Below are positions 1-64,000 of a DNA stretch of 64,000 nucleotides, piece after piece. The translations under genes and the position numbers were made by a program. The notes under the pieces are model-generated. The model was not told where the DNA came from and made no database searches. It saw only the letters and a program-made list of their open reading frames with translations. Origin of the DNA: Pedobacter lusitanus (GTDB lineage Bacteria; Bacteroidota; Bacteroidia; Sphingobacteriales; Sphingobacteriaceae); contig NZ_CP157278.1 of the NCBI RefSeq assembly GCF_040026395.1, forward strand, positions 1,922,001-1,986,000, in the 5' to 3' direction. The first letter of the stretch is position 1. Each line of letters starts with the position of its first letter.

Positions 1-1002
1 ATATTCAGAGCACTTCAATTGGGCGACTTACTCTGTTCTATCCCTGCAATCAGGTCTGTCAGATTTACATTCCCGGAAGCAAAAGTTATTTTAATAGGCT
101 TGCCTGGCGCAGTACCGTTCAGTAAACGGTTTTCTCATTACTTTGATGATATTATGATTTTCCCAGGTTATCCAGGCTTACCGGAACAAAGTTTTGACTC
201 CTGTAAATTTGAAGAATTCCTCCTGAAAATCAGACAGGAAAATTTTGACCTGATCCTGCAAATGCAGGGTAATGGCTCAATCGTGAATAATCTTATTCAA
301 AGCTTTAATGCAAAATGTACAGCCGGTTTCTGTCAGGATATCAGGCAGGAAAATGAACTATTTAAACTTTACCCTGATTACGGTCATGAACTAAGCCGTC
401 ATCTTTCGCTGATGGAATATATTGGCATCCCCCCGGCAGGAAATGAAATGGAATTCCCTGTAAATGATCAAGATGAAGAATCCTTAAAAAAATTGAAGTT
501 AAAAATAAAACCGGAAAAATATATCTGTATACATCCCGGATCAAGAGGAGTATGGCGACAATGGCCAACCGTTTATTTTGCTGCAATGGCCGACTATTGT
601 ATTGATAACGGTTATGAAATTGTAATTACCGGCACAAAGGAAGAATTAAAACTGGCAAAGGAGGTTGCGTCCTATATGAAATACAAACCAATTATATCTT
701 CTGGAAAAACCGATCTCGGAAGCCTGGGCCTGTTAATCAAACAATCATTTGCACTGATTGCAAATTGTACAGGCGTGTCACATATTGCAGCAGCACTGCA
801 AACTCCCAGTATAATCATCAGCATGGATGGTGAACCGGAAAGATGGGCACCGGTAAACAAAGAATTACATCATACAATTGACTGGACTGTCATAACCGAT
901 TACGATTTTGTACTGGAAAAATTGAAGTTATTATTGAGTAACAATAAATCGCGTACTGCCTCTACAATCTGCCAGGTTTCGGGCAATGGTAATTCTTTAT
1001 GA
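1..1002 (+). CDS. Glycosyltransferase family 9 (heptosyltransferase-like), 5' end cut by the window
   Basis: Probable transfer of a heptose or related sugar from an ADP-activated donor onto a surface glycan, at the inner face of the cytoplasmic membrane. The frame is open from the first base and reads IFRALQLGDLLCSIPAIRS, the usual N-terminal GT9 signature, so the TTG at 19 is probably internal and the true start lies upstream. Other family marks are the mid-protein CIHPGSRGVWRQWP stretch (donor-binding HPG) and the C-terminal NCTGVSHIAAALQTPSI motif, matching the GT9 consensus of a conserved N/S-x-T-G-x-x-H-x-A-A. The 3' end overlaps the convergent GT9 gene by 103 bp. Its neighbours make and activate heptose. 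The family is well supported; the acceptor sugar cannot be read from sequence. Confidence 0.85.
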   Translation: MFRALQLGDLLCSIPAIRSVRFTFPEAKVILIGLPGAVPFSKRFSHYFDDIMIFPGYPGLPEQSFDSCKFEEFLLKIRQENFDLILQMQGNGSIVNNLIQSFNAKCTAGFCQDIRQENELFKLYPDYGHELSRHLSLMEYIGIPPAGNEMEFPVNDQDEESLKKLKLKIKPEKYICIHPGSRGVWRQWPTVYFAAMADYCIDNGYEIVITGTKEELKLAKEVASYMKYKPIISSGKTDLGSLGLLIKQSFALIANCTGVSHIAAALQTPSIIISMDGEPERWAPVNKELHHTIDWTVITDYDFVLEKLKLLLSNNKSRTASTICQVSGNGNSL

Positions 1003-2051
1003 TATAACCGTCCATTCACATATTCAATAACCTTATTTTTGCTTCTGTATGCTACCGGAATACTATATTCCAGCAATTGATGAGGTACCATCCACGGAGT
1101 GTGTTGTGGATTTGACTGTGCATATAATACAACAACCGGAGTATTAAAGGCAGCAGCAAGATGAACCGTACCTGTATTTACAGAAACAACCGCCAGCGCA
1201 TTTTTTATCAGACAGGAAAACTCTTCGATGTCGAGCAGACCACAAAGATTAAATGAATTTTTTCCGATAGCCTTACATAAATTATCAGCAACAGCCCATT
1301 CTTCTGCTATACCGGTAATCAGCAAAGGAAGGCCAAATGCACTTAGCAACTGTTTTCCGCAGTTAATCCACCCGGTATTTGAAAACTCTCTTTTCGCTTC
1401 CGATACCCCCGGATGCAGAATCAGGTAAGGCATATTTAAATCAATACCCTTTTTCAGGAGTTTTTCCTTAATGGTACTCCAGGTACCGGAACTTACTATC
1501 AGATTTATTTTTTTATTCAATGCCAAGGCGCCTATATTGGCTACCAGGTCAAGATCCCGCTGAACTTGGTGTCTGATGAACTCCAGTGGTTCAGGGTCAG
1601 GTACCCAGGAAGTCAGTAATGCATATGGATTTTCACGGCAATAAGCCAGCCTTTTCGGAATTCCTGCCATATATGCCACCATAACTGCTGGCAGCGGATT
1701 CTGGCTATAAACAGTAAAAATAACACAGGCATCAAAATTGCGCGATTTTAACATCTCCAGCAATTGATCTATTGAAGCAGGAGAATCCTGGTCTTCAGAT
1801 TTTATCCATGGAAGATCAAATTGTATAACCTCATCAATATCAGGACTCATCCGGGCAACTGCACTTGCTTTTTTAGAAGTAAGTACAGTAATTTTTGCGC
1901 CCAGATGTTCCCGCAGTGCATGTATTGCAGGTGAAGACATCAGTAAATCACCCATATTATCGGCACGAATACAGAGTACATTCTTACAATCTGTCCAGCT
2001 TTCCATTTTTTTATCATTAAATTCTATTTTGTTGCCTCTCATAATTGTCAT
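900..2051 (-). CDS. Glycosyltransferase family 9 (heptosyltransferase-like)
   Basis: A second GT9 enzyme, 383 residues, about the usual family length. Visible motifs are VLCIRADNMGDLLMSSPAIHAL near residue 26, the donor-site LHPGVSEAKREFSNTGW in the middle, and VNTGTVHLAAAFNTPVVVLY near the C-terminus. It is convergent with the first GT9 gene and shares 103 bp of 3' sequence with it. Its 5' end overlaps the end of the GmhB gene by 35 bp; an in-frame ATG at 2042 would shorten that overlap and the start is uncertain. The run of minus-strand genes (acidic protein, GT, GT4-GmhA, GmhB, GT9) overlaps or nearly abuts throughout and probably forms one transcript for heptose synthesis and transfer. 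Acceptor specificity is unknown. Confidence 0.85.
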   Translation of the reverse strand: MTIMRGNKIEFNDKKMESWTDCKNVLCIRADNMGDLLMSSPAIHALREHLGAKITVLTSKKASAVARMSPDIDEVIQFDLPWIKSEDQDSPASIDQLLEMLKSRNFDACVIFTVYSQNPLPAVMVAYMAGIPKRLAYCRENPYALLTSWVPDPEPLEFIRHQVQRDLDLVANIGALALNKKINLIVSSGTWSTIKEKLLKKGIDLNMPYLILHPGVSEAKREFSNTGWINCGKQLLSAFGLPLLITGIAEEWAVADNLCKAIGKNSFNLCGLLDIEEFSCLIKNALAVVSVNTGTVHLAAAFNTPVVVLYAQSNPQHTPWMVPHQLLEYSIPVAYRSKNKVIEYVNGRLYHKELPLPETWQIVEAVRDLLLLNNNFNFSSTKS

Positions 2052-2607
2052 GTATTAAAATATATTCAGCGGCATGATTAATATCACTGACAATACAATC
2101 AGGGGTACGCTGGTTATTCATTTTCCAGATAGTTTCATTTCCATTATTAAGTAATAATGTTCTGCAACCTACTCTATTTCCAGATTCAATATCATCTAAT
2201 ATGTCTCCTATCATCCAGGAGTCAGACAGGTTAATATTATGAATTCTGGCGGCCTCAATTAACAATCCCGATTTAGGTTTGCGGCAGTCACAAACTATGC
2301 TGAATTCTTTAATAATTCCTTTGGGGTGATGCGGACAATAATAAAACCCACTCAGATAAATTCCGTGCATATTCAATAAGGAATTAAGTTTTTGTTCAAT
2401 CTCAAATATTTCTTCTTTCCTGATATAACCAAACGCAAGCCCGGGCTGATTAGAAATTACAATGAGCAGATATCCGGATTTCATTAATCTTTTCAGCCCT
2501 TTAACTGCATAAGGTGATAAAGTAATCAGGTCAGGATTAGTATTATAAGGAATATCAGGAATCAGTGTTCCATCTTTATCCAGAAAAACAGCTTTGTTAA
2601 TTTTCAT
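2017..2607 (-). CDS. gmhB: D-glycero-manno-heptose-1,7-bisphosphate 7-phosphatase
   Basis: HAD-superfamily (IIIA) phosphatase of 196 residues that removes the 7-phosphate from heptose 1,7-bisphosphate in the pathway to nucleotide-activated heptose. The HAD motif I is FLDKDGTLI (nucleophile and acid Asp at residues 9 and 11), motif II lies in VISNQPGLA, and motif III/IV in KPKSGLL with MIGDILDDIESG. The Cys/His cluster YYCPHHP...CDCRKP matches the structural zinc site that separates GmhB from plain HAD phosphatases. The start overlaps the end of the GT4-GmhA gene by 11 bp, which suggests translational coupling between two consecutive pathway steps. Anomer preference (alpha or beta) cannot be decided from this sequence. 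Confidence 0.88.
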   Translation of the reverse strand: MKINKAVFLDKDGTLIPDIPYNTNPDLITLSPYAVKGLKRLMKSGYLLIVISNQPGLAFGYIRKEEIFEIEQKLNSLLNMHGIYLSGFYYCPHHPKGIIKEFSIVCDCRKPKSGLLIEAARIHNINLSDSWMIGDILDDIESGNRVGCRTLLLNNGNETIWKMNNQRTPDCIVSDINHAAEYILIHDNYERQQNRI

Positions 2608-4525
2608 CAGCGCTATGTTTAACCGGTTCGATTTCTTTTTGCTGGTTTTTCTGCATAGCTGATTCTGCTCTTCCAGATCCTGTTTTCTTTATCTCTGACG
2701 GTAAAACAAACAAATGTTTTTCAATCAGATTACATAATGAATGTATCAGGTGAAGGTGAACTTCCTGTATCCTCTGTGGATTATTACTTGGAACAATTAA
2801 ATTAATCAGGCCATAAACCGCAGCAGGACCTCCCTCCTTCCCCAACAATGTAATACAGATCATATTCAGTTCGTTAGCAACTTTCATTGCTTTAATAATA
2901 TTTGGAGATACCCCGCTTGTACTCAGGCAGAATAAAATATCTCCTTCCTTTCCGTAAGCCTGTACCTGTCTTGCAAAAATATCCTCGAAGCTAAAATCAT
3001 TTGCAACAGCGGTGAGAATAGAACTGTCCGTAGTCAAAGCAATAGCCGGCAGTCCTTTTCGTTGTGCAATTTCAAAACGCCCTACCAGTTCGGCCGAAAA
3101 GTGCTGACATTCAGCAGCACTTCCTCCATTTCCGCAAATCAGAATTTTATTGCCTTTTCTTAGTGCCTTACTCATATAGCTCCCGGCATATGCGATTTTC
3201 TCCTTTAGCGTTTCGCCTGATCTTTTTAAAACACTACTTGTATCATCAAATGCGTCTTCAATAAATTCCATTGCTTTTTTATGGGAGATTTTACCCGCTG
3301 ATAAAACACTATTATACAACTCATGAATTTGCAGACTGATTTCATGCCAGGTAAAAGAGACATAAACATGATTAAAAGCATTTTTACTCATATCACTTAA
3401 TAATTCATCATTATTAAGCAAAACGGATAATTTATCAGCCAGTTCATGTGGTGATTCAGGTGCAATCAAAAATCCAGTTTCTCCATCCAGAACACTATAC
3501 TTAATTCCTCCTACAGCCGAACCGATAACCGGTGTTCCACAAGCCATTGCCTCCAGGGGTGTTATTCCGAAAGGTTCATACCATGGTGTAGTGACAAATA
3601 CGTCTGCGGCATTATAATACATCTGTAAATCTTCCCTGTTTTTCCGTCCGGTAAAAATTACACGATCTTTTATTCCTAATTCAATGGCCAGGTTTTTTAA
3701 TCGGCTCAGCTCATTGCAACAGGTTTCATCGGTAGCATGTGATTCACCGCCAACAATAAAGAGTTTATAGTTTTCGGTTATATTTTCAAGCAGTGAAACT
3801 GCCCTTAGCACATTATCAACCCCTTTGCGCGGAACCATTCTGCCCAGCTGTAAAATCATTTTGTCTTTAGGATTTAGTCCAAGAAGTATCTTGGAAAGAT
3901 CCTTATCCGCCGGAAAAAATTCAGATGGATTAAAACCACATGGAATAATCATAATTTTTTGCGGATCAGCATGGTAATAGGTTATTAAGTCCTCTTTATC
4001 CTGAGGGCATTCTGCAATAATTGCATCAGCCATTTTTACAAGCTCTTCTTCAATCCTTATTCTTTGATCAGGAAACCTGTCCTGTTCTTTATAATGTATA
4101 CGACGTATATGTCCCAAAGCATGGAATGTAATTACAAAAGGAATATTTAAAAATGCTTTCAACTGCATTGCAACCATCCCTGACATAAAAAAATTAGCGT
4201 GAATTAAGTCATAATCTATTTTTTCGGCTGCCATGTATTGTTGCAGCTGCTCACTGAAATCATCCATATAGCCAAGCAGATCTTCTTTGGGGATAAAGCC
4301 AAATGGCCCGGCCTTAACGTGAATGATATTGACGCCATCGCAATAATTGACGATCTTTGGTAATAAGGCATTCTCCCATCTGGTATATATATCAATTGTA
4401 TATCCTCGTTTTGCGAGCTGTTTGGATAACTCCCCTACATAGACATTCTGACCGCCGCTATCAGTGCCTCCGAGTAATGCAAGCGGAGAAGCATGTTCAC
4501 TTATAAAAGCAATTCTCTGATTCAT
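2597..4525 (-). CDS. Fusion: GT4 glycosyltransferase + sedoheptulose-7-phosphate isomerase (GmhA, SIS domain)
   Basis: A 642-residue two-domain protein. Residues 1 to about 415 form a GT-B family 4 glycosyltransferase: the start carries GGTDSGGQNVYV, as in sucrose-phosphate-synthase and MshA-like enzymes, and the E-x7-E motif lies in EPFGITPLEAMACGTPV (Glu317 and Glu325). From about residue 440 the sequence becomes a SIS-fold phosphoheptose isomerase: ILICGNGGSAAECQHFSAELVGRFE (Asn466), LTTDSSILTAVANDFSFEDIF, LSTSGVSPNIIKAM, and a final HLIHSLCNLIEKHL helix, all characteristic of GmhA. GmhA converts sedoheptulose 7-phosphate to D-glycero-manno-heptose 7-phosphate. The gene overlaps gmhB by 11 bp. 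A short tail of about 30 charged residues follows the SIS domain. The individual domains are secure; the biological meaning of the fusion is inferred. Confidence 0.87.
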   Translation of the reverse strand: MNQRIAFISEHASPLALLGGTDSGGQNVYVGELSKQLAKRGYTIDIYTRWENALLPKIVNYCDGVNIIHVKAGPFGFIPKEDLLGYMDDFSEQLQQYMAAEKIDYDLIHANFFMSGMVAMQLKAFLNIPFVITFHALGHIRRIHYKEQDRFPDQRIRIEEELVKMADAIIAECPQDKEDLITYYHADPQKIMIIPCGFNPSEFFPADKDLSKILLGLNPKDKMILQLGRMVPRKGVDNVLRAVSLLENITENYKLFIVGGESHATDETCCNELSRLKNLAIELGIKDRVIFTGRKNREDLQMYYNAADVFVTTPWYEPFGITPLEAMACGTPVIGSAVGGIKYSVLDGETGFLIAPESPHELADKLSVLLNNDELLSDMSKNAFNHVYVSFTWHEISLQIHELYNSVLSAGKISHKKAMEFIEDAFDDTSSVLKRSGETLKEKIAYAGSYMSKALRKGNKILICGNGGSAAECQHFSAELVGRFEIAQRKGLPAIALTTDSSILTAVANDFSFEDIFARQVQAYGKEGDILFCLSTSGVSPNIIKAMKVANELNMICITLLGKEGGPAAVYGLINLIVPSNNPQRIQEVHLHLIHSLCNLIEKHLFVLPSEIKKTGSGRAESAMQKNQQKEIEPVKHSADEN

Positions 4526-4553
4526 ATGATAAATGTTTTGATAGTTATTTTAT

Positions 4554-5516
4554 TCAGTTAACTAATGTCTGCCTGAATAAATCTTCCCAGGCAGAAGTAA
4601 AACGGTTAATATTAAATCTGTCTAAAGCAGTACGGCGCGCATTTTCACCCATTTCAGCTGCACTTTCAGGGTTATCTATCAGATATTTCATTTGTCTGAT
4701 CAGGTAATCGATGTCTGTATGCACAAAACCTGAATGTCCATTTTTTATCGTTACAGCCATTTCGGTCGTAGCCATCCCTACTATTGGCAAACCAACCATC
4801 ATTGCCTCGCACACGGCTAGTCCAAGACTGGTATACCTGATTGGATTAAAAAAGAATCTGTAACGTGATATAAAGGCTGGCAATTCAGGATGCAGTACTT
4901 CTCCAATGCCATAATTTTCTGTTCCCATACCAACCAGATCTATTGGAATGACCTGCCTGACTTTTTCAAAAATATCTGCTCCCAGTAGTCTCCCCCGGTC
5001 AGATAAATGATTAATCACAACAATACCACGATCAATTTTATCACTGTCAGTTATTTCAGGAACAATTACCCCATGTTCAATAACAGTAGTTTTCAGTCCA
5101 TGATTATCCCACATTAATTCATTAAAGCTGGTAACATGTACCAATCTGACAGATGGATCACTTACAGGATGTAAAGTATTGGTAGAGTGGCCTAAGGGTG
5201 GATCATGTTCAAGATAAATTCTGGGTAGCTCCCTTTGTTCTGCTGAAAGTGTCTGATACTGATCACTGAAATAATTTTCATCGGTCTGAAAAAGTATAAT
5301 ATCAAACACACAGAATTTTACTTCACTTTCTTCAATTTCATATACGTTATCTCCAAAAGGGAAGGTGTTACCCTTTCCATAGTATCCTTCGGTTTTATCT
5401 TTATTGACAGGAATAAAAAGATCAAAATTACCTTGAGATAAATAGAAAAGATAACTCCCATGGATGTGCCAGGTGAAAATCCTTAATCTGCGGTTATTTT
5501 TCAGCTGTCCGGTCAT
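4554..5516 (-). CDS. Glycosyltransferase family 4-like protein
   Basis: GT-B type glycosyltransferase. The ORF is open to 5570, but the residues before the ATG at 5516 (codon 19 of the long ORF) do not look like the family. Starting at 5516 puts the first beta strand, RLRIFTWHIHGSYLFYLSQ, at residue 11 or so. The middle has LVHVTSFNELMWDNHGL and TTVIEHGVIVPE, a typical domain-linker region. The C-terminal donor domain has GIGEVLHPELPAFISRYRF, then LGLAVCEAMMVGLPIVGMA, the counterpart of the GT4 E-x7-E region, and ends in ENARRTALDRFNINRF. It is 28 bp upstream of the GT4-GmhA gene and overlaps the acidic ORF by 23 bp. Substrate unknown; role in the same surface glycan is inferred from position. 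Confidence 0.78.
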   Translation of the reverse strand: MTGQLKNNRRLRIFTWHIHGSYLFYLSQGNFDLFIPVNKDKTEGYYGKGNTFPFGDNVYEIEESEVKFCVFDIILFQTDENYFSDQYQTLSAEQRELPRIYLEHDPPLGHSTNTLHPVSDPSVRLVHVTSFNELMWDNHGLKTTVIEHGVIVPEITDSDKIDRGIVVINHLSDRGRLLGADIFEKVRQVIPIDLVGMGTENYGIGEVLHPELPAFISRYRFFFNPIRYTSLGLAVCEAMMVGLPIVGMATTEMAVTIKNGHSGFVHTDIDYLIRQMKYLIDNPESAAEMGENARRTALDRFNINRFTSAWEDLFRQTLVN

Positions 5517-5859
5517 CACGGTCTTCATCATCTCCGGTTTCAAGATCAGGTTCAATGTCATCCTCTCCATCTCCTATCTCTTCAGGATCAGGAATTTCCA
5601 CAGCACCATTTTCTAAATCATCTTCTTCTTTTTCAGGATGATTCAGGTCTTCATTAATAACTGGATGACTTTCACTATTTTCTGAATCAGGATTTGTCCT
5701 TTCATTCCCTTCATTGCGAATAACGTTTTCGCCAACTGATCCTTGAGTCTGTCCGTCATTTCCACCTTCCTCATTCTGATCAATACCTTCACGGGTTACA
5801 TCTTCCTGTCCTGATTCTGACGTAGCCTGTCCAGGCTGATTTTGCTTGTAATTTTCCAT
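5494..5859 (-). CDS. Small, highly acidic low-complexity protein
   Basis: A 121-residue ORF with an ATG start and no recognisable domain. Composition is extreme: Glu, Asp, Asn, Gln and Gly dominate, hydrophobic residues are rare, and the last third is an almost pure acidic stretch (EEIGDGEDDIEPDLETGDDE). No signal peptide or membrane segment is visible, so a soluble, intrinsically disordered protein is expected. It is the first gene of the minus-strand heptose cluster and overlaps the following glycosyltransferase start by 23 bp. It could be a true protein of unknown function or, less likely, a translated leader. The long open frame and ATG support a real gene, but no function is proposed. 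Confidence 0.5.
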   Translation of the reverse strand: MENYKQNQPGQATSESGQEDVTREGIDQNEEGGNDGQTQGSVGENVIRNEGNERTNPDSENSESHPVINEDLNHPEKEEDDLENGAVEIPDPEEIGDGEDDIEPDLETGDDEDRDDRTAEK

Positions 5860-6130
5860 ATTAACAGATTTAAAATATTAAATAATAAATCAAAATTAAC
5901 AGGCTGTATTTTTATCTTTTCTAAGTATTTATACTGGTTAAACACCGAATTATTACGTGATTTATCTGAAAATTTAAAAGAAAAAAACAAGTCCCCTTTT
6001 TACGATATAATCAGCCTCTGCCTGTAAGATGACTATTCAATATTTCAGGATAAAAAAAGCTTGAATTATGCGTAAAACAGGTGTAGAAAAATCATAATTC
6101 AATCTGAATTCATACTTTATTCGAAAGTTC

Positions 6131-6185
6131 CCGAACAGTGTCTGCAAAGCATCTGAACAACGCCTGAATGACGTCTGAACAAAGC
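6131..6185. repeat. Degenerate 11-bp tandem repeat, five units
   Basis: Five consecutive 11-bp units: ccgaacagtgt, ctgcaaagcat, ctgaacaacgc, ctgaatgacgt, ctgaacaaagc. The approximate consensus is CTGAACAACGY. This is close to one turn of B-DNA per unit. It lies in the gap 5860-6424, which otherwise holds only AT-rich sequence and the hairpin at 6292-6337. The unit length is the same as in the array at 53562-53703 but the sequence differs. Confidence 0.6.
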
Positions 6186-6291
6186 AGCGCCAAAAACCTT
6201 ATAATCAATAACTTACAAAACACATTTTCAGGCAGGTTTTTCAAGAATTTTCCAGGTTGATTTTCAGGCTGTCCGGATTACTACAGGGGTA

Positions 6292-6337
6292 TTAACAACA
6301 AAGCCACAAAGATTTCTCTTTGCGGCTTTGTTGTTAA
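6292..6337 (-). terminator. Long hairpin downstream of the FKBP gene
   Basis: Two 21-nt arms (6292-6312 and 6317-6337) pair with one mismatch around a 4-nt loop. It stands about 90 bp beyond the stop of the minus-strand FKBP gene and no other gene ends nearby. The arm ends are T-rich (TTTGTTGTTAA) but there is no clean T tract, so factor-independent termination is likely but not certain. Confidence 0.6.
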
Positions 6338-6424
6338 TAGTAATAATTTCACCATTATATCCGGTGTATTATTTATGCTGTACGATTAAAATCTTCTGCT
6401 GCAAACTGCAGCTATATCAAGCTG

Positions 6425-6931
6425 CTATTGAGCGCTGAGTACATCAATGGTAAAATCAAGATTTGAATTTGGAGGAAATGGATAACCAGTAGCATTTCCA
6501 TAGCCTAAACCAGAAGGCATAATCAATCTGATTCTGCCACCTGGCTGAATCAAAGGAATACCTACCTGCCAGCCCCGGATCAGAGAGCCTAAAGATTTAA
6601 AAGTCACTGCAGTGCCTTTACTTGAATCAAATACAGTTCCGTCCAGTAAACTTCCTGTATAATTTACAGTAAGAGAAGTACTACCTGAATAGTTCACACT
6701 TCCTGTTCCCGGAGTTATAATCTGATAAAACAAACCAGTTTTCTCATCCTTAAGGGCAGGAATATTTTTTGCTTTCACATAAGCTCTGATTGCAACGGTG
6801 TCTTTGGTAAATTGAGCTGCAGCATCAAAGTTACCCTGATCTCCAGGATAATCATTATTATTCTTCATACAGGCTGTAAAGATAGTGGCCATACAAACCA
6901 GCAATAATACGAGGTGTTTAGTCTTCATCAT
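6425..6931 (-). CDS. FKBP-type peptidyl-prolyl cis-trans isomerase, lipoprotein
   Basis: Catalyses proline isomerisation and helps folding of exported proteins, probably anchored in a membrane facing the periplasm. The N-terminus is a lipoprotein signal, MMKTKHLVLLLVCMATIFTAC, with a lipobox (TAC) and Cys about residue 21. The C-terminal half is an FKBP domain: LTVNYTGSLLDGTVFDSS, then LIRGWQVGIPLIQPGGRIRLIMPSGLGYG and a final NLDFTIDVLSAQ strand, which carry the usual active-site Tyr, Phe-Asp, Trp and Tyr positions. An upstream TTG at 6940 is possible, but the ATG at 6931 or 6928 fits the signal peptide better. The gene stands alone, followed by a strong hairpin. Confidence 0.88.
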   Translation of the reverse strand: MMKTKHLVLLLVCMATIFTACMKNNNDYPGDQGNFDAAAQFTKDTVAIRAYVKAKNIPALKDEKTGLFYQIITPGTGSVNYSGSTSLTVNYTGSLLDGTVFDSSKGTAVTFKSLGSLIRGWQVGIPLIQPGGRIRLIMPSGLGYGNATGYPFPPNSNLDFTIDVLSAQ

Positions 6932-7013
6932 AGACTGCAAATGTAATTTTATTTTAATGAATTGCTAATTAGTTTTAGTTTTTCTGTAATGAAAAATAAC
7001 CGTTACATAGGGG

Positions 7014-7592
7014 CTATTTCAAAAGATCCCAGGCTACTATATTCCACAGCTCTTTTTCGTCCCTGTAAGTCCCGATAATTTCAAAACCCATTCGCTGATG
7101 AACCTTTAATGAATTGGTATTTCTGGTTGATATCTCGGTGACACACAACTGATAACAATTGGCCATCAGTGCTCTGGTTTGCTGATATAACTTGCCTGAC
7201 AAGCCCAGTCCCCTGAAATCTTTATGTACACAAACCTGCCCGCCTACCATATAATTATAGCTGGTTAAAGGTTTTCCCCGGTAACTGCATCGTTCAAATT
7301 CATCAAACATTGGAATCAGGCTGGGCAAATCATTCCGCATCGCAACTGGCATAGCCAGGTTATACCCGATTACCCGGTCATCACTGGTTGCAATAACCTG
7401 CGGTAAATGACCTGCCATCTTTTTCAGTAACTCCGGATTATGCTCTGCAAATACAAAGCCCTGCTGTTGCTGCTCTGCTATGGATATCGAGCTATACAGA
7501 TTTTCTTTTTGCAGGGCCAGTATCCCTCTATAATGCTCTGGTGCAGTGGCAGTTTTCAGTATAATGGTACCGGTAACAGATTCTTTTTTCAT
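7014..7592 (-). CDS. GNAT-family N-acetyltransferase
   Basis: A 192-residue acetyltransferase of the GNAT fold. The acetyl-CoA site lies in VCVHKDFRGLGLSGKLYQQ (R/Q-x-x-G-x-G/A form, here RGLGLSG), followed by VTEISTRNTNSLKVHQRMGFEIIGTY, the usual beta6-alpha4 end in which an Asn precedes the helix. The substrate is unknown. It is divergent from a MocR-type regulator with an 86-bp shared intergenic region containing a direct repeat, so control by that regulator is plausible. MocR regulators often govern an adjacent gene for amine or vitamin B6 metabolism, but nothing here identifies the substrate. Confidence 0.8.
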   Translation of the reverse strand: MKKESVTGTIILKTATAPEHYRGILALQKENLYSSISIAEQQQQGFVFAEHNPELLKKMAGHLPQVIATSDDRVIGYNLAMPVAMRNDLPSLIPMFDEFERCSYRGKPLTSYNYMVGGQVCVHKDFRGLGLSGKLYQQTRALMANCYQLCVTEISTRNTNSLKVHQRMGFEIIGTYRDEKELWNIVAWDLLK

Positions 7593-7633
7593 ACGCTGAT
7601 TTATCTTTTGATCAAATTTCTTAATTTAGAACC

Positions 7634-7674
7634 AACCAGTACAGATACAGTTTTGACTAATTTAACCAGAACAG
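7634..7674. promoter_or_regulatory. Direct repeat, candidate MocR operator
   Basis: AACCAGTACAG at 7634-7644 and AACCAGAACAG at 7664-7674 differ in one base and start exactly 30 bp apart, about three helical turns. They lie between a GNAT gene and the divergent MocR gene, whose ATG is 5 bp after the second copy. MocR regulators such as GabR and PdxR are known to bind spaced direct repeats. Confidence 0.5.
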
Positions 7675-7678
7675 TTTA

Positions 7679-9097
7679 ATGAAAAACACTGAGCTTAACA
7701 GCTATCTATATGAAACCATTGCAGCCGGTTTCACACAGCAGATTCTTTCGGCTGTGCTTATTACAGGAGATAAACTACCGTCAGTCCGAGAAATATGCCG
7801 TCAGTATAAGGTAAGTATGAGTACAGCTTTGCAGGCTTATTATTTATTAGAAAGTAAAAGTCTGATCCGTTCTGTACCTAAATCAGGTTATTATGTAAGT
7901 TATACCCCGCAAACCAATGCCCTTCCAAATCAAAGTAATCCTTCGCTGTACATTGGAAATGAAAACACCTCGGATATAGTCAGCAAAGTCTATGATGGAA
8001 TCAGCTCTGATCATATTATGCTTTCACTGGGTGTACCAGCAGCAGCATTATTACCGCTACCCAAATTAAACAAAGCACTGACACACGCCTTACACACGCT
8101 TAATGAAAACGGATCCGGTTATGAACACGTACTGGGAAATCCAAAACTACGGCGGCAGATTGCACGTCTGTCATCCTCCTGGGGAGGAAAACTTACAGAA
8201 AACGACATTATAACCACAGCCGGTTGCACTGGTGCAATGCTCCAGGCCATTATTGCCCTGACAAAAACAGGCGATACCATAGCTGTAGAAAGTCCTGTTT
8301 ATTTTGGTATTCTTCAGCTGGCTTTAAGTTTAGGGCTAAAAGTACTGGAACTACCCACACACCCTGAAACAGGAATTGAAATTGAAGCTTTAAAAACTGC
8401 ACTGCGTAAAAACAAGATCAGCCTTTGTTTGCTGATCAGTAATTTCAGCAATCCTATGGGTGGCACCATGCCAGCTGAACATAAAAAAGAAGTAGTCAGA
8501 CTGATTGAACATTACCATATCCCGCTCCTGGAAAATGATATGTACGGTGATTTATATTTTGGCCATGACAGACCGGTAAACTGCAAAACATTTGATGAAA
8601 GCGGCCTGGTAATTTTATGTAGTTCTGTATCCAAAACGCTGGCTCCCGGATATCGCGTAGGCTGGCTCACACCAGGAAAATTCTCAGCACAAATCCGCCA
8701 GGTAAAGTTTGCTGCGGCAATTTCTTCAACTACCCTGACGCAGGAAGCAGTTGCAGATTTTCTGGAAAGAGGCCGCTATGAAAGTCACCTGAAAAAATTA
8801 AGAACTACCTTAAACCATAACTGCCTGAATTATATGGAAGCGATCAGTAAGTATTTCCCCGGGGAAACAAAGGTCAGCAGACCACAGGGTGGATTTATGT
8901 TATGGGTAGAACTGGATGCTAAGGTGAATACGGCCAGACTTTATGATCAAACGATCAAAAGAAATATCAGTTTTGCGCCCGGCAGGATGTTCACCTTACA
9001 GAATCAGTATAATAACTGTTTAAGACTGAGTTATGGTTTACCCTGGACAGATCAGATCAACCATGCGATTAAAACCATTGGAAGTTTAATCCGCTAA
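7679..9097 (+). CDS. MocR-family regulator (GntR HTH + PLP aminotransferase-like domain)
   Basis: A 472-residue transcription regulator. Residues about 1-75 form a GntR winged helix-turn-helix (GDKLPSVREICRQYKVSMSTALQAYYLLESKSLI). Residues about 110-470 form a fold-type-I aminotransferase-like domain, with LENDMYGDLYFG and the PLP-lysine context SSVSKTLAPGYRVGW (Lys319). The Arg of the C-terminal NCLRLSYGLPW matches the carboxylate-binding Arg. In this family the domain senses PLP or an amino compound and rarely acts as an enzyme. It diverges from a GNAT gene and is convergent with another GNAT 17 bp downstream. The N-terminal HTH excludes a plain aminotransferase; the effector is unknown. 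Confidence 0.9.
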   Translation: MKNTELNSYLYETIAAGFTQQILSAVLITGDKLPSVREICRQYKVSMSTALQAYYLLESKSLIRSVPKSGYYVSYTPQTNALPNQSNPSLYIGNENTSDIVSKVYDGISSDHIMLSLGVPAAALLPLPKLNKALTHALHTLNENGSGYEHVLGNPKLRRQIARLSSSWGGKLTENDIITTAGCTGAMLQAIIALTKTGDTIAVESPVYFGILQLALSLGLKVLELPTHPETGIEIEALKTALRKNKISLCLLISNFSNPMGGTMPAEHKKEVVRLIEHYHIPLLENDMYGDLYFGHDRPVNCKTFDESGLVILCSSVSKTLAPGYRVGWLTPGKFSAQIRQVKFAAAISSTTLTQEAVADFLERGRYESHLKKLRTTLNHNCLNYMEAISKYFPGETKVSRPQGGFMLWVELDAKVNTARLYDQTIKRNISFAPGRMFTLQNQYNNCLRLSYGLPWTDQINHAIKTIGSLIR

Positions 9098-9114
9098 GAG
9101 AATCAGGCAAAATC

Positions 9115-9645
9115 TCAGTCCAGTTTTTTAATCATGTGTATATCATCAGGTTCTTTGCTGAATAAGTCCTGGTCAACAGCTTTAGTAATATCGCTGCCGT
9201 TTTTGCGGTAAAAAGAAACAGCAGAACTGGTTTCGGTGGAAGAAATATACAGATAAGCAGCTCCCCTGTTCTTAGCTTCAGTGCTGATCATTTTCAAAAG
9301 CTCCGTCCCGATTCCCTGTCTCCTGTAATTCCGGGAGATATACAGCAGATCTACATGCAGCTGATCAAGTTTCTCTCCCATAAACCGGTGCCCCAAAACA
9401 CCAAAACCTACCAGAAGGTCTTTATCAAATGCGCCCACAGCCATCCCGCCACTACTCAGTTCAAAACGGTATTGCTGCTGTATTTCTTTCAACTCTTTGT
9501 CAGTCCAGCCTGAATATTCATAACCTGCACCGGTCTCCTTCAGTTTATCTTCTTTTAAATGATACAGCACGTCGATGAATTCTGACCTGTCAATTTCAGT
9601 TAACCTGCCGGCCATGCCGATAGTTAGCTGTCTGTAAGTAATCAT
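9115..9645 (-). CDS. GNAT-family N-acetyltransferase
   Basis: A 176-residue GNAT protein. The core acetyl-CoA signature is LLYISRNYRRQGIGTELLKMIS (RRQGIG), preceded by the strand VGFGVLGHRFMGEKLDQLHVD and followed by AAYLYISSTETSSAVSFYRKNG, all in the usual GNAT order. The C-terminus (DLFSKEPDDIHMIKKLD) is conserved in small-molecule acetyltransferases of this kind. It is convergent with the MocR gene, with a 17-bp gap, and is about 100 bp from the TauE gene upstream. The substrate cannot be predicted. Confidence 0.8.
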   Translation of the reverse strand: MITYRQLTIGMAGRLTEIDRSEFIDVLYHLKEDKLKETGAGYEYSGWTDKELKEIQQQYRFELSSGGMAVGAFDKDLLVGFGVLGHRFMGEKLDQLHVDLLYISRNYRRQGIGTELLKMISTEAKNRGAAYLYISSTETSSAVSFYRKNGSDITKAVDQDLFSKEPDDIHMIKKLD

Positions 9646-9743
9646 TGTTTTTTTTATTTAAAGATAGGCTAAAGATTCTGCCTGATAAAAAAATAATCAG
9701 TTCCCGGCACCGGTAATTTCTCTTTTCTGAACATATCAGGGTT

Positions 9744-10715
9744 TTAAAATCCGGCCACAGTTTTATAGATTGTGCGTACGCTTGAAACAATAACCAGTAC
9801 GCCAACCGCAATCAGTATGGATTTTGTATTCAGTTTTCCGGCAAACTTTGCCGCAATCGGCGCAGCGATTAAACCGCCGATAATTAAACCGGCAATAGTT
9901 TGAATATGGCTGGTACCCAGGATTACAAAAAATGTAAGTGCACTTGCCAGTGTAACAAAAAACTCAGTGAGACTGACTGTACCAATGATATAACGGGGTG
10001 TTTTACCTTTGGCAATTAAAGTACTGGTCACCAGTGGACCCCATCCACCACCTCCGAAAGAGTCCAGAAAACCTCCGGCACCGGCAAGCCAGCCTGCATG
10101 TTTTACTTTTCTGGATTCGTTTTTTTTCCTGAAAGCGTTCAGCAATATCCGCAGTCCGAGAAACAAAGTATAAACAGATAAAACAGGCCGCAACCAGCTG
10201 CCATAGGATTCTCCCAGATAAGCCAGCAGCGCCGCTCCGATTACCGCCCCCAGAACTCCGGGCAATAATAAGGTCTTAAAGAGTTTCTTATTGATATTAC
10301 CAAACTTGTAATGACTAAAACCGGAAGCTCCGCTGGAAAACATTTCGGCAGTATGAATACTTCCGCTGATCGCTGCTGGATTAAGTCCTGTAGAGAGCAA
10401 TACCGTTGTAGAGATTACCCCATAGCCCATGCCCAGTGCTCCGTCTACCATCTGTGCAACGAAACCCGCAAGGAGCATCCAGCCAAATGCTGCATCCAGA
10501 TCAAGTGTCTTACCAAAAGCTTTGAAAGCATCAATCAGATTAATCAAAGGATAAAATGACGCTATGAGATGACCAATAATCATAAAAGCCAGTGCAAACA
10601 AACATCTGCCGGCTATTCTTTTCCAGTATTTTCCATTACGGATGATCCGGTTTTCTGCAGGCAGGGCTACACTGTCTTTTTCTGATAATTGATTTTCTAC
10701 GGGATATGTTGACAT
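9744..10715 (-). CDS. Sulfite exporter TauE/SafE family permease
   Basis: A polytopic inner-membrane protein of 323 residues with about eight hydrophobic segments in two repeats. The first repeat has GFVAQMVDGALGMGYGVISTTVLL and the second has AGAGGFLDSFGGGGWGPLVTS, the duplicated Gly-rich TauE signature. Family members move sulfite, sulfoacetate or other small anions. The N-terminal 35 residues are cytosolic and charged. The gene diverges from the SusC gene at 10993 across a 277-bp region with three related TAGACTA boxes, so the two may be co-regulated and concern sulfur or an organic anion; that link is inference. Confidence 0.85.
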   Translation of the reverse strand: MSTYPVENQLSEKDSVALPAENRIIRNGKYWKRIAGRCLFALAFMIIGHLIASFYPLINLIDAFKAFGKTLDLDAAFGWMLLAGFVAQMVDGALGMGYGVISTTVLLSTGLNPAAISGSIHTAEMFSSGASGFSHYKFGNINKKLFKTLLLPGVLGAVIGAALLAYLGESYGSWLRPVLSVYTLFLGLRILLNAFRKKNESRKVKHAGWLAGAGGFLDSFGGGGWGPLVTSTLIAKGKTPRYIIGTVSLTEFFVTLASALTFFVILGTSHIQTIAGLIIGGLIAAPIAAKFAGKLNTKSILIAVGVLVIVSSVRTIYKTVAGF

Positions 10716-10770
10716 AAATTATAGACTGAATTTGTTACCGGCAATATACAAATAAAGTATACTAATTTAA

Positions 10771-10897
10771 TAGACTAAATAAAGGATTAAGCAAAATTAT
10801 CATTTATTTATACCCTGGCCCTTGCCTGTTTTAAAGTAATTATTATCTTTGCGGCCGCTAATTATTATTTAGACTAACACTAAACAAGTAGTCTAAA
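10771..10897. promoter_or_regulatory. Three TAGACTA boxes, two forming an inverted repeat
   Basis: TTTAGACTA at 10868-10876 and TAGTCTAAA at 10889-10897 are a perfect 9-bp inverted repeat with a 12-bp spacer, directly after the predicted promoter of the SusC gene. A third copy, TAGACTAAA, lies at 10771-10779 near the divergent TauE gene. The placement suggests one regulator acting on both transcripts; its identity is unknown. Confidence 0.5.
10822..10851 (+). promoter_or_regulatory. Bacteroidota-type promoter for the SusC gene at 10993
   Basis: TTG at 10822-10824 and TATCTTTG at 10844-10851, separated by 19 bp, match the -33 TTTG and -7 TAnnTTTG elements of Bacteroidota sigma factor ABfr-type promoters. 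This predicts an unusually long leader of about 135 nt before the ATG, containing the inverted repeat at 10868-10897. Confidence 0.6.
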
Positions 10898-10992
10898 ACC
10901 AACACTATCAGCTTATTAAGCTCAATCAAAAATAGATGAATTTGAATAATTCAGCTCTACGGGCTGTCTTGTAAGTAAATTAAACACACTAA

Positions 10993-13839
10993 ATGATTAA
11001 ATTTTTTACCACGTTAGGACTATCTATGATCCTTTGCTCAGCTATACAGGCACAGATCATCAAAGGTACAGTATATGATCAAAGTACCAGAGAAACCATT
11101 GTAGGAGCCAGTATCTCGGTTAAGGAGCATCCCGGAAAAGGTGTAATGGCAGACGCACAAGGCAGGTTTTCTTTACAACTGCAATCAGGAGAAACACTTA
11201 TAGTTAAAATGATTGGCTATAAACAATTTCAGAAACAGTATACTGCTGTTAAAGATGGTCAGCAAATTAACGTTTCACTGGAACCGGGTGTTGAACTTCA
11301 AGAAGTTATGGTTACTGCCAGTTTAGCCAATTCAAGAAGTAAAAAAGCAATCGGAACCAACATAGACCATATCAATGCCGCTGCCGTCGTAGCTACAAGT
11401 AACCCATCTTCACTGGCAGATATTGTCAACGGAAGAATCAGCGGTGCACAGGTTTACAATACCAATGGAAAGGTAGGTATGCCAATTCGTTTCGACATCC
11501 GTTCTTCTGCTACTTTCAGTATGGAACGTGATCCACTGATTTTTATAGATGGAGTACGTTATGGCAATAGCAATACTTCGGACATTAACTCTTCGCAGGA
11601 GGCCATGAGCGCACTGAACGATTTGCCTTTAAATGATATTGAATCTATTGATGTCATCAAAGGCCCGGCTGCTGCTGCTTCTTATGGTGCTGAAGCTGCA
11701 AACGGTGTGGTTGTGATCCAGACCAAACGTGGCCTGAATGGAAAGAAAGGGATTGCTGTCAATGTAAAATATACAGCGGGTTTTAGCGAACTGGCCAGAA
11801 AATATGATCAGTTTGTCAATAATGATCCTTTGAATGATTTTTTCAGAAAAGGAACAGAACAGCAGTTATACGCCAATATCACCTCACAGATTGACCAGAA
11901 TAACAGCATTTTCTTTTCAGCCAATACCAACAAAAATGCAGGTATAGTTCCGGGAAACCAGGATAACAGACAGACTGTTCGTACGGGCTATGATTTTGTT
12001 AAAGACCGTTTTAAATTATCACTCACCGCTGGTTATGTAAAAGGGAAACTGAGTATTCCTCAATCTGCTTCGGGACGGGATGATGCGATCTGGAACCTGA
12101 TGCGTGACCGTACCCCATGGCCGTTTATCGCTGAAGAAAGCTGGCGTGCTATTCAGAAAGAGTATGAAAATGACCGTTTTACCGGGAGCTTAAAATTGGC
12201 TTATACCTTCCCTTTTGAGATTAAAGCAGAAAGTTTGGTAGGTCTGGATCTTAACCGTATTGACGGTTTAAACTATCTTCCCTATGGCTTTTTACAGGGT
12301 ACCAATAATACAGGAAGCAAACAGGTAAGTAATCGTCGTAACCAGAATATGAACTGGGATTTTAAGTTATCCCGCAATTTCGTTTTCAATCCGAAATGGC
12401 AGTTAAATCTTTCCTTCCTTTCTCAGCTTACACAGGCTTCTGAAAAAGTTACAGGAATCAGTGTTCGTAATTTCGCTGTTCCGGGTATCAGTAACATAGC
12501 TTCCGCAGCAGAAATATTGGGGACAACTGATAATACTTTTGAAAAACGTACACATGGTCTTTATGGAGAAGCTTTTTTGAGTTATGATAACAAGTTATTT
12601 ATCAATGCAGGGCTAAGACGTGATGTTTCCAACATGATTGGAAGAAATGTAGCCAGTATCTGGTATCCGACTGTAAGTGTGGCCTACAACGTAGCCGGCA
12701 TGGACTTTCTGAAAGGAAAAGTAGAAGAATGGAAATTCAGAGCTGCTTATGGAGAATCAGGTCGTTTACCTTATCCTGGTGATGCGCAAACTGCCTATCT
12801 GGTGGAGAATTCTTCATTTGGAACTATAGTAAAACCTTTAAGGAAAGGAAACCCGGATATTAAACCAGAAAGAACCGGAGAATTTGAGATCGGAACTGAC
12901 ATCAAAATATTTGATCAGAAACTGAGCTTTACTTATTACAGACAGAATACCCGTGATGCCATTGTATATACTACGCTGTTACCATCTCTGGGCTGGCCAT
13001 CCACTTTAAGTGGTGATTACCCGGAGAATATCGGAAAGATACAGGGTCAGGGTCTGGAAATCTCTTATAACAGCAGAGTATTTACCAGCGCCAATAAAAA
13101 ACATAGCCTGGATATCTATGCAATCTTCAATCAGCAGTCTAACAAAGTAATCAACTCTGGTGGTAAAGATATCCTGAGTTCAGTGAATCTGATCCGTGCG
13201 GGCTTACCAGCATTTGCTTTCTATTCCAATCTTTCTGAAGGACCGGTATTTGATGCCAAAGGCGTTTATACAGGTGCAAAAGAAGGCCCGCTGCAGGAAT
13301 TGGGTAAACCTTTCCCTACTTATAACGGTTCTGTTGGTTTTGGTCTGCAGCTGTTTAACAACTTACGTTTACAATCCCTTTTCACTTATTCTAAAGGTGC
13401 AAAAGTTTATAATATATCAGCCAGAAACGTAGCCTCACAGGGTAATAACTACGAAGCCAAAGAAACGTTAAAGACTCAGCTGGCTGCACTTACTCCTGGT
13501 ACAGCGGATTATATTTCTACCGCTACAGCCTTATCAAAAGTTGACGGGGTAAGAGGTGATTTTATACAAAAAGCAGACTTTATCAGACTGAGCAATTTAA
13601 CCTTGTCTTATGATCTGGGTGACTGGGCAAAAAAATATACCAAAGGTGTGCTGAAACGCTGTTTAGTATCCATAACAGGAAATAACCTGTGGCTGACCAC
13701 GAATTACGGCGGTGCTGAACCTCAGATTGACTCACAAGGCGGCAGTAAAAGAACCAAAGGTATCAGCTATCTGTCTTCGGATTGGACAGCTGTTCCTGCA
13801 CCGCGCACTTATGCGTTTAGTTTAAATATTGGATTTTAA
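10993..13839 (+). CDS. SusC/RagA-type TonB-dependent outer-membrane receptor
   Basis: A 948-residue outer-membrane transporter. A signal peptide ends at IQAQ (residue 21), followed by a carboxypeptidase-like beta-sandwich domain (IIKGTVYDQSTRETIVGASI). The plug then carries NGRISGAQVYN and DPLIFIDGVRYG, with IESIDVIKGPAAAASYGAEAANGVV, the classic SusC plug end. The remainder is a beta barrel ending in APRTYAFSLNIGF with a terminal Phe, as needed for BAM insertion. It is paired with the SusD-like gene 34 bp downstream, then DoxX and a flavoreductase, not with any polysaccharide enzyme. That argues for a non-glycan cargo such as an iron complex, but this is inference. Confidence 0.92.
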   Translation: MIKFFTTLGLSMILCSAIQAQIIKGTVYDQSTRETIVGASISVKEHPGKGVMADAQGRFSLQLQSGETLIVKMIGYKQFQKQYTAVKDGQQINVSLEPGVELQEVMVTASLANSRSKKAIGTNIDHINAAAVVATSNPSSLADIVNGRISGAQVYNTNGKVGMPIRFDIRSSATFSMERDPLIFIDGVRYGNSNTSDINSSQEAMSALNDLPLNDIESIDVIKGPAAAASYGAEAANGVVVIQTKRGLNGKKGIAVNVKYTAGFSELARKYDQFVNNDPLNDFFRKGTEQQLYANITSQIDQNNSIFFSANTNKNAGIVPGNQDNRQTVRTGYDFVKDRFKLSLTAGYVKGKLSIPQSASGRDDAIWNLMRDRTPWPFIAEESWRAIQKEYENDRFTGSLKLAYTFPFEIKAESLVGLDLNRIDGLNYLPYGFLQGTNNTGSKQVSNRRNQNMNWDFKLSRNFVFNPKWQLNLSFLSQLTQASEKVTGISVRNFAVPGISNIASAAEILGTTDNTFEKRTHGLYGEAFLSYDNKLFINAGLRRDVSNMIGRNVASIWYPTVSVAYNVAGMDFLKGKVEEWKFRAAYGESGRLPYPGDAQTAYLVENSSFGTIVKPLRKGNPDIKPERTGEFEIGTDIKIFDQKLSFTYYRQNTRDAIVYTTLLPSLGWPSTLSGDYPENIGKIQGQGLEISYNSRVFTSANKKHSLDIYAIFNQQSNKVINSGGKDILSSVNLIRAGLPAFAFYSNLSEGPVFDAKGVYTGAKEGPLQELGKPFPTYNGSVGFGLQLFNNLRLQSLFTYSKGAKVYNISARNVASQGNNYEAKETLKTQLAALTPGTADYISTATALSKVDGVRGDFIQKADFIRLSNLTLSYDLGDWAKKYTKGVLKRCLVSITGNNLWLTTNYGGAEPQIDSQGGSKRTKGISYLSSDWTAVPAPRTYAFSLNIGF

Positions 13840-13873
13840 TTCAGGCTGGATTTCAGTCATTATATAGAAGATT

Positions 13874-15112
13874 ATGATAAAGAAAACAAAGCATTTTTTT
13901 AGAATCGGAGCGATACTTTTAATCGCATTAACCTTTTCATCCTGTAATAAATGGGTAAATGACCCTAAATCACCAGACAGCACTGTTGATGAATCACAAT
14001 TAACCAGTCTGGAAATGTTAGGCCGTATTGATAAGGGAAACTATGTTACCGGACCTGTTATTGCCGGTGTATGGCGTGCTGGTGCAACTGCCGCTTCAGA
14101 TTTACTGGTAGCCTCGGGCGCTATTGCAGATGAAATCACTTCTACAGCTGTACCTAACTCTCCTTTTTACAAAGAACTGGATGAAGATAAACTGAGTCCT
14201 GATAACCCATCGCTTTTTAGCAGCTGGTCAAATGTTCAGAACTACCGGGCACGTGCAGAAGATGCGATTCGTCTTGCAGAACAGCAAAATCCGGCAGAGG
14301 CCGATAAAATAAAAGTTAAACAGGGCGCATTGCTCAATGCCCGTTTACATGCAGGTTATGCCTGGATGCTGCTGGCAGATTATTTCACTGTTAATGAGGC
14401 AAATCATACTGTTTATGCTGATCATGTGCTGGTTACTCATGAGCAGGCTTATGCTAAAGCTCAGCGCTACTGGGAAGAGGCACTGCCTATGGCCAGTGAA
14501 CAGGAAAAAAGATTATTACATGCTTTACTGACTAAACTGGGTATCCATACTCAAAACTATGCTTTAGCTGCTGCACATATTAACCAGTCTTTTACAACCC
14601 TGGAAAACTTCGCATTTTTAAATACAGTGGGTACAGTAAGTAACGCTTTCTTTTCTGCGATGAGTATCAATAGCAGAGATGCAGCCGTTGATCCGACCTT
14701 AGTGGCCGTATTAAAAACAACAGCTGATAAAGTCCGTAATCCTGTAGTAAAAGCACCAAAAGGACATTGGTCATTAACTTATTTCAAAGAAAGAGATCCT
14801 TTATTAGTGACTGATTTTGATGAAATGCAGCTGATCAGAGCTGAACTGGCTGTCCGCGGCTTAATCGCAGGAAATGCAGCAGCGTATGTCAACACAGTTA
14901 TCCTGAAATCTGACGCCACAGGTCAGTCTAATATTCAAACACAAATACCCCTGACCTTAACTGATATTACTGCTATCCGCAGAATCTATTTATCCTGGAG
15001 AGGAACCCGTTTAATTGATCTGAGAAGATTCAATATAGATGGTGATCTGACCCCCGGATTTACCAAAAGAAAGTATCACTGGATTGGAGTTCCTGAAATT
15101 GAAACCAGGTAA
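13874..15112 (+). CDS. SusD/RagB-like outer-membrane lipoprotein
   Basis: A 412-residue lipoprotein partner of the preceding SusC; it lies on the cell surface and closes over the receptor to capture cargo. The signal peptide ends with a lipobox, TFSSC (Cys24). Helical TPR-like segments follow, for example NARLHAGYAWMLLADYFTVNEA and HALLTKLGIHTQNYALAAAHINQ. The C-terminal part has DEMQLIRAELAVRGLI and RRIYLSWRGTRLIDLRRFNI, which match the SusD hallmarks of an E-A-x-x-R region and an R-R-x-E-L/RRF ending. It is shorter than glycan SusDs (about 500-600 residues). A rho-independent terminator follows, so DoxX may start from its own promoter. Confidence 0.85.
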   Translation: MIKKTKHFFRIGAILLIALTFSSCNKWVNDPKSPDSTVDESQLTSLEMLGRIDKGNYVTGPVIAGVWRAGATAASDLLVASGAIADEITSTAVPNSPFYKELDEDKLSPDNPSLFSSWSNVQNYRARAEDAIRLAEQQNPAEADKIKVKQGALLNARLHAGYAWMLLADYFTVNEANHTVYADHVLVTHEQAYAKAQRYWEEALPMASEQEKRLLHALLTKLGIHTQNYALAAAHINQSFTTLENFAFLNTVGTVSNAFFSAMSINSRDAAVDPTLVAVLKTTADKVRNPVVKAPKGHWSLTYFKERDPLLVTDFDEMQLIRAELAVRGLIAGNAAAYVNTVILKSDATGQSNIQTQIPLTLTDITAIRRIYLSWRGTRLIDLRRFNIDGDLTPGFTKRKYHWIGVPEIETR

Positions 15113-15131
15113 TTTTCTTCTTTACATTTTT

Positions 15132-15170
15132 AAAAAAGCTTTTCCGGTTAATACCTGAAAAGCTTTTTTT
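15132..15170 (+). terminator. Rho-independent terminator after the SusD gene
   Basis: The arms AAAAAGCTTTTC and GAAAAGCTTTTT enclose a 12-nt loop and run into seven Ts, 20 bp after the SusD-like stop codon. Confidence 0.8.
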
Positions 15171-15313
15171 ATGCCATAGCGTTTAGAAGATGGAAATGTA
15201 ATTGTACTGTCATAGCTGGCTTTAATTATTTAGAAAGATTATAAATAACTATATTTACCACAGAATCTGATCACCTGAGTGATGGAAAATTTCAAACCGC
15301 TTTATTCTTATTA

Positions 15314-15736
15314 ATGAAAAGATTATTTACTATAAAATACGGCCCTGCATCTTTTAACCTGGCTACTCTTTTACTTCGGCTCGGCTTTGGCGCTCTGATG
15401 ATTCCAGGTCATGGTTATGCCAAACTGATACATTTTGCAGAGAAAAAAGACAAATTTATGAGTTTCATGGGCCTGAGCAGTTCTTTCTCTTTAGGGCTTA
15501 CGGTATTTGCAGAATTTTTCTGCGCTGTGCTGCTCATACTGGGTCTTTTTACCAGACTGGCGGTCATTCCGCTGCTAATTACGATAATCGTTATTCTGAA
15601 TATACATAACTGGGAAATCTTTGGAGAACATGAACTTGTCCCTGCCTTTCTGATTGGCTATTTAGCTATTTTATTGCTTGGACCGGGGAAATACAGCTTT
15701 GACGCATTGATCAATTCAAAATACAAAAAAAGATGA
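15314..15736 (+). CDS. DoxX-family membrane protein
   Basis: A 140-residue integral membrane protein with four hydrophobic segments. Hallmarks are LLRLGFGALMIPGHGYAKL near the start and FAEFFCAVLLILGLFTRLAVIPL in the middle, as in DoxX/SURF4-type proteins. DoxX proteins take part in quinone-linked redox and thiosulfate or membrane stress chemistry in different hosts; the precise role here is unknown. The stop codon overlaps the next start by 4 bp (ATGA), which indicates translational coupling with the flavoreductase, so the two probably work together at the membrane. Confidence 0.82.
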   Translation: MKRLFTIKYGPASFNLATLLLRLGFGALMIPGHGYAKLIHFAEKKDKFMSFMGLSSSFSLGLTVFAEFFCAVLLILGLFTRLAVIPLLITIIVILNIHNWEIFGEHELVPAFLIGYLAILLLGPGKYSFDALINSKYKKR

Positions 15737-16572
15737 GTGAAATAAAAAATGAAAGACCTGCTATAGTCCGCGGAGTTCTGGAGGTAAAAAACAAGGTGTA
15801 TCTTACACCACACTATATCCGCATTACTTTTACCGGTGATGATGTGCCGCTCTTTGCAGAAACCACACCTGGTGTAAATAATAAAATCTTTATTCCTCCC
15901 GCAGGACTAAATGAAATTCATTTTCCTGACTTCGATTACAGCACAGGAGAATGGACACATCCGCCGGAACATTTAAAACCTATAATCCGGACCTATACTC
16001 ACCGGGCTTATGATCATAAAAAAAATGAAATGACCATAGACTTTGTTGCGCATGGAGAAAGCGGGCCTGCCTCGGCATGGGCTATCCATGCTCAACCGGG
16101 AAACCGGCTGGGAGTTGCTATGAAAGCAAAAGAGTCTGTTATTTATCCAAAAGCAGATTGGTATCTGCTTATCGCAGATGCAACCGGAATCCCGGTGATT
16201 GCAGCGATTCTGGAAACTTTACCGTCTGCAGCAACCGGTGTTGCCTATATTGAAATTCCGGAAAAAGAAGACATCCAGGATTTAAAAACGGAGGCTGATA
16301 TACAGATTAACTGGATTTGTAATGCGCATCCGGGAGAAAACAGCTTACTTGCTGATGCAGTACGCACAGTAAAAATACCCGAAAAAGCTAATACTACACG
16401 TTTTGGCTATGCTGCAGCAGAATTTTCAACTGTCAAAGATGTGCGTCAGTTTCTGCGCAAAGAACAGCAATGGGATCAAAGTGAACTCTATGCCTACTCT
16501 TACTGGAAATTCGGCGCCAGTGAAGATGGTTCAGTAACTGCCCGCCGTGAAGAACATTTCGAGGCGAAATAG
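15733..16572 (+). CDS. Siderophore-interacting protein (NAD(P)H-dependent ferric-siderophore reductase family)
   Basis: A 279-residue flavoreductase of the ViuB/SIP type. The N-terminal FAD-binding barrel contains YIRITFTGDDV and IIRTYTHRAYDHKKNEMTIDF, the R-x-Y-[TS] flavin motif, then HGESGPASAWA. The C-terminal NAD(P)H domain has WYLLIADATGIPVIAAILETLP and AAEFSTVKDVRQFL, and the end YAYSYWKFGASEDG is the typical SIP C-terminus. The family releases iron in the cytoplasm by reducing ferric siderophores. Coupled to DoxX and downstream of a SusC/SusD pair, it supports an iron-uptake role for this cluster, but the ligand is not known. Confidence 0.88.
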   Translation: MSEIKNERPAIVRGVLEVKNKVYLTPHYIRITFTGDDVPLFAETTPGVNNKIFIPPAGLNEIHFPDFDYSTGEWTHPPEHLKPIIRTYTHRAYDHKKNEMTIDFVAHGESGPASAWAIHAQPGNRLGVAMKAKESVIYPKADWYLLIADATGIPVIAAILETLPSAATGVAYIEIPEKEDIQDLKTEADIQINWICNAHPGENSLLADAVRTVKIPEKANTTRFGYAAAEFSTVKDVRQFLRKEQQWDQSELYAYSYWKFGASEDGSVTARREEHFEAK

Positions 16573-16576
16573 CCTG

Positions 16577-16607
16577 ATATTCCGCCCTTAGCGGGCGGAA
16601 TATTTTT
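16577..16607 (+). terminator. Rho-independent terminator after the SIP gene
   Basis: A GC-rich stem (CCGCCC pairing with GGGCGG, extended by ATATT/AATAT) with a short loop runs into TTTTT, 5 bp after the SIP stop codon. Confidence 0.85.
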
Positions 16608-16622
16608 CATAGATTAAATGGT

Positions 16623-16630
16623 TACATTTG
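16623..16630 (+). promoter_or_regulatory. Candidate -7 element of the alginate-lyase-family gene
   Basis: TACATTTG fits TAnnTTTG, about 22 bp before the ATG at 16652. No good TTTG -33 partner is visible. Its position argues against translation from the upstream ATG at 16628. Confidence 0.4.
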
Positions 16631-16651
16631 GTTTTACAGAACCCTCTGACC

Positions 16652-17845
16652 ATGAAAAATAAGCTATTCCTGATTGTCCTTGTTACCTTATACAGCCAGT
16701 TATCTTTTGCACAGGAGCCGGTAGTCTTTTTGATTAATGCTCATCATATCAAAGCGAAAAAGGATGCCTATCAAAAAAAGGATGCGGCAGCAAAAAATCA
16801 GGTTGAGCTGATACTCAGCAAGGCTGATGCTTTACTTAATACGAAGCCAAAATCAGTAATGGATAAATCTTCAACTCCTCCCAGCGGCTCAAAACATGAT
16901 TATATGAGTCAGGCACCTTATTTCTGGCCTGATCCTTCCAAAGCTGACGGAATTCCCTATATCAGGAAAGATGGTGAACGAAATCCTGATATCAGGAAAA
17001 TAACTGACGCTGCTTATTTACACGATATGACAAGCAAGTGTAAATACCTTTCCCTTGCTTATTATTTTACAGGTCGTGAATCCTATGCTGCAAAAGCTTC
17101 CGAACTGCTTAATATATGGTTCCTGGCAGCTGAAACAAAAATGAATCCCAATCTTAATTATGCACAGGCTATACCTGGCCTGAATGATGGGCGTGGTATA
17201 GGAATTATTGAAAGCCGTTCACTGGCTGAACTGGCCGACTGGATTGGTCTTTTATCAGGATCAAAAGCACTCAGTAAGGATAAAACCGAAGAGATTAAGA
17301 ACTGGTATAAACAATATCTGAGCTGGATGTTAAACAGTAAAAATGGCAAGGATGAACATCACTCCAAAAATAATCATGGTACGATCTACGATGCTCAGAT
17401 TACCTCATTTGCTTTGTTTACAGATCAGAAAGCACTGGCTGAAACAACACTCACTGAAAGCCTGAAAAGGATAGCTGTGCAAATTACTCCCGAAGGTCAG
17501 CAACCACTGGAACTGGCCAGAACGAAAGCTTACAGTTACAGTACAATGAACCTGAATGAGGGTTGGTTCAACCTCGCTTTACTAGGAGAACATGCGGGGG
17601 TTGATATCTGGAATTATCAAACCGCCGATGGGAAAAGTATCCGCAAAGCACTGGACTGGCTTATTCCTTATGGGCTGGCAGAAAAAGAAAAAACCTTTAA
17701 ACAGATTATTCCCTACAATAGCAGTGAATTATACAGATTACTAATCATTGCTGGTACTGAATACAAAAACGCAGCCTATTTAAAACAGGCTGCGTCTATA
17801 CAGAAAGATCAGGAAACCCGGTTAACAGACCTGCTCTACAATTAG
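16652..17845 (+). CDS. Alginate-lyase-family polysaccharide lyase (PF05426-like, PL38/PL5 type)
   Basis: A secreted alpha/alpha-toroid lyase that probably cleaves a uronate polysaccharide by beta elimination. An ATG at 16628 is possible, but the ATG at 16652 gives a clean signal peptide ending SFAQ and follows the promoter element. Family marks are APYFWPDP near residue 90, YAQAIPGLNDGRGIGIIESRSLAELADW, the NNHGTIYD motif with the catalytic-type Asn-His, and YSYSTMNLNEGWFNLALLGE. It lies just outside the main polysaccharide operon and converges with DUF2264, with a 2-bp gap. Substrate could be alginate, polyglucuronate or a related acidic glycan; family membership is more certain than specificity. 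Confidence 0.82.
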   Translation: MKNKLFLIVLVTLYSQLSFAQEPVVFLINAHHIKAKKDAYQKKDAAAKNQVELILSKADALLNTKPKSVMDKSSTPPSGSKHDYMSQAPYFWPDPSKADGIPYIRKDGERNPDIRKITDAAYLHDMTSKCKYLSLAYYFTGRESYAAKASELLNIWFLAAETKMNPNLNYAQAIPGLNDGRGIGIIESRSLAELADWIGLLSGSKALSKDKTEEIKNWYKQYLSWMLNSKNGKDEHHSKNNHGTIYDAQITSFALFTDQKALAETTLTESLKRIAVQITPEGQQPLELARTKAYSYSTMNLNEGWFNLALLGEHAGVDIWNYQTADGKSIRKALDWLIPYGLAEKEKTFKQIIPYNSSELYRLLIIAGTEYKNAAYLKQAASIQKDQETRLTDLLYN

Positions 17846-17847
17846 TT

Positions 17848-19098
17848 TTAATACTCTACTTTATAATCTTTAACTACCTCCTGCCCTGTCCATGCCTTTA
17901 AGGATGTCCACGGAGCAGCTGGTGCTTTCCAGAATTCATGATCAGCTGGTAGCCCCAGGGTCAGAAATCCCAAAGTGGCCATATATAAACTACCGGTAGA
18001 CGTATAGGTATCTGCTATAGCTGGCTGATGACCATTAAATCCTAATACCAACCAACCTTTTTTATCAAAATTCTGCTCTCCCAGATACATATTCTGTATC
18101 ACCCTGGTTAAGGCACAACGTACCTGAGCAGGTTTTACATAATCAGGCAGTTTTTCCATTAATGCAGTCTGGGCAAGGGCCTGGAAAGCCGCTGTACGGT
18201 AAGTTATTGATCTTCCGTAAGCAGGATATGTCCCCTCCGGAGAAATACTCCTTTCCAGATATTCGCTATATCTGACCATTCTTTTTAAGGCCTGATCATA
18301 ATCAGCAACCGGAGCTTTTTTATTGTCCGATAGAATTTTTAAGAGATCTACCAGCATAGTATGAATTACATAAGAATTATAATAATCCATACTGAATTTT
18401 GCGCCATCACTGTACCAGCTGTCCCCTACATACCATTCCTTCATCTTATTCACTGCAAACTGAACTCTTGCAGGATCATACTGTTCACCAATACTCAGTA
18501 AAAATCCTTCGGTCAGACCGGAAAACAAAAGCCAGTTATTATAAGCTCCACTTCTGTTTCTCAGCGACTTAAACTCTTCAATAAAACGAGCTTTAGTTTC
18601 TTTATCCAAAGGTTCCCACAAGGCTTCCGGCGCACGGATAAAAGCCTGGGCAACATAAGCAGCATCCACAATCGGCTGTCCCTCAGTTCTGAAATTCAAA
18701 TAATCCGGACTTTTAGGATCAACTGCGTTCTTCAGTCCTTTCAAAAGCATTCTCCGCATTTCTTTACGCATTTTACCTTCGTCGGTCCGGTCATCCGGAA
18801 GTGCAAGCCACGGCGCTATTCCCGCCATGGTACGTCCTACAGCCTCCAGATAAGTAACGCTTTTAAGATTTAAACCATATTTAGGTCCTGTTTCCAGAGG
18901 CATATTCTTTTTCAGTGTTTCATTAGCCAGATTATAGACTACCGGATAAGAAATTTTATATAATGCTTTGACCCAAACCTGTCTGTCCTGTGCGCCCGTA
19001 GCAGGTTTTCCTTTTTTTTCCTGCTGTGCAATGGCCTGAGAAGTAAACACAACCAGAAAGGATAGGAATAAAGTAAATTTGTTAGGTAAAGAAATCAT
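17848..19098 (-). CDS. Secreted DUF2264-domain protein, probable glycoside hydrolase (GH154-like)
   Basis: A 416-residue protein with a signal peptide (to QAIAQ) and an alpha-helical barrel of the DUF2264 type. Typical segments are YLEAVGRTMAGIAPWLALPDD, NWLLFSGLTEGFLLSIGEQ, WYVGDSWYSDGAKFSMDYYNSYVIH and SPEGTYPAYGRSITYRTAAFQALAQ. As I recall, some members have been classed as GH154, with beta-glucuronidase activity, which would suit this locus, but activity is not shown by sequence alone. It is the last gene of the minus-strand operon SusC, SusD, GH16, PL8, GH88, DUF2264. Expected location is the periplasm. Confidence 0.8.
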   Translation of the reverse strand: MISLPNKFTLFLSFLVVFTSQAIAQQEKKGKPATGAQDRQVWVKALYKISYPVVYNLANETLKKNMPLETGPKYGLNLKSVTYLEAVGRTMAGIAPWLALPDDRTDEGKMRKEMRRMLLKGLKNAVDPKSPDYLNFRTEGQPIVDAAYVAQAFIRAPEALWEPLDKETKARFIEEFKSLRNRSGAYNNWLLFSGLTEGFLLSIGEQYDPARVQFAVNKMKEWYVGDSWYSDGAKFSMDYYNSYVIHTMLVDLLKILSDNKKAPVADYDQALKRMVRYSEYLERSISPEGTYPAYGRSITYRTAAFQALAQTALMEKLPDYVKPAQVRCALTRVIQNMYLGEQNFDKKGWLVLGFNGHQPAIADTYTSTGSLYMATLGFLTLGLPADHEFWKAPAAPWTSLKAWTGQEVVKDYKVEY

Positions 19099-19177
19099 AA
19101 GGTAATCAGGGTTAAAATTTAAATCTTTAATTGTGGTTAAAATCAGTTATTCTGCTACATAAAATCAGCTTTATGAA

Positions 19178-20380
19178 TTACAAATACCATTTTTTATATC
19201 TGCCTAAAGCTTCCAGGAAATAGTAATCAGCATAAACTAAAGGTACGTCAATTTCGCTGTTCAATGGAAGAGCTCCGGTACTGTGTAATAATAGGAAGCC
19301 TCCGTTTTCACCGGATTTCGCACGATACGCAGGACTGGCGAGAGATCTGATCATAGTTTCTGCCGAAGATATAAACTCAGCTTTCTCTTTTGCTGCTGCC
19401 GTATACTGAGCCAGTTCCAGCAAAGCAGATGCAGTAATAGCACCCGCAGAAGCATCGCGTTCCGCATAAGGAATTTTTGGCGCATCAAAATCCCAGAACG
19501 GAATTTTATCAGCAGGTAAATTCGGATGGTTTAAAATAAAATGAGCTATCCCCTTTGCCTGTTTCAGATACTTCTGATTCTTAGTATCTCTGTACATCAT
19601 GGTATAACCATATAAGGCCCAGGCTTGTCCGCGTGCCCAGGCTGAGCTGCTTGCCGCCCCCTGCCAGGTTGCCTTGCGATTAACTTTTCCGGTTGCCAGA
19701 TCATAATCTACTACATGATAAGAGCTGAAATCAGGTCTGAAATGGTTCTTTAAAGTGGTATTGGCATGTTTAACTGCGATCTCTTTGTAATGAGCATCTC
19801 CTCCGTTATCACTTACCCAGTTTAACATTTCCAGGTTCATCATATTGTCAATGATAACCGGACACTTCCAGTACTTGCTTTTATCCCATGACTGAATAGA
19901 TTCAATCGACGGACGGTAACGCTTGGCCAGAGAAGCTGCAGACCGCTCAATGACAGCCTTATAAGCAGGATCTTTAGTCAGACGGTAACCATTTCCAAAA
20001 CTGCAGAACATCATAAATCCCAGATCATGATTTCCGCTGTAATCCTGATTAGGCTCAATTACTTTTAATGCTTTTTCAGCAGTTTTTTTCACCTCTGCAT
20101 CTCTGGTCTGTTCATAGATATACCATAACGAACCACTGTAAAACCCACTGCACCACCATTTAATATCATAGGCAATCAGTTTATTTTTTTTTGCGTCATA
20201 ACTCTGTGGCGTTAAACCCGCAGGGATATTTTTATCCAGGACCTTGTATTGTGCAGCTGCAAAATTAAATTGTTCATCAATTAATTGCCCCATGTTTTGT
20301 AATTGTGTCTCTGTTTTCTGCGCAAAAGAGGCAGATCCCGCCAGTAAAAGTAGTCCTGCAATTAAATTGATTCTTTTCAT
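19178..20380 (-). CDS. Unsaturated glucuronyl hydrolase, GH88
   Basis: Removes the unsaturated 4-deoxy-hexenuronic acid left on oligosaccharides by polysaccharide lyases. A 20-residue signal peptide (ending SASFAQ) points to the periplasm. The two catalytic-type Asp residues are in SGNHDLGFMMF (Asp119) and VIIDNMMNLEML (Asp178), with WARGQAWALYGYTMMY and WDFDAPKIPYAERDASAGAITASALLELAQY completing the GH88 toroid. Length (400) is normal. It sits 72 bp after the PL8 lyase in the same operon, which fits a direct follow-on step: PL8 makes the unsaturated ends, GH88 releases the sugar acid, and KduI and the downstream enzymes consume it. Confidence 0.92.
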   Translation of the reverse strand: MKRINLIAGLLLLAGSASFAQKTETQLQNMGQLIDEQFNFAAAQYKVLDKNIPAGLTPQSYDAKKNKLIAYDIKWWCSGFYSGSLWYIYEQTRDAEVKKTAEKALKVIEPNQDYSGNHDLGFMMFCSFGNGYRLTKDPAYKAVIERSAASLAKRYRPSIESIQSWDKSKYWKCPVIIDNMMNLEMLNWVSDNGGDAHYKEIAVKHANTTLKNHFRPDFSSYHVVDYDLATGKVNRKATWQGAASSSAWARGQAWALYGYTMMYRDTKNQKYLKQAKGIAHFILNHPNLPADKIPFWDFDAPKIPYAERDASAGAITASALLELAQYTAAAKEKAEFISSAETMIRSLASPAYRAKSGENGGFLLLHSTGALPLNSEIDVPLVYADYYFLEALGRYKKWYL

Positions 20381-20452
20381 TTTTCTATTTTTCTAATTCA
20401 TTTATATCCTGATTCTACCCTGTTGAGAAACCGGGTTAACCTTTTTTTAAAC

Positions 20453-22642
20453 TTATAAACTTAACCGGCTTGTGACTGTTGCTCCACGTTGTGCACCATC
20501 TGGTAGAATACAGTCCAGTTTCTTTAACCCTTTCAGTCCTGGTAATTGAAGTTCCAGGTGTACAGCTGCACTTACCTGCCCCGGATCTGCAATGTCGATT
20601 ATCGGATTTTCGGTATGTAAACCCTGAATTAAAATCGTACACGCTTTATCCGCTTTAACAGACAGACCAGCAGTATTTAGTGCACCTTCTTTATAAAAAA
20701 CCAGTTGCAAAATATCTAAACCCCGGTGTTCTACCACTTGTAAATCTTCTGTGTTACTCCATATTTTTATCATAGATAATTTATAGGTATTCATCATGTT
20801 AACATCTTCCAGCCCCGGAACAACAATATATGCATAGTGTCCGGCTGCTGGTTTACTTCCGTGAAGAAAAGAAAGCTGAAATATCCCACCACTCACTTCA
20901 TCTTTAGGCTGAAACTGATTGATCCGGTACCAGCTGCCTTTTTGTGTTTGATTACTCACACTTAAATCACCGTTTTCAGGTAAAAAATAACCAATATGAT
21001 TATGCCATACCCATTTAAGGGCTGAACTTTTCTGGCCGGTTTCAGCTCCCAGCAAGGTAGTTTTCTGCATTGAATTTGTTTTTGCCTGAACAGACTGAGT
21101 TTTATGGATTTCAGTCTCAGGTTGCTTTACATCCGCATATCCCAGCGCCACGTTTCCTTTTAGCCAGCTCTGATCTAATGTGGTAGTCACTTCTTCAGCT
21201 GCTGTACTTTTAATACCAGCACCTAAACACACAATTTCCTTATCAAAAAAGAACCAGGCTTTTTTTGCCTGTACGTCATCATAATTCTGTGCATAAACTG
21301 CCAGGCCATAAAGACCGTTACTTACTCCGCCGGCAAAGGCCGTAGTACCTTGAACTCCCCAGTCCTGTCTGATTGTTGCGCCCTCATCACCGGAGTAATT
21401 CCTGCTGGTCACTCCCGGAATTTTATCCCATTCCCAAACCGGCATCACATTGGCATATTCATCACCGTTAACCTGGATATTGGTAGCGCCATCGGCCAGA
21501 AACTTACCCAGTATGTTTTCATTATTGCCTCTTTCCGTTCTCAAAGTTCTTGAAGAAGCTGTTTGTACACTAAATGTATATCCTGGCCGGGTATGCAGTG
21601 TATAACCACTTTTCCAGTACTGTCTGTTACCGGGAATAACTCCGGTTGAAGGAGATACCTGCTGCGCCATCCGCTCAGCTGCCACCTGCCAGTAAACTTC
21701 ATTCTCCGGACTGAGCACTTTAATCTTGGTTATCAACCCGGTAAAATTGCCTTTTAAGGAGTCCTTTCTGCTGATTCCACGACCACGAACATTAAAATCA
21801 AAAAAACTGCCTCTGATAGTCTTAAAAAAAGTGTCTTTGATATAGGTAATCAATATACTCAGCTGATCCTGCGGCATAGCGTAAGCTGTCCCTCTTAAGT
21901 AGAAAGCGGCATTTACCGAATTACCTGCAAAGACAGCTCCGTAACTGCCTATTGCCTGCTGTTTCCCATGTTGAAAATAACTGTTGTCAATCTGGACACC
22001 TTCTCTTCCATCGATGATAGAAACCGGCTCGAATAAATATTTTGAGGCAGAATCAAGCGTAGATTTACTTGAGGTCAGACAAGCCCGGTATAAATAATGC
22101 AGGGCTTCATCCGATGTATTGGCATAATCCCCGGTCTTTAATTTTCTGACCATAAGGGCGATCAGCGAACTTTCCAGCGCTGCAGGCAAAGGTTTTTTTC
22201 CGTAACGCATCAGAATGAGTATTTCACCTATGGTCTTTGGATAAAAGATATCATTATACCACCAGTTCCTGTTTTTTGGGTTAACATCTATCCAATGCTT
22301 AAGCGATTTAACAATTGCTTCATAAGCAACCGGATCACCATATAACTGATGATCAGCCCCACTGAAAGCAATGGCTATCGTTTTAATTCTCTGCAAAGGA
22401 TTATAATCCGGATTTGTATAATTTATGTCCGCCCAGCTGCCGTCCGGTTTTAAAGCAGTGATACTTTTCAAAACCTGTTCATCTGCTGACCTGCTATTCC
22501 CGTCACCCCGCAAATCTGTATTAATGCGGTTCATTATCGTCTGATACGGTACTGTCTGAGCAACAACAACGGTATTGCTTAACAAAATCAGCAGCAGATA
22601 AAACAATTTTCTATTGGTATACCCTGACATAATCCACTTCAT
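20453..22642 (-). CDS. Polysaccharide lyase family 8 (chondroitinase AC / hyaluronate lyase type)
   Basis: A 729-residue secreted lyase cleaving beside uronic acids in a polysaccharide by beta elimination. Signal peptide to TVVVAQ, alpha/alpha toroid to about residue 340, then the beta-sandwich domains. Active-site residues of the family are seen: Asn175 in ANTSDEALHY, His225 and Tyr234 in YFQHGKQQAIGSYG, Arg288 and Arg292 in NVRGRGISRKD, and the Glu370/Asn373 pair in TERGNNENILG. These match, by recollection, the catalytic residues of Pedobacter heparinus chondroitinase AC. An ATG at 22630 would also give a signal peptide. The start overlaps the GH16 end by 32 bp. Whether the substrate is chondroitin, hyaluronan or another glucuronate glycan is open. 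Confidence 0.92.
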   Translation of the reverse strand: MKWIMSGYTNRKLFYLLLILLSNTVVVAQTVPYQTIMNRINTDLRGDGNSRSADEQVLKSITALKPDGSWADINYTNPDYNPLQRIKTIAIAFSGADHQLYGDPVAYEAIVKSLKHWIDVNPKNRNWWYNDIFYPKTIGEILILMRYGKKPLPAALESSLIALMVRKLKTGDYANTSDEALHYLYRACLTSSKSTLDSASKYLFEPVSIIDGREGVQIDNSYFQHGKQQAIGSYGAVFAGNSVNAAFYLRGTAYAMPQDQLSILITYIKDTFFKTIRGSFFDFNVRGRGISRKDSLKGNFTGLITKIKVLSPENEVYWQVAAERMAQQVSPSTGVIPGNRQYWKSGYTLHTRPGYTFSVQTASSRTLRTERGNNENILGKFLADGATNIQVNGDEYANVMPVWEWDKIPGVTSRNYSGDEGATIRQDWGVQGTTAFAGGVSNGLYGLAVYAQNYDDVQAKKAWFFFDKEIVCLGAGIKSTAAEEVTTTLDQSWLKGNVALGYADVKQPETEIHKTQSVQAKTNSMQKTTLLGAETGQKSSALKWVWHNHIGYFLPENGDLSVSNQTQKGSWYRINQFQPKDEVSGGIFQLSFLHGSKPAAGHYAYIVVPGLEDVNMMNTYKLSMIKIWSNTEDLQVVEHRGLDILQLVFYKEGALNTAGLSVKADKACTILIQGLHTENPIIDIADPGQVSAAVHLELQLPGLKGLKKLDCILPDGAQRGATVTSRLSL

Positions 22643-23390
22643 ATTTTAAAGGTAATATGTTATCATCCAGCGGCCCGCCCAAATTCCCCTGTCTGCCCAA
22701 TGCAAGATTTAACAGCAGATAAAAAGGTTTTTTAAAAGTATCTCCGGGATTATAAGCTGCTTTTTTATACTCAAAAACAAAATATTTCAGTTCATCAATA
22801 TAAAAAGTGATTCCTTTTTTATTCCATTCTATCGCATAAATATGGTAATCTTCGTTAGGTGCACCTACCTTAGGTTTTTCTCCCACGTAGTGATATTTTG
22901 CTGCAGAATCAGCATAATGTACTGTACCATAAATCTGGGTTGAATCTTTGCCAACATATTCAAGAATATCAATTTCACCACAGTTTGGCCATTTTACCTG
23001 CTGACGGTTTTCTCCGAGCATCCAGATGGCAGGCCAGCTCCCTAAACCTTTGGGAACTTTAGCCTTCACCTCTATCCTGCCATATCTGAAATGTTTTTTA
23101 CCCAGTGTAATTAAACTCGCCGAGGTATAGCTGGCCCCGTTATAGTCCTCTTTTCTGGCTTCAAGGATTAAATTTCCGTTTTCCACTCTTGCATTCTCCA
23201 ATCTCTTTGAGGTATAATACTGGGGTTCTTTATTCCGTACCAGCCCTTGTTCATAAGTCCATTTAGAACTATCAGGAAGTCCCGTATAGTTAAATTCATC
23301 CGAAAAAATGAGTTTACGTTTTCTGACTTCCTGGGCTTTCACCACATTCAGACTTAAAAGTGCCAAAATCAATAACTGATAGTTTTTCAT
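22611..23390 (-). CDS. GH16 beta-glucanase (laminarinase-like)
   Basis: A 259-residue secreted endo-hydrolase of the GH16 beta-jelly-roll fold; signal peptide ends NVVKAQ. The catalytic motif is GEIDILEYVG, with Glu139 as nucleophile and Glu144 as acid/base, and the wide E-x-D-x-x-E spacing is that of beta-1,3-glucanases (laminarinase side of GH16). Also visible are FSDEFNYTGLPDSSKWTYE and GSWPAIWMLG. It is placed in the operon between SusD (7 bp gap) and PL8 (32 bp overlap). Finding it with uronate-cleaving enzymes suggests a substrate with beta-linked hexoses as well as uronic acid; hydrolysis of laminarin as a side activity is an alternative. Confidence 0.9.
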   Translation of the reverse strand: MKNYQLLILALLSLNVVKAQEVRKRKLIFSDEFNYTGLPDSSKWTYEQGLVRNKEPQYYTSKRLENARVENGNLILEARKEDYNGASYTSASLITLGKKHFRYGRIEVKAKVPKGLGSWPAIWMLGENRQQVKWPNCGEIDILEYVGKDSTQIYGTVHYADSAAKYHYVGEKPKVGAPNEDYHIYAIEWNKKGITFYIDELKYFVFEYKKAAYNPGDTFKKPFYLLLNLALGRQGNLGGPLDDNILPLKYEVDYVRVYQ

Positions 23391-23397
23391 GTTATGC

Positions 23398-25158
23398 TTA
23401 GTTTATCCAGCCTGTATTCTGTTTCAGATTAGGGTTTCTTTCAATTTCAACCTGAGGAATTGGCCAGGTATAAATATAATCACCTTTAAACGAGTATGGA
23501 TATACTGTATTTCCCCAGATTTGTTTAACCCCATTACCGGCATAGAAAACTTTGTCTTTCCAGCTTTTCCAGCGCAGCTCATCAAAATAATTAATCCCTT
23601 CGTTTGGAAACTCCACACGGCGTTCATTACGGATACGCTCTCTTAAATCAGTCTGATCACTTACATAAGTTGGCAATGAACCATTGCCCATCTGCAGTAC
23701 AGCAGCACCAGCCCTGCTTCTTACTTCATTAACTTTTGCAATCGCATCACCAGTAGATCCCTGCTCATTCAAAGCTTCTGCCCACATCAGCAATACGTCT
23801 GCATACCGGATAACCGGAAAGTCTGTAGGACCATAAGATCTGTTCAGCGTCTCAGCAGTTCCTTCATAAACAAACTTTCTGTATAAATAATAGAAATAAC
23901 TTTGCGTATCAGTTCTAAGATCTCCGTTTAACGCAGCCTCTGAACGGTATGGCCATCTCGAAGTCACTGTTGCATTTAAACCGCTGTATACGCCAACATA
24001 AGTAGAGTACGGTGTAATTACATTGGCCGCCAGACGCGGATCACGATTAGTATAAGCCTGTAAAATACGTGCTTCATTACCCGCAGGGAGATAAAGACTC
24101 ATTTTAGCCCCTCTTGTTGCTGCCGCAGCAATTTCAGCAGCAGTCAGGTTATTTCTTAAAAAATAAACTTCTCTTTCTGCAACAGATAAAGCAGAATATC
24201 CAGGAAGCACACGCTCCCAGTTAAATTTGGAACCATCAGCATTTTCATACAGGTCAACCAGATTTGGAGATACATGATAAGTATTCCAGCATGAACCAAA
24301 AGATGATCTTGTACCACAGAAAAACTGTGTTGTAGAACCTGAGTTTGCTACTCCGATATTCTGAATAGAAAAGATCATTTCATTACTTTGTTCATTAGCA
24401 GTTTTAAACAGCGCCTGATAATTGTTAAATAATCCATAACCCGCATCTTTAACTTTACTGAAGTCGGCAGCTGCCAGAGCCCATTTCTGCTGATATAAAT
24501 AAGCTTTACCACGCATTGCATAAGCAGCTCCTTTAGTGGCATGACCATAGGCAGCATTACCGGCAGCGTATCTGTCCGGCAGATTAGGTTCTGCAATACA
24601 AGCCGTCAGATCTGCAATAACCTGTGTCCAGACTTCCTCTTCTGTAGAACGGCCACGGGTAGCATCATCAGCTAAGAAAGGTTCCAGGTAAATAGGCACA
24701 CCTTTATACAGCTGGTTTAACCTCATGTAGAAATAAGCTCTTAAAAACTTTGCTTCTGCTACATAGCGACTCTTTTTCGCATCGGCGGATGGAGATTTAA
24801 CCGGGATGTTTTTGATGGCATCATTAGCCCGCTGAATCCCTTCATACATATTTTTCCAGGTATCGCTGAAAGCTGAATTACCTGTGGTAATTGTCCCGGC
24901 CATCATGACTTCTGAACCACTCGTCTGCCCGGTCAAACCAAAACGGTCCAGCTGATACAGTTCAAGTCCGGATGCACCGGAAGTATTGATTCCCAGACGC
25001 AGTGCATTATAAACCCCACTGATTCCCAGATCGGTCAGGTTATCGGTAGTCCACATTTTTTCTGCATCCACTGCCGAAGAAGGTGCAGTTTCCAGTAAGT
25101 TTTTTTTACATCCTGACAGTACAACCAGGGTTAGTATAATTGATAAAATCTTTTTCAT
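23398..25158 (-). CDS. SusD/RagB glycan-binding lipoprotein
   Basis: A 586-residue outer-membrane lipoprotein that pairs with the SusC gene 11 bp upstream. Lipobox LSGC gives Cys17 after a short signal peptide. SusD marks are VAEAKFLRAYFYMRLNQLYKGVPIYLEP with its TPR-like helices, YPVIRYADVLLMWAEALNEQGS-like sequence (FPVIRYADVLLMWAEALNE here), VRSRAGAA and RRVEFPNEGINYFDELRW near the C-terminus, all in normal order. Length is typical for a glycan SusD. In this locus it should hold the acidic polysaccharide at the cell surface for import. Confidence 0.94.
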   Translation of the reverse strand: MKKILSIILTLVVLSGCKKNLLETAPSSAVDAEKMWTTDNLTDLGISGVYNALRLGINTSGASGLELYQLDRFGLTGQTSGSEVMMAGTITTGNSAFSDTWKNMYEGIQRANDAIKNIPVKSPSADAKKSRYVAEAKFLRAYFYMRLNQLYKGVPIYLEPFLADDATRGRSTEEEVWTQVIADLTACIAEPNLPDRYAAGNAAYGHATKGAAYAMRGKAYLYQQKWALAAADFSKVKDAGYGLFNNYQALFKTANEQSNEMIFSIQNIGVANSGSTTQFFCGTRSSFGSCWNTYHVSPNLVDLYENADGSKFNWERVLPGYSALSVAEREVYFLRNNLTAAEIAAAATRGAKMSLYLPAGNEARILQAYTNRDPRLAANVITPYSTYVGVYSGLNATVTSRWPYRSEAALNGDLRTDTQSYFYYLYRKFVYEGTAETLNRSYGPTDFPVIRYADVLLMWAEALNEQGSTGDAIAKVNEVRSRAGAAVLQMGNGSLPTYVSDQTDLRERIRNERRVEFPNEGINYFDELRWKSWKDKVFYAGNGVKQIWGNTVYPYSFKGDYIYTWPIPQVEIERNPNLKQNTGWIN

Positions 25159-25169
25159 TTCTTTCTCCC

Positions 25170-28100
25170 TTAAAAAGTAACATTTAAACCTAATGTATAC
25201 TGACGCATAGTTGGATAACTTACACCGGCATACTGCCCGCCAGAAACGCCCAGCTCAGGATCAAGTCCCGGAAACTTGGTAATAGTAAACAGGTTCTCGC
25301 CCGAAACATACAATCTTACCCTGCTCATCCCAGCCTTTTTAGACAGACTTTCAGGAAGCGTATAACCTAACTGCACATTTTTCAGTTTTACATAAGAGGC
25401 GTTATACAAATAAAAATCACTGGCTACACCAGAGTTCTGAACGTCAGTAGTGTTTTTAAGTCTTGGATAACGGGCATTGATGTTATTAGCCGGATCAGCA
25501 GGATTAGCCGGATTATAATAATAGTGATCGTTTGCAATTAATGTACTCACTGCATTACCCAGGGATACAATTGAACTGTTATAACCGATGGCATTCCAGT
25601 AATATTTCATCCCTGCACTACCTGCCCATAACATGAAAATATCAAAACCTTTATAACCAAAATTAAGCTGCAGACCAAAGTTGTATTTTGGTGTCGCAGA
25701 AACATTGGCAAAAGTCTGGTCATAAGTATTACCATAAATACCGTCTCCGTTATTATCTGCATAAATCAGGTCTCCATAAGTAATACTTGTTTTACCTGCT
25801 GCCCCGCCTGTTGGCTGAAAAGTGTAACCGGCAGCAACCATACTTTGTAACCAGGCCAGATCCTGAGGTGTCCTGATCATCCCATCCCTGGGTCCACCGT
25901 TAATATTCAGCGTCCCGTCTGCATTATTATAAGAACCATTTCCTTTATACACATTATACAGGTAATACTGATTAGCCGGTTGTCCTTCCAGGATACGGGT
26001 TATTGTACCATTGGAGACACTGCCCAGATTTGAAGTATATACCTGATTGCCATTGGCATCGGTTGTATAGCCTTGCTGTAAAGCCCCTTTATATTTGCGG
26101 ACTCTGTTAAAATTATAAGCAAAGTTTCCTGTCGCACCATATTTGAAATCACCTGATTTTCCATTATAGCCCAAAGTCACCTCTATACCTTTATTGGAGA
26201 TCTCCGCGATATTTTTAGTTGCGGCCGTTGCTGTACCTACAGTTAATGGAATAGTTGGCACATATAGAATCCCTTCTGTAAATTTATTGTACAGGTCAAC
26301 TTCAAAATTAACAGCTCCTTTGAAAAGTGTTCCGTCTAAACCAAGATTGGTTACAGTAGTTGTTTCCCATTGCAGATCTCTGTTGGCAAACTTTGACTGA
26401 ATCAGACCGGTAACCGGTAATCCATTAAAAGAGTATGGTGTAGAACCATATACAGCCTTATAATCGTAGTTTCCGAGTGACGCATCGGCATTCATGACGT
26501 TATTACCTGTTTTTCCCCATGATGCGCGTAATTTCAGATTACCTACGTACTCATTTATATTTTTCATAAACGGCTCCTGCGAAATACGCCATCCTGCAGA
26601 GAAAGCCGGGAAAAATCCCCAGCGGTTACCCGGAGCAAACTTTGAAGAACCATCATAGCGGAAAACACCTTCCAGCAGGTACTTGCTCCTGTAAGCATAG
26701 TTTAAACGACCAAAAAAGGAACGGATCGCATAATCATAGGCATCCCCATTGATGGAGGTCATAGTGGTTGCAGAACCCAGTGTGGTTATGGATTCATCAA
26801 TCAGACCTTGTTTGGTAGCATCCCAGTTATAATAATTATAGTAATTCTGATTATACCCTAATAAAACACCCAGATCATGTTTTTCGGCAATAGTTGTATT
26901 ATACCTCAAAACGTTATCAATCGTGGTGCTGTAATTTTTATTGAAAAGATAGGTAGTACTCAGCTGATCAGGAGTTGTTGCAGCAACTTTCAATGTATTG
27001 CTGGCAAAATTCCATTTTTCAAAAGTGTTGCTGTAAGAGTTTTTTTCTTCAAAACGGGTCTGATAATTAAAACGGGTCTCAAAACTCAAGCCCTTTAAGA
27101 GCGCAAAATTTGCGAATACTGTGGTATTAAATCTGGATTCCTGATCTTTTCCGCCAGTGCTGTACAGATAGGTAGAAATATTATTGGCAGTAGCCGATTC
27201 TTCAGCTGCTGCAGGAAAACCATATAGTCCGTTATAAACCGGATAAACGCCTGGTGTAGTCTGACGAAGAAAGTTAAACGCATTCACTGTACTTGCCATT
27301 CCATAGTTTTGCAAAGAAGCAAAGGTCTGTGTCCCTAAAGTCAGGACCTTATTTACTTTGGTCTGCAGGTTAACTCTTAGCTGAAAACGGTCTGTACCTG
27401 TATTAGCCATCGTACCCGGATTATTTAAATATCCTGCTGAAAGCAAAAACTGAGTGTTTTCTGATCCGCCGTTCAGGGAAAGATTGTGCTGCTGAACCAG
27501 GTTGTGTTCAAAAATTGCTTTTGCCCAGTCCGTATTCGGATAAGCAACACGGTTTGGAATTCCCTGTGCAGTTAATCCATCAGGGTCAGCATTGGCAGAA
27601 GCCCATAAAGCCTTAGTGGTCTCGGTATAAACCGGAGTCTGCCCAAGATTACGGTAACCTTCATTCACCAGATTCATATGCGTGATATAATCTGTGACAA
27701 ATCCAGGCATATTAGCTGGTTTTGCAATGGAGAACATACTGTTGTAATTGACGCTGATTTTTCCCTTAGCCCCTTTTTTGGTGGTAATCAGAATTACTCC
27801 GTTTGCAGCCAGTGATCCATAAATTGATGCCGCAGCGGCATCCTTTAATAAGGACATACTTTCCACATCATTAGGATTAACCGCATCCATAGTACCGGCA
27901 ATACCATCAATAATCACTAAAGGATTATTGTTGTTTAAAGTTCCCGCTCCCCTGATCCGGATAGTAGCTCCGTCACTGCCAGGTTTACCAGAACTTTGGT
28001 TTACTGCAATACCAGCACTTAAGCCGGCCAGACCGGAAGATAAATTGGTAATCGGACGATTCTCCAGTGACTTAGCATTAATGGTTGCAATCGAACCAAT

Positions 28101-28487
28101 CACATTCACTTTCTTCTGTGTACCGTATCCTACCACTACCACTTCATTCAAACCGGTACTGGTACTGCGGAGGTTTACATTTAAGATGGCATTACCACCA
28201 GCAGCTATGGTTTGTGTTGTAAAACCTATTGCTGTAAATACCAGTTCAGACTTTCCGTCTGCCTGAATTTTATACTGGCCATTTGAATCAGTTTGTGTTG
28301 ACTTCGAAGTTCCTTTCACCTGAATAGAAACACCCGGGACAGGTAGTTTCTGCTCATCAGTAACAGTCCCTGAAATTACTTTGCTTTGCGCAAATAAAGA
28401 TAAAGGTGATATCAAAGTTAGTGTACTACAGAAAAGCACAGTAAACATTAAGCTACACCTAATTACATTAAGGTATAATTTCTTCAT
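25170..28487 (-). CDS. SusC-type TonB-dependent glycan importer
   Basis: A 1105-residue outer-membrane receptor when started at the ATG at 28487, which gives a proper signal peptide (MKKLYLNVIRCSLMF...SLFAQ); the longer frame to 28556 adds residues that do not fit. The N-terminal carboxypeptidase-like domain is VISGTVTDEQKLPVPGVSIQ, followed by EVVVVGYGTQKKVNVIGSI, the usual TonB-box-adjacent sequence. The plug carries GLAGLSAGIAVNQSSG and NPLVIIDGIAGTM with DVESMSLLKDAAAASIYGSLAANGVILITTKKG. The barrel ends in YTLGLNVTF with a terminal Phe. It is the first gene of the polysaccharide operon and diverges from the HTCS regulator. Confidence 0.95.
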   Translation of the reverse strand: MKKLYLNVIRCSLMFTVLFCSTLTLISPLSLFAQSKVISGTVTDEQKLPVPGVSIQVKGTSKSTQTDSNGQYKIQADGKSELVFTAIGFTTQTIAAGGNAILNVNLRSTSTGLNEVVVVGYGTQKKVNVIGSIATINAKSLENRPITNLSSGLAGLSAGIAVNQSSGKPGSDGATIRIRGAGTLNNNNPLVIIDGIAGTMDAVNPNDVESMSLLKDAAAASIYGSLAANGVILITTKKGAKGKISVNYNSMFSIAKPANMPGFVTDYITHMNLVNEGYRNLGQTPVYTETTKALWASANADPDGLTAQGIPNRVAYPNTDWAKAIFEHNLVQQHNLSLNGGSENTQFLLSAGYLNNPGTMANTGTDRFQLRVNLQTKVNKVLTLGTQTFASLQNYGMASTVNAFNFLRQTTPGVYPVYNGLYGFPAAAEESATANNISTYLYSTGGKDQESRFNTTVFANFALLKGLSFETRFNYQTRFEEKNSYSNTFEKWNFASNTLKVAATTPDQLSTTYLFNKNYSTTIDNVLRYNTTIAEKHDLGVLLGYNQNYYNYYNWDATKQGLIDESITTLGSATTMTSINGDAYDYAIRSFFGRLNYAYRSKYLLEGVFRYDGSSKFAPGNRWGFFPAFSAGWRISQEPFMKNINEYVGNLKLRASWGKTGNNVMNADASLGNYDYKAVYGSTPYSFNGLPVTGLIQSKFANRDLQWETTTVTNLGLDGTLFKGAVNFEVDLYNKFTEGILYVPTIPLTVGTATAATKNIAEISNKGIEVTLGYNGKSGDFKYGATGNFAYNFNRVRKYKGALQQGYTTDANGNQVYTSNLGSVSNGTITRILEGQPANQYYLYNVYKGNGSYNNADGTLNINGGPRDGMIRTPQDLAWLQSMVAAGYTFQPTGGAAGKTSITYGDLIYADNNGDGIYGNTYDQTFANVSATPKYNFGLQLNFGYKGFDIFMLWAGSAGMKYYWNAIGYNSSIVSLGNAVSTLIANDHYYYNPANPADPANNINARYPRLKNTTDVQNSGVASDFYLYNASYVKLKNVQLGYTLPESLSKKAGMSRVRLYVSGENLFTITKFPGLDPELGVSGGQYAGVSYPTMRQYTLGLNVTF

Positions 28488-28553
28488 AATTGATTTTATT
28501 TGGTTAGGTTCTTTATGCTGCTTCTCATCCTGAACAGTGATAACATCATATAG

Positions 28554-28561
28554 CAAACATA
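28554..28561 (-). promoter_or_regulatory. Candidate -7 element of the polysaccharide operon
   Basis: On the minus strand this reads TATGTTTG, matching TAnnTTTG, 67 bp before the SusC ATG at 28487. No clear -33 TTTG is seen, as is common for regulated promoters. The 195-bp region shared with the divergent HTCS gene is the expected HTCS binding site. Confidence 0.45.
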
Positions 28562-28682
28562 TAGGTAAGGGGGAATGCGGAGGGGGTAATTTTATAAATT
28601 AATAGGGGTGTTTTTCTAATAATTTAGTTTATAATTGCGTAAACAGGCTGTTTATCACCTATTGTTAAGAAAAAACAAAACC

Positions 28683-31600
28683 ATGCTCTTCAAATCAAAA
28701 CACTTCATCTTATCATGTTTGTTTTTTTGTCTTATCAGCAGTAAAATCAAAGCACAGCAACCTATCTTTTTTGATCATTTAAATATTGAAAAAGGTCTGT
28801 CGCAGAATGCAGTACTTGCTGTTACCCAGGACCAGGATGGATTTATCTGGCTGGGAACCCGTCATGGCCTGAACCGTTATGATGGTTACCGGTTTAAAGT
28901 CTATCTGACAAATCCCGCTGACAGTACCTCTTTAAAAAACGATTATATCAATACACTTTTCCGGGATCATGCAGGTTCACTGTGGATAGGGACCGATTTT
29001 GGTTTACATAAATACAACAGTAAAAAAGAATCATTTGAATTTATCGGTGATCAGTCTAAACATAAGGCCAGCCCTGATCAGAAAGTCAACTGTATTTATG
29101 AAGATAAATCAGGAAATTTATGGATAGGCACAATATCAGGCCTGAAATTATTGCCAGCCAAAAACAGAAAAGCTTATACCCATTCCGTTTTTGCAGGTAA
29201 AAATCAGCTGCCATCTGGTAATATCAGAAGTGTTTATCAGGACCATCTGGGTGCTATCTGGGTTGGCACATCCAACGGCTTAACCAGAATTACCCTTCAT
29301 CAGGGACGAGAGCAGCTGGAACACTTCAAAAACAATATGCTTTCCGGAGCTGTCAGTGATAACTTTATCACCAGTATGATCGAAGACAAAGAAAAGAATC
29401 TCTGGATCGGCACACAGAATGGCGGGATTAACCGATATAACCGCCCGGCAAACAATTTTACTGCTTTCAAACATACCAGCGATCCTAAAAGTATAATCAG
29501 CAATGTAATCCGCAACATGATCCTGGATCAGTCCGGGAATCTCTGGATTGGGAGCCTTGAAGGGGTGAGCATTATGAATCCCGGAACTTTAACTGCGGTT
29601 TCTTATCAGAATGCGCCCGAAAATAAAAAAAGCCTGAGTCAGAACTCTGTTTACAGTTTGTTCAAAGATAAAAATGAGTCCATCTGGATTGGTACTTATT
29701 TTGGCGGAGTGAATATCGCTTATCCCTATATTACTCATTTTATCAGTTACCAGAAAAACAAGTATGAATCCAGTATAAGTAATAATGTAGTCAGCTCTAT
29801 AGTTGAAGACAGACAAAAAAACCTCTGGATAGGAACTGAAGGCGGTGGTGTCAATTATTATAACCGGAAAACCGGCCAGTATACCGCTTACCAGAGCAGC
29901 AACTCCCCTTCTGCTCTGGGCTCAAATCTGGTAAAATCCATATACGAAGATAAAAACGGAAATATCTGGATAGGGACTCATGGTGGTGGTCTGAATCTGT
30001 TCAATCCAAAAACACAGTCATTTAAGCGGTTTTTATATCATCCAAAAGATCCGGTGGCCGATGAGATCATAGCGATTACTGAAGATCAGCAGCAGCGGTT
30101 ATGGGTAGGCACACAGAAAAATGGCATACTGCTCTCCAATCCGCAAAAGACACAATTCAGCCCGCTGAATCTCCCTGTGGTGACAGCGAAACTGAAAAAC
30201 AAGTCAGATTACGTATTTCTGCAGGATCAGACGCATCATACATGGATTGGAACATCAGATGGTCTGTTTGTATTAAATCAAAAGCGAAACCTGCTTGTCA
30301 GTTTCAAAATGGGTTTACAAAAAAGTCTGAAATCCAGCAATATCAACTGTATTGCACAACGTAAAAATGGTGAAATCTGGATCGGTACTTATTATGGGGG
30401 GCTAAGTTATTATGATCAGAAAAACAACCGTTTTATTAACTATACAGAAGAAAACGGTTTACCTAATAATAATGTATTCGGTATTATGGAAGATGATGCC
30501 GGAAATTTATGGGTCAGTACCAGTAATGGTGTTTCTATGTTTAACCCTGTCTTAAAAACCTTTAAAAACTACAATTCCAGGGATGGCTTACCGGGAAATG
30601 AGTTTAACAAAAATGCCTATCTGAAGAGTTCGGGCGGAGAATTGTTTTTTGGTGGTTACAACGGGTTTACAGGCTTCTTTACCAACAAGATACAAACCAA
30701 TACCAAACCATCAGAAATTGTACTTACAGGTCTTAAATTAGATAATCAGTTTGTCAGCATAAATGGCCGGGATGAACTGACTTTTCATCATGATGAAAAT
30801 ACCATTACACTTGATTTTGCACTGCTCAATTATATTAAACCAGAGAAAAACAGATATAGCTATAAACTGACAGGTTTTGAAAAGAACTGGAACACGGTAA
30901 ATACCCCTACGGCAAGTTACACTAATCTGCCACCAGGAAACTACGTCTTTCAGGTTAAGGGAATGAATAACGATGGTATACCCGGCCTGAACATCAGAAA
31001 ACTAAAAATCAATATCCTTCCCCCATTTTATTTAACCTGGTGGGCTTATTTATTTTACGGCTGTCTGGCCACAGGGATAATCATCCTGCTGCTGCGTTAT
31101 TTACTGATCAGGGCAGTACTTAAAAATGAAAAAGAAAGCAATGCCCATAAACTAGAGTTTTTCACCAATATATCTCATGAAATAAGAACACCCTTAACCC
31201 TGATCGTGTCACCTTTAGAAAAGATTATTGAAGAAAACAGAGAACAGCCCGTTTTACATAAAGAACTCTCTTTAATTAAAAACAATGCAGACCGTCTAAT
31301 GCGTCTGACTACCGAATTACTGGATTTCAGAAAGGCCGAAAGTGGTAAAATGGTTTTACAGGTCAGCCCGGGTAATCTGGCTAAATTCTGCAGGGAGATC
31401 TTTCTTGTCTTTCAAAACATGGCTACACTGAAGCAGATTAATTATAATTTTCATACCCGGGAAGAAGACATACCATTGTATTTTGATAAGGTACAGTTAG
31501 AAAAAGTCTTGTTTAACCTGCTCTCCAACGCGTTTAAATTTACACCAGAAAACGGGCAGGTCAGTATGGAGCTAAAAACCGGAAACGGTAGTGTTAAAAT

Positions 31601-32771
31601 TGAGGTAGTTAATAGTGGAAAAGGCATTCCCTATGAAAATCAGGCTAATCTGTTTAATAGTTTTTATCAGGTAAACCAGGGTGGAAATATTGGTACAGGT
31701 CTGGGCCTTTCTTTTTCCAGAAGTATCACCGCACTCCATCACGGAAAAATATACTTCGAAAGTACACCAGATCCTAATGGAACTGACGGACATACCTGTT
31801 TTACAGTAGAGCTGCAAACTGGTAAAGACCACTTTAAACCAGCAGAACTGATTACAGATTATATCTATTATGATGATGCTGTAAATTATAACAACCCAGA
31901 AGATTTGTATCCAAACACAAATCCGGATACCTCTTTGTTTACGCCCTATATCCCCTCTCTTTTCACAGCAACAGCTACTGATTCAAATACACTGCACCCG
32001 GTTAATAAACACACGCTGCTTTTGGTTGAAGACAATGCCGAAATCAGAAGATTTGTCAAAGATGCACTTTCTGCCAGTTACCATATCCACGAATGTGAAG
32101 ACGGACTATGCGGATGGGAGACAGCTCCTGATTTAATACCAGACCTGATTATAAGCGATGTAATGATGCCAAACATGGATGGACTGGAGTTTTGCAGGAG
32201 AATCAAAACAGATGAAAGAACCAGCCATATCCCGGTTATCTTACTTACGGCACGATCTGCTTATATCCACCAGATCAGTGGCCTGGAAACAGGTGCAGAT
32301 GCCTATATTATCAAACCATTCCATATTAAGCTGCTCCAGTTAAATATAGAAAACCTGCTGAATGCAAGGGAAAAACTGCGGCTGAAATATGGTCAGACGA
32401 TTACACTTGAGCCCAAAAGCCTGATCATCAATACCACCGAACAGACTTTTTTACATAATCTGATCAAAATTATTGAGAAACATATCAGCGATACTGATTT
32501 CGGTGTGCCGGATCTGGCAGCTGAGATAGGGATGAGCCAGCCCGTACTGTATAAAAAAATCAGGTCACTGACAGATCAGTCGGTCAACGATTTCATTAAA
32601 TCTTTCCGGTTAAAACAAGCTGCAAGACTGCTTAAAGCCGGAGGATTAACGATCTCAGAGATTGCTTACAGTGTGGGTTTTAATGACCGGAAATACTTTA
32701 GCCTGGAGTTTAAAAAGCAATTCGGAATCAGCCCTACAGAGTATATTCAGCATGGTCTTCCGGAAGAGTGA
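28683..32771 (+). CDS. Hybrid two-component system sensor-regulator (HTCS)
   Basis: A one-protein two-component system of about 1362 residues, regulating the divergent polysaccharide operon. The ATG at 28683 gives a signal peptide ending KIKAQ. Then come repeated propeller blades with the motif DxxGxLWIGT (many copies, residues about 35-700), a Y_Y_Y domain before a transmembrane helix near 770-800, a histidine kinase core with NISHEIRTPLTLIVSPLEKI (His832), an ATPase part with NAFKFTPENG and GTGLGLSFSRSI, a receiver with LIISDVMMPNMDG (Asp1159), and a C-terminal AraC HTH (LAAEIGMSQPVLYKKI and ISEIAYSVGFNDRKYFSLEFKKQFG). The periplasmic propeller should bind an oligosaccharide from the cognate substrate. 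Confidence 0.96.
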   Translation: MLFKSKHFILSCLFFCLISSKIKAQQPIFFDHLNIEKGLSQNAVLAVTQDQDGFIWLGTRHGLNRYDGYRFKVYLTNPADSTSLKNDYINTLFRDHAGSLWIGTDFGLHKYNSKKESFEFIGDQSKHKASPDQKVNCIYEDKSGNLWIGTISGLKLLPAKNRKAYTHSVFAGKNQLPSGNIRSVYQDHLGAIWVGTSNGLTRITLHQGREQLEHFKNNMLSGAVSDNFITSMIEDKEKNLWIGTQNGGINRYNRPANNFTAFKHTSDPKSIISNVIRNMILDQSGNLWIGSLEGVSIMNPGTLTAVSYQNAPENKKSLSQNSVYSLFKDKNESIWIGTYFGGVNIAYPYITHFISYQKNKYESSISNNVVSSIVEDRQKNLWIGTEGGGVNYYNRKTGQYTAYQSSNSPSALGSNLVKSIYEDKNGNIWIGTHGGGLNLFNPKTQSFKRFLYHPKDPVADEIIAITEDQQQRLWVGTQKNGILLSNPQKTQFSPLNLPVVTAKLKNKSDYVFLQDQTHHTWIGTSDGLFVLNQKRNLLVSFKMGLQKSLKSSNINCIAQRKNGEIWIGTYYGGLSYYDQKNNRFINYTEENGLPNNNVFGIMEDDAGNLWVSTSNGVSMFNPVLKTFKNYNSRDGLPGNEFNKNAYLKSSGGELFFGGYNGFTGFFTNKIQTNTKPSEIVLTGLKLDNQFVSINGRDELTFHHDENTITLDFALLNYIKPEKNRYSYKLTGFEKNWNTVNTPTASYTNLPPGNYVFQVKGMNNDGIPGLNIRKLKINILPPFYLTWWAYLFYGCLATGIIILLLRYLLIRAVLKNEKESNAHKLEFFTNISHEIRTPLTLIVSPLEKIIEENREQPVLHKELSLIKNNADRLMRLTTELLDFRKAESGKMVLQVSPGNLAKFCREIFLVFQNMATLKQINYNFHTREEDIPLYFDKVQLEKVLFNLLSNAFKFTPENGQVSMELKTGNGSVKIEVVNSGKGIPYENQANLFNSFYQVNQGGNIGTGLGLSFSRSITALHHGKIYFESTPDPNGTDGHTCFTVELQTGKDHFKPAELITDYIYYDDAVNYNNPEDLYPNTNPDTSLFTPYIPSLFTATATDSNTLHPVNKHTLLLVEDNAEIRRFVKDALSASYHIHECEDGLCGWETAPDLIPDLIISDVMMPNMDGLEFCRRIKTDERTSHIPVILLTARSAYIHQISGLETGADAYIIKPFHIKLLQLNIENLLNAREKLRLKYGQTITLEPKSLIINTTEQTFLHNLIKIIEKHISDTDFGVPDLAAEIGMSQPVLYKKIRSLTDQSVNDFIKSFRLKQAARLLKAGGLTISEIAYSVGFNDRKYFSLEFKKQFGISPTEYIQHGLPEE

Positions 32772-32794
32772 CCCATTACCGGTTAATGGATCAC
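32768..32794. terminator. Hairpin between the convergent HTCS and MFS genes
   Basis: GTGACCCATTACC faces GGTTAATGGATCAC with one or two imperfections in the 29-bp gap between the two stop codons. It lacks a T tract on either strand, so only partial or bidirectional termination is suggested. Confidence 0.35.
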
Positions 32795-32800
32795 TGAAAC

Positions 32801-34174
32801 TTACAAATCGGTAATAGGTCTGTATTTAGGCACCAGGGTCTTCATCACTGTCCAGGCTACAATATAAGACACTGCACAGATGGTAAACATAATCGTATAG
32901 CCGGTCTGGGTATGTCCCAGTGCTTTATAATGGTCAAAAAGTGAACCGCCCAGTTTAGACATAAATACCCCGCCCAGACCACCAGCCATACCACCAATCC
33001 CAATCACCGAGCCTATAGACTTTTTAGGGAACATGTCCGATACCGTTGTAAATATATTGGCAGACCATGCCTGATGCGCTGAAGCACCTATGCCGATTAA
33101 AATGACCGGAATCCATACGCTGATATGTCCCAATGGCTGAGCTGCCAGTACCACTAATGGAAAAAGGGCAATAATCAGCATGGCTTTCATCCTTCCATCA
33201 TAAGGCGCATAACCCTTTTTGATAAAGTACATCGGGAACCATCCTCCACCGACACTTCCAATCATGGTCATACTGTATAATACGGCCAGAGGAATCATAA
33301 TTGCAGTATCGTCCATACCATACTGAACTTTTAAATAAGAAGGCAGCCAGAACAAAAAGAACCACCATACTCCGTCTGTCATAAATTTGCCCAGACTGAA
33401 AGCCCAGGTCTGTCTGTATTTTAACAGGCTGACCCAGGATACCTTTTCGGCTGCTTCGGTTGTTGAAGAGTGAACAACAGCCTGCTGATCAGGATCACAT
33501 AAAATATAGTCCAGTTCTGCTGCAGACATCCGCTTCTGCTTTTCCGGTTTTTCATAAAACAGGAACCAGAAGATCAGCCATATAAAACCTACCGCCCCAA
33601 TAATCAGGAACGCAGCTTCCCAACCCCAGGTATGCGCAATCCAGGGAACAGTCAGCGGAGCTAATACCGCACCTACATTTGCCCCGGAATTAAAGATACC
33701 GGTTGCCAGTGAACGTTCCTTTTTTGGAAAATATTCGGCTGTAGCCTTAATTGCCGCCGGAAAATTCCCGGATTCACCAAAACCTAAAACTGCTCTGGAA
33801 AAGATAAAACCCAATACTGAAACCGAAACCCCGGTAATTCCCATCAATCCTAACATAGCTGCCAGACCATGCCCTACAGGAATAGCTTTGGCATGCAGAA
33901 TAGCCCCTAATGACCAGACAATTAAAGCAACAGCATAACCCCATTTAGTTCCCAACCGGTCTACTATTCTACCTGCAAAAAGCATGGAGACCGCATAAAC
34001 CAGCTGAAAGGCCGAAGTAATGTTGGCATAATCACTGTTAGTCCAGTTGAATTCTGCTTCCAATCTTGAATGCAGCAGACTAAGCACCTGACGATCAAGA
34101 TAATTCACTGTTGTAGCAAAAAACAACAGGGCACAGACCGTCCAACGGTAATTGCTCATTCTGGTCTCTTTCAT
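32801..34174 (-). CDS. MFS hexuronate-type transporter (ExuT-like, ACS family)
   Basis: A 457-residue inner-membrane carrier with about 12 hydrophobic segments. The N-terminal WTVCALLFFATTVNYLDRQVLSLL and the motif FAGRIVDRLGTKWG between helices 2 and 3 are those of the anion:cation symporter branch that carries hexuronates. The end GGVFMSKLGGSLFDHYKALGHTQTGY supports this. It is the last gene of the catabolic operon with KduI, SDR, KdgK and Eda, so the expected cargo is an (unsaturated) uronic acid or its keto form. An ATG at 34159 is an alternative start. Confidence 0.88.
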   Translation of the reverse strand: MKETRMSNYRWTVCALLFFATTVNYLDRQVLSLLHSRLEAEFNWTNSDYANITSAFQLVYAVSMLFAGRIVDRLGTKWGYAVALIVWSLGAILHAKAIPVGHGLAAMLGLMGITGVSVSVLGFIFSRAVLGFGESGNFPAAIKATAEYFPKKERSLATGIFNSGANVGAVLAPLTVPWIAHTWGWEAAFLIIGAVGFIWLIFWFLFYEKPEKQKRMSAAELDYILCDPDQQAVVHSSTTEAAEKVSWVSLLKYRQTWAFSLGKFMTDGVWWFFLFWLPSYLKVQYGMDDTAIMIPLAVLYSMTMIGSVGGGWFPMYFIKKGYAPYDGRMKAMLIIALFPLVVLAAQPLGHISVWIPVILIGIGASAHQAWSANIFTTVSDMFPKKSIGSVIGIGGMAGGLGGVFMSKLGGSLFDHYKALGHTQTGYTIMFTICAVSYIVAWTVMKTLVPKYRPITDL

Positions 34175-34209
34175 TATATTTGGTTTTGGTTGGTTTGGTT
34201 GACAGCGTT

Positions 34210-34869
34210 TTATCTGGTGGCTTTCACCATTTCTATAGTCGTTTGTGTACGGATAGCTAATTCATTATAATTTCTTGTTTCCAGGATCTCTTTGCTTATC
34301 AGTTTACTTCCCATCCCTACTGCGCAAACACCGGATTTAAACCATTTAGTCATATTCTCTTCTTCAATCTCCACCCCGCCTGTCGGGATAAAAAGCTGCC
34401 CCGGAAATACCTCTTTCACAGAAGACAGATAAACCGGGCCCAGTACATTTGCCGGGAATAGTTTAATAATACCTGCCTTTAACTGATGGGCTGTATTAAT
34501 TTCTGTTGGCGTGAAACAGCCAGGTATCCATAATAAGCCTGCCTCATGAGCGATCTTTCCTACTTCGGCATCTACCACGGGACATACAATAAAATGCGCT
34601 CCCGCCTGGATAAAGTCCCTGGCTTCAGCTGTATTTTTAATTGTTCCGATACCCAGATGCAGATCTTTCATTTCTAGTTGCACTGCATCAATCAGGAAAC
34701 GGAAATTTGTCAGTGCTGCGGGTCCCCTGTTGGTATATTCCAGAACCCTGATCCCGGATTGATATAATACGCGGATAATTTCCAGACTCACTTCTGCATC
34801 TTCATAGAAAAACAAAGGCAGCAGCCCCTGATCCGTTATCGCTTTTAAAGAACTCTCTTTAGTCTTCAT
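34210..34869 (-). CDS. eda: KDPG aldolase (2-dehydro-3-deoxy-phosphogluconate aldolase)
   Basis: Splits KDPG into pyruvate and glyceraldehyde 3-phosphate; 219 residues as usual for the class I enzyme. Visible active-site segments are VLEYTNRG (Glu), LGIGTIKN, the PGCFTPTE loop and GIIKLFPANVLGP with the Schiff-base Lys, then FIPTGGVE for phosphate binding. The enzyme may also accept 4-hydroxy-2-oxoglutarate. The start overlaps the KdgK stop region by 11 bp, so the kinase and aldolase are probably translated together. It follows the kinase in the pathway and is followed by the transporter gene after 35 bp. Confidence 0.92.
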   Translation of the reverse strand: MKTKESSLKAITDQGLLPLFFYEDAEVSLEIIRVLYQSGIRVLEYTNRGPAALTNFRFLIDAVQLEMKDLHLGIGTIKNTAEARDFIQAGAHFIVCPVVDAEVGKIAHEAGLLWIPGCFTPTEINTAHQLKAGIIKLFPANVLGPVYLSSVKEVFPGQLFIPTGGVEIEEENMTKWFKSGVCAVGMGSKLISKEILETRNYNELAIRTQTTIEMVKATR

Positions 34870-35878
34870 AATTTCTTACTTTTTCTTTAATATCATTTGC
34901 TTTTACTGTAGTCGCATCGCCTTCCACAAAGAGTTTAGAGAAGGCAGCAGCAGTGGCAAATTCCAGTATTTCTGCTGCCGGTTTATCCTGGTAAAAACCA
35001 TAGATCAGACCTGCCATATAACAGTCTCCACTGCCTACCTTATTTAAAATAGTTTCTGCCGAATACTGTTTGGATACCAGTAACTGATTTGCCGTAAACA
35101 GGGCGGAATAATACCTGACCCCTGCCCCTGCATCAAAACGAAATGTATTGGCTACCACCTTACATTTAGGAAAATCATTGATCAGCTGTTTAGCACTTAC
35201 AGCTGCCTGCTGCAGATAAAGTTCTTTTTGATCAGCAATAGCCAGCTCCTGCGGAACGGGAATGCCCAGCATTTTCTCCGCAGCCCATAAATTCCCCATC
35301 ACTACATCACAATACTGCACTAAACGCGGCAGAACCTCAATAGGCTCTTTACCATACTTCCAGAGTTTGGCTCTGTAATTCAGATCAACCGATATCCGGA
35401 TATTGCGGGCAGAAGCTTCCCGTAAGGCTTCTTCACAAACCTCTGCAGCAGCTAAACTGACAGCAGGACATATCGCGCTGAAATGGAACCAGGACACATC
35501 TTTCAGTACTTCATCCCAGTTAATTGTTCCGGTTTTCAATGTGGCAAAGGATGAACCCGCCCGGTCATAAATGACCCCTGAATTTTTAAGATCCTTACCC
35601 TGATGTAAATAGTATAAGCCTACCCTTTCACCGGTATATTGAATTGCCGAAGTATCTATATTAAGCCCCTGGATATAAGCAGTGAGCTGTTCAGTTAAAG
35701 AATTGTCTGGCAGAGCTGTCAGATAAGCCGAAGGGATTCCCCATAAGGCCAGTGCCGTAGCTACATTTAATTCTGCACCACCAACATAAAACGGAAGGTT
35801 GTTATTTTTCAGCCAGTCTCCTTCTATATCCGGACAAATCCGCAGTAACAGCTCTCCAAAGTTCAGTACCTTTCCCAT
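34859..35878 (-). CDS. kdgK: 2-keto-3-deoxygluconate kinase (PfkB family)
   Basis: A 339-residue PfkB-type sugar kinase that phosphorylates KDG to KDPG. The N-terminal VLNFGELLLRICPD and FYVGGAELNVATALALWG (the Gly-Gly substrate site), then VDLNYRAKLWKYG and the C-terminal NKVGSGDCYMAGLIYGF are typical of KdgK. The catalytic Asp lies in the anion-hole motif GSGD, where most family members read GAGD; a Ser in the second position is allowed. It overlaps eda by 11 bp and is 22 bp after the SDR gene. The neighbours make the substrate assignment to KDG stronger than the sequence alone would. Confidence 0.9.
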   Translation of the reverse strand: MGKVLNFGELLLRICPDIEGDWLKNNNLPFYVGGAELNVATALALWGIPSAYLTALPDNSLTEQLTAYIQGLNIDTSAIQYTGERVGLYYLHQGKDLKNSGVIYDRAGSSFATLKTGTINWDEVLKDVSWFHFSAICPAVSLAAAEVCEEALREASARNIRISVDLNYRAKLWKYGKEPIEVLPRLVQYCDVVMGNLWAAEKMLGIPVPQELAIADQKELYLQQAAVSAKQLINDFPKCKVVANTFRFDAGAGVRYYSALFTANQLLVSKQYSAETILNKVGSGDCYMAGLIYGFYQDKPAAEILEFATAAAFSKLFVEGDATTVKANDIKEKVRNYED

Positions 35879-35900
35879 TTTTAAAATCTGATTATCTTAA

Positions 35901-36713
35901 CTAAACACCTCCAAATACAGAAAAACCACCATCCACACAAATCATAGCACCTGTTACAAATTGTGAAGCATCACTCAGCAGCCAGATCAGTGCACCCTTT
36001 AATTCATCCGGATGCCCGAAACGCTTAAATGGTGTCTGTTTGATAGCCAGTCCTCCGCGGTCAGTATAACTGCCATCTGTATTGGTTAATAAGGTCCGGT
36101 TTTGTTCAGTAAGGAAAAATCCCGGTGCTATCGCATTCATGCGGATTGCTCCACCATAACGATTAGCCAGTTCTACGGCAAACCACTGATTATAATAGTC
36201 AACTCCGGCCTTTCCCAGATTATACCCCAGAACTTTGGTAATTACTCTTTTGGAATTCATTGAAGAGATATTTACGATACTTCCTTTTCCGGTAGCTGCA
36301 ATTGATTCTCCAAAAATCTGGGTAGGAATAACCGTTCCCCATAAATTCAGATCCATGACTTGTTTCATTCCCTGCATGTTCATTTTGAAGATATCTTCTT
36401 CTGGCTGTAAAACACCCTCAGGCTGATTGCCTCCCGCGGCATTCACCAGACCATCAATCTTACCAAATTTGTCCAGAACTTCAGTTCTGCAGGAGATTAA
36501 CTGGCTTTCGTCCATCACATCGGCTACCAGCGCCAGTGCTTTTCCGCCAGCGGCGTTAATTGCATCTGCACGCTCATGAGCAATCCTGGCATTCCTGCCT
36601 AAGATACCTACCGAAGCACCCGCTTCAACTACTGCATCTACAAAGGCCCCACCTAAAATCCCGGTACCTCCGGTCACTATAATGACCTTATCTTTTAAAG
36701 AGAAATTTTCCAT
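35901..36713 (-). CDS. SDR oxidoreductase, probable DKII reductase (KduD-like) or D-mannonate oxidoreductase
   Basis: A classical short-chain dehydrogenase of 270 residues. The Rossmann motif is TGGTGILGGAF, then DVMDESQ, NAAGGNQPEG, the catalytic Ser in NISSMNSKRV and the YNLGKAGVDYY segment with Tyr and Lys, then APGFFLTEQNR. Homologues in Bacteroidota are called D-mannonate oxidoreductase; because the upstream gene is kduI and not uxuA, reduction of 3-deoxy-2,5-hexodiulosonate to KDG is the more likely role. The stop and start of kduI and this gene share one base (TAATG-type junction), so they are tightly coupled. Confidence 0.82.
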   Translation of the reverse strand: MENFSLKDKVIIVTGGTGILGGAFVDAVVEAGASVGILGRNARIAHERADAINAAGGKALALVADVMDESQLISCRTEVLDKFGKIDGLVNAAGGNQPEGVLQPEEDIFKMNMQGMKQVMDLNLWGTVIPTQIFGESIAATGKGSIVNISSMNSKRVITKVLGYNLGKAGVDYYNQWFAVELANRYGGAIRMNAIAPGFFLTEQNRTLLTNTDGSYTDRGGLAIKQTPFKRFGHPDELKGALIWLLSDASQFVTGAMICVDGGFSVFGGV

Positions 36714-37552
36714 TAGCGTATATCCTGAATTGCAACAGGGTCCATATCTGCATAATCAAGGTTTTCACCTCCCATGCCCCAGATAAAACTGTAATTTTTA
36801 GTACCACTGCCCGAATGAATACTCCATGGCGGAGAAACAATAGCATCGTGATTACCCATTAAAACGTGACGGGTTTCCTGTGGCTGGCCCATCAGATGAA
36901 ACACGCGCTGATCTTCTGCGACATCAAAATAGAAATAAGCTTCCATCCTTCTGTCATGGGTATGTGCAGGCATGGTATTCCATACACTTCCATTAGCCAG
37001 AATAGTTAGGCCCATAACCAGCTGACTGCTTTGAATTCCGTCTCTGTGAATATATTTGATAATCCTGCGTTCGTTTGCAGTATCCAGACTACCCATTTCT
37101 GTAGAAACCGCATCAGCATGAGCTAATAAAGTAACCGGGTAAACCTGGTGTGCAGGAGTAGATAAACAGTAAAAAACTGCAGGACTGTCTGCATCTTTGC
37201 TTTTGAATTTCACGTCTTTCACCCCTTTTCCCAGGTATAAAGCATCCAGCTTATTGACTTCAAATGTCTTTCCGTCAGCTTCAATCAAACCAGGACCGCC
37301 AACATTGATAATCCCGACTTCCCGTCTTTCCAGAAAATAATCTGCCCGCAGATTTGAATAATTATCCAGCACTACGCTTTCAGTAACCGGATATACCAAT
37401 CCCACAATCATCCTGTCATAATGGGTATAGGCAAAGTTAGCCTTGTTCTGTTCTTTTAAATCAGTCAGTAAAAATCTCGACCTGATTTTTTCAGTATCGT
37501 ATGATTTAAAATCATCCGGATGTACCGGATGTAATACATTCATATCTTTCAT
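36713..37552 (-). CDS. kduI: 5-dehydro-4-deoxy-D-glucuronate isomerase
   Basis: Converts the 4-deoxy-5-keto-uronate formed from unsaturated uronic acids to 3-deoxy-2,5-hexodiulosonate. The cupin-type protein is 279 residues, normal for KduI. Marks are VHPDDFKSYDTEKIRSRFLL, DRMIVGLVYPV, the metal-binding MPAHTHDRRMEAYFYFD (His, His, Glu) and NHDAIVSPPWSIHSGSGTKNYSFIWGMGGENLDY. This is the first enzyme after GH88 releases the sugar acid and non-enzymatic ring opening. Start chosen at 37552; an ATG at 37543 is also possible. A perfect palindrome lies 22 bp upstream. Confidence 0.95.
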   Translation of the reverse strand: MKDMNVLHPVHPDDFKSYDTEKIRSRFLLTDLKEQNKANFAYTHYDRMIVGLVYPVTESVVLDNYSNLRADYFLERREVGIINVGGPGLIEADGKTFEVNKLDALYLGKGVKDVKFKSKDADSPAVFYCLSTPAHQVYPVTLLAHADAVSTEMGSLDTANERRIIKYIHRDGIQSSQLVMGLTILANGSVWNTMPAHTHDRRMEAYFYFDVAEDQRVFHLMGQPQETRHVLMGNHDAIVSPPWSIHSGSGTKNYSFIWGMGGENLDYADMDPVAIQDIR

Positions 37553-37574
37553 TCGTTTCGGTTAATGTTATGCT

Positions 37575-37587
37575 GCACATAATGTGC
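37575..37587. promoter_or_regulatory. Palindrome upstream of kduI, candidate operator
   Basis: GCACATAATGTGC has 6-bp arms GCACAT/ATGTGC around one central base, in the 64-bp gap between the DUF4350 gene and kduI. Candidate binding site for the LacI regulator at 38589 or another repressor; not confirmed. Confidence 0.35.
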
Positions 37588-37616
37588 TTCATTTTAATCT
37601 TTTAATAATTGTAATT

Positions 37617-38432
37617 CTATTTTTTCCCCGCAGGAATCAGGCTGGAGATCCAGTGAATCAGGTCAGTTCCTGCTTTTAAATTATCATATGGAGCAGCAAG
37701 TCTTTTTCCATCCACATACTCGTTATATAACCATGGATCACCAATAATGATTACCGATCCTTTACCATATGCTGACAGCGCTATAACGTTATTTCCCTCT
37801 CTGTCCTTCAGGACAGACTTTGCCGGAGCCGTAATGGCTAAACTACTGAATTCTTTGATAAACAGTTGTTTTGCAGTCTTAAATACAGGATCTCCTGCCG
37901 GCACCATGATCTTTCCCATCTCAAACTGATCGCCCGTCACCTTTCCTTTACTATCCTGATTAAACTGAACACCAAAGACTTTGGCCAGACTGTTGAAGTG
38001 TTCCAGCTCAGCATTGCCGACATCATTTCCCATTAAAACCAGTACACCTCCTTTTTTAACCCAGCCGGAAATCGTTTTAACGTAATCTGCCTCCATAAAT
38101 TTAGGATCACTGCTTTCTTTTTCCGTATCCGGATCAACAATAATATAAACTGATGAACCTTTCAGGTTTTGCGCAGTCGGAGCAGCATAAAGTGTTGAAG
38201 TTTTAAATCCGGCTTTATTGAATTCTTTTCCCCACAGAGAAAAACCGCCGTTAGTCTGCTCTTCCCATTTATAATGCCAGGAGACCAGCTTGCCTGCCTG
38301 ATCCTTTTTTGTTTCATTATTAAAATAGGAATCCAGCATTACTGTAAGGGAATCGGTCTTTTTATTTTGCGCATTGCTGTTTAAAGCAGCAAAGACTAGC
38401 ATGCCCGAAACCATCAGGTGGAACTTGTTCAT
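37617..38432 (-). CDS. Secreted DUF4350-like protein (GATase1-like fold)
   Basis: A 271-residue protein with a signal peptide (ending LNSNAQ). The body has a Rossmann-like layout: STLYAAPTAQNLKGSSVYIIVDPDTEKE, then VKKGGVLVLMGNDVGNAELEHFN and GKGSVIIIGDPWLYNEYVDGKRL, which resemble the DUF4350 domain found beside or fused to GH88/GH105 unsaturated glycan hydrolases in Bacteroidota. The residue NDVGNAE and the final DLIHWISSLIP are in conserved positions. It is the first gene of the kduI operon, 64 bp upstream. It is secreted while the rest of the operon is cytosolic, so it likely acts on the substrate outside; function unknown. Confidence 0.65.
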   Translation of the reverse strand: MNKFHLMVSGMLVFAALNSNAQNKKTDSLTVMLDSYFNNETKKDQAGKLVSWHYKWEEQTNGGFSLWGKEFNKAGFKTSTLYAAPTAQNLKGSSVYIIVDPDTEKESSDPKFMEADYVKTISGWVKKGGVLVLMGNDVGNAELEHFNSLAKVFGVQFNQDSKGKVTGDQFEMGKIMVPAGDPVFKTAKQLFIKEFSSLAITAPAKSVLKDREGNNVIALSAYGKGSVIIIGDPWLYNEYVDGKRLAAPYDNLKAGTDLIHWISSLIPAGKK

Positions 38433-38466
38433 AAATATCTGGTTTATATTTTCATTTGCAACTCAA

Positions 38467-38561
38467 ACAAGTCTACATAGTTTTACGCGCAGAATGAAAT
38501 AAAAGGCCATAAAATATTGTGCAATCGTTCCCGGCACACCAGAAATTATATGTAGACTTGT
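38467..38561. promoter_or_regulatory. Inverted 13-bp sites around the divergent LacI/DUF4350 promoter region
   Basis: ACAAGTCTACATA at 38467-38479 and its exact reverse complement at 38549-38561 lie 69 bp apart in the region between the divergent operon and the LacI gene. Between them TGCAATCGTT at 38519-38528 resembles half of a LacI-type CG-centred operator. A looped repressor arrangement is possible. Confidence 0.4.
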
Positions 38562-38588
38562 ATGATTTAAATATCCGCAACGGACGTT

Positions 38589-39605
38589 ATGTTTGAGCCC
38601 TTTACCTTAAAAGATATAGCCAAGGCCCTGGGCCTTTCCACCTCTACTGTTTCAAGAGCTTTACGTGACACTCACGAAATCAGTCCGGAAACCAAAAAGC
38701 TTGTCCTTGAATATGCGCAGCAGATCAATTACCGTCCAAACCCTATTGCCTTAAGTTTAAAAGAACGCAGAAGCAAATCGATCGGAGTTTCACTCAGTGA
38801 AGTAGCCAATCAATATTTTGCCCAGGTGGTCAATGGTATAGAATCCATAGCCTATGACCGTGGCTATCATGTCATTATTACACAGACACATGAATTCTAC
38901 GAAAGGGAAAAAATCAATATACAGCATCTGGCATCCAGATCAGTAGATGGTCTTTTAGTCTCTTTATCGGCCGAAACTACCGATACTGCCTATCTCCAGA
39001 ATTTACATCAGAGAGGTTTGCCCATCGTATTTTTTGACCGGGTAACCGATCAGATCAAAACACATCAGATTATAGCCAACAATGAAAAAGGTTCCTTTGA
39101 AGCTACTGAGTATCTGATTAATCAGGGCTGTAAACGCATTGCCCATTTAACCAGTTCAGCTCATTTATCTATAAGTGTAGAGCGCTTAAACGGCTATAAA
39201 CAAGCTTTAGCAAAATATAATCTTCCATTTAATGAAGCTTATGTGAAGTATTGCGCCCATGGAGGCATGTTTCAGGATGAAACAGCAACTGCGATTAAGG
39301 AACTGATGAACCTGAAAGAAAAACCCGATGGTATTTTTGCAGGCAGTGATCGCCTGAGTATAGGTACACTGGTTGTCTTTAAAGAACTGAAAATTAAAGT
39401 GCCCCGGGAAATGATTATTGCAGGATTTTGTAATGCCGATGTACTGGATCTGATGTCCCCTACACTGACCTCGGTTCGTCAGCCGGCTTTTGAGATGGGA
39501 CAAATCGCTACAGATATGCTGCTCAATTTAATAGAAAGCAAGTATCCGGTTTATGACTTCGAAAAGAAAATACTGGATACGAGCTTGTCTGTACGTGGCA
39601 ATTAA
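38589..39605 (+). CDS. LacI-family transcription regulator
   Basis: A 338-residue repressor. The N-terminal HTH is LKDIAKALGLSTSTVSRALRDTHEISPETKKLV with hinge helix NPIALSLKERRSKSIGV, followed by a periplasmic-binding-protein-like effector domain (VDGLLVSLSAETTDTAYL, PIVFFDRVTD, FAGSDRLSIGTLVVFKEL and SVRQPAFEMGQIATDMLLNLI). It diverges from the DUF4350-kduI-kdgK-eda-MFS operon and probably controls it with a uronate-pathway intermediate such as KDG as effector, as in other uronate loci; the effector is inferred. Confidence 0.92.
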   Translation: MFEPFTLKDIAKALGLSTSTVSRALRDTHEISPETKKLVLEYAQQINYRPNPIALSLKERRSKSIGVSLSEVANQYFAQVVNGIESIAYDRGYHVIITQTHEFYEREKINIQHLASRSVDGLLVSLSAETTDTAYLQNLHQRGLPIVFFDRVTDQIKTHQIIANNEKGSFEATEYLINQGCKRIAHLTSSAHLSISVERLNGYKQALAKYNLPFNEAYVKYCAHGGMFQDETATAIKELMNLKEKPDGIFAGSDRLSIGTLVVFKELKIKVPREMIIAGFCNADVLDLMSPTLTSVRQPAFEMGQIATDMLLNLIESKYPVYDFEKKILDTSLSVRGN

Positions 39606-39620
39606 AGTTTAAAGCTGAAA

Positions 39621-40070
39621 TTAATCAACGTGGAATGCACGTCTGGCAATGATTTTCCAGTCTTTTTTCTCTTTCTTTAAAACCAGTACAATGCCCAGAC
39701 TGATATGTGCAGGTTTTCCTCCATCATTGGTATCAGCAATCAGCACATGACGTACTATAGCTACATTATTCTGTACAGTAACTGATTGTTTAGTGAGCTC
39801 AATAGTTTTAAAATCCGATCTTTTTGAGGTAATATCATCAATAAAAGCTGCCTTGTTCTGAATTTTACCACCAGAATGACCATAGGTTAAATCTGCAGAG
39901 GTTACACTTTCCAGGTCAGACCTGTTACCGCTGATCATCGCAGCTCTTAATTTTTCAACTACAGCAGCAACTTCAGTTTCGTCTTTGGTAGCAGCTTCAG
40001 GTGTTCCCTGCTGGGCTCTGACCAGCACACAGGAAATGATCAGGAAGAAAGAAAGGAGTAATTTTTTCAT
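39621..40070 (-). CDS. Secreted NTF2-like protein (DUF4440/SnoaL fold)
   Basis: A 149-residue protein with a signal peptide (to VRAQ) and an NTF2-like fold (VVEKLRAAMISGNRSDLESVTSADLTYGHSGGKIQNKAAFIDDI, then VALVRH-type strands and KKDWKIIARRAFHVD). Such small proteins often stand near Bacteroidota carbohydrate loci and may bind small molecules, but the ligand is unknown. It is convergent with the LacI gene, with a 15-bp gap, so it does not belong to the kduI operon. Confidence 0.75.
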   Translation of the reverse strand: MKKLLLSFFLIISCVLVRAQQGTPEAATKDETEVAAVVEKLRAAMISGNRSDLESVTSADLTYGHSGGKIQNKAAFIDDITSKRSDFKTIELTKQSVTVQNNVAIVRHVLIADTNDGGKPAHISLGIVLVLKKEKKDWKIIARRAFHVD

Positions 40071-40200
40071 GTTTATAGATTTGGTTTTTAAGTTTTAGAA
40101 TCCGGAAAAATTAAGCCGGAAAAATTGTTTAAGCATCACATATTGACCGGCTCAAATTAATCGTTAATTATCATTAATATTATATAAAAAAACAAAACGT

Positions 40201-40602
40201 ATGAAAAAGTTACTTTTAGCATTTGCCTTTGCTGCTGCAGTACTTCCTGTAGTTGCACAAACAGCTGCCCCTGCTGCGGCACCAAAACAACAGGTAGCAG
40301 TAAAAGCACCTAAAGTGGTTCAGAAGGTACAGGTTCCTGCTGCTCAGCGCGCTATCCCGTATAGCAAAGAGCTGCAACAAAAGCTGGCTTTAAACGATGC
40401 CCAGTATACTAAGATTTTAGCTGTAAACACCGAATGTATCAATAAAAAAGATGCACTTAAACAGGCAGATCAGCAAAAAGGCGGCGGATCTAAAGAAATA
40501 GCTCAATATCGCATGGAGCAATATAAAACTATTCTTACACCAGACCAGCTGGCTAAACTGAAAGCGCTGAATGCAGCACAAGGCACTAAACCAAAATCAT
40601 AA
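40201..40602 (+). CDS. Small secreted helical protein with LTPDQ motif
   Basis: A 133-residue protein with a signal peptide ending VVAQ, then an Ala/Pro/Lys-rich low-complexity linker (about residues 22-58) and a helical region with LQQKLALNDAQYTKILAVN and ILTPDQLAKLKALN. The LTPxQ element is like that of Spy/CpxP-type periplasmic proteins, but similarity is limited and a stress-chaperone role is only a suggestion. It stands alone, converging with miaE. Confidence 0.6.
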   Translation: MKKLLLAFAFAAAVLPVVAQTAAPAAAPKQQVAVKAPKVVQKVQVPAAQRAIPYSKELQQKLALNDAQYTKILAVNTECINKKDALKQADQQKGGGSKEIAQYRMEQYKTILTPDQLAKLKALNAAQGTKPKS

Positions 40603-40607
40603 AAAAA

Positions 40608-40636
40608 GAGCCATATCCTTAACAGGGATATGGCTC
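40608..40636 (-). terminator. Rho-independent terminator of miaE
   Basis: GAGCCATATCC and GGATATGGCTC form a perfect 11-bp stem with a 7-nt loop. On the minus strand it runs into seven Ts, 22 bp beyond the miaE stop; on the plus strand it also closes the preceding gene, though without a T tract. Confidence 0.85.
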
Positions 40637-40657
40637 CATAAATATGCTGTAAATTTT

Positions 40658-41239
40658 TTAGCCGTGAATAGCTTCTTTATTACCAAAACTCTGAATCAGC
40701 TCACCTTCAAATTCCAGCCACTCTTTCCATCTCTTATCTACATCAACATCTACCGTGTATTTACGTGCAAAATTTAAAAAGGTAGTATAATGACCCGCTT
40801 CTGAGATCATCAGATCATGATAAAATTTTGCCAGTTCCTGATCTTTAATATTTAATGATAATACCCGGAAACGCTCACAGCTTCTGGCCTCTATCATAGC
40901 GGCAAATAAAAGACGATCAATAAATGCATTATTTCTGCTCCCGTCTCTGCGGCTGAATTTAACCAGGCGCCCCACATAATCATCCTTGCGTTCACGTCCC
41001 AGCGTATAGCCTCTTTTTTTAATGAGCTCAATAACCATCTGAAAATGCTGCATCTCTTCAATAGCAATGGCAGTCAGTTCTTCGACTAAATCCATATGCT
41101 CAGAGTTATTGGCAATCAAAGTAATAGCATTTGTTGCTGCTTTCTGTTCACACCAGGCATGATCAGTCAATATCTCTTCTAAATTTGATTCAGCAATATT
41201 TGCCCAGCGCGGGTCTGTTAATAATTTTAATCCAAGCAT
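40658..41239 (-). CDS. miaE: tRNA-(2-methylthio-N6-isopentenyl-A37) hydroxylase
   Basis: A 193-residue diiron hydroxylase of the ferritin-like type that hydroxylates the isopentenyl group on A37 of certain tRNAs. Two iron-site helices are visible: DHAWCEQKAATNAITLI, EELTAIAIEEMQHFQMVI (Glu-x-x-His), then AAMIEARSCERFRVLS and MISEAGHYTTFLNFARKY (Glu-x-x-His). This is the MiaE order and length. It stands alone with a terminator behind. It uses oxygen, so the host is at least partly aerobic, which agrees with Sphingobacteriaceae. Confidence 0.92.
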   Translation of the reverse strand: MLGLKLLTDPRWANIAESNLEEILTDHAWCEQKAATNAITLIANNSEHMDLVEELTAIAIEEMQHFQMVIELIKKRGYTLGRERKDDYVGRLVKFSRRDGSRNNAFIDRLLFAAMIEARSCERFRVLSLNIKDQELAKFYHDLMISEAGHYTTFLNFARKYTVDVDVDKRWKEWLEFEGELIQSFGNKEAIHG

Positions 41240-41360
41240 GAGGTTATTAATAAAATTCTACTCCGCCAAAATTACGAATAATCATTTGTTTAAGTCTCTG
41301 TTTAATGATTATGCATTAAAAACCTCTATTTTGCACTGATTTTTTAAGAGGAATAAAGAA

Positions 41361-42596
41361 ATGAATAAAAAAAGAGTCCTGATTATCGGAACCGTATGGC
41401 CCGAACCCACTTCATCAGCCGCCGGTACAAGGATGATTCAGCTGATCAGTTTATTTCTTGCTGAAGCCTGTGAAGTACTCTTTGTTTCTGCAGCCTCCAA
41501 AAGTGATTTCAGCTTTGAGCTGGAAGCAATGGGTGTAAAAGAATACGAGATTAAATTAAATGATAACAGTTTTAATCTTTTTCTGAGCGAAGTCAATCCC
41601 GGCATTGTATTATTCGATCGTTTTATGATGGAAGAACAATATGGATGGAGAGTACAGCAGGAATGCCCTGATGCCTTAAAAATTATAGATACCGTAGATC
41701 TTCATTTTCTGCGCTATGCCCGTCAGCAGGCCACAAAAACAGGTAAACCTGTAGAACTGTTTAATGATATTGCCAAGCGTGAAATTGCCGCTATATTGCG
41801 CTGTGATCTGTCTCTCCTCATTTCGGAAGCAGAGATGAATATTTTACAGGAGCAGTTTCGTATAGACCCTTCTTTAATCTATTATTTACCCTTTTTAGAA
41901 GAAGAACTTACTACAGCAGCTATTCAAAACTGGAAAACTTATGAAGAACGGGAAGGTTTTGTATTTATCGGTAATTACCTGCATGAACCTAACTGGCACA
42001 CACTCCAGCTATTAAAAACAAAGGTCTGGCCAGCCTTAAGAAAAAAGCTGCCGGAAGCAAAACTACATATCTATGGTGCTTATCCAGGTCAGAAGGTGAT
42101 GCAGTTACATAATGAAAAAGAGAGATTTTATGTTCATGGCCGTGCTCATGATGCCAGGGAAGTTGTGGGAAGCCACAAAATACTACTTGCCCCTATACAA
42201 TTTGGTGCAGGGATGAAAGGGAAATTTATTGACGCCATGCAGGTAGGTACGCCTTCGGTAACTACCGCTGTCGGGGCAGAAGCCATGAAAGGAAATCTGG
42301 ACTGGAGCGGAGTAATTGAAGACGATCCTGAACTTTTTACCGATCGGGCTGCCGATCTGTATCAGGATAAAGAAAAATGGTTGCAGGCACAGCAAAATGG
42401 TATCAGAATCATTAATGTACTGTATGGAAAATTACAGTTTACAGCACCATTTATGGAAACGCTCAGCACTTTAGCCCAGAACCTCGCCGCACATCGTCAG
42501 CATAATTTTATTGGACAGATTCTACAGCACCATACCTTAAACAGCACTAAATATATGTCTTTATGGATTGAACAGAAGAATGCGAATAAAGGCTAA
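41361..42596 (+). CDS. GT4-like glycosyltransferase
   Basis: A 411-residue GT-B glycosyltransferase. The N-terminal strand is VLIIGTVWPEPTSSAAGTRMIQL, DRFMMEEQYGWRV and DTVDLHFLRYARQQ follow, and the donor domain has GFVFIGNYLHEPNWHTLQLL, AKLHIYGAYPG and PIQFGAGMKGKFIDAMQVGTPSVTT, matching the Gly-rich donor loop of the Glyco_trans_1_4 type. Substrate unknown. It has its own promoter region after miaE (divergent) and is convergent with DoxX, so no operon context helps. Confidence 0.8.
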   Translation: MNKKRVLIIGTVWPEPTSSAAGTRMIQLISLFLAEACEVLFVSAASKSDFSFELEAMGVKEYEIKLNDNSFNLFLSEVNPGIVLFDRFMMEEQYGWRVQQECPDALKIIDTVDLHFLRYARQQATKTGKPVELFNDIAKREIAAILRCDLSLLISEAEMNILQEQFRIDPSLIYYLPFLEEELTTAAIQNWKTYEEREGFVFIGNYLHEPNWHTLQLLKTKVWPALRKKLPEAKLHIYGAYPGQKVMQLHNEKERFYVHGRAHDAREVVGSHKILLAPIQFGAGMKGKFIDAMQVGTPSVTTAVGAEAMKGNLDWSGVIEDDPELFTDRAADLYQDKEKWLQAQQNGIRIINVLYGKLQFTAPFMETLSTLAQNLAAHRQHNFIGQILQHHTLNSTKYMSLWIEQKNANKG

Positions 42597-42604
42597 GACA
42601 GCTT

Positions 42605-43003
42605 TTATTCTTTTTGTCTGCCGCCGGATGCTGCAATAACCAGAAGTGCTATAATCAGAATAACACTATACTCAGAGCCGCCTTCTCCATGTTCACCTAC
42701 AAACCAGCCTTTTTCGGCATGAATAATCACTATACCAATAGTCAGTATGGCGATAAAACCCGCACTCAGCCATTTGGTGAAATAACCCAGTGCCAGCAGT
42801 AGTCCGCCAGCCAGTTCAAAGGCAGTGATGAGCCAGACTAAAGGCGTACCAAAAATAAACCCTTTACCCGTTAAAAATTCACCAAAACGATTGACCGTTC
42901 CACCCGTTACCCTTACGGTCGCATGGGCAAGGAATATAAAGGCTACAGCATATCTCAAAAGGACAAGACTGTCTGCCAGACTGATCAGTGGGAATTTTTT
43001 CAT
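42605..43003 (-). CDS. DoxX-family membrane protein
   Basis: A 132-residue protein with four hydrophobic segments: LLRYAVAFIFLAHATVRV, FGTPLVWLITAFELAGGLLLALGYF, LSAGFIAILTIGIVIIHA and YSVILIIALLVIAASGG. This is the normal DoxX layout with the Ala-His and E-x-x-GG positions. It differs from the DoxX at 15314 and is not near redox genes. Role unknown. Confidence 0.78.
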   Translation of the reverse strand: MKKFPLISLADSLVLLRYAVAFIFLAHATVRVTGGTVNRFGEFLTGKGFIFGTPLVWLITAFELAGGLLLALGYFTKWLSAGFIAILTIGIVIIHAEKGWFVGEHGEGGSEYSVILIIALLVIAASGGRQKE

Positions 43004-43060
43004 GAGAGCTTAAGGTTATATCGCCTTAAGTTCTCATTTTTCCGGTAAAAAGAAGAATTT

Positions 43061-43327
43061 TTAAAAATCTATATCAATCAGACTGGTCAAAGGAATGTGT
43101 ATTCCGTTTTTAAGCTGGATATATTTCTCTGTAACTGACCAGACTGTCGTGTTTACAGTCTTCGGGCCAAATTTAGTATTAAATGTAATGTCTGCTTTAG
43201 ATTTGAATTCATTACCTAAACGCTGCGCACCACTGAGTTTGTCTTTTAACTCTTCTATATGATTCTGATCTGCGGCTATAATTTCGCTAACGTCGATTGA
43301 CTCCTTTTCGATTAATTCTCCTAACAT
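43061..43327 (-). CDS. Small conserved-looking hypothetical protein
   Basis: An 88-residue soluble protein with an acidic helical start (IEKESIDVSEIIAADQNHIEELKDKL) and a beta-rich second half (ADITFNTKFGPKTVNTTVWSVTEKYIQLKNGIHIPLTSLIDIDF). No signal peptide or known motif. The second half with a conserved-looking TVW...YIQLKNG...IPL pattern looks like a compact small beta barrel. ATG start, stands alone between DoxX and the third SusC/SusD pair. Function not recognised. Confidence 0.55.
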   Translation of the reverse strand: MLGELIEKESIDVSEIIAADQNHIEELKDKLSGAQRLGNEFKSKADITFNTKFGPKTVNTTVWSVTEKYIQLKNGIHIPLTSLIDIDF

Positions 43328-43470
43328 AATATCTTGACTTATCTTTCTTAAATATGCATTTAATCTATTTAAAGCGCAATAACATCCTAAAAGAGTTACA
43401 ATTCTATGAGTTTAGTTCCTGCGCATGAAAATCCCATGACACTAGTTTTCAGCTAAATAGTAATTTAGCT

Positions 43471-43513
43471 ATAAAATGAATAAAGAGGCCTGCAGCCTCT
43501 TTATTCATTTTAT
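43471..43513 (-). terminator. Strong terminator of the SusC/SusD pair
   Basis: A perfect 19-bp stem (43471-43489 with 43495-43513) around the 5-nt loop CTGCA, 17 bp beyond the SusD stop codon. The outer part is AT-rich and ends in A/T runs on both strands. Confidence 0.85.
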
Positions 43514-43529
43514 ATTTCTGTAAACCAGC

Positions 43530-44900
43530 TTAGTACCCTTTATTTTGGGTTAAAGAAGGATTATTTCTGCGTTCAGCATCCGGAATCGGATACAAATAGT
43601 AGTTCGGATCAGCTTTAGACATCATTTCGGTCAAAGCCAGCCCTGTTCTGCAATAGTCAAACCAGGCTTCTCCTTCAAACATCATTTCTTTTCTTTTTTC
43701 ATGCTGTACGGCCGTTATAAACGCGGCAAGAGAAGTAAATGAAGAAATATCCGGAGCAGTGATACCAGCTCTGTCCAGCACTTTCTTATAAGACCCGTAA
43801 GCTGCTGCACTCACGCTCCCGTCGACACGTGCCTGAGCTTCGGCATGAATCAGATAAATTTCTGCCAGACGGATCACCGGAAAGTTCTGAATGGCCGGGT
43901 TAAACATTCTGTATTTCCCGATATAGTATCTTGCATCTGCTGCTGTATTCTGATAAATCGTAAACTTCCCCCTTTTATCTGCTGCATCGTATAAATCGGC
44001 AATAGATTTTCCCTCTGCAAAAAACAATACAGATGCATTCGGGTTACTTACACCAGCCAATGCATTGGTTGCCTGGGCATCAAACTGTAATTCAAAAATG
44101 GATTCGGAAGTATTTTTTGTAGTCCATATAGAACCAAAGTCAACCGGCATAGAGGTGCCGCTTGTGGAAATCACCTCCTGAGCCAGCCTGGCAGCTTCTG
44201 TGTAAGTATTCGTTACGCTTCCATTATACAGGTAAACTTTAGCCAAAAGTGCCTTAGCTGCATTACCAGTTGCCCTCCCTTTAGTCTCGGTAATATTTGC
44301 ATAGCTGTTTGGCAGCGTAGAAGCCTCTTTAAGATCCGCAATAATCTGCGCATAAATTTCGGCTACCGTATTGCGGGGTATTTTAAGATTATCATTTTCT
44401 CCTGTCGGAGCTAAAACCAAAGGCACATCACCAAATGCCCTGACCAGGTTAAAATAGTTCAGTGCTCTTATAAATCTTCCTTCTTTAACAAACTGCTGTC
44501 TTTTGTCCGGATCGATTGATCCCTCTGGCATTGCCGCTACTTTGGTCACTACATTATTAGCTGCATTAATTGCTGCATAACCTGCTGTCCAGATATTTTG
44601 TACCCAGGGATTATCAATACGGATGCTATTAGTCTTAAAATCTACATATTCCGGAAAACTGGATACATGGTTCACGTGTCTGGCCGAAAATTCAGGAACA
44701 ATCACCAGTGATTGTCCATAAGAGAAAGGGCCAAGCTGTGTTCTGTATACCCCCATTACAGCAGATTGAGCTCCCTGCTGTGAGGTAAAGATATTTTCTG
44801 GTGTAATCTGCGCAATTGGCTCTCTGTCAAGAAATTTTTTACAGGATGAAAAACTGAGTAAAATTGCTGCTGTTAATATATAGGATGAAATCGTCTTCAT
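43530..44900 (-). CDS. SusD/RagB nutrient-binding lipoprotein
   Basis: A 456-residue outer-membrane lipoprotein; lipobox LSFSSC near residue 20. SusD features are VMGVYRTQLGPFSYGQSL, VKEGRFIRALNYFNLVRAFGDVPLVLAP, ATGNAAKALLAKVYLYNG, FPVIRLAEIYLIHAEAQARVDGS and KRKEMMFEGEAWFDYCRTG, in family order. It is downstream of its SusC partner by 21 bp. No carbohydrate enzyme, regulator or sigma/anti-sigma pair lies nearby, so the cargo is unknown; it need not be a glycan. Confidence 0.92.
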   Translation of the reverse strand: MKTISSYILTAAILLSFSSCKKFLDREPIAQITPENIFTSQQGAQSAVMGVYRTQLGPFSYGQSLVIVPEFSARHVNHVSSFPEYVDFKTNSIRIDNPWVQNIWTAGYAAINAANNVVTKVAAMPEGSIDPDKRQQFVKEGRFIRALNYFNLVRAFGDVPLVLAPTGENDNLKIPRNTVAEIYAQIIADLKEASTLPNSYANITETKGRATGNAAKALLAKVYLYNGSVTNTYTEAARLAQEVISTSGTSMPVDFGSIWTTKNTSESIFELQFDAQATNALAGVSNPNASVLFFAEGKSIADLYDAADKRGKFTIYQNTAADARYYIGKYRMFNPAIQNFPVIRLAEIYLIHAEAQARVDGSVSAAAYGSYKKVLDRAGITAPDISSFTSLAAFITAVQHEKRKEMMFEGEAWFDYCRTGLALTEMMSKADPNYYLYPIPDAERRNNPSLTQNKGY

Positions 44901-44921
44901 GTGCTGTTTATAATATTGTGC

Positions 44922-47900
44922 TTAGAAAGTTAAATTGATACCTGCAGTAATGATTCTTGGCTGAGGATAGCTACCATAGTCATAGCCATAAGTCAGCCCC
45001 TGATTTGGTCCGCCATGGCTGGAACTTACTTCAGGATCATATCCTTTGTATTTGGTAAATAAAAACGCATTCTGTACTGTGGTATAAACACGCAGGCTTC
45101 TGATCTTCAGTTTTTGTGTTAACTTATCATTCAAAGTATAACCCAGTGTGATATTTCTCAGTCTGAAGAAAGAACCATTCTCTACAAAACGATCAGAAAT
45201 AGCAGTATTATCAAAATTTCCCGGTGTAGGACGCGGTATGTCAGTAATATCACCCGGATTTCTCCAGCGTCTGTTCCAATCCACAAAACCGTTACTTGTT
45301 TTATTACTTCCGTCAAGTCCGGAAGCCAGGTTATAATTGAAAATATCATTTCCATAAGAGAACTGGCCCATAATACTCAGGTCAAAGTTTTTGTACTGGA
45401 AAGTATTGGTAATCCCACCATAAAAGTCCGGATTCGGGTTACCGATAATTCCGCGGTCTTTCGGGTCAGTCGGTGCACCAAGACTGCCATCCTGCTTGAT
45501 GTAATCAATAAGCCCGGTCTGAGGATTCACGCCAGACATCTTCCAGCCATAAAATGAACCCAGCGGCAAGCCTTCTCTGGCAATATTTAAGCCTCCCGGC
45601 CCTCCGGAAAGCTCACCTCCCGGTAATGACACAACCTTGTTCCTGTTAAATGACATGTTAAAAGTCGTATTCCATTTCAATGCGCCTACCAGATTCTGTG
45701 TAGTCAGTTCAAATTCGAATCCTTTATTCTGAATTTTACCTACGTTGGTAAAACGATTCTGGAAACCAGAGCTCGATGGAATGGAAATACCTACAAGCAG
45801 ATCAGAAGTGTTTTTAATATAGTAATCGGCCAGTAAAGAGATCCGGTTGTTCAGCAATCCAAGATCCAGTCCAAAATTCAGCTGTTTGGTTGTTTCCCAT
45901 TTCAGGTTTTTATCCCCCAGTACATTAGGCACATAACCTGGATTTCCCAGATAATTATTACTGCCGCTGTACAACGAATAACTGGCATAATTAGGAATAT
46001 TCTGATTTCCTGTTATCCCCCAGCTGGTTCTGAATTTCAGATTACTGATGATCCTATTGCTTTTCAGGAAATCTTCATCAGAGGCACGCCAGGCCGCTCC
46101 GAATGAAGGAAAGGTTCCATAACGGTTATTTACACCAAATCTTGAAGATCCGTCTACCCTGAAGTTCGCAGTTAAAAGATATTTTCCTTTATAATCATAA
46201 TTTACTCTCGTAAATCCTGAAGCTATACTCCATTCTTCAGGAAAAGAATTTGCACCGGTAATTGTTCCTCCTGCAGATATATACTGGATATCATTGGAAG
46301 GAAAATTAGACCGTCTTGCATCCACAAACTGGATACGTGACTGTTGCACAGAAGCACCCGCAAGCGCATCGATATGATGATTACCAAAAGTTTTCTGATA
46401 ATTCAGGGTCGTTTCATTCACCCACAACTGATCTCTTGTGTTTCTTTGCGCACCAATTCCACCCTGTGCGGCAAACGAACGTATACCATTAGGCGGCATA
46501 AAGAAAGTCTCATCAATGAAACTCAGATCTGCACCGAAGCTGGTTTTTAATGTCAGATCCGGAATAATTTTATATTCGGCAGCAACACTGGCCAGTACTC
46601 TGAATGTCTGTGAATTATTCACCGGCAGCCGCAGCATGGCAACAGGGTTCTCCCGATTAGTATTTACCTGGTCATAAGCATAACCGCCGTCAGGATTATA
46701 AACCGGAATATTAGGAGGTGCAAAAATACCATTTTTGGTAGAGCCCTCTTTAGAATTTTCTTCCTGTATACGGTCATTCAATGCTCTGGTCAGATTTACA
46801 CGGGCAGAGAATTTTAATTTATCGCTGTGCTGATGATCCAGATTCAGTCTTGCACTTAGACGGCTGAAATCAGAGTTTAAAATCACCCCTGCCTGACGCA
46901 TATAACCAATGGAAGTATAATATTGTGTTTTTTCAGATCCACCACGTGCTGATAATTCATAACTTCTGGTAGGCGCAGTTCTGAAGATCTCATTCTGCCA
47001 GTTGGTATTTGTTCCCGGATTAGCCAGAACGCCAGCCGGAACTGGTGTAGGCTGACCATTGGCATCCAGCAGATATTTATAATAATCCTTCATGTAATCC
47101 TGGTATTCCGAGGTATTCATCATTTTATATTTCCGCTCATCAGGTACCTGAGAGAATCCTTCATAAGCATTAAAACTAAAGGTACTTAAGCCCGGCTGAC
47201 CTTTTTTGGTGGTAATCAGCACCACGCCATTTGCAGCCCTTGCCCCATAAATGGAAGAAGAAGCGGCATCTTTCAAAATCTCTACTGACTGTACATCTGA
47301 TGGGTTAATCGAAGCCAGGATATTGATTCCCTGTGTCCCTCCCCCAAAGTTAAAGTCACTGCCACCTGTAAAGTTAGTAGTACTGTTTACCGGTATACCA
47401 TCAACCACATATAAGGGATCAGAACCGGCATTAATTGAAGTTGTACCCCTGATACGGATATTCAGACCACCACCCGGGGATCCGGATTTCTGTGTAACCT
47501 GAACTCCACCCGCTTTACCCTGGATAGCCTGGGTTATCGTTGGTAAAACATCGTTTTTAAGCTGATCTGCCTGGATACTGGAAACAGAACTGGTCAATTT
47601 GGTCCTGTTCACTGTTCCATATCCCGTAGCCACAACCTGTACCTCATTCAGTACTTTTGACTCCGTCTGCATAAGCACACTGATTGTTTTACGCTTATTT
47701 ACGGGTTCTTCTTTAGCCTTATACCCCATATAGGCAAAGACCAGCACAGCATTATCTGCTGCTGCGATTCTGTAATTTCCTTTAGCATCTGTCAGCGCTT
47801 TTTCTTTTCCACCTTTTACAGTGACCACCACACCGATCAGCGGCCCGCCGGAATCAGAAACTTTACCACTGACAGAATCCTGCACAGTTTGACTGTCTGC

Positions 47901-48155
47901 AGTATCTTTTACGGCCTTCACTACTGCTGGTATAACAACATCAGGTTTAACCGAATCTTTTTTAGCCGAATCCTTTTTGACAGTGTCCTTTTTAAGGGAA
48001 TCTTTTTTTACCGAATCTTTCGGAATCGTGTCGGTTTGAAATAAAACTGCACGGTATGCAGACAGGTTTTTTCTATGAACAGCGCCATGAGCGAAACTGG
48101 TGCTGAACACCAGTGCGAGTAAAAATACAAAATACGGTAACGGGTTTCTTTTCAT
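44922..48155 (-). CDS. SusC-type TonB-dependent receptor with a 15-bp-repeat linker
   Basis: A receptor of 1077 residues from the ATG at 48155 (the frame open to 48164 starts with TTG). The signal peptide reads MKRNPLPYFVFLLALVFSTSFAHG. After it lies a linker of tandem K-x-D-[ST]-[VLA] units (residues about 40-75), then a carboxypeptidase-like domain (SVSGKVSDSGGPLIGVVVTVKGG) and NEVQVVATGYGTVNRTKL. The plug has AIQGKAGGVQVTQKSGSPGGG, DPLYVVDGIPVNS and SVEILKDAASSSIYGARAANGVVLITTKKGQ. The barrel ends PRIITAGINLTF. The repeat linker is unusual in this family. No co-located enzymes tell what it transports. Confidence 0.92.
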   Translation of the reverse strand: MKRNPLPYFVFLLALVFSTSFAHGAVHRKNLSAYRAVLFQTDTIPKDSVKKDSLKKDTVKKDSAKKDSVKPDVVIPAVVKAVKDTADSQTVQDSVSGKVSDSGGPLIGVVVTVKGGKEKALTDAKGNYRIAAADNAVLVFAYMGYKAKEEPVNKRKTISVLMQTESKVLNEVQVVATGYGTVNRTKLTSSVSSIQADQLKNDVLPTITQAIQGKAGGVQVTQKSGSPGGGLNIRIRGTTSINAGSDPLYVVDGIPVNSTTNFTGGSDFNFGGGTQGINILASINPSDVQSVEILKDAASSSIYGARAANGVVLITTKKGQPGLSTFSFNAYEGFSQVPDERKYKMMNTSEYQDYMKDYYKYLLDANGQPTPVPAGVLANPGTNTNWQNEIFRTAPTRSYELSARGGSEKTQYYTSIGYMRQAGVILNSDFSRLSARLNLDHQHSDKLKFSARVNLTRALNDRIQEENSKEGSTKNGIFAPPNIPVYNPDGGYAYDQVNTNRENPVAMLRLPVNNSQTFRVLASVAAEYKIIPDLTLKTSFGADLSFIDETFFMPPNGIRSFAAQGGIGAQRNTRDQLWVNETTLNYQKTFGNHHIDALAGASVQQSRIQFVDARRSNFPSNDIQYISAGGTITGANSFPEEWSIASGFTRVNYDYKGKYLLTANFRVDGSSRFGVNNRYGTFPSFGAAWRASDEDFLKSNRIISNLKFRTSWGITGNQNIPNYASYSLYSGSNNYLGNPGYVPNVLGDKNLKWETTKQLNFGLDLGLLNNRISLLADYYIKNTSDLLVGISIPSSSGFQNRFTNVGKIQNKGFEFELTTQNLVGALKWNTTFNMSFNRNKVVSLPGGELSGGPGGLNIAREGLPLGSFYGWKMSGVNPQTGLIDYIKQDGSLGAPTDPKDRGIIGNPNPDFYGGITNTFQYKNFDLSIMGQFSYGNDIFNYNLASGLDGSNKTSNGFVDWNRRWRNPGDITDIPRPTPGNFDNTAISDRFVENGSFFRLRNITLGYTLNDKLTQKLKIRSLRVYTTVQNAFLFTKYKGYDPEVSSSHGGPNQGLTYGYDYGSYPQPRIITAGINLTF
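47948..48030. repeat. 15-bp tandem repeat inside the SusC gene
   Basis: About five to six copies of a 15-bp unit encode K-K-D-[ST]-[VLA] on the minus strand. The copies differ at third and some first positions. Being a multiple of three, changes in copy number would not shift the frame. Confidence 0.6.
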
Positions 48156-48468
48156 CTGATACAAAATCCTTAAGTAATGAGCAAGTTATTAAAGAAGCAC
48201 AATCGCAATTTTTGCTCCACAGATTAAAAACGGATTAAAACATTCTTTTTAAGTGTTTTACATTATTAAGACTGTTTCTAATTGTGGACAATGTCTACAG
48301 CTTGTACCAGGAAGCAACAATGTTTTAGCCCAAATAAAGGCCATTTTCTGCCTTTGAAAAATAAATTTCATTTCCGTGTCAGGGTAGAATCTAAAGATGT
48401 TGTCATAATCCCGAACAACAAAAATAAGGTTCAGCACAAAAAATAAATTAACTCTAACATCAGATTTT

Positions 48469-49404
48469 ATGTTTAAGAAAATTCAGCCATTAAAAAATTC
48501 ACTTGTTCTTCTTCTCCTGCTAACGGGCACAAGTGTTTACGCTCAGTTTAGTCCTGTTAATACGATTGACATCAATACGATTTATGTCCCGGAAACGAAA
48601 TATCAGCAGAAGGATGGAAATGTACAAAATGCAGAAAAGACTCAAAAAAGGATTGACCTTGGCTACAGCTTTCTGATCTCAGATAAATTTGACCCGGTTA
48701 CAAAAAAAGTAAGCCGCTGGACCGGGATGATTGACGGGAGTTATACGCAGCTGAGTAAAAAAGCCAGTGACAAGGATATGACTCCTGAACGGTTATTCAG
48801 CAGTACGTTGGGCGTAAGTCATTTTCATACCCTGAAAAATAACTGGTCCATGGTTGGTCTGTTATCTGCAGGAATCAATTCAGATCTTAAAAAGATAGAC
48901 TATCATGATCTGTATATTAACGGCGGTGTGCTTTTCATTAAAACTCCTCATCCGGGATTTTCCTATGGCTTTGGCGGTTTTGTCATGAATGCACTGAATG
49001 CCCCTATTCTTTTACCAGGTCTGATGCTGCACTTCCAGACCGAAGGCAAGTTCAAATTCAATATTGATGTACCTACAGAAGTAAGCACGGCTTATGATCT
49101 GACCAAAAAAATGGAGCTTAAACTGGCAGTCAGATTCAGAAATACAAGTTTTGATACAGAAAACAATGCTGATCCTAAAAGACGCTATCTGAACTATATG
49201 GAACTTCCTGCAGGACTGGAAGCTAAATGGAAAAGCAAACACTTTGATTTTGTGCTGGGCGGAGGTTATATGATTCTGAGAAATTTCGATCTGAAGGAAA
49301 GTGGTATAAAAAATCTGTTCTCAGAACCACAGATAAATAAATTAGGCGGCAATATGTTTGTTACTGCCGGAATCAGATACAGACTGAAACCAATTTCGAA
49401 ATAA
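48469..49404 (+). CDS. DUF6268-like outer-membrane beta-barrel protein
   Basis: A 311-residue protein with a signal peptide (to SVYAQ) and beta-strand pattern with alternating hydrophobic residues, ending in MFVTAGIRYRLKPISK. Segments such as RIDLGYSFLISDKFDPVTKKVSRWTGMIDGSYTQLS, SYGFGGFVMNALNAPILLPGLMLHFQTEGKFKFNIDVPTEV and HFDFVLGGGYMILRNFDL fit the DUF6268 outer-membrane family of Bacteroidota. Function unknown. It diverges from the SusC gene with about 310 bp between them, in which I see no clear motif. Confidence 0.7.
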   Translation: MFKKIQPLKNSLVLLLLLTGTSVYAQFSPVNTIDINTIYVPETKYQQKDGNVQNAEKTQKRIDLGYSFLISDKFDPVTKKVSRWTGMIDGSYTQLSKKASDKDMTPERLFSSTLGVSHFHTLKNNWSMVGLLSAGINSDLKKIDYHDLYINGGVLFIKTPHPGFSYGFGGFVMNALNAPILLPGLMLHFQTEGKFKFNIDVPTEVSTAYDLTKKMELKLAVRFRNTSFDTENNADPKRRYLNYMELPAGLEAKWKSKHFDFVLGGGYMILRNFDLKESGIKNLFSEPQINKLGGNMFVTAGIRYRLKPISK

Positions 49405-49421
49405 GCAGGTTATCAAAAGAT

Positions 49422-49454
49422 AAAAGCCATTTCTTTTTGCAGGAAATGGCTTTT
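49422..49454. terminator. Bidirectional terminator
   Basis: AAAAGCCATTTC and GAAATGGCTTTT form a perfect 12-bp stem with a 9-nt loop between the convergent DUF6268-like and SDR genes; T runs border both sides. Confidence 0.82.
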
Positions 49455-49477
49455 AATCTGTTTAAGAGCAGGCCTGA

Positions 49478-50224
49478 TTAAACTTCTACTCCATTTATGG
49501 CATTAAATGCCGTTGCAGGCGAAGTTCTGGCCAGTCCAAATATCTGCGCAGTTGCCCCAACATGAATTTCATATACATTTCTTTCAAAAGCAGCTGCAAA
49601 TTCAGTTGCCACCTGTGAAGCAGGAATACCGTTCTCCTGCCCGCCTATTTCTTTAGAAAATTCAGTGTTCACCAAAGGCGGCATCAGTTCAAATACCTTC
49701 ACACTGGTATCTTTTAAAGCCAGACGCAAACCTTCACTATAAGCATGTACAGCTGCTTTACTTGCGCTGTAAGTCAGTACTGCAACATGAGGGGCGAGTG
49801 CAGCAACAGAACTCACATTTACCAGCGCAGCTGTCTCCTGTTTAAGCAAATGCGGAAGCATTTTTTCTGTCAGGCGGATTAATGAGACATAGTTCGTATA
49901 CATCTCCTGTTCTGCTTTTTCCCAAGACTTTAATCCAGCAGTGACATCATAAGCATAAGCAAGACCTGCATTATTGATGACTACATTTAAGCTGGGGAAA
50001 TCTGCCCCGATTCTGCTGACCAGACGATCAACTTCTTCTTCTTTTGTAGTATCAAATAATATTCCGGTAACATTATCCAGTTTAGACACTGCTTCATCCA
50101 GACGTTTCTGATCACGACCGGTGATAATTACATGATTACCTTTTTCAGTTAATAATTTAGCGATTTCAAATCCAATACCGGCAGTTCCGCCTGATATAAG
50201 GACTGTATGATTTGATAGATTCAT
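49478..50224 (-). CDS. SDR-family oxidoreductase (DltE-like)
   Basis: A 248-residue classical short-chain dehydrogenase. The coenzyme site is SGGTAGIGFEIA, the catalytic Ser is in LVNVSSVAALAPH and the YxxxK motif in YSASKAAVHAYSEGLRLAL, with LMPPLVNTEF after it. The pattern NNAGLAYAYDV resembles the DltE-type subgroup, whose in vivo substrate is mostly unclear. It is 27 bp downstream of another SDR gene, and both stand after a TetR-family gene with operator-like palindromes, so the three genes are likely one inducible unit for handling a carbonyl compound. Substrate unknown. Confidence 0.85.
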   Translation of the reverse strand: MNLSNHTVLISGGTAGIGFEIAKLLTEKGNHVIITGRDQKRLDEAVSKLDNVTGILFDTTKEEEVDRLVSRIGADFPSLNVVINNAGLAYAYDVTAGLKSWEKAEQEMYTNYVSLIRLTEKMLPHLLKQETAALVNVSSVAALAPHVAVLTYSASKAAVHAYSEGLRLALKDTSVKVFELMPPLVNTEFSKEIGGQENGIPASQVATEFAAAFERNVYEIHVGATAQIFGLARTSPATAFNAINGVEV

Positions 50225-50251
50225 TTTTTGATAATTTATAGCTATGATTTT

Positions 50252-51100
50252 TTAATTTTTAATATGATCAGTACTGCCGGAAATAGTTTCCCAGGCTTCA
50301 ACTTCTGCAGAAACCCGTGCTTTACTGTCTTTGAATAGTTGTACAGCATCTTTTCCAACAGGTAAATGAAGCGGCGGATTTTCACTGGCGGCCAGCTGTA
50401 CGATAACGTCTGCCAGTTTTGCCGGATCGCCAGGCTGATTACCGTGAAGCTGACCAACCACTCCCCTGACTACACCGACTGTTTCAGCATAGGCATCCAG
50501 TATCTTAGCCGAAGAAACATAAGAATCCGCAGAGACAAAATCAGTGCTGAACAAACCCGGAGCAACTGCAGTCACATGAATACCGAAAGGTTTAAGCTCC
50601 AATGCCAACCCTTCAGAGATTCCTTCCACGGCATATTTTGTTGAACCGTATAAGCCAAATCCTGCAGCTGATGCGCTATAACCAAAAAGAGAAGAAATAT
50701 TGATAATATGTCCTGACTTTTGGCTTCTCAGCTGTGGTAAGACTGCTCTGGTAACATTTAACAGTCCAAATACATTCGTATCGTATTGTTTTCTGACTTC
50801 TGCATCTGTCGCTTCTTCAGTTGCTGCCAGCAGTCCGTATCCGGCATTATTGACCAGTACATCAATTCTCCCAAAATGCTGAACTGCCCTTTCGACTGCA
50901 TTTTTAACCTGTTCTTCGCTGATGACATCAAGAACAGTTACCAGCAGATTAGTGCTGTGCTGAAAAGCCCTTTCCAGGTTTTCAGGATTTTTGCGGACTG
51001 TAGCAATGACTTTATCTCCGGCTGCCAGTGCCGCTTTTGTGATATCGAATCCGAAACCTCTTGAAGCTCCGGTGATAAACCATATTTTTTGCTTACTCAT
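50252..51100 (-). CDS. SDR-family oxidoreductase
   Basis: A 282-residue classical SDR. TGASRGFGFDITKAAL is the coenzyme-binding loop, NNAGYGLLAATEE is the NNAG motif, NISSLFGYSASAAGFGLYGSTKYAVEGIS includes the catalytic Ser, Tyr and Lys, and the later part has VAPGLFSTDFVS. The loop ASRGFG suggests NADP(H). It is the first gene after the operator-like palindrome at 51170-51185 and is followed by a second SDR. Substrate unknown. Confidence 0.85.
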   Translation of the reverse strand: MSKQKIWFITGASRGFGFDITKAALAAGDKVIATVRKNPENLERAFQHSTNLLVTVLDVISEEQVKNAVERAVQHFGRIDVLVNNAGYGLLAATEEATDAEVRKQYDTNVFGLLNVTRAVLPQLRSQKSGHIINISSLFGYSASAAGFGLYGSTKYAVEGISEGLALELKPFGIHVTAVAPGLFSTDFVSADSYVSSAKILDAYAETVGVVRGVVGQLHGNQPGDPAKLADVIVQLAASENPPLHLPVGKDAVQLFKDSKARVSAEVEAWETISGSTDHIKN

Positions 51101-51169
51101 AATTTTAATGGATTAGTATATTTTTATTAGTATAATTTGTTGAAATATCAGTGATCAGAGAAGTTATAT

Positions 51170-51185
51170 TATACTGATCGGTATA
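51170..51185. promoter_or_regulatory. Probable TetR operator upstream of the SDR pair
   Basis: TATACTGATCGGTATA is a 16-bp near-perfect palindrome in the 103-bp gap between the TetR gene and the SDR genes. It matches the site at 51817-51832 at 14 of 16 positions. Confidence 0.65.
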
Positions 51186-51203
51186 TTAAAGGATAAAAAA
51201 AAT

Positions 51204-51806
51204 TTAAATTATCATCTGGTCTATAAGCATTTCTGCAGTGCTTAATACATTATCCATACAGCTCATATCTCCCCTTATCTTAGCAATCATGATCCCTCCT
51301 TCTATCAGGGCTACAATTGACAAAGCAGTTTTCCGGACATTCACATCCTTTTTAAACTCACCGGCCTGTATCCCTTGCTGAATTAAGCGGGTCAGACTCT
51401 CTTCCCACGCAGCTACAACACCAGCTGCTTTATCTCTCAGCAGGCTATTGGTATCATCTGCCTCTGTTGCTGTATTCAGCACCGGACAGCCCCCACGGCA
51501 CATTGTATCTTTCATCATACTTCTGTAAGCATCCACATAACACCTCAGTTTTTCTTCAAATGTCTTTGCCTGGTTAATCTTTTCGGATGTCAGACGGTTA
51601 ACCCTTGAGAAGTTATATTCAAAAACTGCGAGTGCTACTTCTTCCTTATTGGCAAAATTCCCATAGATACTCCCTTTTGTCAATCCGGTTGCACTGGTCA
51701 GGTCTGTAAGCGAGGTACCGGCATAGCCTTTTTTATTAAAAATCACGGCAGTACTTTCAATAATAAAGTTCCGGGTACGTGCTGCTTTTGAATAGGGCTT
51801 GTTCAT
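51204..51806 (-). CDS. TetR/AcrR-family repressor
   Basis: A 200-residue regulator. The N-terminal HTH (FIIESTAVIFNKKGYAGTSLTDLTSATGLTKGSIYGNFANKEEVAL) is textbook TetR; the C-terminal domain has MKDTMCRGGCPVLNTATEADD and a helix bundle for ligand binding. MCRGGCPV with Cys residues resembles the TetR subgroup that senses electrophiles, as in YcdC/TetR_C_6-like proteins, but that is suggestive only. Palindromes lie upstream of the gene and between it and the two SDR genes, so it most likely represses itself and the SDRs. Confidence 0.9.
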   Translation of the reverse strand: MNKPYSKAARTRNFIIESTAVIFNKKGYAGTSLTDLTSATGLTKGSIYGNFANKEEVALAVFEYNFSRVNRLTSEKINQAKTFEEKLRCYVDAYRSMMKDTMCRGGCPVLNTATEADDTNSLLRDKAAGVVAAWEESLTRLIQQGIQAGEFKKDVNVRKTALSIVALIEGGIMIAKIRGDMSCMDNVLSTAEMLIDQMII

Positions 51807-51816
51807 AGCTCAAATA

Positions 51817-51832
51817 TATACCGATTGGTATA
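51817..51832. promoter_or_regulatory. Probable TetR operator in front of the tetR gene
   Basis: TATACCGATTGGTATA, a near-perfect 16-bp palindrome 10 bp upstream of the TetR start, is the second copy of the site at 51170-51185. Confidence 0.68.
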
Positions 51833-51904
51833 ATAAAAGGAAGAAATATATTTTATATTACTTATCTGTGTCAATCAGTTTACTGATCAGGGTATTATGC
51901 ACAA

Positions 51905-51937
51905 AAAAAGGATCTGAGTATAAGCTCAGATCCTTTT
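51905..51937. terminator. Terminator downstream of the amino-acid permease
   Basis: AAAAGGATCTGAG pairs with CTCAGATCCTTTT (13 bp, 6-nt loop) 22 bp past the permease stop. A and T runs flank it on both sides, so it can work in both directions. Confidence 0.85.
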
Positions 51938-51958
51938 ACAGCAAAAACGAAAACTACG

Positions 51959-53395
51959 TTAAGCCTGTTGCTGTTGTTTGCGCTTAACGAGCAGATAACA
52001 TACATATAAAAGCACAAGCCAGCCCGGAATCAGTTCAACCGGCAGTTTCATACCCGTTATCCACATAATAACTAAAATCCCTACCAGGAAAACCAGACAG
52101 ATATAATTGGACAGCGGATAGATAAAGGAAGGAAACTTTGTTTTCACCTGTTCGGCACCTTTTATTTTTCTGAACTTCAAATGCGTAATACTAATCATTA
52201 ACCAGTTGATCATCAATGAAGAAACTACAAGCGACATCAGGATACCCAATGCTTTTTCGGGCATTAATTTGTTGATTACTATACATACAGCTACAAAAAG
52301 ACCGGAAATCAGAATAGCATTCAGCGGTACATGATTTTTGTTGAGCTTAGATAAAAATCCAGGTGCATTTCCCTGCTGGGCCAACCCAAAAAGCATGCGG
52401 CTATTGCTGTAAACACAGCTGTTATATACAGATAATGCAGCTGTTAAAACAATCATGTTGAGCACATTGGCTATCACACTGGTAAAATATATAGTTTTAC
52501 CAAAAAGAACAAACTGAAATCCTTTTAAACTTTCAAAGACCATTACAAAAGGGCTGCTGTCTGTAGTGATGTTCTTCCATGGTGACAGTGAAAAAAGAAT
52601 AATCAGCGCACCAACATAGAAAATCAGGATACGATAAATGACCTGATTAGTTGCTTTAGGAATAGTTTTTTCAGGTTGTTCAGCTTCGGCTGCAGTTATC
52701 CCAATCAATTCCAGTCCGCCAAAAGAAAACATAATCAATGCTATCGCCGAAAACAAACCCTGGAAACCACCATTACCATCCGAACTTAGCAGTCCTTTGG
52801 CAAAAAAGCCACCGTCATTCCAGAGATTTTGTACGCTGGCCTGCTCTCCGCCCGTTCCGCTTACCAGTAAATAAACACCAAAAAAGATCATCGCTATAAT
52901 AGCAATTACTTTAATAATGGAGAACCAGAACTCTACCTCCCCGTAAACTTTAACCGAAGTCAGGTTCAGTGCATTAATAGTCAGAAAAAAGAACAGACTA
53001 GATGTCCATAACGGAATTGAAGGCCACCAGAAATGTATGTATATCCCGATTGCCGTTAGTTCTGACATACTGACCAGGATATAGAGTACCCAGTAATTCC
53101 AGCCAGAGGCAAAACCTGCAAATGAGCCCCAGTATTTATAGGCAAAGTGACTAAAACTACCCGATACAGGTTCTTCCACCACCATTTCGCCGAGTTGGCG
53201 CATAATAAAAAAGGCAATTATACCGGCCAGGGTATAACCTAAAATTACTGAAGGACCAGCCAGCACAGCTGCGGGGCCTATACCTAAAAACAGGCCTGTT
53301 CCTATAGCACCTCCAAGAGCAATCAATTGGATATGCCTGTTTTGCAAACCTCTTTTGAGCTTGTTTTCTTCAGGTTTTTCGTTTACTTGTTTCAA
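51959..53395 (-). CDS. Amino-acid permease, APC superfamily
   Basis: A 478-residue inner-membrane transporter with about 12 transmembrane segments. The start LKRGLQNRHIQLIALGGAIGTGLFLGIGPA is the conserved first helix of APC-type amino-acid permeases, and the later GLELIGITAAEAEQPEKTIPKATNQVIYRIL includes the family E-x-E/P motif. The proline/GABA/asparagine branch (ProY, GabP, AnsP) is nearest by eye; the exact amino acid cannot be told. No upstream ATG is available: the frame is closed one codon before the TTG at 53395, which is therefore used as start. Confidence 0.88.
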   Translation of the reverse strand: MKQVNEKPEENKLKRGLQNRHIQLIALGGAIGTGLFLGIGPAAVLAGPSVILGYTLAGIIAFFIMRQLGEMVVEEPVSGSFSHFAYKYWGSFAGFASGWNYWVLYILVSMSELTAIGIYIHFWWPSIPLWTSSLFFFLTINALNLTSVKVYGEVEFWFSIIKVIAIIAMIFFGVYLLVSGTGGEQASVQNLWNDGGFFAKGLLSSDGNGGFQGLFSAIALIMFSFGGLELIGITAAEAEQPEKTIPKATNQVIYRILIFYVGALIILFSLSPWKNITTDSSPFVMVFESLKGFQFVLFGKTIYFTSVIANVLNMIVLTAALSVYNSCVYSNSRMLFGLAQQGNAPGFLSKLNKNHVPLNAILISGLFVAVCIVINKLMPEKALGILMSLVVSSLMINWLMISITHLKFRKIKGAEQVKTKFPSFIYPLSNYICLVFLVGILVIMWITGMKLPVELIPGWLVLLYVCYLLVKRKQQQQA

Positions 53396-53561
53396 TTCCT
53401 ATGGTATTAAACTAATGGTAAAATGAGCGCAAAGCAGCTGTAAAATCTGCTGCTATTCTAAATTCCAACAAAAATGTAAACTTATATCCACTTCAACTAT
53501 TAATTGAAGAAATAATTTTAAATATTTCAGGAACTGATTCGCGCAGAAGCTGAAGGATGAA

Positions 53562-53703
53562 AAGGGTTCAAAAAGCCTGTTAAAACGGCATTAAAGGGAC
53601 ATTGAGAGGGGGTTGGAAGGACCAAAGTCCTTTCAAGGTCCTTCCAACGTCCTTCCAACCCCCTTTCAATGTCCTTTCAACAGGCTTTTTGAGCCCTTGA
53701 AAG
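53562..53703. repeat. Inverted array of degenerate 11-bp repeats
   Basis: Seven units of 11 bp stand in tandem at 53627-53703 (for example GTCCTTTCAAG, GTCCTTCCAAC twice, CCCCTTTCAAT, GTCCTTTCAAC). The left side, 53562-53622, is made of the same units in inverted orientation and pairs with the right side apart from one extra unit. Hairpins of some 45-50 bp could form. It is in the 583-bp gap between the permease and the precursor gene; the rest of that gap shows no gene I can support. Confidence 0.75.
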
Positions 53704-53978
53704 CCCCTTGTTTAGCGCCGAACCCAACCTTGCTGAATTATGCCAGGAATTATATGATCTACTGATATAAATTCTATGTTATTTTTTAAATAAGCATTGG
53801 ATACAATACAGTAATTGATGTATATTGCCAGGGAGTTAACTATAACTCGTTTATACTTAAGATAAATTAATGACGATGAAACCATCGTGCGCAGCAAAAA
53901 ACCAACTGAAACCTGCCGGCAAATGATAGCTTCATCTCCATTAAAAAATAAACACTACGAAAAAACAATTATTTACTG

Positions 53979-54188
53979 ATGAAAAATAACCTTAGACCAA
54001 ACGGAACCCTTTTTTTAGGAAAAAAAACTATTGTGAAACTTAATGCCAGAAATACGAGCTCAAACAGCGGTGAAGCGGGTATGAATTTCAGGGATGACAA
54101 ACCAACTACAGGAACAACTAACCAGACACTGGGAACCACTGATATGGATCCTACTACTATAATAGCATCCATCATACTTTCTTTCTAA
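53979..54188 (+). CDS. Putative class-I-lanthipeptide-like precursor peptide, cysteine-free
   Basis: A 69-residue peptide. Residues 11-22 (LFLGKKTIVKLN) match the leader element L-x-L-x-K-K-T-I-x-x-L-N known from Bacteroidota class I lanthipeptide precursors. The rest, rich in Ser and Thr (15 after residue 25, with T-T pairs at 43-44, 46-47, 53-54 and 59-60), would be the modified core; it ends IIASIILSF. There is no Cys anywhere, so lanthionine rings cannot form from this peptide alone. No double-Gly leader-cleavage site is clear. The sensor kinase starts one base after its stop codon and a full LanB follows, which makes the precursor call credible despite its short length. Confidence 0.68.
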   Translation: MKNNLRPNGTLFLGKKTIVKLNARNTSSNSGEAGMNFRDDKPTTGTTNQTLGTTDMDPTTIIASIILSF

Positions 54189-55202
54189 TTGATCAACAGA
54201 TTTAAGAGCAACGTCGTATTAATTAATATCCTTTGCTGGACGCTCTATATAGCGTACGGCATAGGAATAACTTATCTGACCTTTCCTGCCACTTTTCATC
54301 TGGGCGATCTTTTGATTGGCCATACCATGGCAGTCGGGTTATTCTATTACTTTGCTTTTTTAGTTATACCGGCTTTATCAAAGAAGAAAAAAATTGCGCT
54401 TGGTATTCTGTACATGATTATCTGTTTTACCCTGTTCTGTTTTTTCAGATACATTTCCAAAGGGGTTAAAGACATTCATCTGCTGCTCAGTCCAACGCAA
54501 TCATTTTTTAAAGTTCCTTTTATTCATTTCTGCATTTTTGTATTCTTCGAATATTTCATCTATGCACTTGGATACTGGTTCGCTATAGACAGTATAAAAA
54601 AAGCAAAAAACATTAAGTTACTTGAACAGCAAAAGGTAGAAATAGAAAATCAGTTTTTAAAAGAACAGCTAAGTCCGCATTTCCTTTATAACACCTTAAG
54701 TTATTTCTATACCAAGATTTTCAAAGTAAACCCTGAAGTGGCAGATGGTATCATTACGCTGACTGATATTTTAAGATATACGTTAAAAATGGATACTGAA
54801 AAGGTCCGGTTATCATTAGAAGTGGAACATATTGAGAATCTGATTAAGATCAACAATATCAGGTTCAATAACAGACTGAATGTTGTCTTTACCAAAGAAT
54901 ATGAAGAGGAAGATCATTTTCAGATTGTACCGCATTCATTAATTACACTGGTAGAGAATGCCTTTAAATATGGTGATCTCCTGGATAAAGATAATCCAAT
55001 CAGATTTACGATGAAGGCTGATCATTCGGGAATATTCTTCAGTGTACAAAACAAAAAAAACACGGCTCCAAAGGCTTCTTCAAATGGAACGGGACTTAAA
55101 AATCTTCGCAGAAGGATGGATTTTCTATACCATGATAAGTATACCTTAGATGTACAGGATCAGCACAACTGGTACTCTGCTGAACTTTATATCAGAAGTT
55201 AA
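54189..55202 (+). CDS. LytS/YehU-type sensor histidine kinase
   Basis: A 337-residue membrane kinase of the His_kinase (PF06580) type. It has about four hydrophobic segments in residues 1-150 (for example VVLINILCWTLYIAYGIGITYL and GLFYYFAFLVIPAL), then a coiled linker, the phospho-acceptor motif LSPHFLYNTLSYF, and the ATPase part with VPHSLITLVENAFKYGD and NGTGLKNLRRRMDFLY. The start is a TTG that directly follows the TAA of the precursor gene; no nearer ATG would preserve the first membrane helix. Kinases of this type usually pair with a LytTR response regulator, and none is in the window. Its position inside the peptide locus suggests that it senses the peptide or the envelope. Confidence 0.85.
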   Translation: MINRFKSNVVLINILCWTLYIAYGIGITYLTFPATFHLGDLLIGHTMAVGLFYYFAFLVIPALSKKKKIALGILYMIICFTLFCFFRYISKGVKDIHLLLSPTQSFFKVPFIHFCIFVFFEYFIYALGYWFAIDSIKKAKNIKLLEQQKVEIENQFLKEQLSPHFLYNTLSYFYTKIFKVNPEVADGIITLTDILRYTLKMDTEKVRLSLEVEHIENLIKINNIRFNNRLNVVFTKEYEEEDHFQIVPHSLITLVENAFKYGDLLDKDNPIRFTMKADHSGIFFSVQNKKNTAPKASSNGTGLKNLRRRMDFLYHDKYTLDVQDQHNWYSAELYIRS

Positions 55203-55269
55203 CCATACGATTTGTTCAAACTGGACTCAAAGACCTATTAACCGGTTACATCTTACAGATTATAAACAT

Positions 55270-55280
55270 GGAGGGAGGAA
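55270..55280 (+). promoter_or_regulatory. Strong Shine-Dalgarno-like site before LanB
   Basis: GGAGGGAGGAA, ending 6 bp before the LanB ATG. This is unusual here, as most genes in the window have no clear ribosome binding site. Confidence 0.5.
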
Positions 55281-55286
55281 TACTAT

Positions 55287-58200
55287 ATGAAAAGTGAGCA
55301 AAAAAATTTCCCTTACCTGTTTCACCCCGGTTTAATACTGCGCACTCCGCATTATGCTTTTAAGAGTGATTATAAAGCTGAAGATATCAGCTTATTTTTA
55401 AATAATGACGCTTTTCTTGAAGCGGTTTATCTGGCTTCTCCTGTACTATTCAGAGAATGCCAGAAGCTAAAGAATGGAGAAATCAGCGGCAAAAAGGATA
55501 TAGTCCGGATCACAAATTCTTTACTCAGATACCTGAGCAGAATGAGCTCGCGCTCCACTCCTTTTGGTCTGTTTTCAGGTTGTTCGCTGATTAACTGGGC
55601 CCGCCAAAAAACCAGCGTAACCATCGCTCAGCATACATTTAGCCGTCATACCAGGCTGGATATGCATTATCTTTGTGCCTTAGCTCAAAAAATAGCAGGT
55701 CATCCTGCGATCAGACCAGAGCTAAAATACTTCCCGAATACCAGCATTTATACCATAGCTGATGAAATCAGATATGTTGAATATCATTATTTAAATAACA
55801 AAAGATCACACCAGATCAGTGCGGTATTTAATTCAGCTTATCTTACAAAGATTATCAGTTTTAGTCAGACAGGCAGAATGCTGCATGATATTGCTGATTT
55901 AATCACTGACGAAAATATCAGCGCTGAAGAAGCCTTACGTTTTACCGGAGAACTGATTGACTCGCAGATACTGGTTAGTGAACTTGAGCCGGCAATTACC
56001 GGTCATGAATTTATCTATCAGATACTGGATACGCTTCAAAGGATCAGGACAAACACCGGGGATGAATACCTGATTAAGGTCATTGAAATTTTAACGGCAA
56101 TAGAACAGCGCTTAAAAGACCTTGACCAGCATTTGTATAATCCGCATTCCTGTTATCAGGAAATTATCGGGCTGATTAAGCTACTGGATGTGGAATTTGA
56201 GGAAGCGTTGCTTTTCCAGACAGATATGAGCCGCAAGCTGCCCGCAGGAAAAATGGATCTTGCCATACAGGAAAGTCTTGCTGAATCCTTCTGGTTGTTA
56301 AATTGTCTGTATCCGGAAAATAAACAGGATAATCTTTCCTCCTTTGCGCAAAGGTATTACACACGTTATGAAGATAAAGCCATGCCCCTGCTGGAAGTAA
56401 TGGATGCCGAAACAGGACTGGGCTATCTGGAAAACCGCAGCCATAATGTCTCGCCTTTAATTGATGATCTGATTCTGCCTGATCAAGGACATAAGGGAAC
56501 AAATCAGATCAGTTTCAACAGGACTTCCAGACTTCTTTTTGATAAGGTCAGCGAGGCATTGGTGAAACAGGTTAATGAAGTTTTGTTCACAGAAGAAGAT
56601 TTTAAAGACTTTTCCCCGCAATGGGATGATACCCCGCCTTCAGTTTCAGCCCTGTTCAGATTAGTGGACGAGGCCGAAAACACGATTCTTTTAGAAAACA
56701 TCAGTGGTTCCAGTGCAGCAAACCTGCTGGGCAGATTTACGCATATCGATAAAGATATTCATGAACTGGTTAAGGAAATAGCTCTTGCCGAACAGCAGAC
56801 CAATCCGGACGTTATATTTGCAGAAATCATTCATCTGCCTGAAAGCAGACTGGGGAATATTTTACTTCATACTGTATTCAGAGACCACGAAATACCTTAT
56901 TTAGGGAAGTCTTCCCTCGGCGCAGATGAGCGGATTAATTCCAGCGATCTGATGATAGCCGTAAAAAACGGTAAGATTATACTGTATTCAAAAAAACTGG
57001 ATAAAGAGATTATTCCGCGCTTAAGTACTGCGCATAATTTTAGCTCCAAAGCTTTACCGGTATATCAGTTTCTTTGTGATCTGCAAACCCGCGATCTGAG
57101 ATCAGGTTTCAGATTTAACTGGGGTAGCCTGGCCAGCCAACATACCTTTCTGCCAAGAGCGAAGTACAAAAATATTATACTCACGCCGGCACAGTGGCAG
57201 TTCAGAAAAGAGGAATTGAAAGCACTGCTGACCGCAACAGACGAAAATCTGCCGGACGTTATTGCGGCATTCAGAAAGCAATGGGCCTTGCCGAGATATC
57301 TTGTCCTGGCTGATGGCGATAATGAGCTTTTAATCGATCTGGACAACAGGTTTATGATACCAAGCTGGTTAAAAACGATCAGAAACAGACCACTGGTTCT
57401 GCTGAAGGAATTTTTATATGATCCGGCATCTTCCATAGCCAGCCCGGAAGGTAAGCCTTTTATCAATCAGCTGATAGCCTCACTGATCAAGTCGGCTCCT
57501 GTTTATGCGCTTCCTCTTCATCAGCAGCTCAAAGCGAATGTTACTGGGAAAATAATCAGAACATTTACCCCAGGTTCCGGCTGGGTATACTATAAATGGT
57601 ACTGCGGCGCGGTATACGGTGATAAAATACTGGAAGAGTACCTTACTCCTCTGGTTGATGAGCTGAAAGAAACGGGCGTGATTAATCAGTGGTTTTTTAT
57701 CCGTTATACTGATCCTCAGTTCCATTTGAGGGTAAGATTTCAGCTGACTAATGTTAACCTGATCGGCACCTGTCTGAACAAAGTCAGCAGCTATATGGCT
57801 GATCTGGAATTAAACGGTGTGATCTGGAAATCTCAGATTGATTCTTATCGGCGTGAAATGGAACGTTATGGTGAAAATGGAATTGAATATGCAGAATCCA
57901 TTTTTCATGCAGACAGTACTGCCCAGCTCAATTTCTTATCGCTTACCGGTGCAGATGACAGAGAAGATAAACGCTGGATCTGGGGTATGAAAGCTGCGGA
58001 CAGGCTGCTGGACGATTTCGCGCTTTCGCTGCAACAGAAAAGCAGCTTAATGGGTATTATCAGGGAGAGTTTTGCCATAGAGTTTGGGGTAGACAAATTT
58101 GTAAAGACCCAGATTAATAAAAAATATGCCGATCATAGAAATATAATTACCCGGATTCTGGATAAATCTCAGGATCCGATACCGGAATATGATCAGCTGG

Positions 58201-58430
58201 TCGCACTCCTGGAATTCAGATCGCAGGAAATCAGTGCTCTTGTACCCGGGATATTAAATGCAGCGGGACTGGACAATATTCAGCTGGAAAATCTTTTAAG
58301 CTCTTATCTGCACATGATGCTGAACCGGCTATTTATTGCTGATGCGAGAACAAATGAGATGATGATATATCATCTGCTGGATCGTTATTATCAATCGGTA
58401 ATCGCACAGACAAAAAATTCAGCTTCCTGA
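55287..58430 (+). CDS. Full-length LanB-type lantibiotic dehydratase
   Basis: A 1047-residue protein with both LanB regions. Residues about 1-700 form the glutamylation domain: LFHPGLILRTPHYAF at the start and SLLRYLSRMSSRSTPFGLFSGCSL, which carries the conserved Arg and S-R-x-T-P-x-G-L-F. Residues about 740-1035 form the elimination (thiopeptide-type) domain: GSGWVYYKWYCGAVYGDKIL, INQWFFIRYTDPQFHLRVRFQL, then the later IWKSQIDSYRREMERYGENGIEYAESIFHADS and a C-terminal HMMLNRLF. In known members, Ser and Thr of a leader-bearing peptide are glutamylated from glutamyl-tRNA and then eliminated to dehydro residues. No LanC is nearby. It is preceded by a strong GGAGG site. Confidence 0.93.
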   Translation: MKSEQKNFPYLFHPGLILRTPHYAFKSDYKAEDISLFLNNDAFLEAVYLASPVLFRECQKLKNGEISGKKDIVRITNSLLRYLSRMSSRSTPFGLFSGCSLINWARQKTSVTIAQHTFSRHTRLDMHYLCALAQKIAGHPAIRPELKYFPNTSIYTIADEIRYVEYHYLNNKRSHQISAVFNSAYLTKIISFSQTGRMLHDIADLITDENISAEEALRFTGELIDSQILVSELEPAITGHEFIYQILDTLQRIRTNTGDEYLIKVIEILTAIEQRLKDLDQHLYNPHSCYQEIIGLIKLLDVEFEEALLFQTDMSRKLPAGKMDLAIQESLAESFWLLNCLYPENKQDNLSSFAQRYYTRYEDKAMPLLEVMDAETGLGYLENRSHNVSPLIDDLILPDQGHKGTNQISFNRTSRLLFDKVSEALVKQVNEVLFTEEDFKDFSPQWDDTPPSVSALFRLVDEAENTILLENISGSSAANLLGRFTHIDKDIHELVKEIALAEQQTNPDVIFAEIIHLPESRLGNILLHTVFRDHEIPYLGKSSLGADERINSSDLMIAVKNGKIILYSKKLDKEIIPRLSTAHNFSSKALPVYQFLCDLQTRDLRSGFRFNWGSLASQHTFLPRAKYKNIILTPAQWQFRKEELKALLTATDENLPDVIAAFRKQWALPRYLVLADGDNELLIDLDNRFMIPSWLKTIRNRPLVLLKEFLYDPASSIASPEGKPFINQLIASLIKSAPVYALPLHQQLKANVTGKIIRTFTPGSGWVYYKWYCGAVYGDKILEEYLTPLVDELKETGVINQWFFIRYTDPQFHLRVRFQLTNVNLIGTCLNKVSSYMADLELNGVIWKSQIDSYRREMERYGENGIEYAESIFHADSTAQLNFLSLTGADDREDKRWIWGMKAADRLLDDFALSLQQKSSLMGIIRESFAIEFGVDKFVKTQINKKYADHRNIITRILDKSQDPIPEYDQLVALLEFRSQEISALVPGILNAAGLDNIQLENLLSSYLHMMLNRLFIADARTNEMMIYHLLDRYYQSVIAQTKNSAS

Positions 58431-58530
58431 AATATTTTTAAGCCGGAACCGGAATGAACAGCTGATTGTCGAAAAGAAATTAATATCTTGAGCTGTCATT
58501 TCTGACGACCCATTCTAATCCGACATTTAA

Positions 58531-59433
58531 ATGAATACTAAAGTCAAAGGCTATTTTTGGGGATGTATCTCGTCCGCAACTTTTGGCCTCATACCGCTCT
58601 TTGCTTTACCTTTAATGCGTAAAGGATTTCCGCATGACTCCCTGTTATGTTATCGCTTTGCCTGTGCTTCTTTACTGATCGGCCTGTTTATGCTTTTCAA
58701 AAAAGAGTCTTTTAAGATTCTGAAAAGGGAGTTGATTCCTCTGGCTCTTCTGGGCATACTATATGGTTTATCAGCGCAATACCTGCTGATCAGTTATGAT
58801 TATCTGGGCGTGGGTACTGCTTCAACCATCTTGTTTATTTACCCGGTATTCGTAGCCATTTTAATGGCCGTCTTTTTTAAAGAAAAGATTAGTCTGATCA
58901 CTATGGCAGCGATTGTCACTGCATTTCTGGGCGTATCACTTTTGTATAAGGGAGAGAATGGCATGACGCTGAACCTGCTGGGTATGGGTGCAATTTTACT
59001 GGCAGCCTTCTGTTATGCCATTTATATTGTTGCAATCAATAAATCAAGAATACAATTGATGTCCGGTTATAAATTAACCTTTTATGTAATGGGTTTTACA
59101 GCTATTTTCTTCGCTGCGAGAGCACAGCTCGCAACCGGATTACAGCCTTTACCAGATGCCAGATCCGTTACAGATCTGGTCTTACTGGCTTTACTGACTA
59201 CTGCCATCTCCTGTGTGGCCATGATATTTGCTGTACAATATGTAGGATCAACAGTGACGGCAATACTTGGTGCACTGGAGCCTCTTGTGGCCGTTGCAGT
59301 GGGTATTCTGGCATTCAGGGAAGCCATTACCCGAAACCTGGTACTGGGTATCCTGCTGATCCTGATTGCTGTTTTAATGATTATTCTTTCGGATTATTTT
59401 TATCAGAAGTTTAAACCGGTCAAATCTCCATAA
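58531..59433 (+). CDS. EamA/DMT-family transporter
   Basis: A 300-residue inner-membrane protein with about ten hydrophobic segments in two EamA repeats (GYFWGCISSATFGLIPLFALPLM and AILLAAFCYAIYIVAINKSRIQLM). The second repeat ends AILGALEPLVAVAVGILAFREAITRNLVLGILLILIAVLMIIL, with the conserved glutamate. Members export amino acids, metabolites or drugs. It follows LanB by 100 bp on the same strand. An export role for the peptide locus is conceivable, but this family handles small molecules, so an unrelated role is more likely. Confidence 0.85.
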   Translation: MNTKVKGYFWGCISSATFGLIPLFALPLMRKGFPHDSLLCYRFACASLLIGLFMLFKKESFKILKRELIPLALLGILYGLSAQYLLISYDYLGVGTASTILFIYPVFVAILMAVFFKEKISLITMAAIVTAFLGVSLLYKGENGMTLNLLGMGAILLAAFCYAIYIVAINKSRIQLMSGYKLTFYVMGFTAIFFAARAQLATGLQPLPDARSVTDLVLLALLTTAISCVAMIFAVQYVGSTVTAILGALEPLVAVAVGILAFREAITRNLVLGILLILIAVLMIILSDYFYQKFKPVKSP

Positions 59434-59459
59434 GAGTTATTCAGGCAGTTCAGGGGTAG

Positions 59460-59561
59460 CTATTCTCCATGGCTCTGTTTTATTGCAGCCAGGAAGGCAA
59501 TAATCGTATCTCTTTCTGCTTTTACAGGTTTAATCTTTTGATCGTTCAAAACTACAAGAAA
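59460..59561 (-). pseudogene. Possible gene remnant (short coding-like frame)
   Basis: On the minus strand a frame of about 33 codons between two stops reads NDQKIKPVKAERDTIIAF and then LAAIKQSHGE. It looks like the end of an alpha-helical domain, such as a cytochrome-c-like C-terminus, but no start or upstream body remains. It could be chance. Confidence 0.25.
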
Positions 59562-59602
59562 TTAAAACCACTGAAAATCTTACTCTTAAATAAAATATGG
59601 AT

Positions 59603-59642
59603 GCAATGATACTAAGATATCAATGCGTCTTAGTATCATTGC
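59603..59642. promoter_or_regulatory. Perfect 15-bp inverted repeat upstream of parA
   Basis: GCAATGATACTAAGA at 59603-59617 and its exact complement at 59628-59642 flank a 10-bp spacer, ending 24 bp before the ParA start. It lies where an operator or centromere-like site for a ParA/small-RHH pair would be expected; a terminator of the EamA gene is less likely because no T tract follows. Confidence 0.6.
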
Positions 59643-59666
59643 GCCTTTGTATAAAGACACATTTAG

Positions 59667-60410
59667 ATGAAGATTATAGCGATTATAAACCATAAAGGTG
59701 GTACAGGCAAAACAACCTCCACGCTGAACATTGGTGCAGGATTAGCACGTGCAGAGAAAAAAACATTGCTGATTGATATCGATCCGCAGTCAAACTTAAC
59801 TGAAGGTTTAGGACTCAGAGATGTTAAGTTATCTATCTATGATAGTATCAAAGATGATACTGCATTACCTATTGAAACAATTTCACCCTATTTGGACATC
59901 ATTCCTTCTTCACTGGATTTACTGGGTGCAGAAATTGAACTGGTATCAAGACTTGGCAGAGAGACTATTCTTAAAAGATTATTAAAAACTGTAGAAGGAA
60001 AGTATGACTATGTACTGATTGACTGTGCTCCTGCCCTGGGAATGCTGACCGTAAATGCATTGGTAGCTGCTGATACTGTAATGATCCCGCTGGAGGCTGA
60101 ATATTTTGCCTACAGAGGAATAGACCGTCTGGTATCCATTATTTCTGATGTAAGAAAACACTATAATGAAAACCTGACTATCGGCGGGGTATTTATCACC
60201 AAGATTAATCCAAGAAGAATCATTACAGAACAGATCACAGAGAGTATCAAGAAATATTTCAATGATAAATTATTTGATACCTCTATCCGTATAAATGTAG
60301 CACTGGTAGAAGCACAATTGAAAGGTATAGACATTTTTGAATATGCCCCGGCTTCAAATGCGGCTGTGGATTATGCAAATCTGACAGACGAAATTTTAGC
60401 AAAAATATAA
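59667..60410 (+). CDS. parA: ParA-family partition ATPase
   Basis: A 247-residue ParA/Soj-type ATPase without an N-terminal DNA-binding extension. The deviant Walker A is KGGTGKTTSTLNIG (Lys in KGGTGKT), the ParA motif DIDPQSNLTEGLG follows, Walker B is YDYVLIDCAPALGMLTVNAL, and later come PLEAEYFAYRGIDRLV and ITKINPRRIITEQI. This is the layout of chromosomal and type Ib plasmid ParA proteins. A small 85-residue protein starts 4 bp downstream and a perfect inverted repeat is upstream. Together these suggest a compact partition module, positioning DNA, a protein cluster or another cargo. Confidence 0.9.
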   Translation: MKIIAIINHKGGTGKTTSTLNIGAGLARAEKKTLLIDIDPQSNLTEGLGLRDVKLSIYDSIKDDTALPIETISPYLDIIPSSLDLLGAEIELVSRLGRETILKRLLKTVEGKYDYVLIDCAPALGMLTVNALVAADTVMIPLEAEYFAYRGIDRLVSIISDVRKHYNENLTIGGVFITKINPRRIITEQITESIKKYFNDKLFDTSIRINVALVEAQLKGIDIFEYAPASNAAVDYANLTDEILAKI

Positions 60411-60414
60411 GATT

Positions 60415-60672
60415 ATGGCAAAGAAAAATTTAGGGGATATAGAGGATAACAATAAAAATCTGGGAGGGGTATCTGCGCTGTTTAATTCTCCATTAAAAGA
60501 TACGCATGCAAAAGATGCGAAACAGGAGATTTTACCTGAAGAAGAAATCGTGACCTACCCTTTAAGGCTTAAGAAAAGCTCTTTAAAAGCATTAAAAATA
60601 TTGGGCGCACAGCAGGGAATTACCGTCAGAGATCTGATTCTGACTGTCATAGAAAGAGAATACGAGGTATAG
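60415..60672 (+). CDS. Small ParA-associated protein, RHH-like C-terminus
   Basis: An 85-residue protein, 4 bp after parA. The first half is charged and likely disordered (KKNLGDIEDNNKNLGGVSALFNSPLK); the second half, TYPLRLKKSSLKALKILGAQQGITVRDLILTVIEREYEV, has the strand-helix-helix pattern of a ribbon-helix-helix DNA-binding unit, with YPLRL as the strand. ParG-like proteins have the same layout: a flexible N-terminal tail to stimulate ParA and a C-terminal RHH dimer. This fits the ParA partner role. Similarity is structural rather than sequence-based, so the assignment is tentative. Confidence 0.65.
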   Translation: MAKKNLGDIEDNNKNLGGVSALFNSPLKDTHAKDAKQEILPEEEIVTYPLRLKKSSLKALKILGAQQGITVRDLILTVIEREYEV

Positions 60673-60709
60673 CCCCGGTCATACCATTATTAGAGTCAGA
60701 GGTTTGATG

Positions 60710-60747
60710 CTGATCAGGACTATTTTTACGGGAATAGTTCTGATCAG
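60710..60747. terminator. Terminator between the small RHH-like gene and the convergent kinase
   Basis: CTGATCAGGACTATT (60710-60724) and AATAGTTCTGATCAG (60733-60747) form a 15-bp stem with one mismatch and an 8-nt loop. The right arm covers the stop codon of the hybrid kinase. Confidence 0.7.
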
Positions 60748-63095
60748 GATCTCCAGGAAAGATACTGTGCTATTTTTGTATAGAGCTCTGTCGGGTTAAA
60801 GGGCTTGGAAATATAATCGTTCATCCCTGCGTCCAGGACTTTTCTGTTGATCTCTGCCAGCACAGATGCTGTCAGTGCAATAATGGGTAATTCTTTAAAT
60901 CTTTTCCCGGGCAGATCCCTGATTGCCCTGCTGGCTGCATAACCATCCATTCTGGGCATCTGTAAATCCATTAAAACCAGGTCGTATTCATTTTCTGTTA
61001 CTTTTTCAAGTGCTTCAATTCCATCGGCAGCATAATCAATATCCAGATCCCATCTTCTCATAAATTTGCTGGCCACTATAGTATTGATCTCATTGTCTTC
61101 CACGAGCAATACCTTGTATCCTCCAAGACTGGCAAAAACATGGGCAGGCATCGCATTTACAGACCCTTCTTTTTTATTCTCTTTCCTGAACTTCAGATCG
61201 AAATAGAAACTGGAACCTTTACCCAGGGTACTTTGTAAACTAATTTCGCTGCCCTGTAACTCCACCAGTCTTTTGGTGATGGCCAGCCCCAGTCCTGTTC
61301 CGCCAAAACGCCTCGAGGTATCGGGAGCTGCCTGCGTAAAACTCTCAAAGATATACTCTTTCAAATCAGGATCGATTCCAATGCCAGTATCTGTAACCAT
61401 GAAGTTAACCTCAACGGTATCTCCTTCTATTTTCTTCAATGACAGATCTACCACGACAGAGCCTTCATTGGTAAATTTCAAAGCATTGCTCACCAGGTTA
61501 TTCAGAATTTGTGTTAACCTAACCGGATCTCCTACCAGAACTGAAGGAAGTTCTGAGTCTATTTTCACCTTAAAAATAAGACCTTTTCCTTCTGCCTGTA
61601 AGTTATGAGCTTGTTTGATACGGTTGACAAGCTCTATGAGGTTAAATTCTATATCTTCAAATACTATCTTTCCCAGTTCAATTTTACTATAATCGAGTAT
61701 ATCATTGATCAGCGATAATAAACTTTCACTGGAGAACTTCAGGATGTTTAAGTTTTCAAGCTGTTCAGGTTTAGGATCTTCCTGCAGCAATAAATGAGTC
61801 ATACCGATTACTGCATTCATGGGTGTTCTGATTTCATGACTCATATTAGAAAGAAACTGCTGTTTGGCCATAGCAGCATCTTCTGCTATTTCTTTTGCTT
61901 TCAACAATTCTATTTCAGCTAATTTACGATCAGAAATATCGAGTACCGCGCCCATCACTTTCACCGTTTTACCATCTTTTACGATAGGAATACCTATACT
62001 CCTGAGCCATTTATCTTCCCTCGCTGCTCTAAGCTCCAGGTTATAGGATTTCTGAAATTTAATGGCATTTCTTATTCCCTCTTTTATAGCCTCTGCATCA
62101 ACTTCCCGATAAAAAGAAACTGCCTTTTCCAGCGTAGTTATCTCATCCGGAACACCGGATAACAATTTCAGAAATCTTGTTCTGTAAACAGCTCCTGTAC
62201 TCACTTCATATTCCCATCCGCCTGCTTTACTAATGCGCTGACTGGTATCCAGCAGATCTACGGTCCGTTCTAATTCATCCTGTGCCTTTCTGAGTTCTTC
62301 CTCAGCCATTTCCTGCTGAGTGATATCGAGTGCAAAACCAATCAGACAACTCTCCTGTTCAGGACTTGGAAAGAAATTATTCTGATAAACCAGTTTCCGG
62401 CCGTCTACCTCAAAAGTGGAAATGAACTGTCCGTGTTTGCCGCATAACCCATTGCACAGCATGTCCGCAGCTGAAGAAAAAACTTCAATAGAGTTTTGTC
62501 CTACCAGCCCATTATCCTGCAAACCCAGGGCCTTTAAGCCTGAGCCAATGGACCTGGTAAATATTCCTGCAGCATCGGTCTCATAAATAATAACAGGAAG
62601 ATTTTCCAGTACTCCATTTAAAAGCCTGCTTTTTTCTTCAAATTCTTTTTGTAATTGTACCCTTTCTGAAATATCCTGACAGAATACGGTCATCCCGTTT
62701 ACCAGACCTTCTTTATCATACATTGGATTACAGATCATACTGAATGAGGCTCTGTATAATTCAGGGTCACCAAATTCTTCAATCAGCTCGACAGTCTCTC
62801 CGGTCATGACTCTCCGGAATATTTCTGCTGTCTTTTCTCCGTCCATCCCTCCGTTCAGCTTTGCAATCTCCAGATAATTATCACCTATCTTAAGATCCAC
62901 CCCTCTGCCCATCTTAACGGTTTGCTGATGGGATTGATTAAAAGCGATATAATTAAAGTTTTTATCGAAAGCAAAAATACTGGCACTGGTGCTTTCCAGA
63001 ACAGTTTGCAGAATAGCAATCTCTCCCAAAAGCATTTCCCGGTCTTTATTGCCGTCTCCGGTATTCACCTGATTAATTCCTTTTAGATACTCCAT
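60744..63095 (-). CDS. PAS-domain hybrid sensor histidine kinase
   Basis: A cytosolic signalling protein of 783 residues; the ATG at 63095 is preferred to the TTG at 63110. Three PAS-type segments are visible at residues about 25-145, 155-265 and 280-390 (for example the SERVQLQKEFEEKS and ALDITQQEMAEEEL linkers). The kinase core has FLSNMSHEIRTPMNAVIGMTHLL (His420), NNLVSNALKFTNEGSVVVD, GIGIDPDLKEYIFESF and GGTGLGLAITKRLVE. The receiver has VLLVEDNEINTIVASKF, YDLVLMDLQMPRMDG (Asp710) and the Lys in MNDYISKPFNPTELY. There is no output domain, so phosphate must go to another protein. No membrane segment is seen. Confidence 0.93.
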   Translation of the reverse strand: MEYLKGINQVNTGDGNKDREMLLGEIAILQTVLESTSASIFAFDKNFNYIAFNQSHQQTVKMGRGVDLKIGDNYLEIAKLNGGMDGEKTAEIFRRVMTGETVELIEEFGDPELYRASFSMICNPMYDKEGLVNGMTVFCQDISERVQLQKEFEEKSRLLNGVLENLPVIIYETDAAGIFTRSIGSGLKALGLQDNGLVGQNSIEVFSSAADMLCNGLCGKHGQFISTFEVDGRKLVYQNNFFPSPEQESCLIGFALDITQQEMAEEELRKAQDELERTVDLLDTSQRISKAGGWEYEVSTGAVYRTRFLKLLSGVPDEITTLEKAVSFYREVDAEAIKEGIRNAIKFQKSYNLELRAAREDKWLRSIGIPIVKDGKTVKVMGAVLDISDRKLAEIELLKAKEIAEDAAMAKQQFLSNMSHEIRTPMNAVIGMTHLLLQEDPKPEQLENLNILKFSSESLLSLINDILDYSKIELGKIVFEDIEFNLIELVNRIKQAHNLQAEGKGLIFKVKIDSELPSVLVGDPVRLTQILNNLVSNALKFTNEGSVVVDLSLKKIEGDTVEVNFMVTDTGIGIDPDLKEYIFESFTQAAPDTSRRFGGTGLGLAITKRLVELQGSEISLQSTLGKGSSFYFDLKFRKENKKEGSVNAMPAHVFASLGGYKVLLVEDNEINTIVASKFMRRWDLDIDYAADGIEALEKVTENEYDLVLMDLQMPRMDGYAASRAIRDLPGKRFKELPIIALTASVLAEINRKVLDAGMNDYISKPFNPTELYTKIAQYLSWRS

Positions 63096-63177
63096 GTATA
63101 TTGATAACAAAATTTCAGCTAATTCGTTTTCTTAACAATTTATAAGCCAAAATCTTAGCAGATTCAACAAATCATTT

Positions 63178-64000
63178 TTACAGTTTTGAGCAATGCGAAT
63201 TCAGTAACAAAATCCTCCTGATCTCTTCAGCAATCAGACCTGATTCCTGAACCTGTATAATATGACCACTCTTTGTAGCCTTCACCAGACGGTTATTGGT
63301 TGATAAGCCAAGCAGATCCGAATGTAATTCCTCTGCCAGCTCCTGATATTCCTGCTGCAAGGCTGCATCTTTAATATGAGCATATCTGACCGGAGAAATA
63401 CCAGTAATCACTGTTAGGGGAATATGACCAAAAGAAGTGTATTTCCCGGCATCCTGAAAATTCAGGGTATCGTTGGCTGCTTCCAGAAAAACAGTTCGAT
63501 AGGATTTGTAAAAAAAATCCTTAAAAATCCGGTGAAACCGGTGATTAACCGGGATCTCTGCAGAGAAAGGAATAAAAGTAAACAGTAGTCTGAATATCCC
63601 GGTTTCCATCATTATTTTTATTAACCCCAATGGAAGGGTACCATTCGCTTTTTTGAGTTTAGCTGACGATCTTTTCAGCTGCATCGGGTGTGAAGCATCT
63701 ACAAGAACAATACCTGCCATATCCTGCAGATGACTGGCAATAAAAGGGCGGATATAAATCCCGGCTATAGAATGTCCGACAATAATATAGGGCTTTGGAC
63801 AATGAGTGAGCTCAGCAAGCTGAGTGAGTTCATTTGCAATGGATTCATTCGTTTTTACAAAATCTCCGGCCTCACTCAAAAACATCCCGCTTCTGTCATA
63901 GGATAAAGTCACTGCATCTTTGGCAATTTCATCCTGAACCTCTTTCCAGATCATATGATCACTGGCCAGTCCGGACTCAAAAATCACAGTACAGTTACCT
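63178..64000 (-). CDS. Alpha/beta-fold hydrolase, 5' end cut by the window
   Basis: An alpha/beta hydrolase of at least 270 residues on the minus strand; the frame is still open at the window end, reading GNCTVIFESGLASDHMIW, so the GTG at 63987 is probably internal. Catalytic-type elements are the nucleophile elbow YIIVGHSIAGIYIRPF (Gly-x-Ser-x-Gly with Ser in GHSIAG), ADMAGIVLVDASHP and the end ATKSGHIIQVQESGLI, with the catalytic-type His. The acid is probably an Asp in the loop before it. Substrate unknown (esterase, lipase or similar). Confidence 0.82.
   Translation of the reverse strand, partial: GNCTVIFESGLASDHMIWKEVQDEIAKDAVTLSYDRSGMFLSEAGDFVKTNESIANELTQLAELTHCPKPYIIVGHSIAGIYIRPFIASHLQDMAGIVLVDASHPMQLKRSSAKLKKANGTLPLGLIKIMMETGIFRLLFTFIPFSAEIPVNHRFHRIFKDFFYKSYRTVFLEAANDTLNFQDAGKYTSFGHIPLTVITGISPVRYAHIKDAALQQEYQELAEELHSDLLGLSTNNRLVKATKSGHIIQVQESGLIAEEIRRILLLNSHCSKL

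Follow-up and report, generated by a model that had tools for sequence, protein, structure and literature searches.

In autoinduction of the NisK/NisR type, the peptide is made by a LanB dehydratase and the sensor kinase is encoded beside the LanB substrate. For Bacteroidota, the excerpted text of the lanthipeptide survey of Walker et al. 2020 (PMC7268733) names the pinensins as the only lanthipeptides isolated from the phylum and gives LxLxKx5L as the leader motif of Bacteroidetes class I precursors. According to the same excerpts, the survey used LanC as bait and discarded Cys-free ORFs, so that loci of the kind described here would have been missed by its design. In partial texts of other sources, Marsh 2010 (PMC3091789) mentions LanBs of Spirosoma and Microscilla that lie apart from LanC, LanB was not found in Bacteroidales by a survey of that order (PMC10352776), and a review (PMC12328550) cites work on Pedobacter lusitanus. 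Among the literature matches listed, judged by title and the start of the abstract, none treated LanC-less, kinase-linked LanB loci of Bacteroidota; the P. lusitanus papers Caetano 2020 and Bothwell 2021 lay outside this scope. In this work we have investigated a cassette of three genes, a precursor, a LytS-type kinase and a LanB, in a window of 64,000 nucleotides (G000:C1:1,922,001-1,986,000) of a P. lusitanus genome which consists of a single contig of 6.05 Mb. The reading to which we give an even chance is that LanB makes a ring-free dehydropeptide, and that this is sensed by the neighbouring, co-inherited kinase acting through an unlinked LytTR regulator.

The earlier note on this DNA had described the first gene as a small Thr/Ser-rich precursor with a LanB leader motif, followed directly by a LytS-type kinase and then by a two-domain LanB of 1047 residues, and all three descriptions hold. 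The precursor ORF (53979..54188, plus strand) has an ATG start and encodes 69 residues. It was read as an ORF, and its match to the leader model NF038153 (lant_leader_L1a) is below threshold, 17.7 bits against a cut-off of 22. Residues 11-21, LFLGKKTIVKL (54009..54041, plus strand), are an exact match to the LxLxKx5L motif known from the Walker excerpts (PMC7268733), as expected for the leader of a Bacteroidetes LanB substrate. Of the 298 small ORFs of the window no other has the exact motif near its start (the first 45 residues); shuffling the precursor sequence reproduced it in 15 of 20,000 trials. Downstream of the motif there are 10 Thr and 5 Ser residues and no Cys, a point on which the earlier note was silent, and the precursor has no GG site. 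Lanthionines are thus impossible from the peptide's own residues, and it lacks the core of Cys plus Ser/Thr which defines a class I lanthipeptide. As a single-sequence query it matched itself and no other homologue. A profile of 17 precursors which included it matched 24 database proteins at E <=0.001, the window precursor among them, and those which bear a name from their source are annotated as hypothetical or uncharacterized. The NF038153 model recognized 8 of the 17 at E <=0.1, and the window precursor scored best. At the level of sequence the short leader motif is the only link between this peptide and other precursors; we consider the precursor probably genuine.

The kinase gene (54189..55202, plus strand) starts with TTG at the base right after the TAA of the precursor, in the same frame and with 0 bases between them. 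Its product of 337 residues matches PF06580 with 64.9 bits (cut-off 25.2) and so has the kinase domain of a LytS/LytTR two-component system; H164, N257 and G302 are invariant across 26 aligned kinases. The structural model (pLDDT 83.4, pTM 0.57) begins with four long helices, 7-31, 38-64, 66-92 and from 111 onward, and the N-terminal helices are taken as membrane helices from their hydrophobicity. After a gap of 84 bases comes the full-length LanB (55287..58430, plus strand), in which both Pfam domains are nearly complete: PF04738 covers residues 40-689 with 473 bits and PF14028 residues 766-1035 with 227 bits. The protein therefore has both the glutamylation and the elimination domain of a class I enzyme, and R85, R89, T91, D125, R815, R817, R860 and H1009 are invariant in 40 aligned LanBs. 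The best Foldseek matches of its model (mean pLDDT 87, pTM 0.82) are MadB, MibB and NisB, with E from 3e-55 to 7e-45, on a loose superposition (TM-score ~0.6, rmsd near 19). Small LanBs without an elimination domain are known as PEARLs, peptide aminoacyl-tRNA ligases; such an enzyme is ruled out here by the presence of PF14028.

The borders of the cassette were located by comparison with a congener. When 20 relatives were searched for a close EamA gene, only one (G006, 84% complete) had it, flanked as in the window by the same amino-acid permease and EamA genes at 79% and 73% DNA identity. In blastn of the window against this syntenic site (L204) the homology ends at 53524 and restarts at 58477; the segment 53525..58476 is missing there together with all three cassette genes (0/3 present), and a different ORF of 224 residues stands in its place. 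As this genome has both flanks without the cassette, the permease and EamA genes are not cassette members, and the cassette appears to have been gained here rather than lost in the congener. The segment holds no further gene of size and no exporter or protease gene. Its GC content (0.401) marks no border against the flanks (0.398 and 0.395) or the window (0.405). Shuffles gave more promoter-like matches than the real sequence (15.6 versus 9) and fewer terminator-like ones (4.1 versus 8), and neither type was used as evidence. A palindrome of 163 bases (53550..53712), which is a REP- or MITE-like dispersed repeat with 7 sites in the genome, lies close to the left border of the segment; the DNA fold of 53540-53720 has -51.3 kcal/mol (z -8.9). 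It plays no part in the function that we propose.

That neither LanC nor a response regulator accompanies the cassette within the window, as had been stated before, is borne out by two approaches which agree. None of the LanC-like or LytTR genes of the genome is located in the window, and tblastn of the window with 76 LanC-like proteins gave 0 matches. LanB-linked regulators gave 28, all around 32 and 61 kb, which are either distant from the cassette or within an ORF at 60744-63110 that by eye resembles a hybrid kinase. A remnant of LanC or of a regulator inside the window was accordingly rejected. The cassette thus lacks the LanC expected within a class I cluster, and the closest LanC belongs to a separate one. 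The view that nothing of the kind exists nearby has to be corrected, since a complete class I cluster on the opposite strand, with HlyD, C39-ABC, LanB, LanC and a GG precursor (G000:1,986,254-1,993,610; L020 3255-10611), begins with its HlyD gene only 254 bp beyond the window end. Could the cassette be a satellite of this cluster, borrowing its LanC and C39 exporter? The neighbouring LanC is only 11.7 kb from the end of the cassette LanB and its zinc triad, CCH, is intact, but the window precursor offers neither a Cys to cyclise nor a GG site, whereas the neighbour has its own LanB and its own GG precursor with three Cys. Five other genomes also contain the neighbouring cluster (L079, L080, L082, L083 and L085), with no second LanB beside it in the 19-kb stretches of these loci, and it therefore looks self-contained; in L083 a weakly matching kinase and regulator lie near the edge of the stretch. 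We consider the satellite explanation very improbable, and sharing of LanC and exporter with the neighbour was rejected as the main reading. A search for LanC elsewhere in the genome, which the earlier note had proposed, was productive: besides 7 LanB loci there are four LanC-like genes, two of them with an intact triad. After the cassette and L025 (described below), L026 (8438-13490) is a third locus of the genome whose LanB has no LanC; beside this LanB lie a kinase, a regulator and, at 13236-13490, a small ORF.

The link between kinase and dehydratase suggested earlier extends well beyond this cassette. A LytS kinase lies within 6 kb of LanB in 5 of the 7 LanB loci of the genome, which would arise by chance with a probability of about 1e-5. 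When the window kinase was compared with its own genome, the other four kinases linked to a LanB all ranked within the top 6 of 20 matches. In a LanB tree of 90 rows the window falls in a clade of 15 (support 98) with L058, L059, L063, L065, L066, L098, L099, L101-L103, L109-L111 and L113. The kinase tree (74 rows) places it in a clade of 19 (support 98/95) with largely the same loci, namely L058, L059, L063, L065, L066, L098, L099, L101, L102, L110, L111 and L113, plus L138. A supported main kinase clade of 42 rows contains 41 of the 55 LanB-linked kinases and one other kinase of the genome, the remaining 14 LanB-linked kinases lying outside; both trees have several long branches, flagged as such. 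Across 31 representative loci, the distances between LanBs correlate with those between kinases (rho 0.49, reached in 0 of 5000 permutations; rho 0.62 for the window alone). The set had been thinned from 46 loci, and L071, L072, L097, L114, L119, kinases of at least 520 residues and weak kinase matches were omitted. This correlation could stem from regulation or from shared descent of the loci. The locus, which had been thought to stand alone, is a member of a recurrent kinase-linked LanB set with related loci across Bacteroidota. Its exact gene order, sought in related genomes as the earlier note had advised, was not seen in those examined. A search of 119 genomes at E 1e-100 found 55 matches outside this genome; the collinear order precursor-kinase-LanB was found neither in the 40 same-genus stretches examined from these matches nor in the maps of a further set of 79 loci, almost all of them from Bacteroidota. 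When the search was broadened to 145 genomes of the genus, 11 of them matched at E 1e-190. Only one of these was new (G135), and its cluster is of the ordinary split-LanB kind, complete with a LanC and an exporter of its own. The order is unique so far among the relatives examined. Genes in these contexts were labelled by phmmer, with markers drawn from this genome and its relatives, and not by Pfam scans. In two of the related loci an S41-family peptidase, a candidate leader or signal protease, lies between precursor and kinase (L063 11412-12830 and L099 10423-11838).

The linkage of kinase and LanB fits equally well with another explanation, a dehydropeptide which serves as an antimicrobial or other effector and whose production the kinase merely regulates on an outside cue such as envelope stress, a competitor or a nutrient. 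The known roles of LanB products are mostly antimicrobial, clusters of this type are often under the control of a kinase, and the short hydrophobic C-terminus of the precursor could act on membranes. However, the segment has no further sizeable gene and thus no gene for immunity or export, and a kinase abutting the precursor in a cassette of three genes would be an economical arrangement for sensing the product. We regard the effector explanation as unlikely, if still a serious contender.

More questions are raised by the missing regulator. A LytTR gene lies within 3 kb of 21 of the 23 LytS kinases of the genome, and the window kinase is one of the two exceptions; it thus lacks the adjacent LytTR regulator of a typical LytS/LytTR system. 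Such isolation, together with the TTG start of the kinase, would also be expected of a decaying lanthipeptide locus which has lost LanC, regulator and exporter and of which only a remnant is left. Yet all three reading frames (3/3) are open, the conserved residues are retained, and relatives without LanC or without its zinc site recur across several LanB lineages, so we consider decay improbable. Where, then, could the regulator of a functional kinase be encoded? Of the 28 LytTR genes in the genome 7 are unpaired, and 5 of these entered a regulator tree of 77 rows, the other two being too short or too weak, along with 16 of the 17 regulators of the genome which are paired with other kinases. 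A clade of 39 rows (support 98/88) unites 36 LanB-linked regulators with three orphans of the genome, at 73,466-74,203, 3,713,052-3,713,804 and 1,516,096-1,516,830. None of the 16 regulators paired with other kinases falls within this clade, and 19 of the 55 LanB-linked regulators lie outside it. The orphan at 73,466-74,203 groups with those of L063, L065 and L066 (98/63, within a starred five-row set), three loci whose LanB and kinase sit in the clades of the window. By their position in the tree the three orphans are candidate regulators for the window kinase, and we claim no more for them. The suggestion that the partners are encoded elsewhere is therefore plausible for the response regulator and unnecessary for LanC. 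An orphan LytTR regulator was also seen in L181 (3467-7123), followed by the gene of an 802-residue protein, whose start is signal-like, and by a small ORF containing a GG site.

The alternative which the earlier note had placed beside this, a linear or otherwise modified dehydropeptide, agrees with the Cys-free precursor and with the state of LanC in several related loci, where it is missing or zinc-less. Two of the 14 genomes searched, P. cryoconitis Xaverov 94 (G046) and G111, both 99-100% complete, have one LanB and zero LanC, and the other 12 have at least one LanC. All eight Hymenobacter loci of the kinase-linked set (L104-L106, L115-L117, L120 and L124) have a LanC-like gene without an intact triad. 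In L115 this gene is at least 7 kb from the kinase, beyond LanB; a second LanC-like gene, its triad also not intact, lies upstream in L106, L116 and L117; and L124 has an intact LanC in another cluster. The triad is intact in L103, which has no kinase. The Hymenobacter precursors have 0 Cys in L105, L106, L116, L120 and L124 and 1 Cys in L104. Non-intact LanC beside LanB was also found in L068, L069, L024, L073, L074, L076-L078, L084, L086 and L060-L062; the replacements in the triad are varied in Hymenobacter, and one Pedobacter group has a fixed V-K-Y set. LanC-less loci are scattered over several LanB lineages, L075 being nested among LanC-bearing ones, and some have GG precursors and exporters (Flavobacterium L136, L140 and L141).

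A scan for precursors covered 123 loci, 66 of them with a LanC-like gene within 7 kb, and left out L114 and L119, which are copies of the G046 and G060 loci. The 97 candidates from LanC-bearing loci comprised 75 with at least three Cys, 13 with two, 5 with one and 4 with none, and the 46 from LanC-less loci comprised 12 with none, 26 with one, 1 with two and 7 with at least three. Many of these rows are tandem copies, those of L147 and L160 resemble chance ORFs, the seven 5-Cys rows of L097, which overlaps L071, belong to a LanC-bearing neighbour, and the GG flag of the scan also counts GA and GS. Precursors which the scan missed were found otherwise in L025, L026, L068, L069, L075, L095, L099, L106 and L116. 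Tandem arrays of four to nine LanB precursors were seen in L136 (444-1591), L141 and L070-L072, near-identical in Flavobacterium L136. L126 has a LanB for which matches to a kinase, LanC or transporter were absent, and next to it two small ORFs (10123-10577) which lack Cys and are almost identical. For 42 loci in which a precursor and a LanC-like gene occur together we tabulated by hand the state of the triad against the highest Cys count per locus. The triad was non-intact in 7 of 7 loci with a Cys-free precursor, five from Hymenobacter and two close ones from Pedobacter, and in 5 of the 35 others (Fisher 3e-5, uncorrected for relatedness). The table omits loci without a detected precursor, including L073, L074, L076-L078, L084, L086, L115 and L117, whose triads are non-intact. 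Where there were two LanC-like genes, the one nearest to LanB or precursor was used for L060, L061, L106, L116 and L124 and the intact one for L064, L093 and L150; L023, whose highest count is 2, was entered as 1, which alters no cell of the table. Non-intact LanC is paired with 1-3 Cys in L024, L060-L062 and L104, and in L023 the LanC is intact although one precursor is Cys-free. Given these exceptions, a strict tie between LanC state and Cys count was dropped. Exceptions apart, the table and the LanC-less or zinc-less loci across lineages suggest that the peptide side and the LanC side tend to lose ring-making jointly.

How might the cassette work? In the reading that we prefer, the tRNA-dependent LanB would dehydrate the Thr/Ser-rich part of the precursor by glutamylation and then elimination, and the dehydrated peptide, having no Cys, would remain free of lanthionine rings. 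Unlinked proteins would export and trim the product. The co-inherited LytS kinase would sense the modified peptide, perhaps as its signal, and would act through a non-adjacent LytTR regulator, most likely one of the three orphans. What we infer here is that the peptide is dehydrated and exported, which ligand the kinase binds and which regulator it uses; the kinase may sense something other than the peptide. A bolder proposal, possible though rather doubtful, is that of a Bacteroidota pheromone system in which a Cys-free, ring-free LanB peptide is the LytS ligand and LanC was lost or became zinc-less as a lanthipeptide turned into a signal. The cassette may represent an overlooked kind of modified-peptide signalling. 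If this is true, LanB dehydratases of Bacteroidota serve signalling by way of linear dehydropeptides, and the zinc-less LanC-like genes beside related LanBs offer a ready test of what a LanC-like protein does without its zinc site.

Compared with known systems, the cassette is like the class I clusters of Bacteroidota, the pinensins and the P. lusitanus peptides, in its LanB, its LxLxKx5L leader and the kinase and regulator often found nearby, but it has no precursor Cys, no LanC, no exporter and no GG site. The locus closest in gene order is found in the same genome: L025 (G000:2,472,001-2,476,925; L025 6002-10926), also without LanC, consists of a LytTR regulator, a leader-like small ORF, a LytS kinase and, directly downstream of the kinase, LanB. 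It differs in that the regulator is adjacent, the leader-like ORF (6745-6894), between regulator and kinase, is on the minus strand, opposite to the rest, and its LanB is distant, at only 24% identity to that of the window. The locus of P. cryoconitis Xaverov 94 (L058/L114) likewise combines LanB, kinase and precursor in a genome without LanC, but it has a regulator, its LanB is on the strand opposite the rest and its precursor has one Cys. The kinase-linked Hymenobacter loci L104, L105, L106, L116, L120 and L124 have LanB, a regulator and a kinase which are both on the minus strand, a precursor and a LanC-like gene. They share with the cassette a related LanB and kinase and precursors which, by eye, have no exporter-type GG leader end, five of the six being Cys-free and five of the six ending in a hydrophobic residue (not L116), whereas in these loci the adjacent regulator has been kept and so has a LanC-like gene, its triad not intact. 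An additional LanC-like gene and an ABC gene lie upstream in L106 and L116, and L105 has a GG elsewhere. The cassette resembles the NisK/NisR arrangement in having the kinase gene beside the LanB substrate, and sensing of the modified peptide is what we propose here by analogy; it departs from that arrangement in that the kinase is LytS-type, the regulator is not adjacent and the product would be without lanthionine.
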